Shown here: positions 1 through 64,000 of the stretch, in pieces | How positions within the stretch are numbered: the first letter of the stretch is position 1 | Layout: each line of letters begins with the position of its first letter | From: Arthrobacter sp. CDRTa11 | Lineage (GTDB): Bacteria > Actinomycetota > Actinomycetes > Actinomycetales > Micrococcaceae | DNA: 64,000 nucleotides | Assembly (NCBI RefSeq): GCF_026427775.1 | Contig: NZ_CP044532.1 | Span: forward strand, 1,922,001-1,986,000 | Reading direction: 5' to 3' | The notes under the pieces: model-generated | Seen by the model: only the letters and a program-made list of their open reading frames with translations | Told to the model about the DNA's origin: nothing | Database searches by the model: none | Position numbers and translations under genes: made by a program

Positions 1-1971
<1,971 letters not shown>

Positions 1972-2003
1972 CAGCCGGCGGCGGCAACCGGATCCTGGGT
2001 CTG

Positions 2004-2504
2004 CTAGATCTCGTAGTCCAGCGGAACTGGCTGGCTGTATCCTCCGGCGTGATAGAGGAGCGGCGAGCCGTCTTCACCCACCAGGCCGTCCACCACTTCA
2101 ACAACCACCACCGCATTGTTTTCGAACGACAGCCGCATTTGGATCTTGCCTATCAGCCAGCCGGCAACATCCTTAAGGACGGGAACTTCGTGCGGACCCA
2201 GTTCCCAGTGGTCACCGCCGAACCGGTCCTTGGTGCGGGCGAATCGTTCTGCCAGGGCCTGGTTCTCGAGGCCCAGCATGTGGAGGCCGATGTGGGTGGT
2301 GTTGGCTATTGCAGGCCATGAACTGGAACTGCGGGCCATGTTGAAGGTAAACCGTGGCGGCTGCGCCGACAGCGACGCCACCGAGGTGGCTGTGAAGCCG
2401 TAGGGCTCGCCCTGGTAGTTCACGGTGATAATGGCCACGCCTGCGGCATGGCGCCGGAACATTTCCTTGAACGTACGCTCGAACGGTGCATGGTCTGCGG
2501 TCAC
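2004..2504 (-). CDS. Flavin reductase family protein
   Basis: A 166-residue protein of the flavin reductase-like (FMN-binding split-barrel) family. Such proteins usually supply reduced flavin to a two-component monooxygenase or act on small aromatic substrates. Near the N-terminus HAAGVAIITV and GFTATSVASLSAQPP match the family signature that contacts FMN, and the length is typical. No partner oxygenase lies next to it, so the physiological substrate is unknown. The start is GTG with GGGAG about 10 bases upstream. It is convergent with dnaE and divergent from the membrane protein at 2642. Confidence 0.85.
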   Translation of the reverse strand: MTADHAPFERTFKEMFRRHAAGVAIITVNYQGEPYGFTATSVASLSAQPPRFTFNMARSSSSWPAIANTTHIGLHMLGLENQALAERFARTKDRFGGDHWELGPHEVPVLKDVAGWLIGKIQMRLSFENNAVVVVEVVDGLVGEDGSPLLYHAGGYSQPVPLDYEI

Positions 2505-2641
2505 GGTAGAAGAACTCCCTGCGGTAACTGAATGCGACTGGACTCTCCCTCAAGGGTATGGCGGTGTTGCCGCAGCAAGGAATCGCTTTACCCGCTACGT
2601 CCGTTGATTGAGAGGCATAAACATTTGTTAAGGTTTGTTTC

Positions 2642-3205
2642 ATGACACAACGCACGCAGGGGCACTCCTCCCGTCCGGCCCGGATCTGGTTTGCCCTGGC
2701 GACTGCGGCCGGAATCCCCGTGGGCATGCTGTGGTGGACCCTTGCGCCCGGCGGCTTGAATCTCATGACCCGAAACCCGGCACTGGCGGCCGGTACAAAT
2801 CCCGAGGTCTGGCTGCTGCGCGACCTGACTCTTGCTGGCCTGTTCGTTCTTGCCGGCTGCCTGGTGGGTGTTTTCCTGGCGGACAAAACCCGCAGGAATG
2901 GACAAAAGGACCTGCTGTTTGCCCTTGCCGGTGGCCTTGTCGGAGCAGTCGTGGCATGGCAGGCCGGAATCTTCGCCAGCCAGATATGGGGTGCCCCCGC
3001 AGACTCCGCGCTCAACGCGAGTGTGGCCTTCTCACTCCGGTCCATGTCGGTGCTTCTGCTGTGGCCGGCGGCCACAGCAGTGGCTGTCTTTGCCGTCAGC
3101 TTGCTGAACCTGTTGAAGCAGAAGCCCTACCCTGATGACGATGGCTACGAGGACAGGGACAGGGACAGCCCGCCATTCGCGGGAAGCAAAGCCACTGACG
3201 CGTAA
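2642..3205 (+). CDS. Four-helix membrane protein upstream of hisD
   Basis: A 187-residue membrane protein of unknown function. Four hydrophobic segments are visible, at about residues 14-35, 60-80, 96-118 and 133-155. The tail is acidic and hydrophilic (DDDGYEDRDRDS). It resembles the small actinobacterial DUF2567-type membrane proteins, but I cannot confirm the family by eye. There is no Shine-Dalgarno sequence before the ATG. Instead TAAGGT at 2629-2634 ends seven bases before it, which suggests a leaderless transcript. The stop codon overlaps the hisD -10 box. Confidence 0.75.
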   Translation: MTQRTQGHSSRPARIWFALATAAGIPVGMLWWTLAPGGLNLMTRNPALAAGTNPEVWLLRDLTLAGLFVLAGCLVGVFLADKTRRNGQKDLLFALAGGLVGAVVAWQAGIFASQIWGAPADSALNASVAFSLRSMSVLLLWPAATAVAVFAVSLLNLLKQKPYPDDDGYEDRDRDSPPFAGSKATDA

Positions 3206-3214
3206 AATGATCCG
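3203..3214 (+). promoter_or_regulatory. -10 element of leaderless hisD, overlapping the upstream stop codon
   Basis: TAAAAT at 3203-3208 is a near-consensus -10 box, and its first three bases are the TAA stop codon of the preceding gene. Six bases separate it from the hisD GTG at 3215, which puts the expected transcription start on the start codon. No ribosome binding site is present. Confidence 0.6.
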
Positions 3215-4597
3215 GTGACCATTTCTCCTGACCTCCCTGCCGCCACACGTGCCCCTGCCGTAAACTTCCGAACGGTTGATCTCAGGGGCCGCCGCCTGAG
3301 CCTCGCCGGATTGCGTGCCGCCGTTCCCAGGGCGCAGCACCACACGGTGGCCGATGCTGAGCAAAAGGTCCTGGACATCATCGCCGACGTCCGGTCACGG
3401 GGATTCCGTGCGCTGGGCGACCTCGCACTGCGGCTGGACGGCGTGCAGCAGGAACACCCCCGGGTGCCTGCCGAGGCGCTTGCCCGGGCCCTGGACGGTC
3501 TTGACCCGGCAGTACGCCGCGCCCTTGAAGAGTCCATCAGCCGTGCCCGGCGTTTCGCCGACGGCCAGCGCCCGCGGAATATCGACGTCGAACTTGGCGA
3601 CGGCGCTCTGGTGAGCCAGAACTGGGTCCCTGTTGCACGGGTGGGGCTGTATGTACCGGGTGGACTGGCCGTCTATCCTTCCTCGGTGATCATGAATGTT
3701 GTGCCTGCACTGGCGGCAGGAGTGGAGTCAATCGCCCTCGCCTCGCCGCCACAAAAGGATTTCGGTGGACTGCCGCACCCCACCATCCTCGCGGCGGCCG
3801 CACTCCTGGGCATAGAAGAGGTGTACGCCATTGGCGGCGCGCAGGCGATTGCTGCATTTGCCTACGGAATCGATGCAACGGACGCCGGACCGGCGCTGGA
3901 ACCCGTGGACGTGGTCACGGGCCCGGGAAACATCTTCGTGGCCACTGCCAAGCGGCTGGTCAAGGGTGTGGTGGGAATCGACTCCGAAGCCGGCACCACG
4001 GAGATCGCCATCCTGGCTGACAGCTCCGCCCAGCCCGCACTGGTGGCCGCGGACCTGATCAGCCAGGCTGAGCACGATCCCAACGCTGCCTCGGTCCTCA
4101 TCACCGACTCCGGGGAACTGGCCGACGCGGTACGCATTGAACTGGACCGGCAGGCGGCGGCCACCAAACACTCCCAGCGGGTCTGCGAGGCGCTTTCCGG
4201 CCCCCAGTCGGGGGTAGTCCTGGTGGAGGACCTTGAACAGGGCATCGCCGCCTGTGACGCGTACGCCGCTGAGCACCTGGAGATCATGACGGCGGACGCG
4301 GCCACCGTGGCGGCGCGGATACGCAACGCCGGGGCCATTTTTGTTGGGGACTACAGCCCGGTCAGCCTGGGGGATTACTGCGCAGGTTCAAACCACGTGC
4401 TGCCCACCAGCGGGACGGCTGCATTTTCGTCCGGCCTGAATGTCACCACGTTCCTTCGGGCCATCCAAGTGGTGAACTACAGCAGGGCGGCACTGCAGGA
4501 GGTCAGCGGACACATCGTCAGCCTGGCAGGGGCAGAGGACCTGCCGGCCCACGGCCAGGCAGTAACGGCACGTTTCGCAAACCCCGGAGCCTCCTGA
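3215..4597 (+). CDS. hisD: Histidinol dehydrogenase
   Basis: A 460-residue histidinol dehydrogenase, which carries out the last two NAD-dependent oxidations of histidine synthesis, from histidinol to histidine. Family signatures are [12 protein letters not shown] (around residue 233), [20 protein letters not shown] with the zinc/catalytic His around residue 285, and AEHLEIM near residue 350. The length is slightly above the usual 430 because of an N-terminal extension before the VDLRG motif. The GTG start is supported by a -10 box six bases upstream. The rest of the his operon is not in the window, since the next gene is nrdR. Confidence 0.96.
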
Positions 4598-4666
4598 CAC
4601 CAGCGGGGGACCGGGGCAGCCCGTTCACCAGCTGCGGCAGTAACTACTACAGGCTGTGGCAGGGAC

Positions 4667-4719
4667 TACTACATGTAGTAATTACAGGCTTGTTATTCCG
4701 CTACATCTAGTCATAGACT
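4667..4719 (+). promoter_or_regulatory. nrdR promoter with two NrdR boxes
   Basis: A 14-bp perfect palindrome, TACTACATGTAGTA, lies at 4667-4680. A second site, CTACATCTAG, lies at 4701-4710. Both fit the core of the published NrdR box (CwAyATrTwG), and the cores are 32 bp apart, about three helical turns, as in other NrdR-controlled promoters. A promoter can be drawn with TTGTTA at 4690-4695 and TAGACT at 4714-4719, which puts the second box in the spacer. The downstream gene is nrdR, so this looks like autoregulation. Confidence 0.7.
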
Positions 4720-4826
4720 GGTAGCGGAAAGATCCGGCACTGCCCGTTGTTCAAGAACGTCGTGTATGAACGTCATGCAAGAACGCTGTGCAAGAAGGTT
4801 CTGCAAGAAAGCGAGAGAGGGACACC

Positions 4827-5342
4827 ATGTACTGTCCGTTCTGCCGCAATCCGGATTCCCGTGTCGTTGACAGCCGGATGGCCGACGACGGTTCCGCCAT
4901 CCGGCGCCGCAGGCAGTGCCCCGAGTGCGGCCGCAGGTTCACCACCGTGGAAACCACCAGCCTCTCCGTTATCAAGCGTTCCGGCGTGGGGGAGCCCTTC
5001 AGCCGGAGCAAGGTCATCAACGGTGTGCGCAAAGCCTGCCAGGGCCGCCCGGTCAGTGAGGACGACCTCGCGCTGCTCGCCCAGGAAGTCGAGGAACAGA
5101 TCCGCGCTTCGGGAGCGGCCGAAATCGACGCCCACGAAGTAGGCCTTGCCATTCTGGGGCCTCTGCAGAAGCTGGACAAGGTTGCCTACCTTCGCTTCGC
5201 AAGCGTCTACCAGGCCTTCGAGTCGCTGGAAGACTTCGAGACGGCCATTTCGCTGCTCCGCCATGAGTCCGAAGAGGAAGCCAAGGACCTCGTGGAAAAG
5301 GGCGCCAAGGGCGCCAAAAGCTCAGAAAAGAGCCCACTGTAA
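4827..5342 (+). CDS. nrdR: Transcriptional repressor NrdR
   Basis: A 171-residue repressor of ribonucleotide reductase genes that senses (d)ATP. An N-terminal zinc ribbon (Cys3, Cys6, Cys31, Cys34; MYCPFC and CPECGRRF) is followed by an ATP-cone ([16 protein letters not shown], residues about 50-140). The frame stays open 13 codons upstream, but the conserved start is MYCPFC, and its ATG has GAGAGAGGG just before it. NrdR boxes lie about 115-160 bp upstream. No nrd genes occur in the window, so its other targets are elsewhere. Confidence 0.95.
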
Positions 5343-5345
5343 GCT

Positions 5346-5385
5346 CCGGTGGTGGCAGCGGAGGGGAAGCCGCAGCCACCACCGG
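5346..5385. terminator. Hairpin between convergent nrdR and SDR genes
   Basis: A perfect 11-bp stem, CCGGTGGTGGC at 5346-5356 with its complement at 5375-5385, begins three bases after the nrdR stop codon. There is no T-tract, so termination is likely but not certain. Confidence 0.5.
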
Positions 5386-5440
5386 CACCAGCTGCCTGCT
5401 GTTCTCGGGCGCTATCCTGCCCCGTCGTGCGCCGCCCGGG

Positions 5441-6208
5441 CTAACGCCCGCCCGAGACAGGGAGAATGGCGCCGGTGATGTAACCGGCCTCTGCAGACAT
5501 CAGCCACATAACCGCGGCAGCCACTTCATCCGGTTCCGCCCCGCGTCCCATCGGAATGGTGGGATTCAGCCGCTCCACCCGGTCCGGCATGCCCGCCGCC
5601 GCATGCAGGCCGGTATTGGTGCTGCCCGGAGCGACACAATTGACGCGTATTCCCTGGGCTGCAACCTCCGCAGCCAGCCCCACGGTGAGGACGTCCACCG
5701 CGCCCTTGGAAGCGGCGTAGTGGGCCCAGGTTCCCGGGGAACCGGCCTTGGTGGCGGTGGAGGAGATGTTGATGATGGAACCGCCGGTGCCGCCGCCGTC
5801 CGTGCCAAGCCTCCGGACGGCCTCCTGGCAGACAAAGATCAGGCCTGACACGTTGACGTCCATCACGCGGCGGACCGTCTCGGCCGGAACGTCGGCAAGC
5901 TTGCCGATCAGGTTGCCCGTGATGCCGGCGTTGTTCACCACCGCAGAGAGCCGGCCCAGACGCGTCGCGGCGTCGAACAGGTCTGCCACTGCGCCAGCAT
6001 CGCTGACATCCGCTTCAATCGCGACGGCGGTGCCGCCGTCGTTCTTGATGTCCTGCGCTACCGAGCGCGCACCCTTTGCATCCACTGAATAGTTCAGAAC
6101 CATGCTGTACCCGGCCACGGCAGCCCGCCGGGCTATGGCCGCACCGATACCGCGGCTGGCACCCGTAACAATCATCACGCCCGGGCTGCCCGTGGCAGCA
6201 CTCTCCAT
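5441..6208 (-). CDS. SDR family oxidoreductase
   Basis: A 255-residue classical short-chain dehydrogenase/reductase. It has the cofactor motif TGASRGIG (residues 15-22), NNAG (92-95), the catalytic Ser near 150, and YAASK with Tyr164 and Lys168. The C-terminus (ITGAILPVSGGR) is like that of 3-oxoacyl-ACP reductases and sugar or alcohol dehydrogenases. The substrate cannot be read from the sequence. The ATG begins two bases after the ppgK stop codon, so the two genes are probably co-transcribed and translationally coupled. Confidence 0.88.
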   Translation of the reverse strand: MESAATGSPGVMIVTGASRGIGAAIARRAAVAGYSMVLNYSVDAKGARSVAQDIKNDGGTAVAIEADVSDAGAVADLFDAATRLGRLSAVVNNAGITGNLIGKLADVPAETVRRVMDVNVSGLIFVCQEAVRRLGTDGGGTGGSIINISSTATKAGSPGTWAHYAASKGAVDVLTVGLAAEVAAQGIRVNCVAPGSTNTGLHAAAGMPDRVERLNPTIPMGRGAEPDEVAAAVMWLMSAEAGYITGAILPVSGGR

Positions 6209-6210
6209 GG

Positions 6211-7014
6211 CTACTTGACGAGCTTGTGCTTCACGGCGATCTCGAGGGCAGCGCCCACGATCCCCGCCTCATTCTTCAACTCCGCCGGGACGATTGGCGT
6301 CCGGAGCTTGAGGTTGGGCAGGTATTCGTCAGCGCGCTTGGAGATGCCGCCTCCGACGATGAACAGCTCAGGGGAGAAGAGGAATTCCACATGGGAGAAA
6401 TAGCGTTGCAGCAGCACGCTGTACTCCTCCCAGCTCAGTCCGTCACGCTCACGGGCAACTGCCGAGGCCTTGGTTTCGGCGTCAAAGCCGTCGATTTCCA
6501 GGTGGCCGAGTTCTACGTTGGGCACCAGCTTGCCGTCGAAGATAAAGGCCGAACCAATTCCGGTGCCCAGCGTAATCACCAGGACTGTTCCGTCCACGCC
6601 CGCGCCGGCACCGTAGCGTGCCTCGGCAAGTCCGGCGGCATCGGCGTCGTTGACGACCTCGACCGGCCGGCCCAGCCGTTCCGTGAGCAACGCATCAAGA
6701 TTGGTGTTGAGCCAACTCTTATCAACGTTGGCCGCGGAGAGGACCACACCATGCTGGATGATGCCGGGGAACGTGACTCCAACGGGGGAGTCGGGCTCCG
6801 GGGCCTCGGGCCTGGCAGAGAGCTCTGCCACAACTTGAGCCACCACTTCGGCGACGGCTGCCGGAGTGGCCGGCTGCGGCGTGGGCACACGGAACCTTTC
6901 GCCCAGGAGCTTGCCCTTTTTCAGGTCGACAATGCCGCCCTTGATTCCCGTGCCGCCGATGTCGATGCCGATCAGCGGTGCGTTCTTGTGCGACTTCTCG
7001 TCCTTCTTGGCCAA
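6211..7014 (-). CDS. ppgK: Polyphosphate glucokinase
   Basis: A 267-residue ROK-family kinase that phosphorylates glucose to glucose-6-phosphate, using inorganic polyphosphate or ATP. The phosphate-binding loop [10 protein letters not shown] is at about residues 18-27. [20 protein letters not shown] and the GHLEIDG segment are typical of actinobacterial PpgK rather than of other ROK glucokinases. Length matches the family. It is followed directly by an SDR gene. A palindrome built on GGCCGGCC lies upstream at about 7052-7072, between map and ppgK. Confidence 0.92.
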
Positions 7015-7083
7015 TGTACTTCCATTCGTGGCAGTGGGCGGGCAGAGCAGGGCCGGCCATTGGGCCGGCCGGTTACAGGGTGG

Positions 7084-7962
7084 TCAGGGCAGGGTCAGGA
7101 CTTCGGCGCCGGACTCGGTGACCAACAGGGTGTGCTCGAACTGAGCGGTCCGCTTGCGGTCCTTTGTGACAACTGTCCAGTCGTCCGGCCACATATCCCA
7201 TTCCACGGTACCAAGGGTCAGCATCGGCTCGATGGTGAAAACCATGCCTGCCTCGATGACGGTGTTGTAGGCCGGAGCGGCGTCGTAGTGGGGGATGATG
7301 AGGCCAGTGTGGAATGCTTCACCGACGCCGTGGCCGGTGAAGTCCCGCACCACACCGTAGCCGAAACGCTTGGCGTAGGACTCGATGGCGCGCCCGATCA
7401 CATTGATCTCCCTGCCGGGCGCCACGGCTTTGATGGCCCGGTTGAGGGATTCCCGGGTGCGTTCAACCAGCAGGCGCGACTCCTCATCGACGTCTCCGAC
7501 GAGGAAAGTGTAATTGGTGTCTCCGTGCACGCCGTTGATGAACGCGGTGATGTCGATGTTGATGATGTCGCCGTCCTGCACCACAGTGCTGTCCGGAATG
7601 CCGTGGCAGATGACCTCGTTCAGCGAAGAGCACAGGGACTTCGGGAATCCGCGGTAGCCGAGAGTGGACGGATAGGCCTGGTGGTCCAGCAGGAACTCGT
7701 GGCCCACCTTGTCCAGCTGATCCGTGGTAACGCCGGGCGTGATGTGCTTGCCCACCTCAACGATGGCCTGCGCGGCAATCCTGCTGGCAACCCGGATCTT
7801 TTCGATGGTTTCCGCAGTCTTGACCTCGGAGCCCGTAAATTTGGCCGGACCCGGCTTGCCCACGTACTCCGGCCGCGGGATCGATGCGGGAACAGGGAGC
7901 TGCGGGCTGACGGTTCCCCGGGTGAGGGTGCCGGTGGGTGCAGTCGAGGCTAGGGAAGGCAT
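7084..7962 (-). CDS. map: Type I methionine aminopeptidase
   Basis: A 292-residue cytosolic metallopeptidase that removes the initiator methionine from new proteins. Metal ligands are visible in order: Asp in [15 protein letters not shown], His in [11 protein letters not shown], Glu in FTIEPML and a C-terminal Glu in QFEHTLLV. There is an N-terminal extension of about 45 residues, common in actinobacterial MetAP, that carries the Pro-rich motif [11 protein letters not shown]. An in-frame start 11 codons upstream exists, but MPSLAST is favoured because TATGAT lies exactly six bases before this ATG. Confidence 0.95.
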
Positions 7963-7995
7963 AGATTGATCATATAAGGCAGCGCAGAACGCCAA
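7963..7995 (-). promoter_or_regulatory. Promoter of leaderless map
   Basis: On the minus strand, TTGGCG (7995-7990) and TATGAT (7974-7969) are 15 bp apart, and six bases separate TATGAT from the ATG at 7962. There is no Shine-Dalgarno sequence, so transcription probably starts at the A of the start codon. Confidence 0.6.
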
Positions 7996-8082
7996 GTAAC
8001 TGGAGGCCGCAACCTGCCCGCGTAGGGGTAAACGTTACGTGGGTCACGCGGGGTCTCCTGCCGGCCGGAACGAGGAGCAACC

Positions 8083-8250
8083 ATGACTGAGTACTGGTAC
8101 AACGTGAACACCCACGAGGTGGAAGAGGACAAACTCTCCGACTGGAGCCAGCTGATCGGCCCGTACAAAACCCGGGAAGAGGCGGAGCATGCCCTGGAGA
8201 AGGTGCGGGCGCGCAACGAGGCCTGGGAAAAGGGCGAGGAAGACGACTAG
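8083..8250 (+). CDS. Small SPOR-like protein
   Basis: A 55-residue acidic protein starting MTEYWYNVNTHEVEED. It reads like the small conserved actinobacterial proteins often annotated as SPOR domain-containing: WSQLIGPYKTREEAEHALEKV resembles one SPOR repeat, in which a GPYKTREEA-type turn leads into a helix. No signal peptide or membrane segment is present, so a peptidoglycan-binding role is doubtful. GAGGAG lies six bases before the ATG. It sits alone between the divergent map gene and the convergent panB gene. Confidence 0.8.
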   Translation: MTEYWYNVNTHEVEEDKLSDWSQLIGPYKTREEAEHALEKVRARNEAWEKGEEDD

Positions 8251-8283
8251 GCCACCGGAAGCTGGCCGTGGGAAACCGGGCGT

Positions 8284-9189
8284 CTAGAAGGAGTGCTCCG
8301 GGCCGGGGAACGAGCCTGAACGGACGTCGTCGCCATAGGCCTTCGCTGCGTCGCCGAGGCTGGTGCGAAGGTCCGCGTACTGCTTGACGAACTTCGCCAT
8401 CCGCCCGCCGCGCAGTCCTGCCATGTCCTGCCAGACCAGCACCTGCCCCGTGGTGGCATTTCCCGCGCCGATTCCGACAGTGGGCACACTGACTGCGGCG
8501 TCAACGGCGGCCGCGGTCTCTGCAGGAACCATCTCCATGAGTACGCAGAATGCGCCGGCGTCAGCCAGGGCCACGGCGTCCTCGATCAGCCGCTTGGCAT
8601 CGTCGCCGCGGCCCTGGACGCGGTAACCGCCCAGCGAGTGCTCGCTCTGGGGGGTGAAGCCGATGTGGGCGATCACCGGAATCCCGGCCTGCACCATGGC
8701 CCGGACGGTTTCGGCGTAGTACTTGCCGCCCTCGATCTTGACCGCGTGCGCCAGTCCCTCCTTGAGGAAGCGGACGCCGGTGGCGACGCCCTGCTGCGGT
8801 GACACTTCATAACTGCCGAAGGGCAGGTCCGCCACCACCAGGGCACGTTTGGCGGCCCGCGCCACGGCCCGGCACAGCGGGAGTAGCTCGTCCACCGTGA
8901 CGGGCAGGCTGGTTTCATTGCCAAAGACATTGTTCGACGCCGAATCGCCCACCAGGAGCACCTCGATGCCGGCCTGGTCGAAGATCTCAGCCGTGTACTG
9001 CTCATAGGCCGTCAGCATGGCAAAACGGGTGCCGTCACGCTTCGCCTGCTGCAGGTGGTGGATGCGGACTTTCGCTGCCGGCTTCGCAGCCGGTTCCGAC
9101 GACGCCGAGGGAACGGAGGCAGGGCCGTTTCCATAGGGTGCGGGTACTTCAGCGGACGCGCGGGAGTCAGAACTATTGCTTGAGGCCAT
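8284..9189 (-). CDS. panB: 3-methyl-2-oxobutanoate hydroxymethyltransferase
   Basis: A 301-residue PanB, which transfers a hydroxymethyl group from methylene-tetrahydrofolate to 2-oxoisovalerate and makes ketopantoate for pantothenate and CoA synthesis. Motifs include [13 protein letters not shown] with a metal-binding Asp, [19 protein letters not shown] and VLMEMVPAE with the catalytic Glu. The first 40 residues are Ser/Ala/Pro-rich and not part of the barrel. An alternative GTG start lies seven codons upstream. The ATG at 9189 is preferred because TACGCT sits six bases before it. panB next to glnA2 is the order I recall from Mycobacterium. Confidence 0.95.
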
Positions 9190-9462
9190 GGCAAGAGCGT
9201 AGTGCGGCACCCGCAGTCCGAGCTACCGGCTTTGGGCCCGGGCCGGGTGATTCGCGTCATATTCGCCGGTCCTGGACGTCCGCCGGCAGGCTTGTCCCGC
9301 CCCTCGGAGGCTGTGTTGAGTGCCGAGAGGTTGTTAATGCTGTGTTACGGGGGGTGCCGCCGCCCGCATTGGTGCCAATTGCTTAGTAAGGTGATGGTGA
9401 ACTGCTTCCGGCTTCCCCTGTGCGGGCCCGGAGTGTGAACGTTTGACCGGAGAAGAGGCTTC

Positions 9463-10803
9463 ATGGACCGCCAGCAAGAGTTTGTCCTGCGCACAATCGA
9501 AGAGCGCGACGTACGGTTCGTACGCCTGTGGTTCACCGACGTCGTGGGTTCGCTCAAATCGGTGGCACTGGCACCGGCAGAGGTTGAGGGCGCCTTCGAG
9601 GAGGGCCTCGGCTTTGACGGCTCGGCCATTGAGGGTCTTGCCAGGGTCTTTGAGTCGGACATGCTGGCCCAGCCAGACCCCTCCACGTTCCAGATTTTGC
9701 CTTGGCGCGGTGAGACGGAGCAGACGTCCCGGATGTTCTGCGACATCCTGACGCCCGACGGCGAGCCCTCCGCGGCTGACCCCCGCAACGTCCTCAAGCG
9801 CACCCTGGCCAAGGCCGCGGACATGGGCTTTACCTGCTACACCCACCCCGAAATCGAGTTCTACCTCCTCAAGTCCCAGGAACCCGGCCCCGACGGCTCC
9901 CCGGTCCCGGTTGACGAGGGCGGCTACTTTGACCACGTACCCGGCGGCGTGGCCCAGGATTTCCGTCGTACAGCAGTGACCATGCTGGAATCGGTGGGTA
10001 TTTCCGTGGAGTTCAGCCACCACGAAGCCGGTCCGGGCCAAAACGAGATTGACCTGCGCTACGCCGACGCCCTGCAGACCGCGGACAACATCATGACGTT
10101 CCGCACGGTCATCAAGGAAGTAGCGCTGCAGCAGGGCACCTACGCCACCTTCATGCCTAAGCCTTTCACCGCCCACCCGGGGTCCGGCATGCACACCCAC
10201 TTTTCGCTGTTCGAGGGCGACACAAACGCGTTCTACGAGGCCGGCGCCGAGTTCCAGCTGTCCAAGACCGCCCGCCAGTTCATCGCCGGAATCCTCAAGC
10301 ACGCCCCGGAGTTCACTGCCGTGACGAACCAGTTCGTCAACTCCTACAAGCGACTGTGGGGCGGCGGCGAAGCCCCCAGTTACCTGAGCTGGGGACACAA
10401 CAACCGCTCAGCGCTGGTCCGTGTGCCGCTGTACAAGCCAGGCAAGGGGCAGTCTGCGCGCATCGAATACCGCGGGATTGATTCCGCCGCCAACCCCTAC
10501 CTCGCTTACGCCGTCCTGCTCGGCGCCGGGCTGAAGGGGATCGAGGAGGGGTATGAACTGCCCGCCGCCGCTGAAGACGACGTCTGGTCACTGAGCTCAG
10601 CCGAACGCCGGGCCATGGGCCATGACCCGCTGCCGGCCAGCCTCCACGACGCCATCCGGTCCATGGAGGAGTCCGAGCTGATGCCCCAGATCCTGGGCGA
10701 ACAGGTCTTTGAGCACTTCCTGCGCAACAAGCGGGCCGAATGGCAGGACTACCGGCTCCAGGTGACGCCCTACGAACTGCAGCGCAACCTGGGAATCCTT
10801 TAG
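9463..10803 (+). CDS. glnA2: Type I glutamine synthetase GlnA2
   Basis: A 446-residue glutamine synthetase family protein, the same length as mycobacterial GlnA2 and, as there, directly followed by glnE. GS signatures present are GFDGSAIEG, MPKPFTAHPGSGMHTH (the ATP/Glu site) and RIEYRGIDSAANPYL. At the position of the adenylylated Tyr in GlnA1 (DLYELP) this protein has Trp375 (DVWSL), so it should not be a GlnE substrate. Its own activity (glutamine synthesis or a related ligation) is unproven. A purine-rich ribosome site (GGAGAAGAGG) precedes the ATG. glnE starts nine bases after the stop. Confidence 0.93.
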   Translation: MDRQQEFVLRTIEERDVRFVRLWFTDVVGSLKSVALAPAEVEGAFEEGLGFDGSAIEGLARVFESDMLAQPDPSTFQILPWRGETEQTSRMFCDILTPDGEPSAADPRNVLKRTLAKAADMGFTCYTHPEIEFYLLKSQEPGPDGSPVPVDEGGYFDHVPGGVAQDFRRTAVTMLESVGISVEFSHHEAGPGQNEIDLRYADALQTADNIMTFRTVIKEVALQQGTYATFMPKPFTAHPGSGMHTHFSLFEGDTNAFYEAGAEFQLSKTARQFIAGILKHAPEFTAVTNQFVNSYKRLWGGGEAPSYLSWGHNNRSALVRVPLYKPGKGQSARIEYRGIDSAANPYLAYAVLLGAGLKGIEEGYELPAAAEDDVWSLSSAERRAMGHDPLPASLHDAIRSMEESELMPQILGEQVFEHFLRNKRAEWQDYRLQVTPYELQRNLGIL

Positions 10804-10812
10804 GCGGCAACG

Positions 10813-13800
10813 GTGAGCCTTGCCCGCCGTCTCATCTCGGCCGGCTTCAGTGACCTGGAGAAGGGCGAGCGGTTTCTGGCTGCCCGGGAACTGGAGGGCC
10901 TTGACCAGGACAAGCTGTTCGCGGGCCTGCAGATGGCGGCAAATCCGGACACAGCCCTCCAGTCGCTGGTGCGGCTGATTGAAAAACATCCGGCACTGCG
11001 TGACCTGGCCGGGGCGGATCCTGAAACAAGCGAACCTCTTTACCGTGTCCTGGGGGCTTCGGAGGCGCTGGGCGAGTTCCTCATCCGGCATCCGGAACAT
11101 CTTGACGCGTTCGACGTCATCGCCAGCCCTGAGCCGCTGGGCGCGGACGCGGAACAGCTCCGCGCTGCCCTCCTGAGGTCAGTGCGGGCCGATCCGCGGG
11201 CAGCACGGCCTGTGGCCGGAATGACAGGTACCGATGCTTATGTGGCGCTTCGGACGGCCTACCGCCGGGGAGTAGTAGACCTCGCCGTCAAGGATCTGTG
11301 CGCGGCGGACCCCCTGGATTTCATGCCCGCCGTCGGCGCCGAACTGGCTGATCTGGCCGGTGCCGCCATCGAAGCGGCCCTGGCAGTTTCGCGGGCGGAG
11401 GCGGCAGCGCAGTTCAGCGCAAGCGAGGTGTCTGACGTTGGCCTGGCTGTCATCGGCATGGGCAAATGCGGAGCACGGGAGCTCAACTACATCTCCGACG
11501 TCGATGTCATCTACGTCATTGATGGCGGTGAGCTGGAGGACGCGCGGGGCAACACCATCGGAACGGCACTGGCCACCGGAATCTCCCGGGCCATCTCCTC
11601 CATCGCCAGGGAACCCGGGCTCTGGGAAGTGGACGCCAACCTCCGGCCGGAGGGCAAGTCCGGCCCCCTGGTACGGACCCTGGCCTCACACGAGAGCTAC
11701 TACGCGCGCTGGGCCGAAAGCTGGGAGTTCCAGGCGCTGCTGAAGGCCCGCACCATCGCGGGGGATACCGGGCTGGGTGAACGCTACGAAAAGGCGGTGG
11801 CGCCGCTGATCTGGAGTTCGGCCGGCCGGGACGGCTTCGTTGAGTCGGTCCAGGCAATGCGGCGCAGGGTAACCGAACACATCCCCGCGGCTGAGGAGCA
11901 GCGGCAGATCAAGCTTGGCCGCGGCGGCCTCCGTGACGTTGAATTCACTGTTCAGCTGCTGCAATTGGTGCACGGAAAATCTGACGAGTCGCTTCGTTGC
12001 AAGGACACCACCTCGGCCATCGCGGCGTTGTCGGCAGGAGGGTACATAGGCCGCTCCGACGCCGCGGGGTTTGACCAGGCGTACCGGTACCTGAGGCTGC
12101 TGGAGCATCGGATCCAGCTGTTCCAGCTGCGCCGCACCCACCTGATGCCCGTCAGCGAAGCGGCCCTGCGCTCCCTCGCCAAGGCAGTGCTGGGTCCGTT
12201 CTCGCATGAGCGGCCGCATCCCGACGCCCTGCTGGCCGCATGGCAGAAGACGAAACGCTCCGTCCGTGAACTGCACGAGCGGATCTTCTACCGTCCGCTG
12301 CTCAATACCGCGGCAAGGCTCAGCACCGAGGATGCACGGCTGACGCCGGAAGCAGCCCAGGGGCGCCTCGCCGCGCTGGGCTACCGTGACCCGCAGGGCG
12401 CCATGCGCCACATTGAAGCGCTCACGGCAGGCGTCAGCAGGCGCGCGGCACTGCAGCGGCAGCTGCTGCCCATCCTCCTCGACTGGCTTGCCGAGGGCGT
12501 TGATCCCGATGCCGGGCTCCTGGCTTTCCGGCGAGTCAGTGAAACCCTGGGAACCACGCACTGGTACCTCGGCATGCTCCGGGATTCGACGGCGGCGGCG
12601 GAGCGGCTCTGCCATGTGCTCTCCAACTCACGGCTGATAGCGGACCTGCTGGAAGTGTCACCTGAATCCGTCAAATGGCTTGGCGATGACAAGGAGCTTG
12701 CGCCGTTAAGCTTCGAGGCGCAGTGGCAGGAAATAACATCCAAGATGTCCCGTCACGCCAACCCTGAGAGCGCCATGCGGCTCATCCGGTTGATCCGGCG
12801 CCGGGAGATCCTCCGGATCGCCATTGCGGATTCAGCAGGGCTGCTGGGCCAGGAGCAGGTGGGTTCCGCTCTTGCCGACACCGACCGGGCGGCGGTGCTG
12901 GGCGCACTCCGGGTGGCTGAGGGAATCGTCTCCGCCAAGGAACCGCTGAAGACGGCCGTGCTGGTTGTGGCCATGGGGCGCCAGGGAGGGCGGGAGATCG
13001 GATATGGCTCGGACGCTGACGTGATGTACGTCCACCGTGCGGTGCCCGGTCACACCGAGGAGGAAGCCCAGCAACAGGCGGGCCGGATTGTGGCCAAGGT
13101 GTCCAGCCTGCTGACCCAGCCGCTCAAGCCTGCCATCATGGCCGAGCGGGTGCTGCAGGTGGATGCCGATTTACGGCCGGAAGGAAAGAGCGGCGCCATG
13201 GTCCGCTCCCTGGATTCCTTCGCGGAGTATTATCGCCGATGGTCCCTCATCTGGGAGGCGCAGGCCCTGCTCAGGGCACGGCCGATGGCCGGGGACGACC
13301 AGCTGGCCCAGGACTTCATTGACCTCATCAACCCGATCAGGTATCCCGAGTCGATTTCCGAGCAGGATGTCCGGGAAATCCGCAGGGTCAAGGCGCGGGT
13401 GGAAGCCGAACGGCTGCCGCGTGGAGCGGATCCGGCGCGGCACCTGAAACTGGGACGCGGAGGACTGAGCGACGTCGAATGGCTGGTGCAGCTCCTCCAG
13501 CTTCAGCATGCAGGCAAACATCCTGCCCTGCGGACCACGTCGACGGTGGAGGCCCTTGACGCGGCTGCCTCCCTGGACCTGCTGTCCAAGGCCGATGCCC
13601 GGCTCCTGGCGGACGCCTGGCGGCTTGCCAGCAGGATCAGGTCCGCCAACGTCATCTGGAGCGGCAGGGCATCTGATCTGCTGCCGTCGTCCCGGCGGGA
13701 TCTCGAGGCCGTTGGACGCTGGTGTGGCTACGAACCTGGCCAGGCGGCCGCCCTCGAGGAGGACTATCTTCGCCTCAGCCGGCGGGCCCGGGCCGTTTTC

Positions 13801-13824
13801 GAGAAGGTTTTCTACGGCCATTGA
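10813..13824 (+). CDS. glnE: Bifunctional glutamine synthetase adenylyltransferase/deadenylyltransferase
   Basis: A 1,003-residue enzyme that adds AMP to, and removes it from, a tyrosine of glutamine synthetase in response to nitrogen status. Two nucleotidyltransferase domains are visible: the first with GMGKCGARELNYISDVD near residue 215 (the usual deadenylylase half) and the second with MGRQGGREIGYGSDAD near residue 720 (the adenylylase half). Each is followed by a helical GlnE/GlnD-type domain with LRPEGKSG and KLGRGGL(R/S)DVE. The GTG start lies nine bases after glnA2, so the two form an operon. Its target is most likely GlnA1 (18107-19531), which keeps the tyrosine. Confidence 0.96.
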   Translation: MSLARRLISAGFSDLEKGERFLAARELEGLDQDKLFAGLQMAANPDTALQSLVRLIEKHPALRDLAGADPETSEPLYRVLGASEALGEFLIRHPEHLDAFDVIASPEPLGADAEQLRAALLRSVRADPRAARPVAGMTGTDAYVALRTAYRRGVVDLAVKDLCAADPLDFMPAVGAELADLAGAAIEAALAVSRAEAAAQFSASEVSDVGLAVIGMGKCGARELNYISDVDVIYVIDGGELEDARGNTIGTALATGISRAISSIAREPGLWEVDANLRPEGKSGPLVRTLASHESYYARWAESWEFQALLKARTIAGDTGLGERYEKAVAPLIWSSAGRDGFVESVQAMRRRVTEHIPAAEEQRQIKLGRGGLRDVEFTVQLLQLVHGKSDESLRCKDTTSAIAALSAGGYIGRSDAAGFDQAYRYLRLLEHRIQLFQLRRTHLMPVSEAALRSLAKAVLGPFSHERPHPDALLAAWQKTKRSVRELHERIFYRPLLNTAARLSTEDARLTPEAAQGRLAALGYRDPQGAMRHIEALTAGVSRRAALQRQLLPILLDWLAEGVDPDAGLLAFRRVSETLGTTHWYLGMLRDSTAAAERLCHVLSNSRLIADLLEVSPESVKWLGDDKELAPLSFEAQWQEITSKMSRHANPESAMRLIRLIRRREILRIAIADSAGLLGQEQVGSALADTDRAAVLGALRVAEGIVSAKEPLKTAVLVVAMGRQGGREIGYGSDADVMYVHRAVPGHTEEEAQQQAGRIVAKVSSLLTQPLKPAIMAERVLQVDADLRPEGKSGAMVRSLDSFAEYYRRWSLIWEAQALLRARPMAGDDQLAQDFIDLINPIRYPESISEQDVREIRRVKARVEAERLPRGADPARHLKLGRGGLSDVEWLVQLLQLQHAGKHPALRTTSTVEALDAAASLDLLSKADARLLADAWRLASRIRSANVIWSGRASDLLPSSRRDLEAVGRWCGYEPGQAAALEEDYLRLSRRARAVFEKVFYGH

Positions 13825-13880
13825 CCTGACGCCCGGCCCCAGAGGCTGACACCCTCGGCGGCCGGTGCTACGTTGAGCCC

Positions 13881-14324
13881 ATGGCTACTCAAATCTACTT
13901 CAACCTGCCCGTGAAGGACCTGAAGAGGTCCGTGGATTTCTTCACTACCCTTGGCTTTTCCTTCAACCCGGACTACACGGACGAAAATGCCACGTGCATG
14001 ATCGTCAATGACAATGCGTTCGTCATGTTGCTGGTGGAAGGATTCTTCAAGACCTTCACGTCCAAGGAGATCGCCGATGCGGCCACCTCCACCGAGGCCA
14101 TCATGGCCTTCTCGGTTGACAGCAAGGACGCTGTGGACGAGACAGTGCGGAAGGCGCTGGCCGCCGGGGGCACCCCGTCCCAGGAAGTCCAGGACTACGG
14201 CTTTATGTACAACCACAGCTTCCAGGACCCGGACGGGCACCTGTGGGAGGTCATGTGGATGGATCCCGCCGGTCCACCTCCCGAAAGCACGCCTGCCGAA
14301 GACACCGCCGGCCCGCAGTCCTGA
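13881..14324 (+). CDS. VOC family (glyoxalase-like) protein
   Basis: A 147-residue vicinal-oxygen-chelate fold protein. The N-terminus IYFNLPVKDLKRSVDFFTTLGF and the C-terminal metal-ligand segment NHSFQDPDGHLWEVMW are typical of the lactoylglutathione lyase/bleomycin-resistance-like group. The substrate cannot be predicted. TACGTT lies at 13869-13874, six bases before the ATG, with no ribosome site, so it is probably leaderless. The next gene begins seven bases after its stop codon. Confidence 0.87.
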   Translation: MATQIYFNLPVKDLKRSVDFFTTLGFSFNPDYTDENATCMIVNDNAFVMLLVEGFFKTFTSKEIADAATSTEAIMAFSVDSKDAVDETVRKALAAGGTPSQEVQDYGFMYNHSFQDPDGHLWEVMWMDPAGPPPESTPAEDTAGPQS

Positions 14325-14330
14325 ACGCCG

Positions 14331-14867
14331 GTGCAGCAGCCTGTTTGGCTGATTTCGCTCCAGGACCTTGACGCTGACGCCCGCGCCATCCAGCTGGGTG
14401 CCGTCGCTGGCCTGGAACTCGCCGCGGGGCAGAACGATTTTGTTGGTGACCCCCTGCGCATGATGCTGGCCGGCCTGGCCGAGGATTCACGGCGGCCTTA
14501 CGTCATCGAGGCCGGAGGGGAAGCCGTCGGTGTCCTCACACTGCAGTCAGGCGCGGCGCGGCTGGCCGGGTGGCCGGACGACGCGTCCGCCTGGCTGCTG
14601 CGTGGGTTCCTCATCGACAGAAGACGGCAGGGCCAGGGGCTGGGCCCCCTGGCTGCCGCCAAGGCCGTGGAAACCGCGGCAAAACTTACGGCGCGGCTGG
14701 AAGGCGGCGAGGCCGGCGTCGTACTTTCCGTCAACGTCCGCAATGCGGCAGGGCTCGCGGCCTACCGGCGGGCCGGATTCGTGGACCATGGCGAGTATCT
14801 GGGCGGCGGGTCCGGGCCGCAGCGGACCATGTACCGGAGTTTCGCCCTCCCGGGCAGTGCTGGATAA
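14331..14867 (+). CDS. GNAT family N-acetyltransferase
   Basis: A 178-residue GNAT fold protein. The acetyl-CoA-binding motif A is RGFLIDRRRQGQGLGPLAAAK (QGQGLG loop at about residue 102), followed by NVRNAAGLAAYRRAGFVDHG, the usual motif B. The start is probably GTG, just after the VOC gene, which suggests one operon. The substrate is unknown. Downstream are about 220 bp with structure and then a strong terminator at 15089. Confidence 0.83.
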   Translation: MQQPVWLISLQDLDADARAIQLGAVAGLELAAGQNDFVGDPLRMMLAGLAEDSRRPYVIEAGGEAVGVLTLQSGAARLAGWPDDASAWLLRGFLIDRRRQGQGLGPLAAAKAVETAAKLTARLEGGEAGVVLSVNVRNAAGLAAYRRAGFVDHGEYLGGGSGPQRTMYRSFALPGSAG

Positions 14868-15228
14868 CCGGAACGTAACGCTCCGGTGCGGGGCATTGCC
14901 TGAGGCGCGGGATTGGCCGATTATGTGGATGGTGGTGTTCTTCAAACCTTGTTGGGGGGAAGGCTTGAAAAGTCTTCGTCTCGGGGAGCATCGCTGGGGG
15001 GCTGGCTCCCGGTCTCAGCACGTCTGGAGTCAGCCTCCACCTTCGAGTCAGCGCCACCGTCGGCACAGCAGGCGGTGACCGCGCAAAGGTCCGGATGGAC
15101 TGCCGAAGCTGGCAGTCCATCCGGACTTTTTGTGGGCGAAACAGTCCCCGTCAGCCCAAAAGGTTGTTCGGCGTCATTCTACGTGCGGGGTCTTTCTAAA
15201 GGCCTGCAGGTGTTCTACGGTTGCGACT
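14868..15228. other. Non-coding interval with hairpins and a strong terminator
   Basis: No convincing protein gene is present. Two hairpins, at 14959-14977 (GAAGGCT/AGTCTTC) and 15000-15035 (GGCTGGCTCC/GGAGTCAGCC), precede a strong terminator at 15089-15131. This could be the 3' untranslated region of the GNAT gene or a small RNA ending at the terminator. The last 90 bp carry the promoter of the next small gene. Confidence 0.45.
15089..15131 (+). terminator. Strong intrinsic terminator
   Basis: A perfect 16-bp stem (15089-15104 with 15111-15126), a six-base loop and TTTTT immediately after. It ends whatever is transcribed from the GNAT side. Confidence 0.85.
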
Positions 15229-15414
15229 ATGAAGCTGAACGTGACCTATCAAGGCGGCGACAAGGACGGGACGTCCGATCTCCGCGAAACGCCTGATTTC
15301 CCGATCGAACTTCCTGGGGGGAGATACGAGTTGACCTTCAGGCATGCACTGCGGGAATCGGGCCCAACTGAGGCATTGGCAACGTGGATGCCCCATGAGG
15401 ATTCGCCGAACTAG
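15229..15414 (+). CDS. Orphan small protein (61 aa)
   Basis: A 61-residue protein starting MKLNVTYQGGDKDGTSD, with no family I recognise. The composition is soluble and alternates beta-like segments (MKLNVTYQGG, LPGGRYELTFRHA). There are no Cys, no membrane segment and no signal peptide. TACGGT lies at 15216-15221, seven bases before the ATG, which supports a leaderless start; a frame extension upstream has no start support. It is followed 35 bp later by a perfect intrinsic terminator. Single-gene units like this are typical of actinobacterial accessory spots. Confidence 0.55.
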   Translation: MKLNVTYQGGDKDGTSDLRETPDFPIELPGGRYELTFRHALRESGPTEALATWMPHEDSPN

Positions 15415-15449
15415 GGCCCGTCTCCCGCTGTGAGCGGTTCCTGAACGCA

Positions 15450-15500
15450 GATGAGGCCGGTCCTTGGTTTTTGTGCCAGGGACCGGCCTCATCTTTGTTT
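15450..15500. terminator. Perfect bidirectional-type terminator
   Basis: A 14-bp perfect stem, GATGAGGCCGGTCC at 15450-15463 with GGACCGGCCTCATC at 15480-15493, is followed by TTTGTTT. Its right arm and flank (15476-15506) reappear almost unchanged at 18030-18060 beside glnA1. Confidence 0.85.
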
Positions 15501-15506
15501 CAGTTC
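15476..15506 (+). repeat. 31-bp direct repeat, copy 1
   Basis: Identical to 18030-18060 except at one position (G here, A there, inside the T-tract). It comprises the right arm of the terminator plus TTTCAGTTC. Confidence 0.85.
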
Positions 15507-15585
15507 CCAGGTGTTTCGCGGGGAGAAAGTGTGACACCCGATCTGTAGGGGATTTTTTTCGCTATGCCTGCGAAGACGAGGTGGT

Positions 15586-15611
15586 GGGGGAGGGGTGTGG
15601 GGGGGCAGGGG
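15586..15611 (+). other. G-quadruplex motif
   Basis: Four G-runs of 5, 4, 7 and 4 G lie at 15586-15590, 15592-15595, 15599-15605 and 15608-15611, with loops of 1, 3 and 2 bases. This meets the strict intramolecular G4 rule with up to four tetrads. It lies about 40 bp upstream of the ATG at 15653, on the coding strand. Confidence 0.65.
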
Positions 15612-15652
15612 CGTAAGCTCGGAAGGTAGTCCATGAAAACAATGGGGGGACC

Positions 15653-15841
15653 ATGGAACGTCGAGAGTCTAAGTACCGATGCCCGAAGTGTCTGGCCCCA
15701 TTGGTGGAGAGATGGTACAGGGGCTCCGATTCGAGCCTGGTGGGCAAGTTCGAGGCGCAGAGGGTAGGGTTGCCGTTCTGTCCTGCCGGGCACCGCATCA
15801 CGGAGTGGAATTTGGCTGGTCAGCCACTCTTGGCGGTCTGA
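15653..15841 (+). CDS. Small putative zinc-ribbon protein (62 aa)
   Basis: A 62-residue protein, MERRESKYRCPKCLAPL onward. CPKC at residues 10-13 and CPAGH at about 43-47 could form a zinc ribbon of the C-x2-C...C-x3-H type. The rest is basic and aromatic. I do not recognise a family. A G-rich ribosome site (GGGGGG) lies just before the ATG, and a G-quadruplex motif lies upstream. It is in the accessory stretch beside the IS element, with an 8-bp stem hairpin (15902-15940) about 60 bp after the stop. Confidence 0.5.
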   Translation: MERRESKYRCPKCLAPLVERWYRGSDSSLVGKFEAQRVGLPFCPAGHRITEWNLAGQPLLAV

Positions 15842-16125
15842 GCCTATGTGGTGGTGTGCCCGCTTCCTTATCTTCCTTCTGTCTCTCCTGGGGGCCTGAC
15901 TGTGCCCCCGGGCCCTTTGGGGTACACCAAATGGGGGCACAATCAGATGGGGTTCGGACGTCTATCTGCTCTATGTTGGTCAGCTCCCGTGGAGCGCACG
16001 GCGACAGCGAAGGTGTACTCCCCGGGAACGTCGTTCAGGCCGTCATCGCAGCCTCTGTTGTGCAGGACGGGCGAGTATCCGCTGAGCGGATTTAGACGCA
16101 GAAAAGGCCGGCCCCGGGTGGTGAA
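15842..16125. other. Non-coding interval before the IS element
   Basis: Overlapping open frames here lack start signals and protein-like composition. A hairpin GTGCCCCC/GGGGGCAC lies at 15902-15940 without a T-tract. The last 20 bp (16105-16122) are the left arm of a terminator split by the IS element. Nothing else was recognised. Confidence 0.5.
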
Positions 16126-16150
16126 TGAACTGCTCCCCGAAAGTTGGACT
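16126..16150 (+). repeat. Left inverted repeat of the IS3 element
   Basis: 25 bp beginning TGAACTGCTCCCCGAAAGTT. It matches the reverse complement of 18001-18025 at 24 of 25 positions; the difference is at base 8. Confidence 0.85.
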
Positions 16151-16184
16151 GAGAAATCAGTCTTTACTTCCGGGGAGCAGTTTT

Positions 16185-16673
16185 TTGCAGGAGAGTAGTT
16201 CGTTATCTGAGGAACAGCGCGAGGCCGCGGTAGCGTTGTTCGAAATTGGTTGGGGCGCGAAGGCAGCGGCGACGAGCCTAGGGGTCCGCTCGAAAGCTGT
16301 CATCCGCATCCACGGCCTGTGGAGAGTACGCGGAGGTACGGCGCTGGTGACCAAATCAACCAAACGGAAGTTCACGTTCGAGTTCAAACTCGCCGCGGTC
16401 CGCCGGTTCCAAGCCGGGGAGAGCCAAATTGCCCTGGCGAAGGAGCTCCAGCTCTCCTCACCGGATCTGATCAAGAAGTGGGCGCGGATATACCGCAACG
16501 AAGGTGAAGACGCCTTGCGCCCGAAATCACCTGGCCGACCGACCTCACCTCCTAAGGCGCCGACGCAGCCAGAGTCGGAGCTGCAGCGATTGCGCCGCGA
16601 GAACGAGCGCTTGCAGGCAGAGGTGGCCTTCCTGGGAAAAGTAAACGCCTTGAGGGACGAGGAACAGCGCTAA
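16185..16673 (+). CDS. IS3-family transposase OrfA
   Basis: About 162 residues from a likely TTG at 16185. It is a DNA-binding helix-turn-helix protein (LSEEQREAAVALFEIGWGA, then RRFQAGESQIALAKELQL) followed by a C-terminal leucine-zipper-like segment (LQRLRRENERLQAEVAFLGK), as in IS3/IS150 OrfA. An ATG at 16125 is open in the same frame, but its A lies outside the inverted repeat in the target duplication, so it cannot be a native start. The frame ends at TAA 16671-16673, after the slippery site that allows entry into orfB. Confidence 0.85.
   Translation: MQESSSLSEEQREAAVALFEIGWGAKAAATSLGVRSKAVIRIHGLWRVRGGTALVTKSTKRKFTFEFKLAAVRRFQAGESQIALAKELQLSSPDLIKKWARIYRNEGEDALRPKSPGRPTSPPKAPTQPESELQRLRRENERLQAEVAFLGKVNALRDEEQR
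16634..16640 (+). promoter_or_regulatory. Programmed -1 frameshift heptamer
   Basis: GGGAAAA is phased as G GGA AAA in the orfA frame, so a -1 slip gives GGG AAA. The new frame is open through to orfB, which would produce the OrfAB fusion transposase. Confidence 0.7.
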
Positions 16674-16711
16674 AAGTCCGCGCTGTCATCGCCCTCAAGG
16701 CCGAACACCGA

Positions 16712-17524
16712 TTGGAAGTTCTTCTCGACGTCGCCGAGCTGCCCCGGTCGACATTCTTCTATCACCAAGCTCGACTCCTCGCCCCTGACCCGCAAACAAA
16801 CCTCAAAGCAGCCGTCACGAGTATCTTCGAGAAGAGCCAAGCCCGATACGGGCACCGCCGCATCCATATCGAACTGATCAGAGAAGGGTGGACGATCGCG
16901 AAGAAGACCGTACTGAAGCTGATGCGTTTACTGCGATTGGCCTGCAAGGTCCGGCAGAAGAAGCGGTACAACTCCTACAAGGGCGAGCAAGGAGTTGTTG
17001 CCCCGAACCTGTTGAAACGCCAGTTCGAAGCAGATGCGCCGAACCAAAAATGGGTGACAGACGTAACCGAGTTCAGCGTCGGCGACAAGAAACTGTACCT
17101 CTCACCGGTCATGGACCTCTTCGACCGCCAAATCATCTCCTACGCCATTGGAACCTCACCCAACCTGGAACTGACCAACTCATCACTGCGCTGCGCGCTG
17201 GCCACCCTGGAGACCGGACAGCAACCGCTCGTGCACTCCGACCAGGGATTCCAATACCAGCACACCTCCTGGCGCCTACTCCTGCAGAACGCCGGCGCGG
17301 TCCAATCGATGTCCCGCAAAGCCAACTGCTACGACAACGCCGTCATGGAAAACTTCTTCGGACACCTCAAAGAAGAGCTCTTCCACCGCGTCCGATTCCT
17401 CAACACCGAAGCCCTTGCATCAGCGCTGCACGAATACATCCACTGGTACAACACCGAAAGAATCTCTACAAAGCTCAACGGATTTAGCCCCAGCCAATAC
17501 CGCGCTAACGCCCTTGCCGGATAG
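16712..17524 (+). CDS. IS3-family transposase OrfB (integrase domain)
   Basis: A 270-residue DDE recombinase part. It begins with the HTH_21-like segment ELPRSTFFYHQ and RYGHRRIHIEL, then the rve integrase fold with WVTDVTEF (first Asp), VHSDQGFQY (second Asp) and NAVMENFFGHLKEE (Glu). All three catalytic residues are present, and YNTERISTKLNG matches the family tail. The frame is open upstream to the slippery site at 16634, so the working product is probably the OrfA-OrfB fusion; the TTG at 16712 is only a nominal start. It appears intact and potentially active. Confidence 0.9.
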   Translation: MEVLLDVAELPRSTFFYHQARLLAPDPQTNLKAAVTSIFEKSQARYGHRRIHIELIREGWTIAKKTVLKLMRLLRLACKVRQKKRYNSYKGEQGVVAPNLLKRQFEADAPNQKWVTDVTEFSVGDKKLYLSPVMDLFDRQIISYAIGTSPNLELTNSSLRCALATLETGQQPLVHSDQGFQYQHTSWRLLLQNAGAVQSMSRKANCYDNAVMENFFGHLKEELFHRVRFLNTEALASALHEYIHWYNTERISTKLNGFSPSQYRANALAG

Positions 17525-17633
17525 CCGGTAGTTCCCCGGTCCAGCTTTCCAGAAGGTCGTTGCATACCTGGATACCCGCTGGCCCTGGTGTTCCGGGAGT
17601 CAGCTCTATTGACCGCCCGGTTAGGCTCTGGAC

Positions 17634-17852
17634 ATGAGCGCTCTAAGGAAGAATCTGCCAACCAAGGGCCAAGCCGTGTTCATGGCGGTTATGTCCTTGC
17701 TGTGGATGGCCAGCAGCGCGGTGGCGGTGCTGGTGGAGGGTCGTCCCGCGACCCTCTTCTTTTGGCTCGTCATGGCCATGAACATCGTCCTCTTTGGGGT
17801 CTCCGTCTGGCTGTATCGGAAGGCCGCCAAAATTTCAGGACCATCGAGATAA
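17634..17852 (+). CDS. Small membrane protein carried inside the IS boundaries
   Basis: A 72-residue protein with two hydrophobic helices (about residues 15-34 and 40-62) and basic ends (MSALRKNLPTK, LYRKAAKISG). Function is unknown. TAGGCT at 17622-17627 ends six bases before the ATG, the leaderless arrangement used by many host genes here, which suggests it is a real expressed gene. It lies between the transposase and the right inverted repeat, so it may travel with the element. Confidence 0.6.
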   Translation: MSALRKNLPTKGQAVFMAVMSLLWMASSAVAVLVEGRPATLFFWLVMAMNIVLFGVSVWLYRKAAKISGPSR

Positions 17853-17918
17853 ACCACAGGCTGATGTCAGTCAGCACGCCTGCCGACGGCGGTTGTTAGG
17901 CGGCATGCTCCAACGCGA

Positions 17919-17953
17919 AGAAGTCCCCGTCCCAAGGTGGGACGGGGACTTCT
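17919..17953. repeat. 16-bp inverted repeat hairpin
   Basis: The core arms GAAGTCCCCGTCCCA (17920-17934) and TGGGACGGGGACTTC (17938-17952) pair perfectly around a 3-base loop, and A17919-T17953 adds one more pair. There is no T-tract on either strand, so it may or may not terminate transcription. Confidence 0.7.
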
Positions 17954-18000
17954 GTGAATAGCCGCTCGCTCGCCGCTAGAGTGGACCTCGCACATATACG

Positions 18001-18025
18001 AGTCCAACTTTCGGGGACCAGTTCA
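18001..18025 (-). repeat. Right inverted repeat of the IS3 element
   Basis: 25 bp ending GGGGACCAGTTCA, complementary to the left end with one mismatch. It is followed by the target duplication GAA. Confidence 0.85.
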
Positions 18026-18029
18026 GAAA

Positions 18030-18060
18030 CCAGGGACCGGCCTCATCTTTATTTCAGTTC
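18030..18060 (+). repeat. 31-bp direct repeat, copy 2 (terminator arm)
   Basis: 30 of 31 bases match 15476-15506. Read on the minus strand, it is the first arm of the glnA1 terminator. The second arm now lies on the other side of the IS element at 16105-16122. Confidence 0.8.
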
Positions 18061-18106
18061 TTACGGACTGCCTGCGGACCAAGCGCCGTAGGGCCGTATG
18101 AATTAA

Positions 18107-19531
18107 CTAGACGCCGTAGTAGAGCTCGAACTCGTACGGGTTCGGGCGCAGGGAGAGCGGACGGATCTCGTTCTCGTACTTGTACTCGATCCAGGTGTCG
18201 ATCAGGTCCTGGGTGAAAACGCCGCCGGCCTGCAGGAACTCGTTGTCCTCTGCCAGTGCAGTCAGCGCTTCCTCAAGCGTGCCCGGAGCCTTGGGAATGT
18301 CCTTGGCTTCTTCGGCCGGGAGCTCGTACAGGTCCTTGTCGATCGGAGCCGGGGGTTCGATGCGGTTGCGGATACCGTCGATGCCGGCCATCAGCTGGGC
18401 AGCGAACGCCAGGTACGGGTTGGATGACGGGTCCGGAGCGCGGAACTCGATGCGCTTGGCCTTGGGGTTGGTGCCCGTGATGGGGATACGGATACCGGCA
18501 GAGCGGTTGCCCTGCGAGTAGACCATGTTGACCGGAGCCTCGAAGCCCTTGACCAGGCGGCGGTAGGAGTTCACCGTCGGGTTGGTGAAGGCCAGTACGG
18601 CGGAGGAGTGCTTGAGCAGGCCGCCGATGTACCAGCGGGCCATGTCAGACAGGCCTGCGTAGCCCTTCTCGTCGTAGAACAGCGGCTCGCCACCGTTCCA
18701 CAGCGACTGGTGGCAGTGCATGCCGGAACCGTTGTCAGCGAAGACCGGCTTCGGCATGAAGGTTACGGACTTGCCCCAGGCGTCGGCCGTGTTCTTGACG
18801 ACGTACTTGAACTTCTGCAGGTCATCGGCCGCGTGGGTCAGCGTGGTGAACTTGTAGTTGATTTCAGCCTGGCCGGCGGAGCCAACCTCGTGGTGGCTGC
18901 GCTCGACCTCAAGGCCGGCCTCGTCCAGGGCGACACACATGGCATCGCGCAGGTCCGCCTGCTTGTCAGTGGGGGAAACCGGGAAGTAACCGCCCTTGAC
19001 GGGGGTCTTGTAGCCGAGGTTTCCGCCTTCTTCTTCGCGGCCGGTGTTCCAGTGTGCTTCTTCAGAGTCGATCTTGTAGAAGCTGCCCTGCGGGGTGGAC
19101 TGGTACTGGACGTTGTCGAAGACGAAGAATTCGGCCTCGGGAGCGAAGAACGCGGTGTCCGCGATGCCGGTGGACGCGAGGTAGGCTTCAGCCTTCTCGG
19201 CGACACCACGGGGGTCGCGGTGGTACGGGTCCCCGGTGCGGGGGTTCACGATGGAGAAGTTCAGCGCAAGGGTCTTTTCCATACGGAAAGTGTCCAGGAA
19301 TGCGGTGGTGACGTCCGGGATGAGCTGCATGTCGGATTCGGCGATGCCCTGGAAGCCACGGATGGAGGATCCGTCAAAGAGCTGGCCATTGACGAAGAAG
19401 TCTGCGTCAACGCTCTTGGCCGGCACGTTGAAGTGCTGCTGGACGCCCGGAAGGTCGGTGAAGCGGATATCGACGAATTTAATATCTTCGTCCTGGATGA
19501 ACTTGAGGACTTCGTCCGCAGTCTTGAACAT
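18107..19531 (-). CDS. glnA: Type I glutamine synthetase (main enzyme)
   Basis: A 474-residue dodecameric-type glutamine synthetase, which makes glutamine from glutamate, ammonia and ATP. Signatures are [25 protein letters not shown] (ATP/Glu site) and [15 protein letters not shown]. The adenylylation site is intact: Tyr402 in [11 protein letters not shown], so the enzyme can be controlled by the GlnE in this window. The C-terminus [11 protein letters not shown] is typical of GSI-beta. A strong ribosome site (AAGGAG) precedes the ATG. The promoter carries a double GlnR box. Its terminator has been split by the IS element. Confidence 0.97.
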
Positions 19532-19591
19532 CTATGCTCCTTACGCATATGTAAAATCTGGCTGGCAAGCCATCTGATCCAGCGCAATCGT

Positions 19592-19622
19592 AAAGCAGGG
19601 AAACGCAGAGTTTCCCTGCTTT
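19592..19622. promoter_or_regulatory. 13-bp inverted repeat in the glnA1 leader
   Basis: AAAGCAGGGAAAC (19592-19604) pairs perfectly with GTTTCCCTGCTTT (19610-19622) around a 5-base loop. It lies 61-91 bases upstream of the glnA1 start and downstream of the predicted promoter, so it should be transcribed. No T-tract follows in the glnA1 direction. Confidence 0.6.
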
Positions 19623-19646
19623 GAAGGATTGCTTGAAACTGCTACT

Positions 19647-19700
19647 ACCCTATGGATCCGGCATTTCCCGTCCGTGTCCACATTGTTTCCGGGAGGTTAC
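19647..19700 (-). promoter_or_regulatory. glnA1 promoter with a double GlnR box
   Basis: On the minus strand GTAAC-N6-GAAAC occupies 19700-19685. After exactly six bases GACAC-N6-GAAAT occupies 19678-19663. This is the published actinobacterial GlnR layout gTnAC-n6-GaAAC-n6-gTnAC-n6-GaAAC, perfect in the first box and with two changes in the second. A -10 candidate TAGGGT lies at 19652-19647. The position, upstream of and overlapping -35, suits GlnR activation. Confidence 0.65.
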
Positions 19701-19792
19701 AGAAAGCCCTGATATGCAACGCTATCGAATGTCCAGATGGTGGTCTAACGGGTTCCACACTGTGAACCTCCGTGAGTCGCTAAGCTGGGACG

Positions 19793-20230
19793 GTGGTAGA
19801 TCGTAAAGACATTGGCTCCTGGCTCACCGGACCGGATACTTCAGGCGTTTCCAGATATCCGGGGGAGCGGTTGGGCCTTCCTGAATCGGGGCAGGGATCC
19901 ATTGCCAGGGCAGGACGGCGCATCGTTGCCATCTTTATTGACTGGTGTGTTGCGCTGCTGATCAGCAACTTCGTCTTTGGCGGGGACTCATGGGGAACTC
20001 TTGCCGTCTTTGCCGCAGAACAGATGCTGCTGGTGGGAACCCTTGGCTACAGCATCGGACACCGTGTGGCCGGCATCCATGTGGTGCGGCTTGGCGGCGG
20101 AGCGCCGGGGCCGCTGGCAGGTGTGGTCCGGGCTTTGCTGCTGTGTCTTGTGATCCCGGCTGTCATCTTCGATCCCGATCAGCGGGGCCTGCATGACAAG
20201 GCGATGAACACCGTGCTCATCCGGATGTAG
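19793..20230 (+). CDS. RDD family membrane protein
   Basis: A 145-residue RDD-domain protein, corresponding to the small RDD gene between glnA1 and DUF4191 in mycobacteria. It has an N-terminal soluble segment, then RAGRRIVAIFIDWCVALLIS (the RDD motif region), a second helix LAVFAAEQMLLVGTLGYSIG and a third in VVRALLLCLVIPAVIF, with DPDQRGLHDKAMNTVLI at the end. Function is unknown. The GTG start has TAAGCT at 19781-19786, six bases upstream, so it is probably leaderless. It is divergent from glnA1. Confidence 0.85.
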   Translation: MVDRKDIGSWLTGPDTSGVSRYPGERLGLPESGQGSIARAGRRIVAIFIDWCVALLISNFVFGGDSWGTLAVFAAEQMLLVGTLGYSIGHRVAGIHVVRLGGGAPGPLAGVVRALLLCLVIPAVIFDPDQRGLHDKAMNTVLIRM

Positions 20231-20307
20231 CCGGTGCCTGCTTGGCACCGTGCTTGCCTGCCAAGCTGCGGTCGTTAGGCAGCCCGGTGCCAGAGGACTT
20301 GCTGGGG

Positions 20308-20664
20308 CTAGACGCCGGCAGTTTCCAGCGAATCTTCCGTCACTGCCTCGTGTTCGCTCAGGAGTCCGCGTTTTCCGGCCCAGCGCTCAAAAGCCACCGT
20401 TGCGAACGGGAAAACAGCAGACAGCCCGGCGAACAGGGCCACGGGGAAAGACCAGCGCTGAATCCGCCAGAGGGCGAGAGCGGCGACGCCGTAGCCCACG
20501 AACAGGGCACCGTGGACGGGGCCAGCTATTTCGACGCCAAGTTCGCTGGTTTTGGCGATCCACTTGAAGTACATGCCCACCAGCAGGGCCGCCCAACTGC
20601 ATGCTTCCGCGATGGCCAGAATCCGGAACGCGCGGACTACTGCAGTCTTCAGGGGCATTTTCAC
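20308..20664 (-). CDS. DUF3817 domain membrane protein
   Basis: A 118-residue membrane protein of the DUF3817 family. AFRILAIAEACSWAALLVGMYFKW at the N-terminus and GPVHGALFVGYGVAAL in the middle (conserved EA and PVHG) are family hallmarks. There are three hydrophobic segments (about residues 11-31, 46-65 and 73-93), with an acidic tail. The exact role is unknown. The start is GTG at 20664 or ATG at 20658. It is convergent with the RDD gene and lies downstream of DUF4191, separated from it by a terminator. Confidence 0.82.
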   Translation of the reverse strand: MKMPLKTAVVRAFRILAIAEACSWAALLVGMYFKWIAKTSELGVEIAGPVHGALFVGYGVAALALWRIQRWSFPVALFAGLSAVFPFATVAFERWAGKRGLLSEHEAVTEDSLETAGV

Positions 20665-20727
20665 GTGGTGTCCAATCTAAAGTGGGTTTGTTCAGCTTCT
20701 GGCCGGCCGGACCGGCATGCAGACAAA

Positions 20728-20768
20728 ACCGCCCCGGTGGCCGGTTTGAGCCGGGCAGCCGGGGCGGT
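20728..20768 (-). terminator. Terminator of the DUF4191 gene
   Basis: The 10-bp stem ACCGCCCCGG/CCGGGGCGGT is followed on the minus strand by TTTTGT, 22 bases after the stop codon of the gene at 20790. Confidence 0.75.
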
Positions 20769-20789
20769 TCGTATAGCCAGAGGTGCCTG

Positions 20790-21542
20790 CTAGCGTCCGC
20801 GGTTGGGACGCGCCTTGTAGGGGTCGATGCCCTTGGGGATGGGGAGGCGGGTGCCCAGCGAGGAAATGCGCTTGGAGACGGCGTTGACCTCAAGCTTGGT
20901 GAGTTCCTTGTTCAGCTTGCCCATTTTCTTCGCTACCTGGCTGATGGGGACCTGCCCCTCTCCACGGCCGCTTTCGATCACATGAATGGTGACGTTCGGG
21001 AGAATCCGGGCCAGGCGCTTGCGTTCCGCCTCAACGAGCGGCTTGACGCGGTGGCTGGGCCCTTCGCTGACCAGGACAACACCGGGGCGGCCGATGGCAC
21101 GGAACACGGCATCCTGGGTGCGAGGGTTCACCGACACGGGCTGATCCTCAGTGATCCAGCCGCGCTTCAAGGTGCCGAGGGCGGCACCGGAGGCGCCGGG
21201 CTGGTTCTCGATCTGGGCAAACGCTGCACGTTCGGCCCGCCGGGAGAGGATCAGCGTGGCGCCGAGCAGGCCCAGGGGGATGCCGATGATGAGGCCGGTG
21301 ATCCAGTTTTCCAGCCAGAAACCCACCAGGAAGCTCACAGCCACAACGCCGAGGAATACCAGCAGCATCAGCCACGGGACCATGGGATCGTGGCGGCGGG
21401 TCATATTGAAGACTTCGCCGATCTGCTTTAGCCGGCTTGGCTTCTTGACTTTCGCTTCTTTTGGCTTGCGCGAGAAAAGGCCACGCTTCGGGGCGTCATT
21501 TGCCGCGGGAGTGCTGCTGCTGGAATCAGGGGATTTCGCCAT
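20790..21542 (-). CDS. DUF4191 domain membrane protein
   Basis: A 250-residue conserved actinobacterial membrane protein, equivalent to the Rv2219-type gene next to lipA in mycobacteria. It has a basic N-terminal stretch (KPKEAKVKKPSRLKQIGEVF), two adjacent transmembrane helices around residues 54-98, and a long cytoplasmic domain containing GRPGVVLVSEGPSHRVKPL and HVIESGRGEGQVP. Function is unknown. TAGAAT and a TAAGG site lie just before the ATG. Its fixed place beside lipA-lipB in several genera hints at a link to lipoate or membrane metabolism. Confidence 0.88.
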   Translation of the reverse strand: MAKSPDSSSSTPAANDAPKRGLFSRKPKEAKVKKPSRLKQIGEVFNMTRRHDPMVPWLMLLVFLGVVAVSFLVGFWLENWITGLIIGIPLGLLGATLILSRRAERAAFAQIENQPGASGAALGTLKRGWITEDQPVSVNPRTQDAVFRAIGRPGVVLVSEGPSHRVKPLVEAERKRLARILPNVTIHVIESGRGEGQVPISQVAKKMGKLNKELTKLEVNAVSKRISSLGTRLPIPKGIDPYKARPNRGR

Positions 21543-21628
21543 AGTGCCTTAATTCTACGTGATTGATGCCTGAGGGCCGGACGCCGAAGATTCTCCGGCG
21601 CCGGCCCCCGGCACTACAAATGAGCGAG

Positions 21629-22636
21629 TCAGGAATGCGCTGCGAGCAGTGAGCTGGCTTCCTGGCGGGTGCTGCCGGAGGATTCGATGTGGGCAAGTTC
21701 GGCCGGGATTTCCCAGCCTTTCTTGCGCATCGCGGTGGCCCAGAGCCGGCCGGCGCGGTAGGAGGAACGGACCAGCGGCCCGGACATCACACCCAGGAAG
21801 CCCATCTCGATCGCTTCGTCCTGGAGGTCCACGAATTCCTGCGGCTTGACCCAGCGGTCCACCGGCAGGTGCCGTTCACTCGGGCGCAGGTACTGGGTGA
21901 TGGTGATCAGGTCGCAGCCGGCCTCGTGCAGGTCACGGAGGGCTTCGGAGATTTCCCCACGGGTCTCACCCATGCCCAGGATCAGGTTGGACTTGGTGAC
22001 CATGCCCAGCTTCCTCCCCTGCGTAATGACATCCAGCGACCGGTCATACCGGAACGCCGGGCGTATGCGCTTGAAGATCCGCGGCACCGTTTCGACGTTG
22101 TGCGCGAACACCTCAGGCTTTGAATCGCAGATCGCCTCGATGTGCTCAGGCTTGCCGGAGAAGTCCGGGATCAAAAGCTCGACGCCGGTGCCCGGGTTCA
22201 GTTCGTGGATCTTGCGGACCGTCTCGGCGTACAGCCAGACGCCTTCGTCGGCCAGGTCATCACGGGCCACGCCGGTGACGGTGGCGTAGCGCAGCTGCAT
22301 GGCCTGCACGGACCTGGCCACCTTCGTGGGTTCAAACATGTCCACCGGCGACGGCTTGCCGGTATCGATCTGGCAGAAGTCACACCGCCTGGTGCACTCG
22401 GACCCGCCGATCAGGAACGTGGCCTCCTTGTCTTCCCAGCACTCAAAAATGTTGGGGCAGCCAGCCTCCTCACAAACAGTGTGGAGGCCTTCCTTCTTGA
22501 CCAGATTCTTCAGCTGAACGAACTCAGGACCCATCTGGACCTTGGCCTTAATCCAGTCCGGCTTCCGTTCCACCGGGGTGGCCGCGTTCCGCTGTTCGAT
22601 GCGCAGCATCTTCCGGCCTTCTGGTGCCAGTGTCAC
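21629..22636 (-). CDS. lipA: Lipoyl synthase
   Basis: A 335-residue radical-SAM enzyme that inserts two sulfurs into protein-bound octanoyl groups. The auxiliary cluster motif [12 protein letters not shown] (C-x4-C-x5-C, around residue 54) and the radical-SAM motif CTRRCDFC (C-x3-C-x2-C, around residue 81) are both present. The conserved RSSYRAG serine segment lies near residue 293. The GTG start overlaps the lipB TGA stop (GTGA), so the two genes are translationally coupled. The protein substrate is SucB, encoded at 31105-32898. Confidence 0.96.
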
Positions 22637-23301
22637 AGTAGAGCTCCTTCGGGGCTTGAAACGAGTGCTTCTTCATGCTTGCGGAATTCTTCGACGAGCC
22701 GGTCCGCGATATCGCCCGGGGAGATGTTCCTGCCGGCTTCGATGGACATCGTGGTGACGCCGGCGTCGGTAATGCCACAGGCGATGATCTGGGCATAAGG
22801 TGCCAGATCATTGTTGCAGTTGATGGCAATTCCATGCATTGTGACCCCGTCCAGGACACGGATGCCGATGGCGGCGATCTTCCGGTCCGGGCCCTTGCTG
22901 TCAGCCTTGATCCAGACTCCTGCGCGCCCCTTGATGCGCTCTGCGTTGATGCCGTAGTCAGCCATGACGGCGATCATCATGGCTTCGAGCCGCTCAACGT
23001 AGTCGCGGATGCCGGACCGGTTTTTCAGCTTGAGGATTGGATAGGCCACCAGCTGGCCAGGCCCGTGCCAAGTGAGTTTGCCGCCGCGGTCAACGGGCAC
23101 TACGGGCGTACCGTCGAAAGGCCGCTCGTGGTCTTCGGTTAGCTTGCCGGCCGTATAGACGGCGGCATGTTCAAGGATGAGGACTGTGCTGGGCGCCCCG
23201 GCTGCGACGACTTTGTCATGGAGTTCGCGCTGGATGTCCCAGCCCTTCATGTAATCAACGAAATCCGGTGCAAGACCCAGCGTGGAAAACTCAAGAGTCA
23301 T
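22633..23301 (-). CDS. lipB: Octanoyltransferase
   Basis: A 222-residue LipB, which moves octanoyl groups from acyl carrier protein to lipoyl domains. It has [16 protein letters not shown], the catalytic Lys region [22 protein letters not shown], and the catalytic Cys in [10 protein letters not shown]. The frame is open for a further 380 codons upstream, but that stretch is antisense to a kinase gene. The conserved start MTLEFSTLG, with TAAGCT seven bases before it, marks the true 5' end. It overlaps lipA by four bases. Confidence 0.95.
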
Positions 23302-23439
23302 GGCATCCAGCTTAGACCCCGGCCAGCATCGTTCCGGATTAAGTGTGCAACCTCTCACCGGCACCAACGGACTCTTTCCCGCCGGGCGAGCCTGTGGATA
23401 ACTTCTGCAGGAACGGCCAGATTCGGCTAGACATAGGTC

Positions 23440-25308
23440 ATGGATGATTTCAGTGTCCCCGATGTTCCCGGCTATACCGTGGGACGGGAACTGGGCCGGG
23501 GCGCGAGTTCCAGTGTCTGGCTCGTCACTGAAGCACGCTCCGGCCGGGATTTTGCGCTGAAATGCCTGCTGAACGAATCGCCCCGGGATGATCGCTCCGG
23601 GGTTGCCGCGATTCATGAGGCCGTGCGGCGTGAAATCCGCATTCTCTCCGTGCTCGACCACCCGCACCTCATCAAGGCCCACGACGTTGTAAGGCTGTCG
23701 CCGGAGCGCCTGCACCCTGCTGCTCCGGACCACCCGGCTGCTCGGGACAACCCTGCAGCTTCTGACACGCCCGCTGACCCCGGTACAGACGGTCCTGGCC
23801 CTGGCCTGGGCCTGCTGATGGAATATGCCCCCGGAGGCTCCCTGGGCCAGCTGGTGCGCAGCCGCGGAAAGCTCAGCGTCGGCGAAACGGTGACGGTGTT
23901 GACGCCTATTGCCCAGGCTCTTGGCTATCTTCACGGCAGGGGTTTTACCCACTCCGATGTCTCGCCCGGGAACGTGCTTTTCACAGGGCACGGCAAACCC
24001 ATGCTCGCGGACCTGGGGGTCGCCCGGATCGTGGGGGATGCCGCAGCCCTCGCTTGGGAGGGGACAGACGGATTCATGGACCCAGCCCCCGTAGATGCCA
24101 TGCGGGCAGGTCTCCAGCCGGAGCGCGACGTGTATTCCGTGGCAGCGCTCGGGTGGTTTTGCCTCACCGGGGAGCCGCCCAGGAGAACCGCGGACCGGGC
24201 GCCCCTGCCCCTCCTGCGTCCTGATGTCCCGGCCGAGCTTGCCGCGGCGTTGGAGTCCGGCCTCAGCGACGACCGACGTCTGCGGCCCGCCGCCTTTGAA
24301 CTGGCCGCAGCGGTTTACCGCAGTGCTGCACCGCTGCCGGTTGACCTCGGCGGATCGGTCCATGCGACAGTTATTCCCGAGCTGTTGACGCGGCGCCGCA
24401 TGCCTGACCGTCCCGGCAGCGCCGCCGGCAAAACACTCCGCTCCTGGCATCGAAGGCTCTCAACGTCACGATGGTCCGGGCTGGTTGGTGCCCGGCAGGT
24501 CCTGCCCTTTCCCATGGGAAACGAGCCGGCCGCCGCTCCTGCAATCGGGGATAAGCGGGCCGTCACCCCGCCGCGGAATGACCGAACTGCTCAGGCTGTG
24601 CGGGGAAAGCATTCCACCCGGGGAACGCCGAGCCGCCAGGAGCCGCATGTTAGGCCGGGATTGCACGGCCATTCGACGATGCCCTGGAAAGGCCGCGTCT
24701 GGGGGATCCTGCAGCCGGCGGGGGCAGCCGTGGCGGTGCTGGCGGGAGCCATTTGGGCCGCTGGTGCCTTTGGACCCACAGGGGCAGGGCCATCGCTTAC
24801 AGCAGGCCACTCTGCGCCGTCCGCCAGCCCGCAGCCCGCCGCGGATGGATCCGAGTCCACGGGGAGGATCGGAACCTCTGTGGACTTGGATATTCCGGAA
24901 GACGTCGCCGGCCAGCTGCAGTCGGCCAACCCCGCCGAAGCTGTGCATGCGCTGGCCTGGATCAGGTCCCGGGCCTTCAGTTCCGGACGCTTGGAGCTTC
25001 TGGACCAGGTCAATGCGCCCGGTTCGGCCGCCTTTGCCGCTGATGAGCGGGTCAGGGGGCGGCTGAGGGATTCGGGCCATGTCCTGGCCGGTTTTACGAG
25101 CACGATCTCCAGTTCAGACGTCGAGCCGGGGAACTCGTCCAGCCGTGCCGTGGTTACTGTCACCTCCGCAACATCCTCCTACCAGGAAAAGGACGGAACG
25201 GGGGCGATCGTGGCCGCGGCGCCGGCGGGGGAGGCCCAGGAGCTACGGTTGGTGCTTGTATCCGTCAACGGGCGCTGGCATCTCGCGGAAATTCTGCCCG
25301 GACCCTGA
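23440..25308 (+). CDS. Membrane serine/threonine protein kinase
   Basis: A 622-residue protein with an N-terminal Hanks-type kinase domain, one transmembrane helix and an outer domain. The glycine loop is GRGASSSV (residues 19-26), ATP Lys41 lies in FALKC, the catalytic loop is HSDVSPGN (Asp173, Asn178; HSD replaces HRD), and the metal Asp191 lies in DLG. Key catalytic residues are therefore present. Residues about 290-415 are a basic, Pro-rich juxtamembrane segment, the helix is at about 420-443, and the last 160 residues carry no PASTA repeats. TAGACA lies six bases before the ATG. It is divergent from lipB. The signal sensed is unknown. Confidence 0.82.
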   Translation: MDDFSVPDVPGYTVGRELGRGASSSVWLVTEARSGRDFALKCLLNESPRDDRSGVAAIHEAVRREIRILSVLDHPHLIKAHDVVRLSPERLHPAAPDHPAARDNPAASDTPADPGTDGPGPGLGLLMEYAPGGSLGQLVRSRGKLSVGETVTVLTPIAQALGYLHGRGFTHSDVSPGNVLFTGHGKPMLADLGVARIVGDAAALAWEGTDGFMDPAPVDAMRAGLQPERDVYSVAALGWFCLTGEPPRRTADRAPLPLLRPDVPAELAAALESGLSDDRRLRPAAFELAAAVYRSAAPLPVDLGGSVHATVIPELLTRRRMPDRPGSAAGKTLRSWHRRLSTSRWSGLVGARQVLPFPMGNEPAAAPAIGDKRAVTPPRNDRTAQAVRGKHSTRGTPSRQEPHVRPGLHGHSTMPWKGRVWGILQPAGAAVAVLAGAIWAAGAFGPTGAGPSLTAGHSAPSASPQPAADGSESTGRIGTSVDLDIPEDVAGQLQSANPAEAVHALAWIRSRAFSSGRLELLDQVNAPGSAAFAADERVRGRLRDSGHVLAGFTSTISSSDVEPGNSSSRAVVTVTSATSSYQEKDGTGAIVAAAPAGEAQELRLVLVSVNGRWHLAEILPGP

Positions 25309-25337
25309 GTCTGCGCCGCTTCCTGACAGAAGGGAAA

Positions 25338-26231
25338 TCAGTCCTTGGCCGCCACCCAGGCGGCGGCTTGCTGAAGCGTCGGATGCCGCCACTGGAAGCC
25401 AGCGCCCGACAGAACGCGGGGTTCCATGCGCTGGCTCGGCAGCAGCAACTCGTCCGCGAGCTTTCCCATGACAAGGCGCAGCGCGGGTGCCGGAACCCGG
25501 AGAGCGGCGGGCCGGTGCAGGGCCTTCGCAAGCGTAGCCACGAGAGAATTTACATCAGCAGTTTCCGGTGCACAGACGTTGACCGGGCCGTGCAGCGTGG
25601 AGCGGATCAGGAACAGGAAGGCCGCCGCGACATCGGGGAGGGTGATCCAGGGCCAGAACTGCCTGCCGTGTCCCAGCGGGCCGCCCAGCCCCAGCCGGAG
25701 CAGCGGCAGAAGCCTTCCCAGAGCCCCGCCTGCAGGGCTGAGAACCACACCCGTGCGGGGCGTCACCACGCGCACTCCTGTCGACGCCTCCTGTGCCGCG
25801 GCCTCCCACTCAACGCACAACCGGGCAAGGATGCCTGCACCGGAGGATGACCCTTCCCCAAGAAGTGCCGTACCGGCGTCACCGTAGTAGCCGGATGCCG
25901 ATTGGCTCACGAAAACCCGCGGCGGCTGATCCAGGCTTTTCATCGCGTCGGTCAGGGTCTGGGTAGCCCGCAGCCGCGAACTGAACAGTTCCTCTATGCG
26001 GCGGCGCGTCCACGGGCGGTCGCCGATGCCGGCACCCGCGAGGTTGATCACCGCATCGGAAGCGGCCAAAACGCTGGGATCCAGCCGGCCGGCGTCGGGA
26101 TCCCAGCGGACCTCCGATGCCGAGGACGGCGCCCGTCGGACAAGCGGCACGACGTCGTGGCCGGCCTCACGCAGGGAGACGGACAACTGGGTCCCGATCA
26201 GCCCGGAGGCGCCGGCAATCACGATTCGCAT
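25338..26231 (-). CDS. TIGR01777 family epimerase-like protein
   Basis: A 297-residue NAD(P)-binding protein of the extended SDR type, TIGR01777 group (YfcH-like), the counterpart of the nucleotide-sugar-epimerase-like gene near lipB in mycobacteria. The Rossmann motif GASGLIGTQL lies at the N-terminus, INLAGAGIGDRPW around residue 75, FVSQSASGYYGD around 115 and TPRTGVVLSPAGGAL around 150. The C-terminal half carries the DUF1731-like end PRVLSGAGFQWRHPTL. The substrate is unknown. The start chosen is MRIVIAGASG; an in-frame ATG nine codons earlier lies over the opposite gene's promoter. Confidence 0.87.
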   Translation of the reverse strand: MRIVIAGASGLIGTQLSVSLREAGHDVVPLVRRAPSSASEVRWDPDAGRLDPSVLAASDAVINLAGAGIGDRPWTRRRIEELFSSRLRATQTLTDAMKSLDQPPRVFVSQSASGYYGDAGTALLGEGSSSGAGILARLCVEWEAAAQEASTGVRVVTPRTGVVLSPAGGALGRLLPLLRLGLGGPLGHGRQFWPWITLPDVAAAFLFLIRSTLHGPVNVCAPETADVNSLVATLAKALHRPAALRVPAPALRLVMGKLADELLLPSQRMEPRVLSGAGFQWRHPTLQQAAAWVAAKD

Positions 26232-26292
26232 AAACCATCTCACCATGCGGGGCGCCACCCCGGCACCTCCCTCGGGGCCTTCGCGATTTGAC

Positions 26293-26304
26293 TATGATCG
26301 AACG
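26293..26304 (+). promoter_or_regulatory. -10 element of the leaderless tricorn protease gene
   Basis: TATGAT at 26293-26298 is followed by six bases and then the ATG at 26305. No Shine-Dalgarno sequence is present. Confidence 0.6.
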
Positions 26305-29300
26305 ATGACCTCTTCGAGCTACCTCCGCTTTCCGCATGTCCACGGTGATCTGGTTACTTTCGTGGCCGAAGACGACGTCTGGATTGCGCCACTGGGCGGC
26401 GGCCGTGCCTGGCGGGTATCCTCGCTCCAGTTGCCCGCCCGCAATCCCCGCTTCACGCCCGACGGCAAGCGGCTCGTCTGGACCGTGGTCCAGGGCACGG
26501 CGCCTGAAGTGGTTACGGCGAAGGTCGACGGCGGCGGTTACCGGCAGCTGACCTATTTCGGGCACAGCACCACCCGGGTCAAGGGCTTCACCGCCAACGG
26601 CTCCGTTATTGTGACAAGCGCCTTCCGCCAGGCTGAAAGCCGGCACACCTATGCCTACAGCCTCCCGGTTGATGGCGGATGGGCTGAGGAGCTTCCTTTT
26701 GGCCCCGTTGAATCCGTCGCCTTTGGACCGGAAGTCGGCGACGAGCGCCCCGTAGTCCTGGGCAGCGTTCTCTCCCGCGAACCTGCCTGGTGGAAGCGCT
26801 ACCGCGGTGGCACATCCGGCAAGCTCTGGATCGACACGGACGGCAACGGGGAGTTTGAGCGCCTCGTTCCGGAATTGGACGGAAACCTCACGGACCCCAT
26901 GTGGGTGGACGGACGGATTGCGTTCCTCTCTGACCACGAAGGGTACGGAAACCTGTACTCCGTCAAGCCAGGCGGAGAGGACCTGCGCCGCCACACCGAC
27001 CATGAGGATTTCTACGTCCGGCACGCCTCCACCGATGGCCAGCGGATCATTTTCGAATCGGCCGGCGAGCTGTGGCTCCTCAACGACCTTGAGTCAGAAG
27101 CCCTACGGCTGGACATCTCACTGGGTTCGGCCTCCCAGTCCCGGCGGCCGGGCCTCCTGAAGGCCTCGCAGCACCTCGGTGCGGTGGTTCCTGATGCCAC
27201 CGGGTCCGCGAGTGCTGTTGAGGCCCACGGAACGATCCACTGGATCAGGCACAAGGACGGCCCGTCCCGCATCGTGGAGGCCACCCCCGGCGTCCGGGCC
27301 AGGCTTCCCCGGCCGCTCGACGGCGGCCGGCTCGCCTACATCGCCGACCACGACGGTGTGGAAGCCCTCTACATCAGGGAGATCGCCGCCCCGGTCCCCG
27401 GCGTCCCAGGCCCTGCCCGCGGGCAGGCTCCCGCGCCCGTTACGCCCGCGGCCCCACCAGAAGGGGCGGACGCTGCGCTTCCCCGTCCCGTCCCGGCGGC
27501 CAGCAACACAGGCCAGGCGCACGCCAGCCAGGTTGTTCCCGTTCCTGACGATTCACGGGCCGATGTTGCCCCGGACCCGGCAGAATCACCGGCGGATGCG
27601 CAAGAGCCGCCGGCAGCCGCCCGCATCGACTTCCCGAAGCCCTCACGCGCCAGCGCCATGGAATCAAGCCCGGACGGCCGTTGGCTTGCCGTGGGCACCT
27701 CCTTTGGCGACGTATACGTTGCGGACACCACTTCCGGGACGCTGTCACTGGTAGCCAGCATCGGCGAAGGCACCATCGCTGAACTGGGCTGGTCGCCGGA
27801 CTCCTGCTGGCTGGCCTGGTCCGAGCCGGTCACGTCCTTCGGCTCCAGGAGCAGGCTGCGCCTTGTCAACGTCTCCAAAGCCGACGGCGGCGTGGTTGAC
27901 GTTACCGACGGCCGCTTCTGCGACACATCACCCGCTTTCACCCCGGACGGAAAGTTCCTGGCCTTCCTGTCCAACAGAAGCTTCGATCCGGTCTACGACG
28001 GACACTCGTTCGACCTGTCCTTCCCCAGCCCCATCAAGCCTTACCTGGTGGCCCTGGCGGCAGACACTCCATCCCCGTTCGGTCCGGCCGTTGACCTCGA
28101 CGGATCTGAGAACGGATCTGAGAACAGATCTGACAACAGCGGGGGTGCTGACAGCAGTGAAGAAAAGGGCTCCGGGGACGCCGTTGCCGCAATGCGGGTT
28201 GATCCTGAGGGCCTGGCCCACCGCGTGATCGGCGTCCCGGTGCCACAGGGCAACTACACCGCTCTGAAGACCACTGAGGGGGCACTGCTGTGGCTGGACT
28301 GGGCGCTCGCCGGGGTGACAGGTGACGGCAAGGCAAGCCAGGATGACAAGGACGCCCTCCCCAGCCTGGTGCGGTATGACCTTGCCCGGCGCAAGTCCTC
28401 CACTCTGGTAGAGGCACTGGCCAGCTACCGGCTCTCGGGGGACCGCAAGAGGGTGGTGCTGGTCCACGACAAGCAGGTGATTGTGGTGCCGGCCGACGCC
28501 AAAGCCGATGAAGACTCAGGTCAGGTGGTCAAGGTGGACCTTGGCAGGATCAGGGTCATGATGGATCCGCTCAGCGTCTGGGGCCAGGCCTTTGAGGAGG
28601 CCTGGCGCCTGCAGCGGGACTTCTTCTGGGCTGAAGACATGGCTGGCCAGGACTGGGAGTCAGTACACAAGCGCTACAGGCCCCTGGTGGACCGCCTCGG
28701 ATCCCACGACGACCTCATGGACCTGCTGTGGGAACTCCACGGCGAGCTGGGGACGTCGCACGCCTACGTAAAGCCCGCGCCGGTCACTGAAAATGGCAGC
28801 AACGGCCAGGGCAGGCTCGGCGCTGACCTCGCCTTGACGCCGGCAGGCTGGGAAATCACCCGCATCCTGGCCGGTGAATCCTCCGATCCGCTGGCGACCT
28901 CACCCTTGACCCGTCCGGGGGCGGGGGCCAAGGCCGGTGACGTGCTGCTGGCCATCGACGGAGTGCCGCTCTCGGATTCCGTCACCCCTGCGATGCTGCT
29001 GGTAGGCGCGGCCGGCCGTGCAGTGGAGCTCACCCTCAGCAACGGAGCAGGGCACGGAACAGAGGCAGGCAGGCAACGGCGCATCGCTGTTGTCCCCATT
29101 AAGGACGAAGAACGCCTGCGCTACCAGGAATGGGTTGCCGGCAACCGCCGGACAGTCCGGGAAGCGTCAAACGGAACGTTCGGATACCTGCACATCCCTG
29201 ACATGATGGCCAACGGCTGGGCGCAGCTCCACCGTGACCTGGACACGGAGACGGCTTTGGATGGGCTGATTGTCGATGTCCGCCGGAACCGCGGCGGACA

Positions 29301-29814
29301 CACCTCACAGCTGGTGGCCGAACTGATCGGCCGTAAGGTGACGGGCTGGAGCATGCCCCGGGGAGAACGGCCCAGGACCTACCCGCATCATGCTCCCCGC
29401 GGTCCGGTCATCATCCTCGCTGATGAATTTGCCGGGTCCGACGGCGACATCATCACCCAGGTATCCAAGCTGCGGGGGATCGGGCCCGTCATCGGTACCC
29501 GCACCTGGGGCGGCGTGGTGGGCATCGACAACCGGTTCTCGCTCGCTGACGGTACCGGGGTCACCCAGCCAAGGTACGCGAACTGGTTCACCGGCGGCGT
29601 TGGCTGGAGCGTGGAGAACTATGGCGTGGACCCGGACATCGAGGTGACGTACCCGCCCCATGCCTATGCCGCTGGCCGCGACCCGCAGCTCGAGTACGGG
29701 ATCGGCGCACTCAAGGAAATGATCCAGGAACTGCCCACCGACAGGCCGCCGGTCCGTGAGGGTTACCGCAGTCTCCGGCCCGCCCCGCTCCCGGCCCGCA
29801 AGCCAGCGCTCTAA
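26305..29814 (+). CDS. Tricorn protease homologue (S41 family)
   Basis: A 1,169-residue cytosolic protease of the tricorn type, expected to degrade peptides released by larger proteases. The N-terminal beta-propellers contain WD/PD40-like repeats (NPRFTPDGKRLVW, SSPDGRWLAVG, AFTPDGKFLAFLSN). A Pro/Ala-rich insertion lies at about residues 370-450 and an acidic Ser/Asn repeat at about 600. The C-terminal core has GTSHAY (Ser818-His819), a PDZ domain around 850-930, and EFAGSDGD with nucleophile Ser1045 followed by Asp, as in Thermoplasma tricorn. An upstream in-frame start would overlap the epimerase gene antisense and is rejected. Confidence 0.9.
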   Translation: MTSSSYLRFPHVHGDLVTFVAEDDVWIAPLGGGRAWRVSSLQLPARNPRFTPDGKRLVWTVVQGTAPEVVTAKVDGGGYRQLTYFGHSTTRVKGFTANGSVIVTSAFRQAESRHTYAYSLPVDGGWAEELPFGPVESVAFGPEVGDERPVVLGSVLSREPAWWKRYRGGTSGKLWIDTDGNGEFERLVPELDGNLTDPMWVDGRIAFLSDHEGYGNLYSVKPGGEDLRRHTDHEDFYVRHASTDGQRIIFESAGELWLLNDLESEALRLDISLGSASQSRRPGLLKASQHLGAVVPDATGSASAVEAHGTIHWIRHKDGPSRIVEATPGVRARLPRPLDGGRLAYIADHDGVEALYIREIAAPVPGVPGPARGQAPAPVTPAAPPEGADAALPRPVPAASNTGQAHASQVVPVPDDSRADVAPDPAESPADAQEPPAAARIDFPKPSRASAMESSPDGRWLAVGTSFGDVYVADTTSGTLSLVASIGEGTIAELGWSPDSCWLAWSEPVTSFGSRSRLRLVNVSKADGGVVDVTDGRFCDTSPAFTPDGKFLAFLSNRSFDPVYDGHSFDLSFPSPIKPYLVALAADTPSPFGPAVDLDGSENGSENRSDNSGGADSSEEKGSGDAVAAMRVDPEGLAHRVIGVPVPQGNYTALKTTEGALLWLDWALAGVTGDGKASQDDKDALPSLVRYDLARRKSSTLVEALASYRLSGDRKRVVLVHDKQVIVVPADAKADEDSGQVVKVDLGRIRVMMDPLSVWGQAFEEAWRLQRDFFWAEDMAGQDWESVHKRYRPLVDRLGSHDDLMDLLWELHGELGTSHAYVKPAPVTENGSNGQGRLGADLALTPAGWEITRILAGESSDPLATSPLTRPGAGAKAGDVLLAIDGVPLSDSVTPAMLLVGAAGRAVELTLSNGAGHGTEAGRQRRIAVVPIKDEERLRYQEWVAGNRRTVREASNGTFGYLHIPDMMANGWAQLHRDLDTETALDGLIVDVRRNRGGHTSQLVAELIGRKVTGWSMPRGERPRTYPHHAPRGPVIILADEFAGSDGDIITQVSKLRGIGPVIGTRTWGGVVGIDNRFSLADGTGVTQPRYANWFTGGVGWSVENYGVDPDIEVTYPPHAYAAGRDPQLEYGIGALKEMIQELPTDRPPVREGYRSLRPAPLPARKPAL
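28102..28137 (+). repeat. 12-bp tandem repeat inside the tricorn gene
   Basis: Three units of GGATCTGAGAAC (the last with two changes) encode a Gly/Arg-Ser-Glu/Asp-Asn repeat in a loop of the second propeller. In-frame slippage would change loop length only. Confidence 0.8.
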
Positions 29815-29842
29815 GGCCAGGAAGCTACAGCCGAAGCGACGG

Positions 29843-29890
29843 AAAGGCCCCGTTTCTGCCCCTGATATCAGGGGGAGAAACGGGGCCTTT
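29843..29890. terminator. Strong terminator after the tricorn gene
   Basis: A 15-bp perfect stem (29843-29857 with 29876-29890) has a further inner palindrome CCCCTGATATCAGGGG. The arms themselves begin with AAA and end with TTT, so it can work in both directions between the convergent tricorn and osmC-like genes. Confidence 0.85.
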
Positions 29891-29964
29891 GTGCTGCCTT
29901 GGCGCTATTGCCGTGGCATCAGCGGCGGACGGCCGCTAACGCCACCGCTTCGCGTGTTCGCTGA

Positions 29965-30393
29965 TCAGGACTGCAGCGTTGCGTCCAGGGTGATGTCGAT
30001 GCTCGCGAGTGCTCCCGAAACAGGGCAGCCGGTCTTCGCCTCACCGGCGATTTTCTGGAATTCTGCTTCGTCGATGCCGGGGATCCGTGCGGACACGGTC
30101 AGGTGGCTGCCCGTAATGCCGGTCCCGGGAACGAACGTGACGTCAGCCTTGGTGTTGACCTCTTCCGGTGCGTGACCGGCCTGGGCCAACATGTTGCTGA
30201 ACGCCATGGAGTAGCAGCTGGCATGTGCAGCGGCGATCAGTTCTTCCGGGCTGGTCTTGCCTTCGGCGGCTTCGGTGCGTGCCTTCCAGGTGACGTCGAA
30301 GGTGCCGAGGCCTGAGCTGTCCAACGTGGTCTGGCCGGAACCCGTCATCAGGTCGCCGTTCCATACTGTGTGTGCGGTGCGTGTTGCTGCCAT
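29965..30393 (-). CDS. OsmC family peroxiredoxin
   Basis: A 142-residue OsmC/Ohr-type thiol peroxidase that reduces organic hydroperoxides. The two redox cysteines are in AAHASCYSMAFSNML (around residue 58) and KTGCPVSGAL (around residue 124), with the N-terminal MAATRTAHTVWNGDL typical of the OsmC rather than the Ohr branch. GAGGAG lies six bases upstream of the ATG at 30393; a start two codons earlier is weaker. Such proteins can be reduced by lipoyl-protein systems, which may be meaningful given the lipoate genes nearby. Confidence 0.88.
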   Translation of the reverse strand: MAATRTAHTVWNGDLMTGSGQTTLDSSGLGTFDVTWKARTEAAEGKTSPEELIAAAHASCYSMAFSNMLAQAGHAPEEVNTKADVTFVPGTGITGSHLTVSARIPGIDEAEFQKIAGEAKTGCPVSGALASIDITLDATLQS

Positions 30394-30562
30394 GTCCACT
30401 CCTCAAAAGGTCGATTCAGTCCGGGGCAGGCCGCAGCCTCTCCCCGCCGGTTTCAATCCTAGGGAGTTCACCGCACACTCGCACGGGTTGTCCGCTCTCA
30501 GTGGATTGTGACCGCACGGCATATTCACATGTGCGGTCGGGACCGGGGAAATAGGCGGGGAA

Positions 30563-30913
30563 TTAGTTCCAGAGCGTGGCAATTGCCACGTTGAGGAGGG
30601 CAAGGCCACCTACGCTGTGAGCGAGTCCCTTGCTGATGGGTTCACCCTTCCTGTACTTACGGCTGCCGATAAAGGCCAACACCGCAACGGCAAGGCCGAT
30701 AGCCAACTTGATCCCCAGTTTCATGTAGTTGGCGTCCATGTCCAGGGCCGGGATCAGTCCCATCATCACCACGCCCGTGATGACCTGGGTTGCCGCGCCG
30801 TCGAACTGGCGTGGGTGGACCGTGGGCTTCTTCATGTTGCCGATCCAGATCCCCACCACCATGGCAGCGCCGACAATGTGGAGGAAGACCATGACGTTAT
30901 ACAGGATGTCCAT
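30563..30913 (-). CDS. Four-helix membrane protein with a BlaI-type operator
   Basis: A 116-residue integral membrane protein, MDILYNVMVFLHIVGAAMVVG onward, with four predicted helices (about residues 5-25, 41-61, 65-84 and 96-114). The first helix, with a His in FLHIVGA, recalls small haem or copper-linked membrane proteins, but I cannot name a family. TAGACT lies seven bases before the ATG. Immediately upstream is a near-perfect copy of the operator found between blaI and cydA, so it is probably controlled with cytochrome bd. Confidence 0.75.
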   Translation of the reverse strand: MDILYNVMVFLHIVGAAMVVGIWIGNMKKPTVHPRQFDGAATQVITGVVMMGLIPALDMDANYMKLGIKLAIGLAVAVLAFIGSRKYRKGEPISKGLAHSVGGLALLNVAIATLWN

Positions 30914-30920
30914 GGACCTC

Positions 30921-30951
30921 AGTCTAGCCAGACGTTCTACGTCATGTAGTA
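30921..30951 (-). promoter_or_regulatory. Promoter with a remote TTCTAC-N5-GTAGAA-type operator
   Basis: TTCTAC-GTCAT-GTAGTA at 30935-30951 matches 11 of the 12 arm bases of the three operators at the cyd locus. On the minus strand the -10 box TAGACT is at 30926-30921, so the operator covers the expected -35 position at 30944-30949. Binding should block transcription of the gene starting at 30913. Confidence 0.65.
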
Positions 30952-31019
30952 AGACCCGCGTTGCCGGCAGGCGTTTTTTCCGCTGCCGAAGCGGGCATCA
31001 TCAGAAACACCATTAAAGG

Positions 31020-31076
31020 ACGACGGCGGCGCAGGCGTTCCGGTGGTTTCCCACTGGCAGCCTGCACCGCCGTCGT
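31020..31076. terminator. Terminator downstream of sucB
   Basis: ACGACGGCGG and GCAGGC pair with GCCTGC and CCGCCGTCGT, with one mismatch between the two stem parts. TTTTTT stands on the plus side and CCTTTAA on the minus side. It lies 29 bases after the sucB stop. Confidence 0.75.
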
Positions 31077-31104
31077 TCACTTTTTTGTTCGGTAAAACCT
31101 GAGG

Positions 31105-32898
31105 TTAGAGGCCCAGGTCGCTTTCGAACGCGCCTTCTTCAAGGCGGGCCTTCAGCGTCTGGAGGAAGCGGCCTGCATCGGCCCCGTCCACCAGGCGGTG
31201 ATCGTAGGTCAGGGAGAGGTACATCATGGACCGGATGGCGATCGAATCGTCACCGTTTTCGTCGGAAACAACGACGGCACGCTTGACGATGGCGCCGGTG
31301 CCCAGGATCCCCACCTGCGGCTGGTTGATGATCGGGGTGTCGAACAGGGCCCCGACCGAACCGATGTTGGTGATGCTGAACGTTCCGCCGGACAGCTCGT
31401 CCGGTCCGATCTTCCCGCCGCGGGTGCGGCCGGCAACGTCCGCGATCTTGCCGGCCAGGCCAGCCAGGTTCAGGCTTCCGGCATCGGTGATCACGGGCAC
31501 CAGGAGTCCCTTGTCCGTGTCCACGGCAATCGCCAGGTGCTCGGCGTTGTGGTACGTGATCTCCTGCTTGTCTTCGTCGTAGGCGGCGTTGAGCTTCGGG
31601 TGCTGCTTCAATGCCTCGGCGACGGCCTTGGCAATAAACGGCAGGAACGTGAGCTTGACGCCGTTCTGGGCCTGGAACGAGTTCTTGGCCTTGAGGCGCA
31701 GCTTGGCGATCTTGGTCATGTCCACCTCGTGCACCTGCGTCAGCTGCGTCGAGATTTCAAGGGATTCACGCATGCGCCGGGCGATGACCTGGCGGATGCG
31801 CGGGGCCTTCTGCACTGTGCCGCGCAGGGACGAAGCGGCGGGAGCGGCGGCGGCCGGGGCGGCGGGTGCCGAGGGAGCAGCAGGGGCAGCGGCTGAAGCG
31901 GGCGCAGCCTTTGCCTCTGCGGCTGCGAGGACGTCCTGCTTGCGGATGCGGCCACCCACACCGGTGCCGGTCAGGGAGGAGATATCCACACCCTGCTGGT
32001 TCGCCAGCTTGCGGACCAGGGGAGTGACGTAACCGGAGTCGGAGCCGTTGGCAGCAGGCGCGGCGGCAGGTGCCGGAGCGGCAGCCGGCGCGGGAGCAGC
32101 AGCAGGTGCCGGAGCAGCAGCGGGTGCGGCTTCCTGCTTCGGTGCCTCCTGCTCAGGTGCTGCGGCCTCAGGTGCTGCGGCCGGGGCCGCAGGCGCTGCG
32201 GGCGACTCCTGCTGCGCTTCCGGAGCCGGGGCTGGTGCGGCGGCCGGGGCTGCGGCACCGGAACCGATGACGGCCAGAACGGAGCCCACCTCGGCGGTTT
32301 CATCCTCATTGACCCGGATTTCCTGAAGCGTTCCGGCCACGGGGGAGGGGATCTCGGTGTCTACTTTGTCAGTTGATACCTCAAGCAGCGGCTCATCAAC
32401 CTCAACGGAGTCGCCAACGGCCTTGAGCCAGCGCGTCACGGTGCCTTCGGTGACGCTCTCGCCGAGAGCAGGCAAGGTGACCTCGTGGCTGTCGCCACCG
32501 GCAGCGGGTGCCTGCGGTGCTTCTTCGGCAGGCGCGGCGGGGGCTGCCGCTTCAGCCGGAGCAGCGGGGGCTGCCTCCTCGGCAGGAGCAGCAGGAGCTT
32601 CTGCTTCCGCCGGAGCAGCAGGGGCTGCTGCAGCAGCAGGGCTGGTGCCGTTGGATCCGGAACCGTCGCCGATGCGGACCAGGGGAGCGCCCACTTCGGC
32701 GGTCTCGTCTTCGGCAACGAGGATTTCCTCGATGACGCCGGCTATCGGAGAGGGGATTTCGGTGTCTACTTTGTCGGTGGAAACCTCGAGCAGCGGCTCG
32801 TCCACTTCTACCCGGTCACCTACCTGCTTGAGCCAGCGGGTGACGGTTCCTTCGGTGACGCTCTCACCGAGGGCGGGCAAGTTAACGGATTCAGACAT
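31105..32898 (-). CDS. sucB: 2-oxo acid dehydrogenase E2 (dihydrolipoamide succinyl/acetyltransferase)
   Basis: A 597-residue E2 core subunit of the pyruvate/2-oxoglutarate dehydrogenase complex. Two near-identical N-terminal lipoyl domains each carry [12 protein letters not shown] with the lipoylated Lys. They are joined by long Ala/Pro/Glu-rich swinging linkers. A peripheral-subunit-binding domain follows ([18 protein letters not shown], around residue 300), then the catalytic domain ending with [14 protein letters not shown] (catalytic His). In actinobacteria one such E2 serves both complexes. A purine-rich site precedes the ATG. It lies downstream of lpdA on the same strand with a hairpin between them. 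Confidence 0.95.
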
Positions 32899-32957
32899 GT
32901 CGTCCCCGTTCTCCTTATTGATCTTTAGTGCGGATGATTGCTGCCTTGTTGAGCTTA

Positions 32958-32986
32958 GTCCACCCGGCAGATCGTGCCGGGTGGAC
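32958..32986. terminator. Hairpin between lpdA and sucB
   Basis: A perfect 12-bp stem GTCCACCCGGCA/TGCCGGGTGGAC with a 5-base loop, 38 bases after the lpdA stop. There is no clear T-tract, so it may attenuate rather than fully separate the two genes. Confidence 0.55.
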
Positions 32987-33024
32987 CAAGCTCTGGTGTC
33001 TTGCGGTAATGCGGGGGCGGAAAA

Positions 33025-34407
33025 TTAGCCGTGGAGGGCTTTGCCCGCGAGTGCCAGGTGGGCTTCGCCCAGGGCCTCGTTCTGCGTGGGGTGCGCGTGG
33101 ACCAGCTGGGCCACGTCCTCCGGGTAGGCTTCCCAGTTCACGATGAGCTGGGCTTCACCGATCTGCTCGCCCATGCGGGAGCCGATCATGTGCACGCCCA
33201 CCACGGGGCCGTCCTTCTGGCGGACCAGCTTGACCAGGCCGCCGGTGCCCAGGATGGAGCTCTTGCCGTTGCCGGCGAGGTTGTATTCCTGGATTTGGAT
33301 CTGGTCGTCGCCGAACTTTTCCTTGGCGGCCTTCTCCGTGTAGCCGACCGTGGCGATTTCAGGCTCGCAGTAGGTGACCTTGGGGATGTTGACGTCTTCA
33401 ACGATGACGGGCTTCAGGCCCGCGATCTCCTCGGCAACGAAGATGCCCTGCTGGTAGCCGCGGTGTGCGAGCTGGACGCCGGGGACGATGTCACCCACGG
33501 CGTAGATGTTCCCCACGCCGGTGTGCAGGCGCTCGTTGGTGATGACGAAGCCGCGGTCAATGGTGACGCCGGCTTCTTCGTATCCGAGGTTGGCCGTGAC
33601 GGGGCCGCGGCCAACAGCGACCAGGAGGAGCTCGGCGTCGAACGTCTGCCCGTCCACCAGGGTGACCTTGACTCCGGAGTCGTTCTGCTCGACGCCCTGG
33701 AAGAAGATGCCGGTGGAGAACTTGATGCCGCGCTTCTTGAAGGCACGCTCCAGGTTCTTGACGATGGCGGTGTCCTCGTTGGGAACCAGGGAGGGCAGGC
33801 CCTCGACGATGGTCACGTCAACGCCGAAGGACTTCCATACTGAGGCGAATTCGACGCCGATGACGCCGCCGCCGAGCACGATCGCGCTCTTGGGGATGTA
33901 GTCCATGGTGAGGGCTTCGTCGGAGGTGATGACGCGTCCGCCGATTTCCAGTCCGGGGAGGGACCGGGAGTAGGAGCCTGTGGCCAGGACGATGTTCTTG
34001 CCTTTGTAGGCGGTGCCGTTCACTACAACGGTGTCGGTGCCCTGAAGCTTGCCTTCGCCTTCAATGACGGTGATGCCCTTGGACTTGATGAGTCCCTGCA
34101 GGCCCTTGAACTTGCCGGCGACGATGCCGTCTTTGTACGCGTTGACGGCGTTGATGTCGATGCCGTCGAGGGTGACGTTCACGCCATACTTGGCGGAGTC
34201 ACGGGCGTGGTCGGCCAGTTCGGCCGAGTGAAGCAGGGCCTTGGTGGGGATACAGCCGTTATGGAGGCAGGTGCCACCGAGTTTGCCCTTCTCGACGAGG
34301 CCCACGGTGAAGCCAAGCTGAACGGCCCGCAGGGCGGTGGCGTATCCGCCGCTGCCGCCACCGAGTACCAGGATGTCGAATTCTTGCGCAGTTGCCTGAT
34401 CGGCCAC
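33025..34407 (-). CDS. lpdA: Dihydrolipoyl dehydrogenase
   Basis: A 460-residue flavoprotein E3, which reoxidises dihydrolipoyl groups of the 2-oxo acid dehydrogenases with NAD. The FAD motif is GGGSGGYATA (residues 17-26), the redox disulfide Cys47-Cys52 lies in GGTCLHNGCIPTK, the NAD-binding GGGVIGVEFAS is around residue 180, and the C-terminal catalytic HAHPTQNEALGEAH supplies the His-Glu pair. The 250-bp gap upstream holds its promoter and the pepA terminator hairpin. Confidence 0.96.
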   Translation of the reverse strand: MADQATAQEFDILVLGGGSGGYATALRAVQLGFTVGLVEKGKLGGTCLHNGCIPTKALLHSAELADHARDSAKYGVNVTLDGIDINAVNAYKDGIVAGKFKGLQGLIKSKGITVIEGEGKLQGTDTVVVNGTAYKGKNIVLATGSYSRSLPGLEIGGRVITSDEALTMDYIPKSAIVLGGGVIGVEFASVWKSFGVDVTIVEGLPSLVPNEDTAIVKNLERAFKKRGIKFSTGIFFQGVEQNDSGVKVTLVDGQTFDAELLLVAVGRGPVTANLGYEEAGVTIDRGFVITNERLHTGVGNIYAVGDIVPGVQLAHRGYQQGIFVAEEIAGLKPVIVEDVNIPKVTYCEPEIATVGYTEKAAKEKFGDDQIQIQEYNLAGNGKSSILGTGGLVKLVRQKDGPVVGVHMIGSRMGEQIGEAQLIVNWEAYPEDVAQLVHAHPTQNEALGEAHLALAGKALHG

Positions 34408-34596
34408 TTAAACGCTCCCTCGCGTGAACGATGACACGAGCGTGCACGCATCATCTGGTCTTGGAACTTGTACTGCCGAGATTATGCCAGCAGGCAGGTT
34501 CTCTTTCATTTGTGACTACCCGGTTCACCTTAGCGAACCACTTATCCATGCTCCACCTTGCAACCATGTTTTGTGGAGCGCTTGTGTCCAGTGTCA

Positions 34597-34641
34597 CGCG
34601 GCTTTGTGTTCAACGGATCATTGGGCTGTCACAAAGCCGCG
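34597..34641. terminator. Hairpin downstream of pepA
   Basis: A perfect 12-bp stem CGCGGCTTTGTG/CACAAAGCCGCG begins 18 bases after the pepA stop codon on the minus strand. No T-tract is present. Confidence 0.55.
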
Positions 34642-34659
34642 CAACACTCGACAAACAGG

Positions 34660-36186
34660 TCAGGCGGCAGCGGCCAGGAGGTCCTCCACGTAGGCCACCA
34701 GGGTGCGGACAGTGCTGCCCGTTCCCTGCTTGTGGGTGTAGCCGTACGGGCTGCCGTTGTTAAAGGACGGCCCGGCAATGTCAATGTGTGCCCAGGGGAT
34801 CTGCTCGCCGTCCTTGCCCTTGCCTACAAACTCGCGCAGGAAAACGGCGGCGGTCATCATGCCGCCGTGGCGTTCCCCGATGTTGGCGAGGTCGGCCACC
34901 TGGGAGTCAAGGCTGGGACGCAGTTCCTCCGGCAGGGGCATGGGCCACACCAGTTCACCTGCCCGGTCTGCCGCAGCCTTGAGCGGAGCCGTGACGCTGT
35001 CTGATCCCATCACTCCGGCGGTCCGGTTACCCAGCGCAATGAGCTGCGCCCCGGTCAGGGTGGCGACGTCGATGATGGCGTCCGGGTATTCCTTGCTCGC
35101 TGCCACCAGGCCGTCGGCCATCACCAGGCGCCCTTCGGCGTCGGTGTTCAGGACCTCGACTGTCTTGCCGCCGAACATGGTCAGCACATCGGCAGGCCGC
35201 GAAGCGGCACCAGAGGGCATGTTTTCGGCGATGCACAGCCAGGCGGTGGCCTTCACCTGCAGCCCAAGGCCGGCGAGCGCCAGCACAGTGTTGAGGACGA
35301 CGGCGGCACCCGCCATATCGCTCTTCATGTCACCCATGTTCAGGGCCGGCTTGATGGAGATGCCGCCGGTGTCGAAGGTGATGCCCTTTCCGACCAAAGC
35401 GATTTTTGCCGTTGCCTTGGCAGGGGCGTATTCCACCTTGACCAGGCGCGGCTGGCGGGTGGAACCCTTGCCCACGCCCATAATCCCGCCGAAGCCTTCC
35501 TTCTCGAGGCGCCGTTCATCCCACACGGTGACCTTCACGGGGAGGCCCTTGGCCAGTTCCTTGGCGGCCTCGGCGAAGGACTCCGGGTACAGGTGGCTCG
35601 GCGGCTGGTTAACCAGGGACCGGGTGGCGTTGACGGCCTTGCCGATCAGTGCCGCGCGGGTCAGGGCGGCATTGAGTTCCTTGTCCCCCGCAACTTCGGT
35701 GAAGATCACCGCGTTGCGTACGGGGTCCTTCATGCCGTTCTTGGAGGTCCGGTACTCAGTGAACGAATAGGCGCCCAGCGCTGCACCCTCGGCGAGCGCC
35801 GCGACGTCGGCGACTCCCGCCGTCGGAAGCGCAATGACAACAGTGGCAAGGCCGGCCAGTTGGCGCACTGCGGAGCCTGCGGCCCGGCGGAGTGCTTCCT
35901 CTTCCAGCACGCCGTCCGCCCCCACTTTGCCCACGCCGGCCAGGACCAGGACGCCGGCGCCTGTCTCCGGCAGCCCGGGAAGCCTGACGACCTGGTCCGC
36001 TGCGCCCGTGACACCGAGGGCCTTTAGTGAGTCAGCAACCGCCTCGGCGGACTTGGCTGCCAGGGGATTGTCGAGGAGGACGGGCCCATCAGGTCCCTGT
36101 CCGACGCCGATGACAACGGCGTCGGACGATGCCTTCCTGAGGTCCCGTGAGAGGGTACTAAGGTTAATTTCGGTATTCTTGACCAC
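34660..36186 (-). CDS. pepA: Leucyl aminopeptidase (M17)
   Basis: A 508-residue two-zinc cytosolic aminopeptidase. The catalytic C-terminal domain has GKGITFDTGGISIKP (metal Lys and Asp), MKSDMAGAA, the signature NTDAEGRLVMADGL, and a final TGSTVRTLVAYVEDL. The N-terminal half is the less conserved M17 regulatory domain. The start chosen is GTG (VVKNTEINLS) with GAGGA nine bases upstream; ATG at 36231, giving 523 residues, is the alternative. A much longer open frame upstream is antisense to the PAC2 gene. pepA near lipAB and sucB matches mycobacterial order (pepB). Confidence 0.93.
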   Translation of the reverse strand: MVKNTEINLSTLSRDLRKASSDAVVIGVGQGPDGPVLLDNPLAAKSAEAVADSLKALGVTGAADQVVRLPGLPETGAGVLVLAGVGKVGADGVLEEEALRRAAGSAVRQLAGLATVVIALPTAGVADVAALAEGAALGAYSFTEYRTSKNGMKDPVRNAVIFTEVAGDKELNAALTRAALIGKAVNATRSLVNQPPSHLYPESFAEAAKELAKGLPVKVTVWDERRLEKEGFGGIMGVGKGSTRQPRLVKVEYAPAKATAKIALVGKGITFDTGGISIKPALNMGDMKSDMAGAAVVLNTVLALAGLGLQVKATAWLCIAENMPSGAASRPADVLTMFGGKTVEVLNTDAEGRLVMADGLVAASKEYPDAIIDVATLTGAQLIALGNRTAGVMGSDSVTAPLKAAADRAGELVWPMPLPEELRPSLDSQVADLANIGERHGGMMTAAVFLREFVGKGKDGEQIPWAHIDIAGPSFNNGSPYGYTHKQGTGSTVRTLVAYVEDLLAAAA

Positions 36187-36444
36187 CGGGTCAGTCCTCA
36201 ATTCTCGAAAGATTGTTCGGGCAGGAAGCATGTTAGGCGCGCTGCCATGGAAACCCGGCTGCCGTCGGGTTGGGACGCCGCCGGGATGTCTGCGAAGCCC
36301 GTTGCCAGGCCAGTTTCGATCGTAGCCGGTATGGGCGGCGGCAGCGGAATCTTTGGAGACCTGCGCCACACCACCACACGGAATGCCCGGGCGCCCGGCA
36401 ACGTTGTAAAAGGTATCCACCCGAATCCACGAAAGGAACATCCC

Positions 36445-37383
36445 GTGCTTGAACGGATTTCCGGCTCCCTGCTGGACCCCGATGCGCTCTACGCGAGCAA
36501 CATCGAGTTGTTCCACAGCCCGGCGCTCCGCGGGCTGAACCTGGTGATGGGCTTCACCGGGTTTGCCGATGCCGGACATGTGGTCAAGCAGATCAATGCC
36601 GAGCTGCTGGACACCCTTGATGCCGAGCCGGTGGCAGTGTTCGATGCCGACCAGCTGATCGATTACAGGTCCCGGCGGCCCCACGTCTCCTTTGTGGAGG
36701 ACCACCTGCAGGACTACCAGGAGCCCCGGCTGGCGCTGTATCGGCTGATTGACGGCCTCGGAAATCCGTTCCTCCTGCTGGCCGGGTTCGAACCGGACCT
36801 TCAATGGGAGCGGTTTGCCCGTGCTGTTGTTGGGATTGTGGAAAAGCTGGACGTGAACCTGGTGACGTGGACCCATTCCATTCCCATGCCAGTTCCGCAT
36901 ACCCGCCCGGTAGGCGTCACTGTCCACGGCAACAGGCCGGAACTGATCGAGGGCATCTCGGTGTGGAAGCCCACCGTGGAGGTCCCGGCGGCTGTCGGCC
37001 ACATCCTGGAACTCCGGCTGGTTGAGGCAGGACGAAACGTGGCGGGTTACGTGATCCACGTTCCGCACTACCTGGCTGAGGCGGAATACCCCACGGCCGC
37101 AGTAGCGGGCCTGGAATACCTTGGTGCCGCAACGTCCCTGATGCTGCCCACGGACAGGCTCCGGGAAGCGGGCCGGGAAGTCGGACGCCAAATAGCTGAG
37201 CAGATAGACGCCTCCGAAGACGTCCAGCAGGTGGTGTCACGGCTGGAGACCCGCTACGACGAGAAGGCTGAGGGCACTGTCCGCCGGTCGCTCCTCGCTG
37301 ACGAAAACGACGAACTGCCCAACGGCGACGTGCTGGGGGCTGCGGTTGAGGCTTACCTCGCCAGGGAGAACCCTGCCCAGTAG
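36445..37383 (+). CDS. PAC2 family protein (proteasome assembly chaperone-like)
   Basis: A 312-residue protein of the PAC2 superfamily, widespread in Actinobacteria and named after a proteasome-assembly chaperone; its bacterial role is not settled. GLNLVMGFTGFADAGHVVKQI near residue 35, PLLLAGFEPD-type strands, and HSIPMPVPHTRPVGVTVHG near residue 150 are characteristic. The GTG start has AAGGA nine bases upstream; the frame is open further but antisense to pepA. It is divergent from pepA. Mycobacterial homologues also lie in the sigA neighbourhood. Confidence 0.87.
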   Translation: MLERISGSLLDPDALYASNIELFHSPALRGLNLVMGFTGFADAGHVVKQINAELLDTLDAEPVAVFDADQLIDYRSRRPHVSFVEDHLQDYQEPRLALYRLIDGLGNPFLLLAGFEPDLQWERFARAVVGIVEKLDVNLVTWTHSIPMPVPHTRPVGVTVHGNRPELIEGISVWKPTVEVPAAVGHILELRLVEAGRNVAGYVIHVPHYLAEAEYPTAAVAGLEYLGAATSLMLPTDRLREAGREVGRQIAEQIDASEDVQQVVSRLETRYDEKAEGTVRRSLLADENDELPNGDVLGAAVEAYLARENPAQ

Positions 37384-37455
37384 GCGGGGGTCAGTGCACC
37401 GCCGCAACGCAGGCCTATGCCCGGGCCGCCGCCCGGCCCGGGGCATAATAAGGGA

Positions 37456-38805
37456 GTGACTGCACCCCGGGCCTGGCTGATTTGGACCATCGGAATCTTC
37501 GCGTATCTGGTGGCCGTCACGCAGCGGACCTCGTTCGGTGTTGTGGGTCTTGAAGCCACCGAGCGGTTCCACGCCAGCGCATCAGCGATCTCCTTCTTCA
37601 CCGTGTTGCAGCTCCTGGTGTACGCCGGGCTGCAAATCCCGGTTGGCCTCCTGGTGGACAGGTTCGGCTCCCGGGCTATGATTGCCGGCGGCGCCCTCCT
37701 CATGGGGCTCGGCCAGCTGCAGCTTGCCTTTGCAGACAGTATCCCGGGCGGCGTTGCGGGCCGTGTGCTGGTGGGCGCCGGCGATGCCATGACCTTTATT
37801 TCCGTGATCCGGCTCATTCCGCTGTGGTTTGCCCCGTCCCGCGTGCCGCTGGTGACGCAGCTGACGGGTATGTCCGGCCAGCTTGGACAGCTGTTCAGCG
37901 TGGTCCCCTTTGCCCTGGTCCTTCATTTCTCCGGCTGGACACCGGCCTTCCTGATGCTGGCAGGCATGTCCGGAGTCGCCGTCGTGCTGGTCATTATCCT
38001 GCTGCAGGACGTCCCGCCCGGGACGCCGCGGCCGCAGGCGCAGCAGGGCCTGCGCGCCACCGGTGTGTCGCTTGCGAGGGCATGGCGCCAGCCTGGCACC
38101 AGGCTGGGACTGTGGAGCCACTTCACCATCCAGTTCAGCGGCACGGTGTTCGCCATGACGTGGGGATATCCCTTCCTGATCTCGGCTCAGGGCCTGGACA
38201 CCGGGACTGTCGCTGGACTTATGGGGCTTTACGTGGCGGGCGCTTTGGCCGTGGGCCCGTTTATTGGCCGGTTTGTCTCCAGGCACCCGCTGCGCCGCTC
38301 CACCCTGGTCCTGCTGATCGCTGCCGCCACGGCCGCTGCCTGGGCCGCGGTGCTGCTCACCCCCGGCCGTTCCCCGCTCTGGCTTCTTGCCGGGCTGGTG
38401 GTGGTGCTCGCGATCGGCGGGCCGGGTTCGATGATCGGCTTCGATTTCGCCCGGACCTTCAATCCCGCCCACCGGATCGGCACCGCGACCGGCATCGTGA
38501 ACGTGGGCGGGTTCATTGCGGCCCTGATATCGATTTTCCTGATCGGGCTTGTGCTGGACATTCTCCATGCCAGCGGGTTCTCCAACGGAGTTCTCTATGG
38601 CCTGGAACCGTTCCGGCTCGCCCTCAGCGTCCAGTTCCTGGTTCTGGGATTCGGTGCGGCCGCCACACTCGTGTGCCGCCGGAAGGTTCGCCGGCAGATG
38701 GCGGCGCAGGGGGTTGTTGTCCCTCCGCTGCTCCGCAGCCTGGCCGAACAGCGGCGGGCAACCCTGGCCCAGCGGCGCCAGGGCTCGCGGACTCCCGAGG
38801 ACTGA
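37456..38805 (+). CDS. MFS transporter
   Basis: A 449-residue major facilitator with about 12 hydrophobic helices. The loop motif DRFGSRAMIAGG (around residue 77) is the MFS motif A between helices 2 and 3, and QRTSFGVVGLEA in helix 1 is like that of nitrate/sugar-phosphate-type and other uncharacterised facilitators. The substrate is not predictable. The GTG start at 37456 is preferred over an ATG 13 codons earlier because CATAAT stands six bases before it and the sequence before it is Pro/Gly-rich. The C-terminal tail is basic (RQGSRTPED end). Confidence 0.88.
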   Translation: MTAPRAWLIWTIGIFAYLVAVTQRTSFGVVGLEATERFHASASAISFFTVLQLLVYAGLQIPVGLLVDRFGSRAMIAGGALLMGLGQLQLAFADSIPGGVAGRVLVGAGDAMTFISVIRLIPLWFAPSRVPLVTQLTGMSGQLGQLFSVVPFALVLHFSGWTPAFLMLAGMSGVAVVLVIILLQDVPPGTPRPQAQQGLRATGVSLARAWRQPGTRLGLWSHFTIQFSGTVFAMTWGYPFLISAQGLDTGTVAGLMGLYVAGALAVGPFIGRFVSRHPLRRSTLVLLIAAATAAAWAAVLLTPGRSPLWLLAGLVVVLAIGGPGSMIGFDFARTFNPAHRIGTATGIVNVGGFIAALISIFLIGLVLDILHASGFSNGVLYGLEPFRLALSVQFLVLGFGAAATLVCRRKVRRQMAAQGVVVPPLLRSLAEQRRATLAQRRQGSRTPED

Positions 38806-38888
38806 CACTTTTCCTCCACAGCATTGCCTTGTGCACATGGCGCAGATTGATTGTTCCGCGCTGTTGAACGTGCGCCAAAACTGGAGGC

Positions 38889-40145
38889 ATGACACCTCCG
38901 GAACACCTGACAGTCCAAGGCCCTGAAGACGTCCTGGGGTTTATCCCGCATTCCCTGGGGTACTGGCCGGCCGAAAGCCTGGTGGCCATGACGCTCCAGG
39001 GCAAACGGCTGGGGGCAACACTTCGGCTGGACCTGCCCGGACCTGGAACCCTCGCAGACCCGCGGGAGTTCGCGCGCACCGTTCGGGATTATCTCCGGGC
39101 GGACCAGCACGCCGATGCTGCCTTGCTGGTGTTCTTCACCAATGACGGCTGGATGGATCTCCCGCACACCTGTACCTACACCGGGCTCCTCGCGGCCCTG
39201 CAAGCCGTCTTGGGCACATCCGGGATGCCGGTCCGGGATGCCTGGTACGTAGGGGACAGGTACTGGCGCGATGCGTACTGCTCGGATCAGTCGTGTTGCC
39301 CCGTGCCCGGCCGGCCCATCGAGGAGATCCGGGACAGCAGGCTCAACGCCGAGATGGTGTACCGCGGCAGCAGTGTGGGGCCTGCCCCGGATCAGCACGC
39401 CCAGCAGCCTGGCTCCGTTTCTGCCGAAGCTGCCGCCTCCCTCCTGGCAGCGGAAGAGGAATGGTCCAGCCAACTGGACCCGCGCCGGGGGAGCCGCGCG
39501 CAGTTTGAGGCGGTCCTGGGGTTCTGGGCAGGATTGCTGGACTCTGTGCCGGGTGATGCGCTTCCGGAAGCCCACCTGGCCTTTCTCCGCGCATCGCTCC
39601 GGGCGCCGGCATGGCGGGACGCGGTGCTGGTGATGGCGGCCGCAGGGGCTGCCACCGCCCAGGAGGGGGCCGGCCATTTCGGAATTTTCGACGCCGGGTG
39701 CCTCCTTGCGCCGGTTGGCCCAGATCCTGCAGACCCGTCCTCCCCGCCAGGCAATGCCCCGCTGACCGCCGGGACGTCGGCTGACATTTCCACTCAGGGC
39801 TCCCGCGCTGCAGGCCCTGACCTGCCCGGATACGGCGAAGTCCTGCTCGGAGTGAAGCCTGTCCTGCCGGACTGGGGCAGGCTCAACAGCCTGGACCGCA
39901 TCCTGGCGAGCCTCCCCATATACGGAGGGCAGGCAGCGGCTGCCGCCCTGACAGGACGCGGGTGGATCGCCTGGTGCCGGGGCCGCGGATCGTATGCGGC
40001 CGCCTATCTGGGGCAGGCGCTCCAGGTGGAGGCGGAGTACAGGCTGGCGGAACTGATGCTGGAACTGGTGCGGCGGGGCACACTTTGCGGCTGGGCGGCA
40101 CGGAAGGAGGCGGCCTGGCAAAGGTTCCAACCGGACGCGGCCTAG
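38889..40145 (+). CDS. DUF4192 domain protein
   Basis: A 418-residue actinobacterial DUF4192 protein. The N-terminal segment VQGPEDVLGFIPHSLGYWPAES and its follow-up LVAMTLQGKRLGATLRLDLP are the family signature; the middle has VRDAWYVGDRYWRDAYC. The C-terminal part (AALTGRGWIAWCRGRGSYAAAYLGQAL) contains Ala-rich helices. It is soluble, with function unknown. It lies upstream of the sigma factor gene, separated by a hairpin at 40156. Confidence 0.87.
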   Translation: MTPPEHLTVQGPEDVLGFIPHSLGYWPAESLVAMTLQGKRLGATLRLDLPGPGTLADPREFARTVRDYLRADQHADAALLVFFTNDGWMDLPHTCTYTGLLAALQAVLGTSGMPVRDAWYVGDRYWRDAYCSDQSCCPVPGRPIEEIRDSRLNAEMVYRGSSVGPAPDQHAQQPGSVSAEAAASLLAAEEEWSSQLDPRRGSRAQFEAVLGFWAGLLDSVPGDALPEAHLAFLRASLRAPAWRDAVLVMAAAGAATAQEGAGHFGIFDAGCLLAPVGPDPADPSSPPGNAPLTAGTSADISTQGSRAAGPDLPGYGEVLLGVKPVLPDWGRLNSLDRILASLPIYGGQAAAAALTGRGWIAWCRGRGSYAAAYLGQALQVEAEYRLAELMLELVRRGTLCGWAARKEAAWQRFQPDAA

Positions 40146-40155
40146 CACCGTTGGC

Positions 40156-40177
40156 GGGGCTACCGTTCGGTAGCCCC
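40156..40177 (+). terminator. Terminator hairpin after DUF4192
   Basis: A 9-bp perfect stem, GGGGCTACC/GGTAGCCCC, has a GTTC loop and lies 10 bases after the stop codon. No T-tract follows. Confidence 0.55.
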
Positions 40178-40420
40178 GGGCGGCACCGGCATGAGGTCCT
40201 GTTTGGGAAAACCATGAGACAATGGATGCCGAGACCCGGTTGGGTCCGTGAATCAAGTGCAGGTAATGGCACCCTGACGGGAACATTACAGCCGCCCCGG
40301 CAGTTCTACTTGTAGACTCTGCCGGCCGTGGTTGCACCTGATGTTCATCACGGACTTGACAGGGTCATAGTGGTGTTGCCCGTATGGTGATTCCACAGAC
40401 CGCCGCTAGAAAGGTTTTCT

Positions 40421-41731
40421 GTGACCCCGTCTTCCGCGAAGAAGGAACCCGCCGCCCAGGACGATTTGTCCTCTGAGGAGAAGCTGGCTGCAACGAACGC
40501 CAAGCGGGCAGCCAACACTGCCGTCAAGGATGCCGCCTCCGGTGATGCCGGCACGGCTGGCAAGCCTGAACCCAAGAAGCGCGGGCCCAAGCCCGGCGCC
40601 AAAGCTGCTGCCGCGGCCGCCGGAAAGTCTGCACGCGCTGCCGACTCCGATGACGAGGACGAGGTTGAGGAAGACCTTGACGACATCATCCTTGAAGGCG
40701 CCGGCGACGACGGTGAAATCGACGCCGCCAAGGCCGCTTCCGCAGCCACGGGCAAGGGATTTGTCTACTCGGACGCCGACGACGACGACGCCCCGGTCCA
40801 GCAGGTCATGTCAGCCGGTGCTACGGCTGACCCCGTCAAGGATTACCTGAAGCAGATCGGTAAGGTTGCGCTGCTCAACGCCGAGCAGGAAGTTGACCTG
40901 GCGCTGCGGATTGAGGCGGGCCTCTTTGCCGAAGAGAAGATCAATGCCGATGACGGCTCCATGGATCCGAAGTTCCGGCGCGAGCTTGAATTCGTCATCC
41001 ACGATGGCAAGCGGGCCAAGAACCACCTGCTGGAAGCCAACCTCCGCCTGGTCGTCTCGCTGGCCAAGCGCTACACCGGCCGCGGCATGCTCTTCCTTGA
41101 CCTGATCCAGGAAGGCAACCTGGGCCTGATCCGCGCCGTGGAGAAGTTCGACTACACCAAGGGCTTCAAGTTCTCCACCTACGCCACGTGGTGGATCCGC
41201 CAGGCCATCACCCGAGCCATGGCCGACCAGGCACGCACCATCCGCATCCCGGTGCACATGGTCGAAGTCATCAACAAGCTGGCCCGCGTCCAGCGGCAGA
41301 TGCTCCAGGACCTCGGCCGCGAGCCCACGCCCGAAGAGCTTGCCCTGGAACTGGACATGACTCCGGAGAAGGTGGTGGAGGTCCAGAAGTACGGCCGCGA
41401 ACCGATTTCGCTTCACACGCCGCTTGGCGAAGACGGCGACTCCGAGTTCGGTGACCTTATCGAGGACTCCGAGGCCGTTGTTCCTGCCGACGCCGTGAGC
41501 TTCACGCTTCTGCAGGAGCAGCTGCACTCCGTGCTGGACACACTCTCCGAGCGTGAAGCCGGCGTGGTGGCCATGCGGTTCGGCCTCACCGACGGACAGC
41601 CGAAGACTTTAGACGAAATCGGCAAGGTCTACGGAGTCACGCGCGAGCGGATCCGCCAGATCGAATCCAAGACAATGTCCAAGCTCCGCCACCCGTCGCG
41701 GTCGCAGGTGCTGCGGGACTACCTGGACTAG
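40421..41731 (+). CDS. sigA: Principal RNA polymerase sigma factor
   Basis: A 436-residue primary sigma-70 factor (SigA/HrdB type). The first 130 residues are Ala/Lys-rich and then acidic, as in actinobacterial primary factors. Region 1.2 starts at [13 protein letters not shown], region 2 has [32 protein letters not shown] (-10 recognition and melting), region 3 has [10 protein letters not shown], and region 4 ends with [20 protein letters not shown] (-35 recognition HTH). The GTG start follows AGAAAGG. A possible promoter with TTGACA at 40356 lies 60 bp upstream. A terminator follows at 41761. Confidence 0.96.
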
Positions 41732-41760
41732 GCACTGGACCAAGGCACGGCATCAGGCAG

Positions 41761-41820
41761 CGCGGGGTCACCCTCCCAACGGTCCCAGTCCGTGGGAAGT
41801 GGGGCCCCGCGTCCTATTTT
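41761..41820 (+). terminator. Terminator of sigA
   Basis: CGCGGGG at 41761 pairs with CCCCGCG at 41805-41811 around a partly paired interior, followed by TCCTATTTT. It starts 29 bases after the sigA stop. Confidence 0.75.
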
Positions 41821-41863
41821 GCAGGGCTTTGGGCGGCAGGCAGTGAACTGTTGCTTAAACAAT

Positions 41864-41890
41864 CAGGACCCCTCCAGTGGAGGGGTCCTG
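41864..41890. terminator. Terminator of the DUF7455 gene
   Basis: A perfect 12-bp stem CAGGACCCCTCC/GGAGGGGTCCTG with a 3-base loop. On the minus strand it is followed by ATTGTTT, 24 bases after the DUF7455 stop codon. Confidence 0.75.
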
Positions 41891-41914
41891 ATATGTAGTA
41901 GTCAGTCGGTGAAA

Positions 41915-42136
41915 TCAATCGATTTCGACGGGTGCCTTCTCGTGAAGCCGGCCCGTCTCGTCGTGCCAGTCGGAGCTCAAGGGCTTGAGTGTTGCCTCGA
42001 CCGCACGCGAGTGGTGGCCGCAGAAGAGCAGCTCACCGCCGGAGGACTCGAGTACAACCCGGACATATGCCTGAGCTCCGCAACGATCGCACCGGTCCAG
42101 TGCGTTGAGTGTGCGGGCTGCCACTGCTGTGGTCAT
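41915..42136 (-). CDS. DUF7455 family small zinc-type protein
   Basis: A 73-residue protein related to the small conserved gene found near sigma factor genes in Actinobacteria (DUF7455 group). DRCDRCGAQAYVRVVL near the N-terminus and LLFCGHHSRAV in the middle give a likely zinc site (C-x2-C with C-x-H-H). Function is unknown. A very strong ribosome site, AAGGAGG, precedes the ATG at 42136; the open frame upstream of it has no support. Confidence 0.85.
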   Translation of the reverse strand: MTTAVAARTLNALDRCDRCGAQAYVRVVLESSGGELLFCGHHSRAVEATLKPLSSDWHDETGRLHEKAPVEID

Positions 42137-42391
42137 ATCGGCCTCCTTAGTAGATCTGTACCTCCATATAACCAGTAGTTTTAGCGAATCCATCGCAAGT
42201 ATTGGGCAAGTTCGCTGTCCGCGTAGCCGCAAGAATTGATCAAGCTCCCCGCAGGGCATCACAAAAAGATAACGGGCACGTGCCCTGTGCCTGTTTAAAA
42301 GCGTGGTGGGCCGGCGTCCCGTGGCGGCCCGGCTACCCTTGGAAGGGTGCTTTATGCACCAGCTGTTCCGTCATTGAAGGAGTTCACACCC

Positions 42392-44500
42392 GTGGCACCA
42401 AGTTCTGATTACACCGCCCGGCACCTCTCGGTACTGGAGGGCCTCGAGGCCGTCCGCAAGCGGCCGGGCATGTACATCGGATCAACAGATTCCCGCGGCC
42501 TGATGCACTGCCTCTGGGAGATCATCGACAACTCTGTGGATGAAGCCCTGGCCGGGTTCGGCCACGACATCAAGATCATCCTGCACGCGGACAACTCTGT
42601 GGAGATCCACGACGACGGACGCGGCATCCCGGTGGACATGGAACCCAAGACCGGACTCACCGGCGTCGAGGTGGTGTTCACGAAGCTCCACGCCGGCGGA
42701 AAGTTCGGCGGCGGTTCCTACACCGCCTCCGGCGGCCTTCACGGTGTTGGCGCCTCCGTGGTGAACGCCCTGTCCGCCCGCCTCGATGTTGAGGTGGACC
42801 GCGGCGGCAAAACGTACAAGATGTCCTTCCGGCGGGGAGAGCCGGGCCGGTTCAAGGACCAGGGCAGCAGGCTGGACCCGTCGGCCACGTTTGCCCCGTT
42901 TGTGGACGGTTCCGTCCTTGACGTGGTGGGCAAGGCGAAGCGGGGGATCACCGGCACCCGGATCAGGTACTGGGCCGACCGCCAGATCTTCACCCCGGAC
43001 GCCAAATTCTCCTATGACGAGCTGGCAGCCCGCGCGCGGCAGACGTCCTTCCTGGTGCCGGGGCTGAAGCTCACCGTCCGTGACGAGCGCAGGCTCGCCG
43101 GAACGCCGGGGGAAGCAGCGCCGCACGAGGAAGTCTTCCACCACGACGGCGGCATCTCGGAATTTGTTGATTTCCTGGCCGCCGATCCAGCGGTTACGGA
43201 TGTCTGGCGGCTTCACGGATCCGGAAAGTTCAAGGAAACCGTTCCGGTGCTGGATGAGCGGGGCCACAGCCAACTGGCGGAGGTGGAGCGCGACTGCGAA
43301 GTGGACGTTGCCCTCCGTTGGGGTATCGGCTACGACAGCACCGTCCGCAGCTTCGTCAACATCATCTCCACGCCCAAGGGCGGAACGCACCAGTCGGGCT
43401 TTGAGCAGGCGCTGGTGAAGACTTTCCGGAAGGCGGTGGAGAGCAACGCGCGCAAGCTCAAGGCCGGTAACGACAAAATCGAGAAGGATGACATTTTCGC
43501 CGGTCTGACGGCGGTCCTGACAGTGCGCCTCGCCGAGCCCCAGTTCGAGGGCCAGACCAAGGAGATCCTGGGCACGTCTGCCGTCCGGGCCATCGTGGCG
43601 AAGGTGGTGGAACACGAGATCAATGCCAAGCTCAACTCCGCCAACCGGAACGACAAGGCCCAGTCGGCCCTGCTGCTGGAAAAAATCGTCAGCGAAATGA
43701 AGTCGCGCATTTCCGCCCGGGTGCACAAGGAAACGCAGCGCCGCAAGAATGCCCTGGAAACCTCATCGATGCCCACCAAGCTGGCAGACTGCCGGACGGA
43801 CGACGTCGAACGTTCCGAGCTGTTTATTGTGGAAGGTGACTCGGCGCTGGGCACCGCCAAGCTGGCACGGTCCTCAGACTTCCAGGCGCTGCTGCCGATC
43901 CGCGGAAAAATCCTGAATGTTCAAAAGGCTTCGGTGGGGGACATGCTGTCCAACACCGAGTGCGCGGCCCTGATCCAGGTGGTTGGCGCCGGCTCGGGAC
44001 GCAGCTTCGATCTTGCCGCGGCGCGGTACGGAAAGGTCATCCTGATGACCGACGCGGATGTGGACGGCGCCCATATCCGGACGCTGCTGCTGACCCTGTT
44101 CTTCCGGTACATGCGGCCGATGATCCTCGACGGCCGCGTCTTTGCTGCCGTCCCGCCGCTGCACCGGGTGGAGGTCATCAACGCCGGGCAAAAGGCCAAC
44201 GAGATGATCTACACCTACTCCGAGGCCGAGCTTCACGTCCTGCTGGCGCGGCTGGCCAAGGAGGGCAAGCGCTACAAGGAGCCCATCCAGCGTTATAAGG
44301 GCCTGGGTGAAATGGACGCCGAGCAGCTTGCCGAGACCACCATGGACCCGCGGCACCGCACGCTGCGGAAGGTGGGAATCGAGAACGCCCAGCAGGCGGA
44401 GGACACCTTTGACCTGCTGATGGGCTCGGATGTGGCGCCGCGCAAGGACTTCATCATCGCCGGAGCGTCGAGCCTGGACAGGGAGCGGATCGACGCCTGA
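42392..44500 (+). CDS. parE: DNA topoisomerase IV subunit B (ATPase)
   Basis: A 702-residue GyrB/ParE-type ATPase subunit. It has the GHKL ATP site (EIIDNSVDEALAG, DDGRGIPVD, GGLHGVGASVVNALS), the transducer domain with RIRYWAD, and the TOPRIM domain with VEGDSALGTAK and LMTDADVDGAHIRTL. The neighbouring parC-type gene at 53548-56061 suggests the second, topoisomerase-IV-like pair of actinobacteria rather than the gyrBA locus near the origin. The GTG start follows GAAGGAG by about ten bases; the frame is open 15 codons further. Confidence 0.92.
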   Translation: MAPSSDYTARHLSVLEGLEAVRKRPGMYIGSTDSRGLMHCLWEIIDNSVDEALAGFGHDIKIILHADNSVEIHDDGRGIPVDMEPKTGLTGVEVVFTKLHAGGKFGGGSYTASGGLHGVGASVVNALSARLDVEVDRGGKTYKMSFRRGEPGRFKDQGSRLDPSATFAPFVDGSVLDVVGKAKRGITGTRIRYWADRQIFTPDAKFSYDELAARARQTSFLVPGLKLTVRDERRLAGTPGEAAPHEEVFHHDGGISEFVDFLAADPAVTDVWRLHGSGKFKETVPVLDERGHSQLAEVERDCEVDVALRWGIGYDSTVRSFVNIISTPKGGTHQSGFEQALVKTFRKAVESNARKLKAGNDKIEKDDIFAGLTAVLTVRLAEPQFEGQTKEILGTSAVRAIVAKVVEHEINAKLNSANRNDKAQSALLLEKIVSEMKSRISARVHKETQRRKNALETSSMPTKLADCRTDDVERSELFIVEGDSALGTAKLARSSDFQALLPIRGKILNVQKASVGDMLSNTECAALIQVVGAGSGRSFDLAAARYGKVILMTDADVDGAHIRTLLLTLFFRYMRPMILDGRVFAAVPPLHRVEVINAGQKANEMIYTYSEAELHVLLARLAKEGKRYKEPIQRYKGLGEMDAEQLAETTMDPRHRTLRKVGIENAQQAEDTFDLLMGSDVAPRKDFIIAGASSLDRERIDA

Positions 44501-44564
44501 CCGGCACTGCCACGGACCCCTGAACCCAGCCCAGGAGGGCCCTGCTCAGTCACAAGGCCGCGCC

Positions 44565-45578
44565 TCAGCCCAGGAGGCCGGGAACGATCAGAAGAGCGGT
44601 AGGCAGGGCGAGCAGCAGCACGCAGCCGGCCAGCACGGCCCCCTGGGCGGCCGCGGGCAGCTCTGCCTGCGGTGACAGGAGGCGGCTGACGCGGGAGACC
44701 GTGGTGCGGGCAGAATCCGAGCCCGCAAGTCCCGGCGTCTCCAGCCCGGCCAGGCCGGGGTTGGCGTCCGCTGGACGTGTGCCTGCAGATACACCGGCGT
44801 CGGCATTGCTGCCTGCACTGCCGCTGGCGCTGCCACTCGCGACGATCGCGATGGCCTTGATCAGGGTTGCCTTGCTTTCTGTTTTGAGGGCAACGTCGTC
44901 CGCAAGCATTTCGATGAGCGAGTTCACTGACTCCTGGGCCAGCCGGGTGGTGGGAAGCCAGGGCAGTGCCTGGCGCCAGGCCGCGAACGCCCACAGCAGG
45001 AGGTGATGGCGCTGGCTCAGGTGTGCGTTCTCATGGATCAGGACTGCCCGCAGCTCGTCGGGTTCCAGGGCTGCCATGAGGCCGTCCGAAAGCACGGTGA
45101 CCGAACGGGCCCCGCCAGGAAGGCAGTAGGCCACCGGCGAGTCATGGCTGATGACCACCGTCCCGGCACCTTCAGCGGAGGGGGAGGCCAGCAGCGCCAG
45201 GAGCTCGCGGTGCCGGCGGCGCTGCCGCTCGATCCTGTAGTAGGTGAGCAGCAGGGTAAAAACCAGGTGGGCCGTCAGCAGCGCCGCGGCGGACAGGGCA
45301 AAGATATGCCAGAAGCCCAGGGCCGTGGTGGGGGCATTGAACAGCACCATTTCGGCGAGCGCGCGCAGGCCCGCGATCAGGTTGTCGCCAATGGGTTCCA
45401 GCCCGTACACCAGCATGGCGCCAATCATGGACAGGCCACCGGCCAGTGCGATGGCCTGCCAGAGAAGCATCGCCGTAAAAGGGGAGCGCGCCGGCCATTG
45501 GGCACGCGAGAGGAGGATAGGCACCGGCCACGCCAGGACTATCGCAAGGACCGCCAGCAGGTATGAGGTCCAGAACAT
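44565..45578 (-). CDS. M56 family membrane metallopeptidase (BlaR1-like)
   Basis: A 337-residue membrane protease, the usual partner of BlaI repressors. There are three N-terminal helices (about residues 4-23, 34-59 and 90-113), a cytosolic zinc protease domain with HENAH (His182, Glu183, His186) and YCLPGG before it, and a final helix (about 312-335). The large penicillin-sensor domain of true BlaR1 is absent; instead a Gly/Ser/Ala-rich linker precedes the last helix. The ATG lies six bases after the blaI stop, so they form an operon. It is expected to cleave the BlaI-like repressor when triggered. Confidence 0.88.
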   Translation of the reverse strand: MFWTSYLLAVLAIVLAWPVPILLSRAQWPARSPFTAMLLWQAIALAGGLSMIGAMLVYGLEPIGDNLIAGLRALAEMVLFNAPTTALGFWHIFALSAAALLTAHLVFTLLLTYYRIERQRRRHRELLALLASPSAEGAGTVVISHDSPVAYCLPGGARSVTVLSDGLMAALEPDELRAVLIHENAHLSQRHHLLLWAFAAWRQALPWLPTTRLAQESVNSLIEMLADDVALKTESKATLIKAIAIVASGSASGSAGSNADAGVSAGTRPADANPGLAGLETPGLAGSDSARTTVSRVSRLLSPQAELPAAAQGAVLAGCVLLLALPTALLIVPGLLG

Positions 45579-45584
45579 GGTCCG

Positions 45585-45971
45585 CTAGATGTGGCCAAGC
45601 AGTTTGCGCAGGGTTTCGGCTTCATTTTCCGATACGGATCCAATAAAACGTGCCAGCACGGCTTCACGGTCGGGCGCTGAGCCCAGCACCTCGTGCATGA
45701 GCTCGGCGGTGTGGTCTTCCCGGCTGGAGATCGCCTGGTAGCGGTGCGGCCGGGTGCCGCGTTCGCGCTCGACGAGGCCCTTCTTTTCCAGCCGCGAAAG
45801 CACGGTCAGTACCGTGGTTACGGCCAGTTCCTTGCCTTCATGACCTGCTGAGCCACCCTGGGCCTCGGTGCTGTGCGCCAGCCTGTCACGCAATGTGTTG
45901 GCGGTGGCTGCTCCCTGGCCCGCCCAGAGCAGGTCCATCACTGCCCGTTCAAGTTCACCAAGACTGGCCAT
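45585..45971 (-). CDS. blaI: BlaI/MecI/CopY family transcriptional repressor
   Basis: A 128-residue winged-helix repressor (MASLGELERAVMDLLWAGQG, then TVLTVLSRLEKKGLVERERG with the recognition helix). The C-terminal part is the dimerisation helix where M56 proteases cut. The start with AAGGA eight bases upstream is chosen over ATGs three and nine codons earlier. The gene is divergent from cydABDC, and the shared 266-bp region holds three identical palindromes, so it very likely represses itself, the M56 gene and cyd. The name blaI denotes the family, not proven beta-lactam control. Confidence 0.88.
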   Translation of the reverse strand: MASLGELERAVMDLLWAGQGAATANTLRDRLAHSTEAQGGSAGHEGKELAVTTVLTVLSRLEKKGLVERERGTRPHRYQAISSREDHTAELMHEVLGSAPDREAVLARFIGSVSENEAETLRKLLGHI

Positions 45972-46076
45972 TCCATACATCCTTAAGATTCCCCGCACCG
46001 CCTGGCGCCAGGCCAGCGATGACTTCTAACGAGCGCTGCAACTACAGAAACAAATTTACCCCGTTTCCGCCGCAGT

Positions 46077-46207
46077 TTCTACGTCAGGTAGAACACACAG
46101 CGGCTCCGGGGCCTTGTAGGGACCTGCCCAGGGTGGAAAAGTTGGTTTACAGCGCCGGGCGCAGTGTTCTACACTCGGTAGAAGTCAAAGTTCTACGGAT
46201 CGTAGAA
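46077..46207. promoter_or_regulatory. Three TTCTAC-N5-GTAGAA operators and the cydA promoter
   Basis: Perfect copies lie at 46077-46093, 46167-46183 and 46191-46207. A cydA promoter can be drawn with TTTACA at 46146-46151 and TACACT at 46170-46175 (18-bp spacer); the second operator covers this -10, and the third lies just downstream. The first copy lies 106 bp upstream of blaI. The palindromes fit dimeric BlaI-type binding. Confidence 0.75.
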
Positions 46208-46237
46208 AAGTTCGCCCCGCCAACAGTAGGGACTGCC

Positions 46238-47842
46238 TTGGACGCCTTGGAAATCGCACGCTGGCAATTCGGCATCACCACCGTCTACCACTTCATGATG
46301 GTGCCGCTCACCATCGGGCTTGGCTTGGTGGTGGCAGTCATCCAAACGGCCTGGCACCGCACCGGTAAGCCCGAATACCTGCGGATGACCAAGTTCTGGG
46401 GAAAGCTGTTCCTCATCAACTTCATCATGGGTGTGGCCACCGGGATCGTGCAGGAATTCCAGTTCGGCATGGCGTGGAGTGAGTACAGCCGGTTCGTGGG
46501 CGACGTGTTTGGGGCGCCCCTGGCACTGGAGGCACTGCTGGCGTTCTTCGTCGAGTCCACGTTCCTGGGGCTGTGGATCTTCGGCTGGAAGCAGTTGAAG
46601 CCCGGCATCCACTTGGCCTGCCTGTGGATTGCCGTGGTGGGTTCGGCCTTCTCCGCCTATTTCATCATCGTGGCGAACAGCTGGATGCAGCACCCGGTTG
46701 GCGTGGAGATGGTCAACGGCAGGCCTGTTATGACCGACGCATGGGCGGTCTTCACCAACAACACCGCCCTGGTTGCCGTACCGCACACACTTTTTGGTGC
46801 CCTGGCCGTGGCCGGCGGCTTCCTGCTGGGCATAGCCTGGTACCACCTGTGGCGCCGGCGGCGCGACGGCGTTGACACCATCGGCGCCGACGGCAAGGTC
46901 ATCCCCGGTGAAGCAGCAGACATCCCCGGCCGTGACCGGGCCGACCACAATGTCTGGATCCGCTCGCTGCGCATCGGCGCCGTCGTCGCCATGATTTCCT
47001 TTGCCGGGACCGCCATCACCGGCGACCTGCAGGGCAAACTGATGTTTGAGCAGCAGCCCATGAAGATGGCGGCCGCGGAGGCTGCCTGCCACGACGGCAC
47101 CGGCTTCTCCGTCCTCAGTGTGGGCAACGTCGGATCGAAGAACTGCGATGACATCGTGGCCCTGATCGAGGTTCCCGGGATCCTCTCCTTCCTGGCCAAG
47201 GGCGACTTCACCACGGAGGTCAAGGGTGTCAACAGCCTCCTGGACCAGTACAAGGCCGATTACGGAACAAACCTTCCGGACAACCCGATCTATGGCGAGC
47301 GCGCCGGCCAGGAAATCGAATATGTTCCGGTCATGGAGGTCACCTACTGGGGCTTCCGGATGATGATCGGATTCGGCGGTCTCGCGGCCATGGCTGCGCT
47401 GGTAGCGCTGTGGGTGACGCGCAAAGGCACTGTTCCGGAATCGCGCTGGCTCATGCGGCTTGCAGTGTTCGGCATCCTGGCGCCGTTCGGAGCCAACGCT
47501 GCAGGCTGGATCTTTACCGAAATGGGCCGGCAACCGTTTGTGGTGGCCCCCAACCCGGACCTGAACGGCATCGACCAGGTGTTTATGTTTACTGCGGCCG
47601 CTGTGTCACCGGGGGTGTCGGCCGGGGAACTCCTGACGTCGTTGGTGGTGCTCACAGCCATCTACGCGGTCCTGCTGGTGGTGGAAGTGAAGCTGCTGGT
47701 CAAGTACATCCGCGGTGGCGTGGTTTCCGCGATGCCGGAACTGGCCCATGCGCCGGTGGACGAAAACGAGGACGCTACCCCGGGGCCGGACGGACCGGGC
47801 AGCGGAAAGCACGCCGACGACGTCCTGGCATTCGCCTACTAA
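46238..47842 (+). CDS. cydA: Cytochrome bd ubiquinol/menaquinol oxidase subunit I
   Basis: A 534-residue membrane subunit I of cytochrome bd, a high-affinity terminal oxidase. The TTG start is chosen because MDALEIARWQFGITTVYHFMM is the conserved N-terminus, with haem-ligand His18. GRQPFVV near residue 430 is the family hallmark. The Q-loop region (about 250-340) contains extra residues typical of the longer actinobacterial forms. AGGGA lies just upstream. The frame is open earlier, but that sequence is the operator region. It is first in a cydA-cydB-cydDC operon. Confidence 0.94.
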   Translation: MDALEIARWQFGITTVYHFMMVPLTIGLGLVVAVIQTAWHRTGKPEYLRMTKFWGKLFLINFIMGVATGIVQEFQFGMAWSEYSRFVGDVFGAPLALEALLAFFVESTFLGLWIFGWKQLKPGIHLACLWIAVVGSAFSAYFIIVANSWMQHPVGVEMVNGRPVMTDAWAVFTNNTALVAVPHTLFGALAVAGGFLLGIAWYHLWRRRRDGVDTIGADGKVIPGEAADIPGRDRADHNVWIRSLRIGAVVAMISFAGTAITGDLQGKLMFEQQPMKMAAAEAACHDGTGFSVLSVGNVGSKNCDDIVALIEVPGILSFLAKGDFTTEVKGVNSLLDQYKADYGTNLPDNPIYGERAGQEIEYVPVMEVTYWGFRMMIGFGGLAAMAALVALWVTRKGTVPESRWLMRLAVFGILAPFGANAAGWIFTEMGRQPFVVAPNPDLNGIDQVFMFTAAAVSPGVSAGELLTSLVVLTAIYAVLLVVEVKLLVKYIRGGVVSAMPELAHAPVDENEDATPGPDGPGSGKHADDVLAFAY

Positions 47843-47864
47843 GAAGAGCTGAGGAAACTCGACA

Positions 47865-48914
47865 ATGGAACTGCTGCCAACTCTCTGGTTCATCATCATT
47901 GCGGTGCTGTGGACCGGATACCTCTTCCTTGAAGGCTTTGACCTTGGCGTGGGAATGCTGATGAAGCTTTTTGCCCGCAACAACACCGAGCGCCGGGTGC
48001 TGCTGAACACCATTGGGCCTGTATGGGACGGCAACGAAGTCTGGCTGATCACCGCAGGCGCCGCAACCTTTGCCGCCTTCCCGCTCTGGTATGCCTCGCT
48101 CTTCTCCGCCCTGTACCTCCCGCTGCTGGTGGTGCTGGTGGCGCTCATCTTCCGTGCTGTGGCCTTCGAGTACCGGGGGAAGGTGGACAACGACACCTGG
48201 CGCGCCCGCTGGGACTGGGCCATCGCACTGGGTTCCTTACTGGCTGCCTTTGGCGTCGGCGCCGCGTTGGCGCTCACCACCACCGGTCTTCCGCTCAACG
48301 CCAACGGTGACCGCGAGGGCGGCCCGTTCGCCTGGTTCAGCTGGTACGCCGTGCTCGGTGGCCTGGCCGTGGTGTGCTTCTCCCTGCTGCACGCCCTGGC
48401 CTTCCTGGCACTGAAGACCGACGGCGACGTGCGGCACCGCGCGCGCCGCTGGTTCATCCGGCTGCTTCCGGTGCTGCTGCTCCCGTTGGCGGGCTGGGCC
48501 GTCAGCATCCAGGTCGTGGACGGGAAGATGTGGACCTGGGCCGCGGTCCTCCTTGCGGTTGTGGCAGCGGCCGCGGCCTGGATGATGGCCCGCAAGGGGA
48601 GTGAAGGCAGGGCTTTTGCAGCGCTTGGAGCTTTCCTGGTGCTGGGCAGCGCGTCCATCTTCGCCGCCGTTTTCCCGGTGGTGCTGCCGTCCACCCTCAA
48701 CCCTGCGTTTGATCTGACCATCTCCAACGCGTCCTCCTCGGACTACACGCTCGGGCTGATGAGCGTTGTGGCCGCCGTCGGCCTGCCGCTGGTCATTGCA
48801 TACCAGGCCTGGACCTACTGGGTCTTCCGGCGGCGCGTCAGTGCCCAGCACATCCCGGAGGCGCACAGCTTCCTGCCGGCCATTGCGGCCAAGGCCTTCA
48901 CCAACAAGGGCTGA
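47865..48914 (+). CDS. cydB: Cytochrome bd oxidase subunit II
   Basis: A 349-residue integral membrane subunit II of cytochrome bd. LWFIIIAVLWTGYLFLEGFDLGVGML at the N-terminus, GPVWDGNEVWLITAGAATFAAFP near residue 45, and the C-terminal YQAWTYWVFRRRV are typical. About nine hydrophobic helices are visible. GAGG lies 10 bases upstream. Its stop is separated by one base from the GTG start of the fused exporter gene. Confidence 0.95.
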   Translation: MELLPTLWFIIIAVLWTGYLFLEGFDLGVGMLMKLFARNNTERRVLLNTIGPVWDGNEVWLITAGAATFAAFPLWYASLFSALYLPLLVVLVALIFRAVAFEYRGKVDNDTWRARWDWAIALGSLLAAFGVGAALALTTTGLPLNANGDREGGPFAWFSWYAVLGGLAVVCFSLLHALAFLALKTDGDVRHRARRWFIRLLPVLLLPLAGWAVSIQVVDGKMWTWAAVLLAVVAAAAAWMMARKGSEGRAFAALGAFLVLGSASIFAAVFPVVLPSTLNPAFDLTISNASSSDYTLGLMSVVAAVGLPLVIAYQAWTYWVFRRRVSAQHIPEAHSFLPAIAAKAFTNKG

Positions 48915-48915
48915 C

Positions 48916-51900
48916 GTGCGTCCGGACTTCCCGGCCGGACCGGCCACCCGCTCCGCCCTGTACTGGCTGGGACTGCTTGCCGCCCTGAAGGCGCTGTCCC
49001 TGGTCCTGATGGGCCAGGCCGTTGCCTCCATGCTGGCCGGGCTGGCCACCGCTGATCCTGGCTGGCAGGATCAGCTCCCCTGGGGGCTGGCCGGGGTTGT
49101 CCTGAGGTCCGGCACAGTCTGGGCCCAGGGAATCGCTGCCCGCCGTGCGGCCCTGGGCATCAAGGAGGAGCTGCGCTCCGAGCTGCTGAACCGAGCCCTC
49201 CGTAACGGTGCGCGGAGCACAGGCCCGGCCGACGGCGGACTCGCTGTCCTGGCCACCCGCGGGCTGGACGCCCTGGACAGCTACTACACCCAGTTCCTCC
49301 CGGCACTGGTGAACTGCGCTGCAATTCCGTTGCTTCTCGGCGCCCGGATTCTGTTCGCGGATTGGGTCAGTGCCGTGGTCATTGTCCTCACGGTTCCGCT
49401 GGTCCCCCTCTTTATGGTGCTGATCGGCCGCTACACCGAGGACAATGTCAGGGAGGCCCAGGCCGCCCTGGCCCGGCTGTCCGCACACATGCTCGAACTG
49501 GCGAAGGGACTGCCGGTTCTCGTGGGCCTCGGCCGGGCCACCGCCCAGCGCAGGGCCCTGGAGGAGATCTCGGAGGAGTACCGTGCCAAGACCATGGGAA
49601 CGCTGCGGACAGCCTTCCTGTCGGCACTGGCACTGGAACTGATAGCCACCATCTCCGTTGCGGTGGTGGCCGTGTTCATCGGTGTGCGCCTGGTACACGG
49701 GGAGATGGCCCTTGAGGCCGGACTGCTGGCCCTGATCCTGGCCCCGGACTGCTACCTGCCGCTGCGTGAACTGGGCACAGCCCACCACGCCAGCGACGAC
49801 GGCCGTGCGGCGCTCGCGGAGACGAGGGCGGTCACCGGGGCGCCAGAGCCGCGGCCGCTGCCCGCCCATGCGCCTGTCGGCGATTCTGCCGACAATCTCA
49901 CCGTCACCAACCTCACTGTCACCTATGAGGGACGGTCCGTTCCCGCCGTCGGGCCCGTGAGCTTCACCGCCCCCCAAGGCCGCATCACTGCCCTGGACGG
50001 TCCCAGCGGGACGGGCAAGAGCACCATCCTCGGTGTACTGGCAGGGACGGTCGGCGACGGTGCAGGCACCCGCGTCACCGGCAGTATCACCCACCTCAAC
50101 CGGGACAGCATTGCCTGGGTTCCGCAGCACCCGGTAATGGTGGCGGAGACCGTCCTGGCGGAAGTCCTGCTGTACCTCACCCTGGGTGAGGCCGGCCGTG
50201 CCGGCTCCACCGCTGAGACTGCTGCGATGGAATGCCTGGCTGCGGCGGCAGCAGGCCATCTCGCCGGAAAGCATCCCTCGGAACTGAGTCCCGGCGAGTT
50301 GCGGCGGGTGGCACTGGCGCGCGGCCTGGCCCGCCTTCGCGCCGGTGCATCCGTTCTCCTGCTCGACGAACCCACGGCCCACCTGGACAGGGCGTCCGCA
50401 GCGCGTGTACAGGAGGCAGTCCTCAGCCTCCGCGGACGCGTCACCGTCATCCTTGTGGCCCACGACCAGCAGACCCGGGAGCTCGCCGACCACCTGGTTC
50501 CGGTCTCCGCGGCAGCTGGCGCAACGGAATCCGCAGCGCCGGCTTTCGCGGACACTGTTGCACAGGGCATCGGGGCGGGAGCCCCAGTACCCCCTTCTCC
50601 GGCCAGTCCTCCGGCTAGTCCTCCGGCTAGTCCGCCCGCTGGCCTGCCGGCACGCCTGCTGGCTCTGCCAGGACGGACAGATCGGTTGCCGGGGGAGCGG
50701 CAGTCCTCCTCAAGCCGGCTACTGATGGGGCTGCTGCAGCCTGTGGCCGGACTGTTTTCCGGCGCTGCAGTGGTGGGGACTCTCGCCGCGATCTTTGCCG
50801 TGGCGCTCTCCGGGCTGTCCGGGTGGCTCATCATCAGGGCAAGTGAGCAGCCGCCCATCCTGTATCTCCTCACAGCCATTGTCGGCGTGCGGTTCTTCGG
50901 GATCGGGCGCGCCGTGCTCCGCTACTGGGAACGGCTCCTGCTCCACGAAGCCGTGTTCGCCGCCCTGACCAGGCTGCGCGGCCGGCTGTGGGAATCCCTG
51001 AGCCGGAAGGCGCTCTCGCTCCGCCGCCTGCTGCAGGGTGGCAGCGTCCTCAGCACGGTGATTGACGACGTCGACAATGTCCGCGACCTGCTCCCGCGCG
51101 TGGTGCTTCCTCCGCTGACGGCGCTCGCTGTCGGTGTGGGCAGCCTGGTGGCCTCCGGACTCCTTGTGCCGGCAGCCTTTTGGGCCGCTGCAGCCGGGAC
51201 GGGCATAAGCCTCCTGGTGGCCCCCGCAGCCGCCCTGTGGGGGGACCGGAAATCCGCCAGCGCCGAACAGGGCCTGCGCCGCGGTGTGCTCCGCCGCACT
51301 GCGGCGGCCCTGGATGCCAGGGCAGAACTCCAAGTGAATGGAGTAGCCGCGGCGGTCCTTGCCGAACTTTCCATCCAGGACCGTGCGGCCACGCGTGCGT
51401 CCCAGCGGTCGGCCTGGGCCGAAGGAATTGGCCAGGCCATCACCGTGGCGGCCTGTGGCATTGCTGCCCTTGCCAGCGCTGTCATGGCAGCACCGCAGGT
51501 GCTGGCGGGAACCTTGCCTCCGGCCACCGCTGCAGTCCTGGTCTTGCTGCAGCTGGCCCTTGTGGAGCCTTACGCAGCTGTCACGACGGCGGTGCGCCAG
51601 TTCCCTGCGCTCCGGACGGTCCTGCGCCGGATAGGCCGGTCCGGGGCGCTGGAGGGCGCACCGGGGGACAGCGGCAGCGGTGTCCCGAAAGATGGTGTCC
51701 CGAAAGACGCGGAAGATGACGGTCGCGCGGCCGTCCTGGAGCGCGCCGGCGGGGAGGCAGGGATTGAGCTTGAGGACGTTGGGGCAGCCTGGCCGGGAGC
51801 GAGCCCGGTGTTCTCCGGGGTGTCCGCCACCGCCGGACCTGGCCGCTGGCTGACCCTGACAGGCCCGTCAGGTGCCGGCAAATCGACTCTGCTTTCAGTC

Positions 51901-52431
51901 CTGTTGGGTTTCCTGCCGGCCGCCCACGGCCGTGTCCGGGTTACGGGGAGGGCCGCCTGGTGCCCGCAGGAAGCACACTTGTTCGACTCCACGCTGCGCG
52001 GGAACCTGCTGCTGGGGCGGCCGTCCACCGGCGGTCCCGCGGACAGCAGCGCGGACGGCGCCGCGATGGCGGCTGCCCTTTCGGCCGTTGGCCTCAGCGG
52101 CCTGGTGTCCCGCCTTCCCGCCGGGCTCGACACCCGGATCGGTCCTGGAGGTTCCTTCCTCAGCGGTGGTGAACGCCAGCGGCTGGCCGTCGCCCGGACG
52201 CTTATGACCGGGGCGGAGGTGATCCTGCTCGATGAACCGACGGCCCACCTGGACGCCGAGGCAGGGCGCGCCATGCTGACGGACCTGAGGGCCGGATTGA
52301 AGGACCGCACAGTTGTCCTGGTCACCCACAACCCTGCGGACATCGATCCGGAGGACGCCTTGCTGGACCTGGGAGGAGTCCGGTCCGCAGTCACCCATTT
52401 GGCTGGGCATGGCGTGGCCGTTTCACCCTAA
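48916..52431 (+). CDS. cydDC: Fused CydD-CydC thiol reductant ABC exporter
   Basis: A 1,171-residue protein with two complete ABC transporter halves, exporting cysteine/glutathione-type reductants needed to assemble cytochrome bd. Half one: a six-helix TMD (about residues 10-280) and an ATPase with GPSGTGKS (363), LSPGELRR and LLLDEPTAHLD. Half two: a TMD (about 605-880) and an ATPase with GPSGAGKST (982), LSGGERQRLAVA and ILLDEPTAHLDAE. Most bacteria encode CydD and CydC separately; here a Pro/Ser-rich linker with a 12-bp DNA repeat joins them. The GTG start follows cydB by one base. Confidence 0.92.
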   Translation: MRPDFPAGPATRSALYWLGLLAALKALSLVLMGQAVASMLAGLATADPGWQDQLPWGLAGVVLRSGTVWAQGIAARRAALGIKEELRSELLNRALRNGARSTGPADGGLAVLATRGLDALDSYYTQFLPALVNCAAIPLLLGARILFADWVSAVVIVLTVPLVPLFMVLIGRYTEDNVREAQAALARLSAHMLELAKGLPVLVGLGRATAQRRALEEISEEYRAKTMGTLRTAFLSALALELIATISVAVVAVFIGVRLVHGEMALEAGLLALILAPDCYLPLRELGTAHHASDDGRAALAETRAVTGAPEPRPLPAHAPVGDSADNLTVTNLTVTYEGRSVPAVGPVSFTAPQGRITALDGPSGTGKSTILGVLAGTVGDGAGTRVTGSITHLNRDSIAWVPQHPVMVAETVLAEVLLYLTLGEAGRAGSTAETAAMECLAAAAAGHLAGKHPSELSPGELRRVALARGLARLRAGASVLLLDEPTAHLDRASAARVQEAVLSLRGRVTVILVAHDQQTRELADHLVPVSAAAGATESAAPAFADTVAQGIGAGAPVPPSPASPPASPPASPPAGLPARLLALPGRTDRLPGERQSSSSRLLMGLLQPVAGLFSGAAVVGTLAAIFAVALSGLSGWLIIRASEQPPILYLLTAIVGVRFFGIGRAVLRYWERLLLHEAVFAALTRLRGRLWESLSRKALSLRRLLQGGSVLSTVIDDVDNVRDLLPRVVLPPLTALAVGVGSLVASGLLVPAAFWAAAAGTGISLLVAPAAALWGDRKSASAEQGLRRGVLRRTAAALDARAELQVNGVAAAVLAELSIQDRAATRASQRSAWAEGIGQAITVAACGIAALASAVMAAPQVLAGTLPPATAAVLVLLQLALVEPYAAVTTAVRQFPALRTVLRRIGRSGALEGAPGDSGSGVPKDGVPKDAEDDGRAAVLERAGGEAGIELEDVGAAWPGASPVFSGVSATAGPGRWLTLTGPSGAGKSTLLSVLLGFLPAAHGRVRVTGRAAWCPQEAHLFDSTLRGNLLLGRPSTGGPADSSADGAAMAAALSAVGLSGLVSRLPAGLDTRIGPGGSFLSGGERQRLAVARTLMTGAEVILLDEPTAHLDAEAGRAMLTDLRAGLKDRTVVLVTHNPADIDPEDALLDLGGVRSAVTHLAGHGVAVSP
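50605..50636 (+). repeat. 12-bp tandem repeat in the CydD-CydC linker
   Basis: AGTCCTCCGGCT occurs twice with a partial third unit, encoding Ser-Pro-Pro-Ala repeats in the joint between the two transporter halves. Confidence 0.75.
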
Positions 52432-52492
52432 GAAAAGTATTCGAAACCCGGTGCCGGTCTTTTCCGGTACCCCACAGGTACGGTGGCTGTTC

Positions 52493-52957
52493 ATGGACGC
52501 AACTCCGCCCCCAGGGGGCAAACTTGGCTACGACGAGTGCTGGGACCTGCTGGCAGCAGCAGTGATTGGCAGGCTCGCCCTGATTGTGGATGATCACCCC
52601 GAGATCTTTCCCGTGAACTACGTCCTGGAGCGTCGGAGTATTGTCTTCCGAACGGCCGGTGGCACCAAACTGTGGGGAGCCTACGCGTCCAGGCCCGCCG
52701 CCTTGGAGATCGACGGTTACGACCCGCGTCAGGAGGAGGCCTGGAGCGTCGTGGCGAGGGGAGAAACGGAAATAATCAGCAGCGACGCCGAAAAAGCCGC
52801 CGTGGACGCACTCCAGCTTGAACCGTGGCAGCCAGGCGCTAAGGACCACTACGTCCGGCTTACGCCCCGCGCGCTGACGGGCCGCCGTTTCAAGGTAAGC
52901 AAGCCGGATCTGTGGAACACCCGCCTCGCCGACGAGCGCCGCTCGTCCTTCGAATAG
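52493..52957 (+). CDS. Pyridoxamine 5'-phosphate oxidase family (flavin) protein
   Basis: A 154-residue FMN-binding split-barrel protein of the PNPOx-like superfamily. GRLALIVDDHPEIFPVNYVLERRSIVFRT near residue 25-50 is the usual barrel core, and SVVARGETEII follows near residue 85. Members include F420- or flavin-dependent reductases and nitroreductase-like proteins. The substrate is unknown. TACGGT lies eight bases before the ATG at 52493. It starts 61 bp after cydDC but has its own promoter-like sequence. Confidence 0.82.
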   Translation: MDATPPPGGKLGYDECWDLLAAAVIGRLALIVDDHPEIFPVNYVLERRSIVFRTAGGTKLWGAYASRPAALEIDGYDPRQEEAWSVVARGETEIISSDAEKAAVDALQLEPWQPGAKDHYVRLTPRALTGRRFKVSKPDLWNTRLADERRSSFE

Positions 52958-53019
52958 CGATCAGTCCGGACGTTCCGGAACAAAGGGGCAGGGCCGGGCT
53001 CAGCTCACCCGTCCACGCC

Positions 53020-53538
53020 TCACCCGTCCACATCGTGGAGGTGGTGAACGACGTCGTGCAGGAAGTACTGCGCCAGCGTCAGGACGGTGAACTCCGAACC
53101 GTTGCTCCGCAGTCCCTTCCGGCCCCACTCCGCCTGGCGGACCCCCGCGAAGGATTCGGCCACCTGCTCACCTTCTGCCGTCAGCTCCGCACTGACCACC
53201 ACAGGATCGGCGTTGGCGTAGTCCTTTTCGACGGCGGTCCTGTCCTGGTCCCAGTTCTCGAACCGGGCGTTGTCGCCGTCGAGCATCAGGTTAAGGCGCT
53301 GGTCAAAAAGGCTGAACACATCGCGGACATGGCAGGCGTATTCCAGGGCGGACCAGGTCCTTTCGTCCGGCCGCTCCGCCACGTCCGGCCGGCGAAGGAC
53401 CGACCGCCAGCGGGGCAGCATGTTGCGCACAGTTCCCGGAACCGTTGACGGGGTGACCGTGGAGGCATCAAAGGAGCACTCGGGGCAAGGCCGGGACAGG
53501 ACCCAGGTCCAGTCTTTTTCATCAGGAATGATAGGCAT
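53020..53538 (-). CDS. DinB family protein
   Basis: A 172-residue DinB/YfiT-like four-helix bundle. Likely metal-binding His residues lie in ALEYACHVRDVF and in YFLHDVVHHLHDV at the C-terminus. Such proteins include mycothiol- or bacillithiol-dependent transferases and metal-dependent hydrolases; the exact activity here is unknown. CPEC near the N-terminus is an added cysteine pair. It lies nine bases before the end of parC on the same strand, in the order parC then dinB-like. Confidence 0.82.
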   Translation of the reverse strand: MPIIPDEKDWTWVLSRPCPECSFDASTVTPSTVPGTVRNMLPRWRSVLRRPDVAERPDERTWSALEYACHVRDVFSLFDQRLNLMLDGDNARFENWDQDRTAVEKDYANADPVVVSAELTAEGEQVAESFAGVRQAEWGRKGLRSNGSEFTVLTLAQYFLHDVVHHLHDVDG

Positions 53539-53547
53539 GGCAGCAGT

Positions 53548-56061
53548 CTAGGCCGGATCCGGATCCGGCCACGCCATGGCCGGGCCGATCACATCAACCG
53601 GCTGGGACAGCGGAATGCCGGACCCGTCCCGCCGGCCGTGCTCCTGCGGCAGTGACCTGGCGACGCCTGCGAGGGATGAGGCCTTGGCCGGCCCGTGTCC
53701 TGCCCAGGCCAGCAGCAGTGTGTCCTCACCCTTGAGGAACCTGTGGGCCCGGACGCCGGCGGTGGCACGGCCCTTCGCCGGGTATTCGGCGAAGGCGGTG
53801 ACTTTGGCCGTGCCCGGGGCGGTCCCCGGGAGGGCGCCGTTCGTGCCCGCGATGGTGACCACTACGGCGGCGTCGTCGTTCGGCGCCACAGCGTTGAAGA
53901 ACACCACCTCATCATCGGCGGCCAGTTTGATCCCGGCCATCCCGCCTGCCGTCCTGCCCTGGGGCCGGACGTTTCCGGCGCCGAACCTGAGCAACTGCGC
54001 CTGACGGGTCAGGAACACCAGTTCGGTGTCCTCCGATCCGGCCGCGGCCACCCCCACCACCGAGTCCTTGTCCTTGAGCGCGATGACCTCCCAGTCCTCG
54101 CGGTTCAGCGGATAGTCGGGCTGCACGCGTTTGACCACGCCTTGGGCTGTGCCGATGGCCAGGACCTCGTCCAACGGCGCGAACGCCACCAGCGATTCGC
54201 CTTTCAGGAGCGTAATGAAATCCTTGGCCTGCACACCGCCGGCAAGGTTGGGCAGCCCTGACATTGGCGGCAGCATCGGCATGTCCATCACCTGCAGGCG
54301 AAGCATCCTGCCTTGGGACGTCACAGCCGCAATCTCGCCCCGGGCGGACGTCTTAAGCACGGAGCGGAACACGTCGTGCTTGGAGCGCGGACCCGATTCG
54401 GCGAGGGGCTCCTGGTTGGACGTGCGGGCAATCTGGCCGGAGGCGGTGAGGATGGCCCAGCAGGGGTCATCGGCGATCTCCAAGGCAAGGGGCGCAGGCT
54501 TTCCCTTGCCATTGGTTGCGGTCAGCGCAGCGGCGACAGTGGGGGAGACGGCCTCCGATTCCAGCAGCACCGTCCGCCGGGGTGTCCCGTACTTCTCGGC
54601 GATCTCGCCCAGCTCCCCGGACACCAGGTCCCGGAGCCGTTCCTCGGACGCCAGGATGGCCTCGAGTTCCGCGATTTCCCGGCGCAGCTCGTCCTGTTCC
54701 TTCTCCAGTTCGAGCCGGGAATACTTGGTCAGCTGGCGGAGCCGCAGCTCAAGGATGTAGTTGGCCTGAATCTCAGACAGGTCGTAAATGGACATCAGCC
54801 GGACCCTGGCTGCCGCGGCCTCATCCGAGGAGCGGATGATCTGGATGACCTCGTCGATGTCCACGATGGCGATGAGGAGGCCCTCCACCAGGTGCAGGCG
54901 GTCCTGCTTCTTCCCCAGCCGGAACGCGGTGCGGCGCCGCACCACGTTGATCCGGTGGCCGACGTAAACCGAAAGCAGCTCCACGAGTCCCAGGGTCTGC
55001 GGCTGGCCGTCCACGAGCGTGACGTTGTTGATGCCGAAGGAGTCTTCCATGGGCGAGTAGCGGTACAGCTGCTGCAGCACCGCGTTCGGGTTGAAGCCGT
55101 TCTTCAGCTCAATGACCAGCCGAAGGCCGTGCTTGCGGTCCGTCAGGTCAACGATGTCGCTGATCCCCGTCAGCTTCTTGCCGTTGACGGCGTCCTTGAT
55201 CTTCTCGATCACCTTCTCCGGCCCCACCATGTACGGAAGCTCGGTGACCACCAGGCCGGTGCGGCGGGCCGAGAGCTGCTCGATTTCCACCTTGGCGCGT
55301 GTCTTGAAGGAGCCGCGTCCGGTGGCGTAGGCATCGCGGATGCCGTCCAGGCCCACAATCCGGCCGCCGGTGGGAAGATCGGGCCCGGGCACAAACCTCA
55401 TGAGGTCATCGAGGGTGGCGTCCGGATGCGCGATGAGGTGCCGGGCAGCCGAAATGACCTCCACCAGGTTGTGCGGGGCCATGTTGGTGGCCATGCCCAC
55501 CGCGATTCCTGTGGCTCCGTTGACCAGCAGGTTGGGGAAGGCCGCCGGCAGCACATCGGGCTGGGTCAGCTGGTTGTCATAGTTTGGGACAAAGTCCACC
55601 ACGTCTTCGTCAAGGTGGTCCGTCAGCGTTAGTGCAGCAGCCGCGAGGCGGGCTTCGGTGTACCGCGGAGCCGCCGGGCCGTCGTCGAGCGATCCGAAGT
55701 TGCCGTGGCCGTCGATGAGGGGCAGCCGCAGCGAAAAGTCCTGGGCCATGCGCACCAGGGCGTCATAGATGGCCGTGTCACCATGGGGGTGGAGCTTGCC
55801 CATGACCTCGCCCACCACCCGCGCGCTCTTGACGTGGCCGCGGTCCGGGCGCAGGCCCATCTCGCTCATCATGTAGAGAATCCGGCGCTGGACAGGCTTC
55901 AGGCCGTCCCGGGCGTCGGGGAGGGCCCTGGAGTAAATCACCGAATAGGCGTACTCCAGGAAGGAGCCTTCCATCTCGGACGTGACATCTATGTCCACGA
56001 TGTTCTCGGTGTAATCCTGGGTGGAATCCACTGCTGGGGCTGAACTTTGGCGGCGGGCCAT
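53548..56061 (-). CDS. parC: DNA topoisomerase IV subunit A
   Basis: An 837-residue GyrA/ParC-type DNA-cutting subunit. The catalytic Tyr134 lies in APRYTEARL, and [10 protein letters not shown] (91-100) is the region that meets quinolones in other species, with Thr at the usual Ser position. A coiled-coil with [19 protein letters not shown] lies near residue 430, and a C-terminal beta-pinwheel has repeats such as [13 protein letters not shown] and [11 protein letters not shown]. Together with parE at 42392 it should form the decatenating enzyme. The conserved GyrA box is not obvious, in line with ParC. Confidence 0.92.
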
Positions 56062-56127
56062 GGGGCTGGTAAATCCTTCTGGGGGGACTCAGGGCGTACT
56101 TCGGGAGTTTTTGGCTAGGCTAAGCCT

Positions 56128-58875
56128 ATGGTGGATCAGCCCGGGGACGGCATATATCCGGAACATTGGGAAGCCGATGTCGTTCTGCGGGACGGCGGAA
56201 CCGCCCACTTGAGACCCATCCATCCTACCGATTCCGAGGCCGTCCAGACCTTCCACACCGGACAGTCCCAGAACTCCATCTATATGCGTTTCTTTGCGTT
56301 CAAGGCCCGGCTGTCCAGCAAGGAACTCAGGCGCTTCACCGAAGTGGACTACAAAGACCGGGTGGCCTTTGTGATTACCATCGGCAGCGAGATCATCGGG
56401 ATCGGGCGCTACGACAGGCTTGAGGACCCCGCCGAGGCCGAGGTCGCCTTCAACATTGCCGACGCGCACCAGGGCCGTGGGCTCGGCTCGATCCTCCTGG
56501 AGCACCTTGCCGCCGCCGCCCACGAAAACGGCATCCGCCGGTTCAGCGCCGAAGTGCTGCCGGAAAACCGCAAGATGCTGATGGTGTTCTCCGACGCCGG
56601 ATATGACGTTCGGCGCCATTTCGACGACGGCGTGGTGAGCCTGGAGTTCAATATCGACCCCACGGAGAAATCCCGTGCAGTGATGGAGTCCCGCGAGCAC
56701 CGCGCGGAGGCTCGCAGCGTGCGGGACCTGCTGGCGCCGTCGTCGGTGGCAGTGATCGGCGCAAGCCGCAAATGGGGCACGGTGGGCTACCAGCTGCTGG
56801 AGCACATCATTGAAGGCGGCTTTCCGGGCCCGGTCTACGCCATCAATCCGGAGGCCCTGGAGCTCGCCGGCATGCTGTCCTTCGCCAGCCTCGCCGACGT
56901 CCCGGACCCCGTCCAGCTGGCCATCATCGCCGTCCCCTACGAAGAAGTGGACTCTGTGGCAGACGACTGCGCCGCCGCGGGAGTCAAAGGGATGGTGGTG
57001 GCCTCCGCGGGATTTGCCGACGACGGCGAACGCGGCCTCGCCCGCCAGCGGGAGCTGGTACGGAAGGCGCGCGCCAACGGCATGCGGGTCATCGGCCCAG
57101 CCTCGCTGGGAATCGTCAACACCCACCCGGACGTGTCCCTGAACGCCTCCATGGCCCCCGCCCTGCCGCGGCGGGGCGGGCTGGGACTGTTCAGCCAGTC
57201 CGCCGCCATTGGTGTGTCGCTCTACGCCGCATCAAGCCGGCGCAGGATGGGCATCTCCACTTTCCTCTCGGCCGGCAACCGGGCAGACGTCTCCGGTAAC
57301 GACATGATGCAGTTCTGGGAGGACGACGCCGGCACCGCCGCGGTGGGGCTCTACCTGGAGTCGATCGGCAACCCGCGCAAATTTTCCCGCCTCGCCCGGC
57401 GGCTGGCACGCATCAAGCCGGTGATTGTGGCCAAGTCCGAAACCATGGGCCTGCGGCTGCCACCTGGCCACGCCGTCCGCACCACCCAGGCACCGGCCGG
57501 GGCGCTTGACGCCATGATGCGCCAGTCGGGGGTGATCCGGGTGGAGACCATCGAACAGCTTATGGACGTGGCCCAGATCGTGTCAGGCCAGCCCCTGCCC
57601 GCGGGGCCGGGAGTTGCTGTCTTCAGCAATTCCCTGGCTCTGGGCAAGGTGGTGGCGGACAGTGCCTCCTCGCAGGGCCTCACGGTGGAACGCATTATCG
57701 CGGACGTGAATCTCGACGCCGGCATGTCCCTTGCGCTGCCGGCTCTCCGCCGGAGCCTGCAGGAAGCGCTCGCATCCGAGCAGGTCCATGCGGTGGTGGC
57801 CGCGCTGCTCCCTGCCAGGGGACTCACCGTGGAAAATATCGCCGAGGTCCTGGCGGAGTGTTCGGCCGGGGCGGGAAAGCCCGTGGTGGCCGCCTTCACG
57901 GGGATTCTGGACCCGTCTGTGTACGTCGAAGGAATGGTGGGAGGCGGAACAGGAACAGGTGACGCCGCCGCAACCGGGGACGCCAGCGGAACGGCAGAAT
58001 CCACCGAGCCCATTCAGGCTGTGCCCTGCTTCTCCAATGCCGGTGCCGCCGTGGCTGCGCTCGCCGCCGTGGTGAGATACTCCGAATGGGTGGCCCGGGA
58101 CCAGGGCCACTTTGTGGAACCTGACGGCTGCGACCCCGAAGCCGCACGGCTCCAGCTTGAGGTCCTGCTCCGGGACGTCCAGGGTGAGCAGCTCAAAAAG
58201 CTGGATCCGGACGCGGTGGCCACACTGCTGGGGCACTACGGCATCGAGGTACTGCCGTCCGCGGGCTTTGACACGCCGGAGCAGGCTGTCGAAGCGGCCA
58301 ACACGCTGGGCTGGCCGGTGGCACTGAAGACCACCGAACCGGCACTGCGCCACCGATTGGACCTCGGCGGTGTCCGCCTGGACATCCAGGACCAGGAGTC
58401 TTTGCGGCTCAATATCCAGCAGATGCGCCGTGCACTCTCCGCGTACGGTTCACCCGGACTGGAGGTGCAGTCGATGGCGCCCGTAGGCCAGGCCTGCACC
58501 TTCCGCGCCATCGAGGATCCGCTGCTCGGGCCGGTGATCTCCTTCGGGCTGGCTGGTGACGCCGTCAACCTGCTGGACGACTGGGCGCACCGAGTCCCGC
58601 CGCTGTCCGCCGCCGATGTAAAGGACTTTATTCGCGGACCCCGGGCGGCGCGCAAGCTGTTCGGCTATCAGGGTCTGCCGGCGGTGGATGTTGCTGCCCT
58701 GGAAGAGCTGGCCGGACGGCTGGCGTGGTTGAAGGACAACCATCCGGAGATTGCGCTGGTGGAGTTCAATCCGGTGCTGTGCGGGCCCCAGGGCGCGTCA
58801 ATCCTTGCGGCTGACATTCGAATCGGGAACGCCGCGCACCGTACGGACAGCGCCCGCCGGGCCATGCTGGGGTAA
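56128..58875 (+). CDS. GNAT acetyltransferase fused to an ADP-forming acyl-CoA synthetase-like protein
   Basis: A 915-residue protein related to Pat-type protein lysine acetyltransferases. The N-terminal GNAT domain (about residues 20-170) has DAHQGRGLGSILLEHLA as its acetyl-CoA loop. A CoA-binding Rossmann domain follows (VAVIGASRKWGTVGY, about 205), then succinyl-CoA-ligase-like domains (GLFSQSAAIGVSLY, about 350), and an ATP-grasp domain at the C-terminus (about 700-890, VALKTTEPALRHR). GNAT-first order matches Streptomyces PatA-type enzymes rather than E. coli YfiQ. The target may be acetyl-CoA synthetase. TAGGCT lies six bases before the ATG. Confidence 0.88.
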   Translation: MVDQPGDGIYPEHWEADVVLRDGGTAHLRPIHPTDSEAVQTFHTGQSQNSIYMRFFAFKARLSSKELRRFTEVDYKDRVAFVITIGSEIIGIGRYDRLEDPAEAEVAFNIADAHQGRGLGSILLEHLAAAAHENGIRRFSAEVLPENRKMLMVFSDAGYDVRRHFDDGVVSLEFNIDPTEKSRAVMESREHRAEARSVRDLLAPSSVAVIGASRKWGTVGYQLLEHIIEGGFPGPVYAINPEALELAGMLSFASLADVPDPVQLAIIAVPYEEVDSVADDCAAAGVKGMVVASAGFADDGERGLARQRELVRKARANGMRVIGPASLGIVNTHPDVSLNASMAPALPRRGGLGLFSQSAAIGVSLYAASSRRRMGISTFLSAGNRADVSGNDMMQFWEDDAGTAAVGLYLESIGNPRKFSRLARRLARIKPVIVAKSETMGLRLPPGHAVRTTQAPAGALDAMMRQSGVIRVETIEQLMDVAQIVSGQPLPAGPGVAVFSNSLALGKVVADSASSQGLTVERIIADVNLDAGMSLALPALRRSLQEALASEQVHAVVAALLPARGLTVENIAEVLAECSAGAGKPVVAAFTGILDPSVYVEGMVGGGTGTGDAAATGDASGTAESTEPIQAVPCFSNAGAAVAALAAVVRYSEWVARDQGHFVEPDGCDPEAARLQLEVLLRDVQGEQLKKLDPDAVATLLGHYGIEVLPSAGFDTPEQAVEAANTLGWPVALKTTEPALRHRLDLGGVRLDIQDQESLRLNIQQMRRALSAYGSPGLEVQSMAPVGQACTFRAIEDPLLGPVISFGLAGDAVNLLDDWAHRVPPLSAADVKDFIRGPRAARKLFGYQGLPAVDVAALEELAGRLAWLKDNHPEIALVEFNPVLCGPQGASILAADIRIGNAAHRTDSARRAMLG

Positions 58876-58917
58876 CCGCGGTTAGCAAGTCCCGGGCCGA
58901 TCTGTGAAAATGGGGGA

Positions 58918-59664
58918 ATGAGCTCACAGCCTCCCACGTCGACGCCTCAAACGCCCGGCAATGACAACCAGGCAGCCCACCACTCCAGCTCACACAGCCA
59001 CAGCGCCCAGGGCCAAAGCCTGGAAGGGGCGCTCCAGAAGGCAGGTTTCTACCCGCGACTGGTGTCCGACGTTGTGGATGACGCCCTCGACGGCCGCGAC
59101 TGCGTTGCCCACCTGGTCCACCTGGAGACCCACTTTGACCGGGCAGAGGTCCGCCGCCACATCACCGTCCTGGTGCTCACCGCGGACATGCTGGTCATCA
59201 CGCACGTGGACGACCAGCAGCTGGATGAAGCAGGCGAGCAAATCGTGGCCCAGATTTCCACCGAGTCCGTCCCGGTAGCCCAGATCCGCTCGGTGGTGCT
59301 CAGCTACATGTATTCCCAGCCCCAGGACTATAAGCCTTCGGATCCGGTGCGTGAGCTGACCCTCGCCATCGCCTGGTCCGGCGGCCAGCGGCTCGACATG
59401 GGCCCGGCCAGCTGCGGCGATCCGCAATGCGAGGCAGATCATGGCTACAGCGGCACCATAGCCCAGGAAGACATTGTCCTGCGGATCAGTGCTGAAGCCG
59501 ATGGCCTGCAGGCAGTCCAGGACGCCAAGCTCTTCGCAAGGGCCCTGCGCGCCGTCAACACCGGCTCCACCGCACCCGTCCTGCATGCACCGCAGACGCT
59601 CCAGCCCCGGCCGCGGGCCGGCGTGTTCGGAAACCGCCTCAGCCGCGGACACCAGCAGCGCTGA
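58918..59664 (+). CDS. DUF5998 family protein
   Basis: A 248-residue actinobacterial protein of the DUF5998 group. The first 40 residues are Ser/His/Gln-rich and disordered. The core begins LEGALQKAGFYPRLVSDVVDDAL and contains CVAHLVHLETHFDRAEVRRHITVLVLT and RELTLAIAWSGGQRLDMGPASCGDP, all family-typical. It is soluble, with function unknown. G-rich bases precede the ATG. The next gene's ATG lies one base after its stop, so they are co-transcribed. Confidence 0.85.
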   Translation: MSSQPPTSTPQTPGNDNQAAHHSSSHSHSAQGQSLEGALQKAGFYPRLVSDVVDDALDGRDCVAHLVHLETHFDRAEVRRHITVLVLTADMLVITHVDDQQLDEAGEQIVAQISTESVPVAQIRSVVLSYMYSQPQDYKPSDPVRELTLAIAWSGGQRLDMGPASCGDPQCEADHGYSGTIAQEDIVLRISAEADGLQAVQDAKLFARALRAVNTGSTAPVLHAPQTLQPRPRAGVFGNRLSRGHQQR

Positions 59665-59665
59665 G

Positions 59666-60901
59666 ATGCCGGACCACGGGAAAATAGCCGTCCCCCCAGC
59701 ACCTTCTGATCGGAACCGTCCGGCCTTGAACACCCCGCCGCCGCCCGCCTTCGGGGAGCGTTCCATCGCCGATGTGCTGACAAGCGCGGCTGCAAGCCTG
59801 GGCGTGGAAGGCTTCAGCAACACCCTCGGCCTTCCGCCGGCGTCGCGGGTCTGCGTGGTCCTGGCCGACGGCCTGGGCCGCAACCTCCTGAAGCAGAAGT
59901 CAGCCCACACGCCATTCCTGCGCTCGGTCATGCAGGCCGGGCAGGGTGAGGTCCCGGTGTGGCTGGATTCCACGTTCCCTTCCACCACGGCAGCAGCACT
60001 GGCGAGCTTTGGTACGGGGCTGGTACCGGGCCAGCACGGCCTGGTGGGGTTCGACGTGCTGGACCCGGACCAGGACAAAGTGGTGAACATGCTCGGCAAT
60101 TGGGACGGGGGCGTGGATCCGCTGGTGTGGCAGCCGTTTCCCACCGTGTTTGAGCGTGCGGCGGCCTGGGTGGATGTGACAACCGTCAGCCTTCCGCAGT
60201 TCAGCACGTCGCCCATGACCCAGGCGGCGCTCCGTGGTGGCCGCTTCATCTCCGCCAACACCTCACATGCCCGCACCGGGGCAGCCGCGGATGCCATGGC
60301 CGCCGCCGGGCCCTCGCTCATGTACTTCTATGTCAACGAGCTGGATAAGGCCGGCCACCGGCATGGCTGCCAGTCCGAACAGTGGGAGCACCAGCTGGAG
60401 GAACTGGACGCCACGGTCAAGAGGCTCAACAGCTCGCTTCCTGCCGGCACCACCGTGCTTGTGACGGCAGACCACGGCATGCTGGACGTTCCCGAGGCGC
60501 AACGGATCGACTACGCCGCGGATCCTGCGCTGATCGACGGGGTCCGGCACACAGCGGGGGAGCCCCGCATGGTCCATCTCTACCTTGAAGACTGGATGGA
60601 TGCTTCCCGCCGGGACCGGCTGCTGGACGCCTGGCGGGCCCGCTTTGGCGAGAGGATCTGGGCGTTCACGAGGGAGGAAGCGCTGGCCGCCGGGCTGTTC
60701 GGTCCTCTCCGCCCCGCCGTCGGGCCCAGGATCGGCGACATCATGATTGCCGCACGGGATGCCCTTGCCCTCTACGACACCCGCCGTTCAAGGCCCACAG
60801 CCATGGAGGTCATCGGCCAGCACGGCTCCTTGACGAAGGCTGAACGTGAAGTGCCGCTGCTGTGCTTCGCTGCGGAGGGCAAGAAGGCCCGCCGTGGCTG
60901 A
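59666..60901 (+). CDS. Nucleotide pyrophosphatase/phosphodiesterase (alkaline phosphatase superfamily)
   Basis: A 411-residue metal-dependent hydrolase. VVLADGLGRNLL (first metal Asp), DSTFPSTTAAALASFGTG with the nucleophile Thr, YVNELDKAGHRHG and TADHGMLDVP give the NPP-type two-metal site. There is no signal peptide, so it appears cytosolic, and the substrate is unknown. The start at 59666 lies one base after the DUF5998 stop. The gene ends overlapping the thymidine kinase start, so three genes form one operon. Confidence 0.87.
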   Translation: MPDHGKIAVPPAPSDRNRPALNTPPPPAFGERSIADVLTSAAASLGVEGFSNTLGLPPASRVCVVLADGLGRNLLKQKSAHTPFLRSVMQAGQGEVPVWLDSTFPSTTAAALASFGTGLVPGQHGLVGFDVLDPDQDKVVNMLGNWDGGVDPLVWQPFPTVFERAAAWVDVTTVSLPQFSTSPMTQAALRGGRFISANTSHARTGAAADAMAAAGPSLMYFYVNELDKAGHRHGCQSEQWEHQLEELDATVKRLNSSLPAGTTVLVTADHGMLDVPEAQRIDYAADPALIDGVRHTAGEPRMVHLYLEDWMDASRRDRLLDAWRARFGERIWAFTREEALAAGLFGPLRPAVGPRIGDIMIAARDALALYDTRRSRPTAMEVIGQHGSLTKAEREVPLLCFAAEGKKARRG

Positions 60902-61610
60902 GCTGGTGTTCTTCTCCGGAACCATGGACTGCGGAAAATCCACGCTCGCCCTGCAGATGGACTACAACCACCGGGCGCGCGGGCGCGGCGGCGTTCGGTT
61001 CAGCCGCAACGACCGGGCCGGAGGGTCCCGGATTTCCAGCCGGCTTGGCCTTGAAACGGACGCCGTGGAGGTCCTGGACAGCACCGACTTCTGGGACGAA
61101 GTGGTCAGCCGCCGCACCAGGGGACAGAAAGTGGATTTCCTGATTTGCGACGAGGCACAGTTCTATTCGCCGGAGCAGGTGGAGCAGCTGGCCAGGGTGG
61201 TGGACGAGATCGACGTCGACGTTTTTGCTTTCGGAATCAGCGCGGACTTCCGCACCCGGCTCTTCCCCGGATCCCAGCGGCTGATTGAACTCGCCGACCA
61301 CGTCAAGGTCCTCCAGGTGGAAGCCCTCTGCTGGTGCGGACGGCGGGCCACCCAGAACGCCCGGACCGTGGACGGAGTCATGGTGGTGGAGGGCGCCCAG
61401 GTTGTGGTGGGTGACGTGGATATGGCCGTCGATCCCACAGCGTCCAAGGGTGAAGGCCACGTCCCGCTGGTGGGCTATGAAACACTGTGCCGGCGGCACT
61501 ACATGCGGCGGGTAACAGCGCACGGCGCCAGCATAATGGCCCAGCGGGACCAGTTGCTCCCGTTTGAGACTGATGCCTGCCTATGGCGGGGTTCCGGCGG
61601 GGCCGGCTAA
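60894..61610 (+). CDS. tdk: Thymidine kinase (type II)
   Basis: A 238-residue thymidine kinase for nucleoside salvage. It has the P-loop GTMDCGKST (residues 9-17), the Walker B/catalytic DEAQFYSPEQ near residue 84, the lasso/lid CWCGRRATQNAR, and zinc-type cysteines including CRRHY. The GTG start overlaps the preceding stop by eight bases (GTGGCTGA). It is convergent with sepH, 25 bp away. Confidence 0.9.
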   Translation: MAELVFFSGTMDCGKSTLALQMDYNHRARGRGGVRFSRNDRAGGSRISSRLGLETDAVEVLDSTDFWDEVVSRRTRGQKVDFLICDEAQFYSPEQVEQLARVVDEIDVDVFAFGISADFRTRLFPGSQRLIELADHVKVLQVEALCWCGRRATQNARTVDGVMVVEGAQVVVGDVDMAVDPTASKGEGHVPLVGYETLCRRHYMRRVTAHGASIMAQRDQLLPFETDACLWRGSGGAG

Positions 61611-61635
61611 GCCTGCGGATGCGCGGCCAGGGTGG

Positions 61636-63075
61636 TCAGTCGCCCCTGGTCCCGAAGACAATTTCGTCCCAGGAAGGAATGCTTGAGCGTTTCGGTTTGG
61701 AGGGCTGCCGTTCCGGCGTGTCTGCATCGTGGTCCTGGTTCGCCCTGGCCGGCGGGTCTTCAGGCGTAGTGGAGCGTTGCGTGCGCCGCGGGCTCCCGCC
61801 GCCCAGCAGTTCGTCAAGGCCCACGCTGGGTGTGCTGTTTCCGGTGTCCGGCTGCGGTGGCTGTTCCGTTGAGGATGCAGGATTCCTGGTGGAGGCCGGG
61901 GGTGTGTACGCCGGCCCGGCGGGGCGGAGCGGGGAGGCCACAATGGTGATTTCCCGCGTGTCCGTACTGACGCCGTCGTGCAGTCTCAGCAAGTCCTCCA
62001 CGTTGTCCCGGTGCGGCGGAATCAGACTCAACCTGGACAACATGGAAGGCCGCCCCTCGCGCTTGCGCGTGAGCGGATCAGCCTGCGCCGCCGGCGCCTC
62101 CTGCCCCGGTTCAACGGATCCAGGCGTTCCGGCAGGCTCAGAATCGCTGAGTTCCTGGTTCTTTTCCGATTGCTGCTGGTGTTCCTTTTGCTGCTGGCTG
62201 AGTTCGGCAGGCCGTGGATGCGCTGCCGGGACCCCATGGGTCAGGAGCAGGGCCAGGGCGTCGTCGGCGTCTTCATCAACACCGAGGCGCTGGCCGCGGC
62301 GCGAGCGCAGCATGTCCAACAGTCCGTCGGATTCCTTGACCGGCTGGGGACCGCTGTGGGTAGCACCTGCGTTCCGGGCCGCTGCCGCGCCCGCATCCGC
62401 TTCAAAGTCGAAGGGCCGGTCCGAAACGGCCGTCAGCCGGCGTGCCGGAACAGGACCGTCCAGCGGCTCCAGCTCGCTGAGCTGTTGTGCCCAGCGGTTG
62501 GCGTTTTGGAGCGCCTTGCGGGCCGGGCTGAACGTCCACAGGGCAGGGGGTTCTTCGCCAATCCCGGGCGTGCCATCATTTTTCAGCGGGAAACGCGCAG
62601 CCACTGTCCAGCTGCCGTCGGGGCGCCGCCAGGAGTCCCATTCCACCGAGGAGGGGTCAATGCCGTGTGCCGAGAGCCGGTGGGCAACCATGTCACCCAG
62701 CGAGGCAGGGTTGTCGCCGAAAACTGAACGGTACGCGTCGTGTCCCGGGGAGGGTGAGGCCACCTCGATCTTGCGCGCCTGCTGGGCCACATACTCGCGT
62801 TCAGCCAGGACAGGTCCCTCGTAGCGCTCAACTTTGGCGAGCGGCAGCCCGGAGAGCTCCGCCACGTCCGCCGCGGTGGCGCCGCTGCGGATCCTCGCCT
62901 GGATATCCCGCGGCGACATGGCAATGGGAGCCGTGGCCGCCGATGCCTTCGCCGATGACCGGCTGGCCGCCCGGAGAGCTTCGTCGATCGGCAGCTGGAA
63001 CATCTCGCCGCCGGCACCGCTCAACAGGAGATGCTCCCCGTCGTCGTGTACGCCTACAAGCCGTAGATCCTGCAT
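61636..63075 (-). CDS. sepH: Cell division protein SepH
   Basis: A 479-residue actinobacterial division protein, known in Streptomyces and Mycobacterium to bind FtsZ and promote its assembly. The N-terminal DUF3071 domain (MQDLRLVGVHDDGEHLLL to about 190) contains the HTH DIQARIRSGATAADVAELSG. A long disordered Pro/Gln/Ser-rich middle follows, then the conserved C-terminus SSIPSWDEIVFG. The ATG at 63075 has GGAGG six bases upstream; an in-frame start 19 codons earlier is rejected. It is divergent from DUF4193. Confidence 0.92.
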   Translation of the reverse strand: MQDLRLVGVHDDGEHLLLSGAGGEMFQLPIDEALRAASRSSAKASAATAPIAMSPRDIQARIRSGATAADVAELSGLPLAKVERYEGPVLAEREYVAQQARKIEVASPSPGHDAYRSVFGDNPASLGDMVAHRLSAHGIDPSSVEWDSWRRPDGSWTVAARFPLKNDGTPGIGEEPPALWTFSPARKALQNANRWAQQLSELEPLDGPVPARRLTAVSDRPFDFEADAGAAAARNAGATHSGPQPVKESDGLLDMLRSRRGQRLGVDEDADDALALLLTHGVPAAHPRPAELSQQQKEHQQQSEKNQELSDSEPAGTPGSVEPGQEAPAAQADPLTRKREGRPSMLSRLSLIPPHRDNVEDLLRLHDGVSTDTREITIVASPLRPAGPAYTPPASTRNPASSTEQPPQPDTGNSTPSVGLDELLGGGSPRRTQRSTTPEDPPARANQDHDADTPERQPSKPKRSSIPSWDEIVFGTRGD

Positions 63076-63359
63076 GCAAATCCTCCACCCTGGCATTACT
63101 ATCAATCGAAACTCTGCCACCCGGCTGCACATTTTTGGGTGAGGAGGGAGGGCGCGCCGCGATATTCCGGGAGTTTCCGGCCGCAGGACCGAAGCCTGGC
63201 CACATCCCGGGTCCCGGGCGGGTGCCGTTCAGCGCCGAAGGTGCTGGATTTTGCCCGCGCATTAGGGAAAGATGTGCGGCACGCGGGGCACCAACGCCAG
63301 GTGTCCGGCGTTATCAAGGGTGTTACATCCGGAAGCGGATTGGGAGCGAGGTGAGGCGA
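63076..63359. other. Intergenic region between divergent sepH and DUF4193
   Basis: 284 bp with promoters for both directions implied but no box I can place with confidence. A GAGGTGAGG ribosome site precedes the ATG at 63360. No small gene or structured RNA was recognised. Confidence 0.5.
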
Positions 63360-63659
63360 ATGGCCACCGACTATGACGCGCCGCGGAAGTCTGAAGAAGA
63401 CCTCAATGAGGATTCCCTGGAGGAACTGAAGACCCGAAGGTCGGACAAGCCCGCTGCAGTGGTGGAAGAGGACGAAAGTGAGCTTGCCGCCGGCTACGAG
63501 CTCCCGGGAGCAGACCTCTCCGGTGAAGAACTCCTTGTCCAGATAGTCCCGCCCCAGGCGGATGAATTCACCTGCTCGTCATGTTTCCTGGTCAGGCACC
63601 GTTCCCAGATTGCCCTGGAAAAAGACGGCCGCCTTTACTGCAGGGAGTGCGAAGGCTGA
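63360..63659 (+). CDS. DUF4193 family zinc-ribbon protein
   Basis: A 99-residue acidic protein, MATDYDAPRKSEEDLNEDSLEEL onward, matching the universal actinobacterial DUF4193 family found near sepH or sigA. The C-terminal zinc ribbon is CSSC (about residue 77) and CREC (about 96). Function is unknown; the acidic N-terminus and zinc site suggest a protein-binding role. The frame is open far upstream, but that part is antisense to sepH. Confidence 0.92.
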   Translation: MATDYDAPRKSEEDLNEDSLEELKTRRSDKPAAVVEEDESELAAGYELPGADLSGEELLVQIVPPQADEFTCSSCFLVRHRSQIALEKDGRLYCRECEG

Positions 63660-63711
63660 CGGCCTTCTACGTCCCCGTAAGGGCTGATGGCCGTGACGGC
63701 CCGCGCTGGAC

Positions 63712-64000
63712 TCAGGTGTGCTGCAGGGCCGCTGTCAGTTCCTCGGGCCGCCGCGTGGAGGTCAGCCAGTACGGGGTCCGGTCCGACGCATCGGTTATCT
63801 CAATCCTGACCACTGGATCGATCCACCCGCGGATGCAAAGGTAGGCAAGCCCGTTCAGCCGGGTTCCCCGCTCCGCGGTAGCCTCTTTGCCCCGGAACGG
63901 CTGTACCTCACCGATATATTTGCGCTCGATGGTGGCGCGGCCCACCGTGAGGGACGTCCCCGTGATAATGATGGCGGGAGTCGAGAGCACCAGCAGCACA
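63712..64000 (-). CDS. DUF3093 family membrane protein (partial)
   Basis: The C-terminal 96 or so residues of a DUF3093 protein whose start lies beyond the window. The visible part has the end of a hydrophobic segment (MLLVLSTPAIIITGTSLTVG), then IERKYIGEVQPFRG and YLCIRGWIDPVVRIEITDASD, and ends RPEELTAALQHT. DUF3093 proteins usually have two N-terminal helices and about 150 residues. The role is unknown. It is convergent with DUF4193. Confidence 0.85.
   Translation of the reverse strand, partial: VLLVLSTPAIIITGTSLTVGRATIERKYIGEVQPFRGKEATAERGTRLNGLAYLCIRGWIDPVVRIEITDASDRTPYWLTSTRRPEELTAALQHT

Follow-up and report, generated by a model that had tools for sequence, protein, structure and literature searches.

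In the BlaR1-BlaI and MecR1-MecI systems of Staphylococcus aureus, a winged-helix repressor gene lies beside that of a membrane metalloprotease, operators lie at the pair's own promoter, and the targets are beta-lactamase and PBP2a. The S. aureus operators are TACA-type boxes, unlike the TTCTAC-N5-GTAGAA palindrome considered here. A second described pair is BlaI-BlaR of Mycobacterium tuberculosis (Rv1846c-Rv1845c), for which Sala 2009 reportedly found five BlaI loci, rv1456c among them and cyd not; we take rv1456c to be the counterpart of ctaA beside suf. Actinobacterial cydAB is also controlled by Rex, and Rex, CRP and RegX3, which are of the redox, cAMP or phosphate type, work without a partner protease. 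Excerpts of two papers describe control of actinobacterial cydAB by CRP (PMC7739888) and by RegX3 (PMC7924339), so that transcriptional control of cytochrome bd is common to those regulators and the one proposed below. Excerpts of two others state that M. tuberculosis BlaI binds and represses Rv1303, which is co-transcribed with ATP synthase genes (PMC12565901), and that BlaI is said to bind cytochrome bd promoters, with Sala 2009 cited for the point (PMC5473688). The latter excerpt also describes mycobacterial BlaR as having no beta-lactam sensor domain, and the way in which beta-lactams act on the system as unknown. BlaI had thus already been tied to energy genes, with ATP synthase and cyd targets reported in M. 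tuberculosis. How does the Arthrobacter locus compare?

The window, a stretch of 64 kb of Arthrobacter sp. CDRTa11 DNA, holds a blaI-M56 pair divergent from cydA with three operators in between (Table 1), an arrangement that differs from that of M. tuberculosis. The predicted repressor matches Pfam Penicillinase_R at 5e-21 (75.6 bits versus a cut-off of 22.6, residues 5-126 of 129), and its sole PDB sequence match at E 0.001 is 2g9w (3e-15), presumably Rv1846c, the M. tuberculosis BlaI. These searches used a range to 45974, one residue longer than the listed gene (129 versus 128); an in-frame ATG also lies at 45980, and the ATG shared by relatives is the one in the table. A PF03965 profile search of the genome gave one other weak match, in a protein that reads as MarR-like. 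BlaI scores 25.2 bits against the NCBIfam model CopY_TcrY, below the equivalog cut-off of 121.95. It thus resembles the copper repressor CopY in a weak match to the same model, and in the copper genes found beside sites in other families, but its neighbour here is a protease and not a copper ATPase. On the other side of the operators, the cydABDC operon of the original prediction holds for cydA and cydB, whereas cydD and cydC make up one fused reading frame, whose true start is probably near 48911. A Pyridox_ox_2 (PPOX-like) protein, 52313-52957, follows cydDC, and a gene of the same Pfam family (L002:4556-4990) adjoins a perfect operator elsewhere in the genome.

Table 1. Genes, predicted promoter and operator sites; coordinates are those of the window, and cells are empty for sites elsewhere in the genome
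Feature	Position	Strand	Remarks
M56-type membrane metalloprotease (BlaR1-like)	44565..45578	-	337 aa; without C-terminal sensor domain
blaI	45585..45971	-	BlaI/Penicillinase_R-type winged-helix repressor, 128 aa; ATG common to relatives
Operator O1 (TTCTACGTCAGGTAGAA)	46077..46093	.	Perfect; blaI side; copy kept by blaI where cydA is not adjacent
Predicted cydA promoter TTTACA-18-TACACT	46146..46175	+	Sigma-70-like, 9/12 matches
Operator O2 (TTCTACACTCGGTAGAA)	46167..46183	.	Perfect; over predicted cydA -10 TACACT, 46170-46175
Operator O3 (TTCTACGGATCGTAGAA)	46191..46207	.	Perfect; 24 nt downstream of O2
cydA, cytochrome bd subunit I	46238..47842	+	TTG start 46238; Pfam Cyt_bd_oxida_I 1.9e-151
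cydB, cytochrome bd subunit II	47865..48914	+	Pfam Cyt_bd_oxida_II 4.3e-104
cydDC fused ABC exporter frame	48766..52431	+	1221 aa; two ABC_membrane and two ABC_tran stretches
One-mismatch operator (TTCTACGTCATGTAGTA)	30935..30951	.	Before 116-aa membrane protein gene (30563-30913, -)
Perfect site			Before hmp; Rrf2/NsrR-like gene upstream
Perfect site			Before hemQ-hemH-hemC
Perfect site			Before phosphoglycerate-mutase-like gene, then tlpA-ccdA-resB
Perfect site			Before 126-aa protein gene
Perfect site			Before PPOX gene facing 603-aa gene
One-mismatch site			sucC-sucD
One-mismatch site			atpI (Cg1360-family)-atpB
One-mismatch site			ctaE/qcrCAB
One-mismatch site			Between sufR-sufB and ABC-ABC-ctaA
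One-mismatch site			Downstream of mca-like gene

The three perfect palindromes lie exactly where the original prediction had placed them, and it was equally right that one of them covers the predicted cydA -10, an element of the only sigma-70-like site in 45900-46300 (shuffle mean 0.2). The arms of the three are identical and the 5-base spacers differ, reading GTCAG, ACTCG and GGATC in coordinate order. The window has no further perfect copy; with up to two mismatches it has four matches, against a shuffled mean of 0.30, and none of 100 shuffles got to four. Half-site letters were also permuted: the palindrome occurs 136 times in the 46 closest named loci (among the best 80; 570 kb), and each of 59 other orderings occurs 0 times. 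Spacers were compared in 46 rows, the window plus 45 of those 46 loci (L148, whose cydA lies elsewhere, was excluded). The O2 spacer, which holds the -10, is the least variable, with 5 distinct spacers versus 17 and 26, and a palindrome is centred 104-124 nt upstream of blaI. Because the rows were picked for exactly three perfect sites, the invariance of the arms in them is by construction, and the unconditioned figure is the count over the best 80 named loci of the scan, from Arthrobacter, Pseudarthrobacter, Paenarthrobacter, Sinomonas and others. In 74 of these 80, blaI is divergent from cydA, with three perfect palindromes in 59 and two in 15, and the surrounding DNA (mostly 12 kb each) has no further perfect copy. 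The alignment across Arthrobacter relatives that had been proposed thus finds the palindromes conserved. In Arthrobacter sp. AL12 (L145), about 3.6 kb of inserted DNA separates one copy on the blaI side from the two of the cydA pair.

Is cydA the only gene addressed in this way? It had been predicted that cydABDC is the only adjacent target; the adjacency is right, but cyd is not the only target, as other sites in the genome lie at respiratory promoters. The 5.16-Mb genome has eight perfect sites, against 0 for a reversed-pattern control, and eight sites with one mismatch. Fourteen of the 16 recur at the same promoters in relatives, the targets being blaI-M56/cydAB-cydDC, hemQ-hemH, qcrCAB, ABC-ctaA/sufR-sufB, tlpA-ccdA-resB, atpI-atpB, sucC, hmp and four that are poorly known. 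Targets were named by Pfam/NCBIfam, with hemC, sucD, sufR, ctaC and mca named by reading or tblastn only. Two one-mismatch sites have no counterpart among the fetched sites and look like chance: L006 precedes what reads as a GMC-type oxidoreductase gene, and L011 falls within an ORF. All four genomes examined have a two-mismatch copy roughly 1 kb ahead of ctaD, presumably in front of ctaC; for the second ctaD copies in three of these there is no site within two mismatches, and ctaB has none within three. Inexact matches do not rise above the reversed control, with 91 sites versus 249 at up to two mismatches in this genome, and 13 versus 16, 15 versus 12, 17 versus 14 and 16 versus 10 at up to one mismatch in four relatives, so that their number carries no weight and their position alone speaks for them.

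All 12 congeners have six to eight perfect sites each, with 0-2 for the reversed control; six genomes of other families have no perfect site. In three congeners (G002, G034 and G092) every perfect site outside blaI-cydA, 14 of 14, is at an ortholog of one of this genome's targets, namely hemQ, hmp, tlpA-ccdA-resB, the 126-aa gene and the PPOX gene. So are 17 of their 22 one-mismatch sites (5/5, 6/7 and 6/10), which fall at the same six places: atpI-atpB, sucC, qcrC, ABC-ctaA/sufR, the 116-aa gene and the place downstream of mca. In G106, of another genus, six of ten one-mismatch sites (nine fetched, the tenth within L019) are at atp, tlpA-ccdA, ctaA/suf, ctaE-qcr, sucC and the third cydA site. 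Across four genomes of other genera of the family (G049, G106, G120 and G078), 18 of 24 perfect sites outside blaI-cydA are at the same or kindred genes. The hemQ site is found in all four, qcrC/ctaE in G049 and G120, and hmp in G120; G078 has perfect sites at ABC-ctaA/suf, ctaB, ctaC-ctaD, sdhC, SURF1, CtaG-CopD and tlpA. The remaining six are L101, L104, L109, L112 and L114, without a nameable target, and one G078 site that was not fetched. Among 20 perfect-site loci fetched from family f6, nine lie near a tlpA-ccdA, PCu(A)C, CtaG, CopC or hmp-like piece (PCu(A)C by reading in L052, L054 and L060, and tested in L045 only), and for the other 11 no neighbour could be assigned to respiration or to copper handling. 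The palindrome and blaI-M56 of family f14 keep different company, namely a copper ATPase, PepSY or FecCD genes.

We consider it highly probable, on this comparison of genomes, that BlaI represses its own blaI-M56 operon together with a respiration-wide regulon through TTCTAC-N5-GTAGAA, with relief probably coming from the protease. A respiration-wide repressor is indicated because the operator lies before genes of both oxidase branches (bc1, heme a synthase and the weak ctaD site) and before heme, Fe-S, cytochrome c, sucC and ATP synthase genes, and the same breadth speaks against the terminal oxidase switch of the original prediction. From the sites, their conservation, the identities of the targets and the coupling of BlaI to its operator, we infer the following course of binding, repression, proteolysis and signal. 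BlaI, dimeric by family, would bind at about a dozen promoters, its own included. At the two cydA operators it would occlude the -10 and the start region, and the placement of both operators over these elements would exclude RNA polymerase. The neighbouring membrane protease, a BlaR1 core with no penicillin-binding sensor, would presumably inactivate BlaI according to membrane, respiratory or heme state. Loss of BlaI would then raise jointly cytochrome bd, heme synthesis and insertion, bc1, cytochrome c biogenesis, Fe-S assembly, succinyl-CoA synthetase and ATP synthase. Since the bd and bc1/aa3 branches, cofactors and ATP synthase would all belong to the regulon, release would lift the whole respiratory capacity and not swap one oxidase for another. 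Joint derepression of both oxidase branches is unusual, and this counts against the respiration-wide reading.

The proteolytic step is plausible, since the HExxH (gluzincin residues H182, E183 and H186) and the downstream Glu (E223) are unchanged in all 17 aligned relatives, and S. aureus BlaR1 entries make up the four best PDB matches of the predicted model. The BlaR1 transmembrane and protease fold is present; by profile, Pfam Peptidase_M56 gives 24.7 bits, under its cut-off of 31, and M48 gives 40.8, over its cut-off of 20.3. What might the protease sense? Of the signals that might be proposed, cofactor (heme or copper) or respiratory state fits the targets best. A special form of the respiration-wide reading is that the protease responds to heme or copper supply, with the regulon restoring cofactors while the copper-free bd oxidase takes over. 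The hemQ-hemH, ctaA, suf and tlpA-ccdA-resB targets make or insert heme, Fe-S or copper, and PCu(A)C, CtaG, CopD and CopC genes lie at sites in other genera and families, as does the blaI-M56-copper ATPase cluster of f14. An excerpt of a TnSeq study states that M. tuberculosis blaR is needed on heme or hemoglobin iron (PMC7058343). Cys152 of the protease (window 45123-45125), part of an AYCxP motif and 30 residues ahead of HExxH, is kept by all 17 relatives and is a candidate redox- or metal-responsive residue; it may have a structural role instead. Against such sensing, ATP synthase and sucC are not cofactor genes and no sensor site is identified, so that we hold this form to be possible but on the doubtful side.

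Might the pair sense beta-lactam damage to the cell wall and couple it to energy supply, as in Mycobacterium? The repressor family and the protease core are the same, and excerpts report as much for M. tuberculosis BlaI/BlaR (PMC5473688, PMC12565901). The protease itself argues otherwise: its chain ends at residue 337 with just two helices (285-301 and 309-331) past the protease part, and the extracellular penicillin-binding sensor domain is absent. In this it differs from S. aureus BlaR1, its best structural match, and agrees with what the first of these excerpts says of mycobacterial BlaR. Nor do the targets fit well, as those that can be named are mostly respiratory, where the S. aureus targets are beta-lactamase and PBP2a. 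The sole class A beta-lactamase over cut-off (PF13354, at 1214221) lies over 128 kb away from any site with at most one mismatch, and no operator within two mismatches lies in the 1.5 kb on either side of it; this negative covers class A (PF13354) only. Control of beta-lactamase or PBP2a is an S. aureus-type function and not a mark of the family, and it was not seen at the PF13354 gene, the only gene type checked. With M. tuberculosis the locus shares an operator at the Cg1360-family ATP-synthase-associated gene, which we take to be the counterpart of Rv1303. It differs in having sites also at heme synthesis, bc1, cytochrome c biogenesis, sucC and hmp genes and, so far as found, none at a class A beta-lactamase. 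We therefore regard a beta-lactam responder as improbable.

A local oxidase switch, in which BlaI would control blaI-M56 and cydABDC only and the other palindromes would be due to chance or belong to another system, is very unlikely. It draws on the blaI-cydA region having the densest cluster, with one site each at the other places, and on the many perfect sites of f6 without a nameable neighbour. It draws also on the company that the pair keeps: of the 30 BlaI loci that score best in the order, 28 have BlaI-M56 next to cydA, and so have nine of 20 loci chosen elsewhere in the class, their half-sites being of TTCTAC or TACTAC type. (Among those 20, the BlaI genes of f31 and f21 have half-sites at most, and those of f33 none.) We set this switch aside since congeners carry the operator at the same promoters outside cyd, as the 14 perfect sites above attest, and reordered half-sites are absent. 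The palindromes also stay with each gene when the two part. In the six of the best 80 loci that have no adjacent cydA, exactly one palindrome lies 68-128 nt before blaI. Three of the six have cydA elsewhere, with its own palindrome pair 23-25 nt apart in front; in the genomes of the other three, and in G078, cydA was not found, and blaI still has its palindrome. Loci in which BlaI adjoins cydA with no perfect palindrome in between, those of G017 and G093 and seven of f7 and f13, count against the respiration-wide reading.

Is BlaI the protein that reads the palindromes? Among 149 sampled genomes of the order, a perfect palindrome is present in 26 of 64 with a BlaI-like match and in 0 of 85 without (Fisher 8e-12, uncorrected for kinship). 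Where the BlaI match exceeds 100 bits, 22 of 23 genomes have one, the exception being G017. Operator type also follows the protein. Of 87 BlaI loci, a set from which the 46 closest named loci were excluded and in which a few may be the same genome twice (e.g. L018 and L182), the upstream half-sites are mainly of TTCTAC type in 63, mainly of TACTAC type in 18, and of neither or in equal numbers in six. Residue 56 of the query (55 from the listed ATG) falls in the presumed recognition helix; 62 of the 63 TTCTAC-type loci have L or H there, and all 18 of the TACTAC-type have M (uncorrected for kinship); this sets the operator here apart from that of BlaI genes with a helix Met56. Position 63 tracks operator type nearly as well (E in 59/63 versus 0/18), and position 60 less well (D in 3/63 versus 15/18). 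Since the palindromes stay with blaI and with cydA separately, are confined to BlaI-bearing genomes in the sample and covary with the helix, BlaI very probably reads them and represses cydA. The original prediction of BlaI control of cyd through the palindromes is thus supported in part: it very probably holds as to repressor and target, and finds no support where it makes the pair a switch for terminal oxidase use. That a different regulator reads the palindromes, or that they act as RNA hairpins or terminators, is very unlikely, for although 46207-46191 was called terminator-like (7-bp stem, 3-base loop, T-rich tail), the call is near shuffle level (1 versus a mean of 0.5) and a terminator is rejected on that ground, site centres lie 16-202 nt before start codons, spacers vary, and the palindrome's link to BlaI is as just given.

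What evolutionary course could lead to a respiration-wide BlaI regulon? A BlaI-like match is present in 133 of 197 sampled genomes of the class. It is conceivable, though we lean slightly the other way, that BlaI-M56 is the ancestral actinobacterial controller of the respiratory chain and heme supply, sensing membrane or cofactor state with no domain for binding a drug, and with mycobacterial beta-lactamase control a later addition and the ATP synthase and cyd targets a remnant. The literature matches listed (where "BlaI" also matches "blaIMP" and surnames) include no paper on BlaI and respiration in Arthrobacter, nor on a heme, bc1 or cytochrome c BlaI regulon; those listed also gave no sign of this operator, of blaI and cydA arranged in this way, of so broad a regulon or of the covariation with the helix. 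Joint control of the respiratory chain, heme supply and ATP synthase by one repressor would give a hint of what the protease senses, and the mycobacterial sensing question becomes testable in harmless soil bacteria with a clean operator and a cydA reporter. If the respiration-wide reading is true, actinobacteria gain a proteolysis-linked master control of oxidative phosphorylation.

Several features of individual target regions deserve mention. Upstream of hmp (L001:4950-5067), besides the BlaI-type palindrome, there is an AT-rich inverted repeat, TGTATT-CGA-AATACA, near the NsrR-like gene, so that hmp may have two controllers. At L008:5001-5075, downstream of a one-mismatch site, several more GTAGAA half-sites stand in tandem (ACAGTAGAA repeats). 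The 116-aa membrane protein of the window has no Pfam or NCBIfam match and adjoins sucB-like and lpd-like genes; its operator is kept in two genera, being perfect in G106 (genus g11) and with one mismatch in the three congeners. The 126-aa protein beside a perfect operator (L005:4526-4906) is likewise a membrane protein, without a Pfam match, and occurs in several genera of family f1. In family f6, a 215-aa membrane protein without a Pfam match (L045:3083-3730) adjoins a perfect operator and a PCu(A)C chaperone gene, and similar pairs of membrane protein and PCu(A)C are read in other f6 loci.
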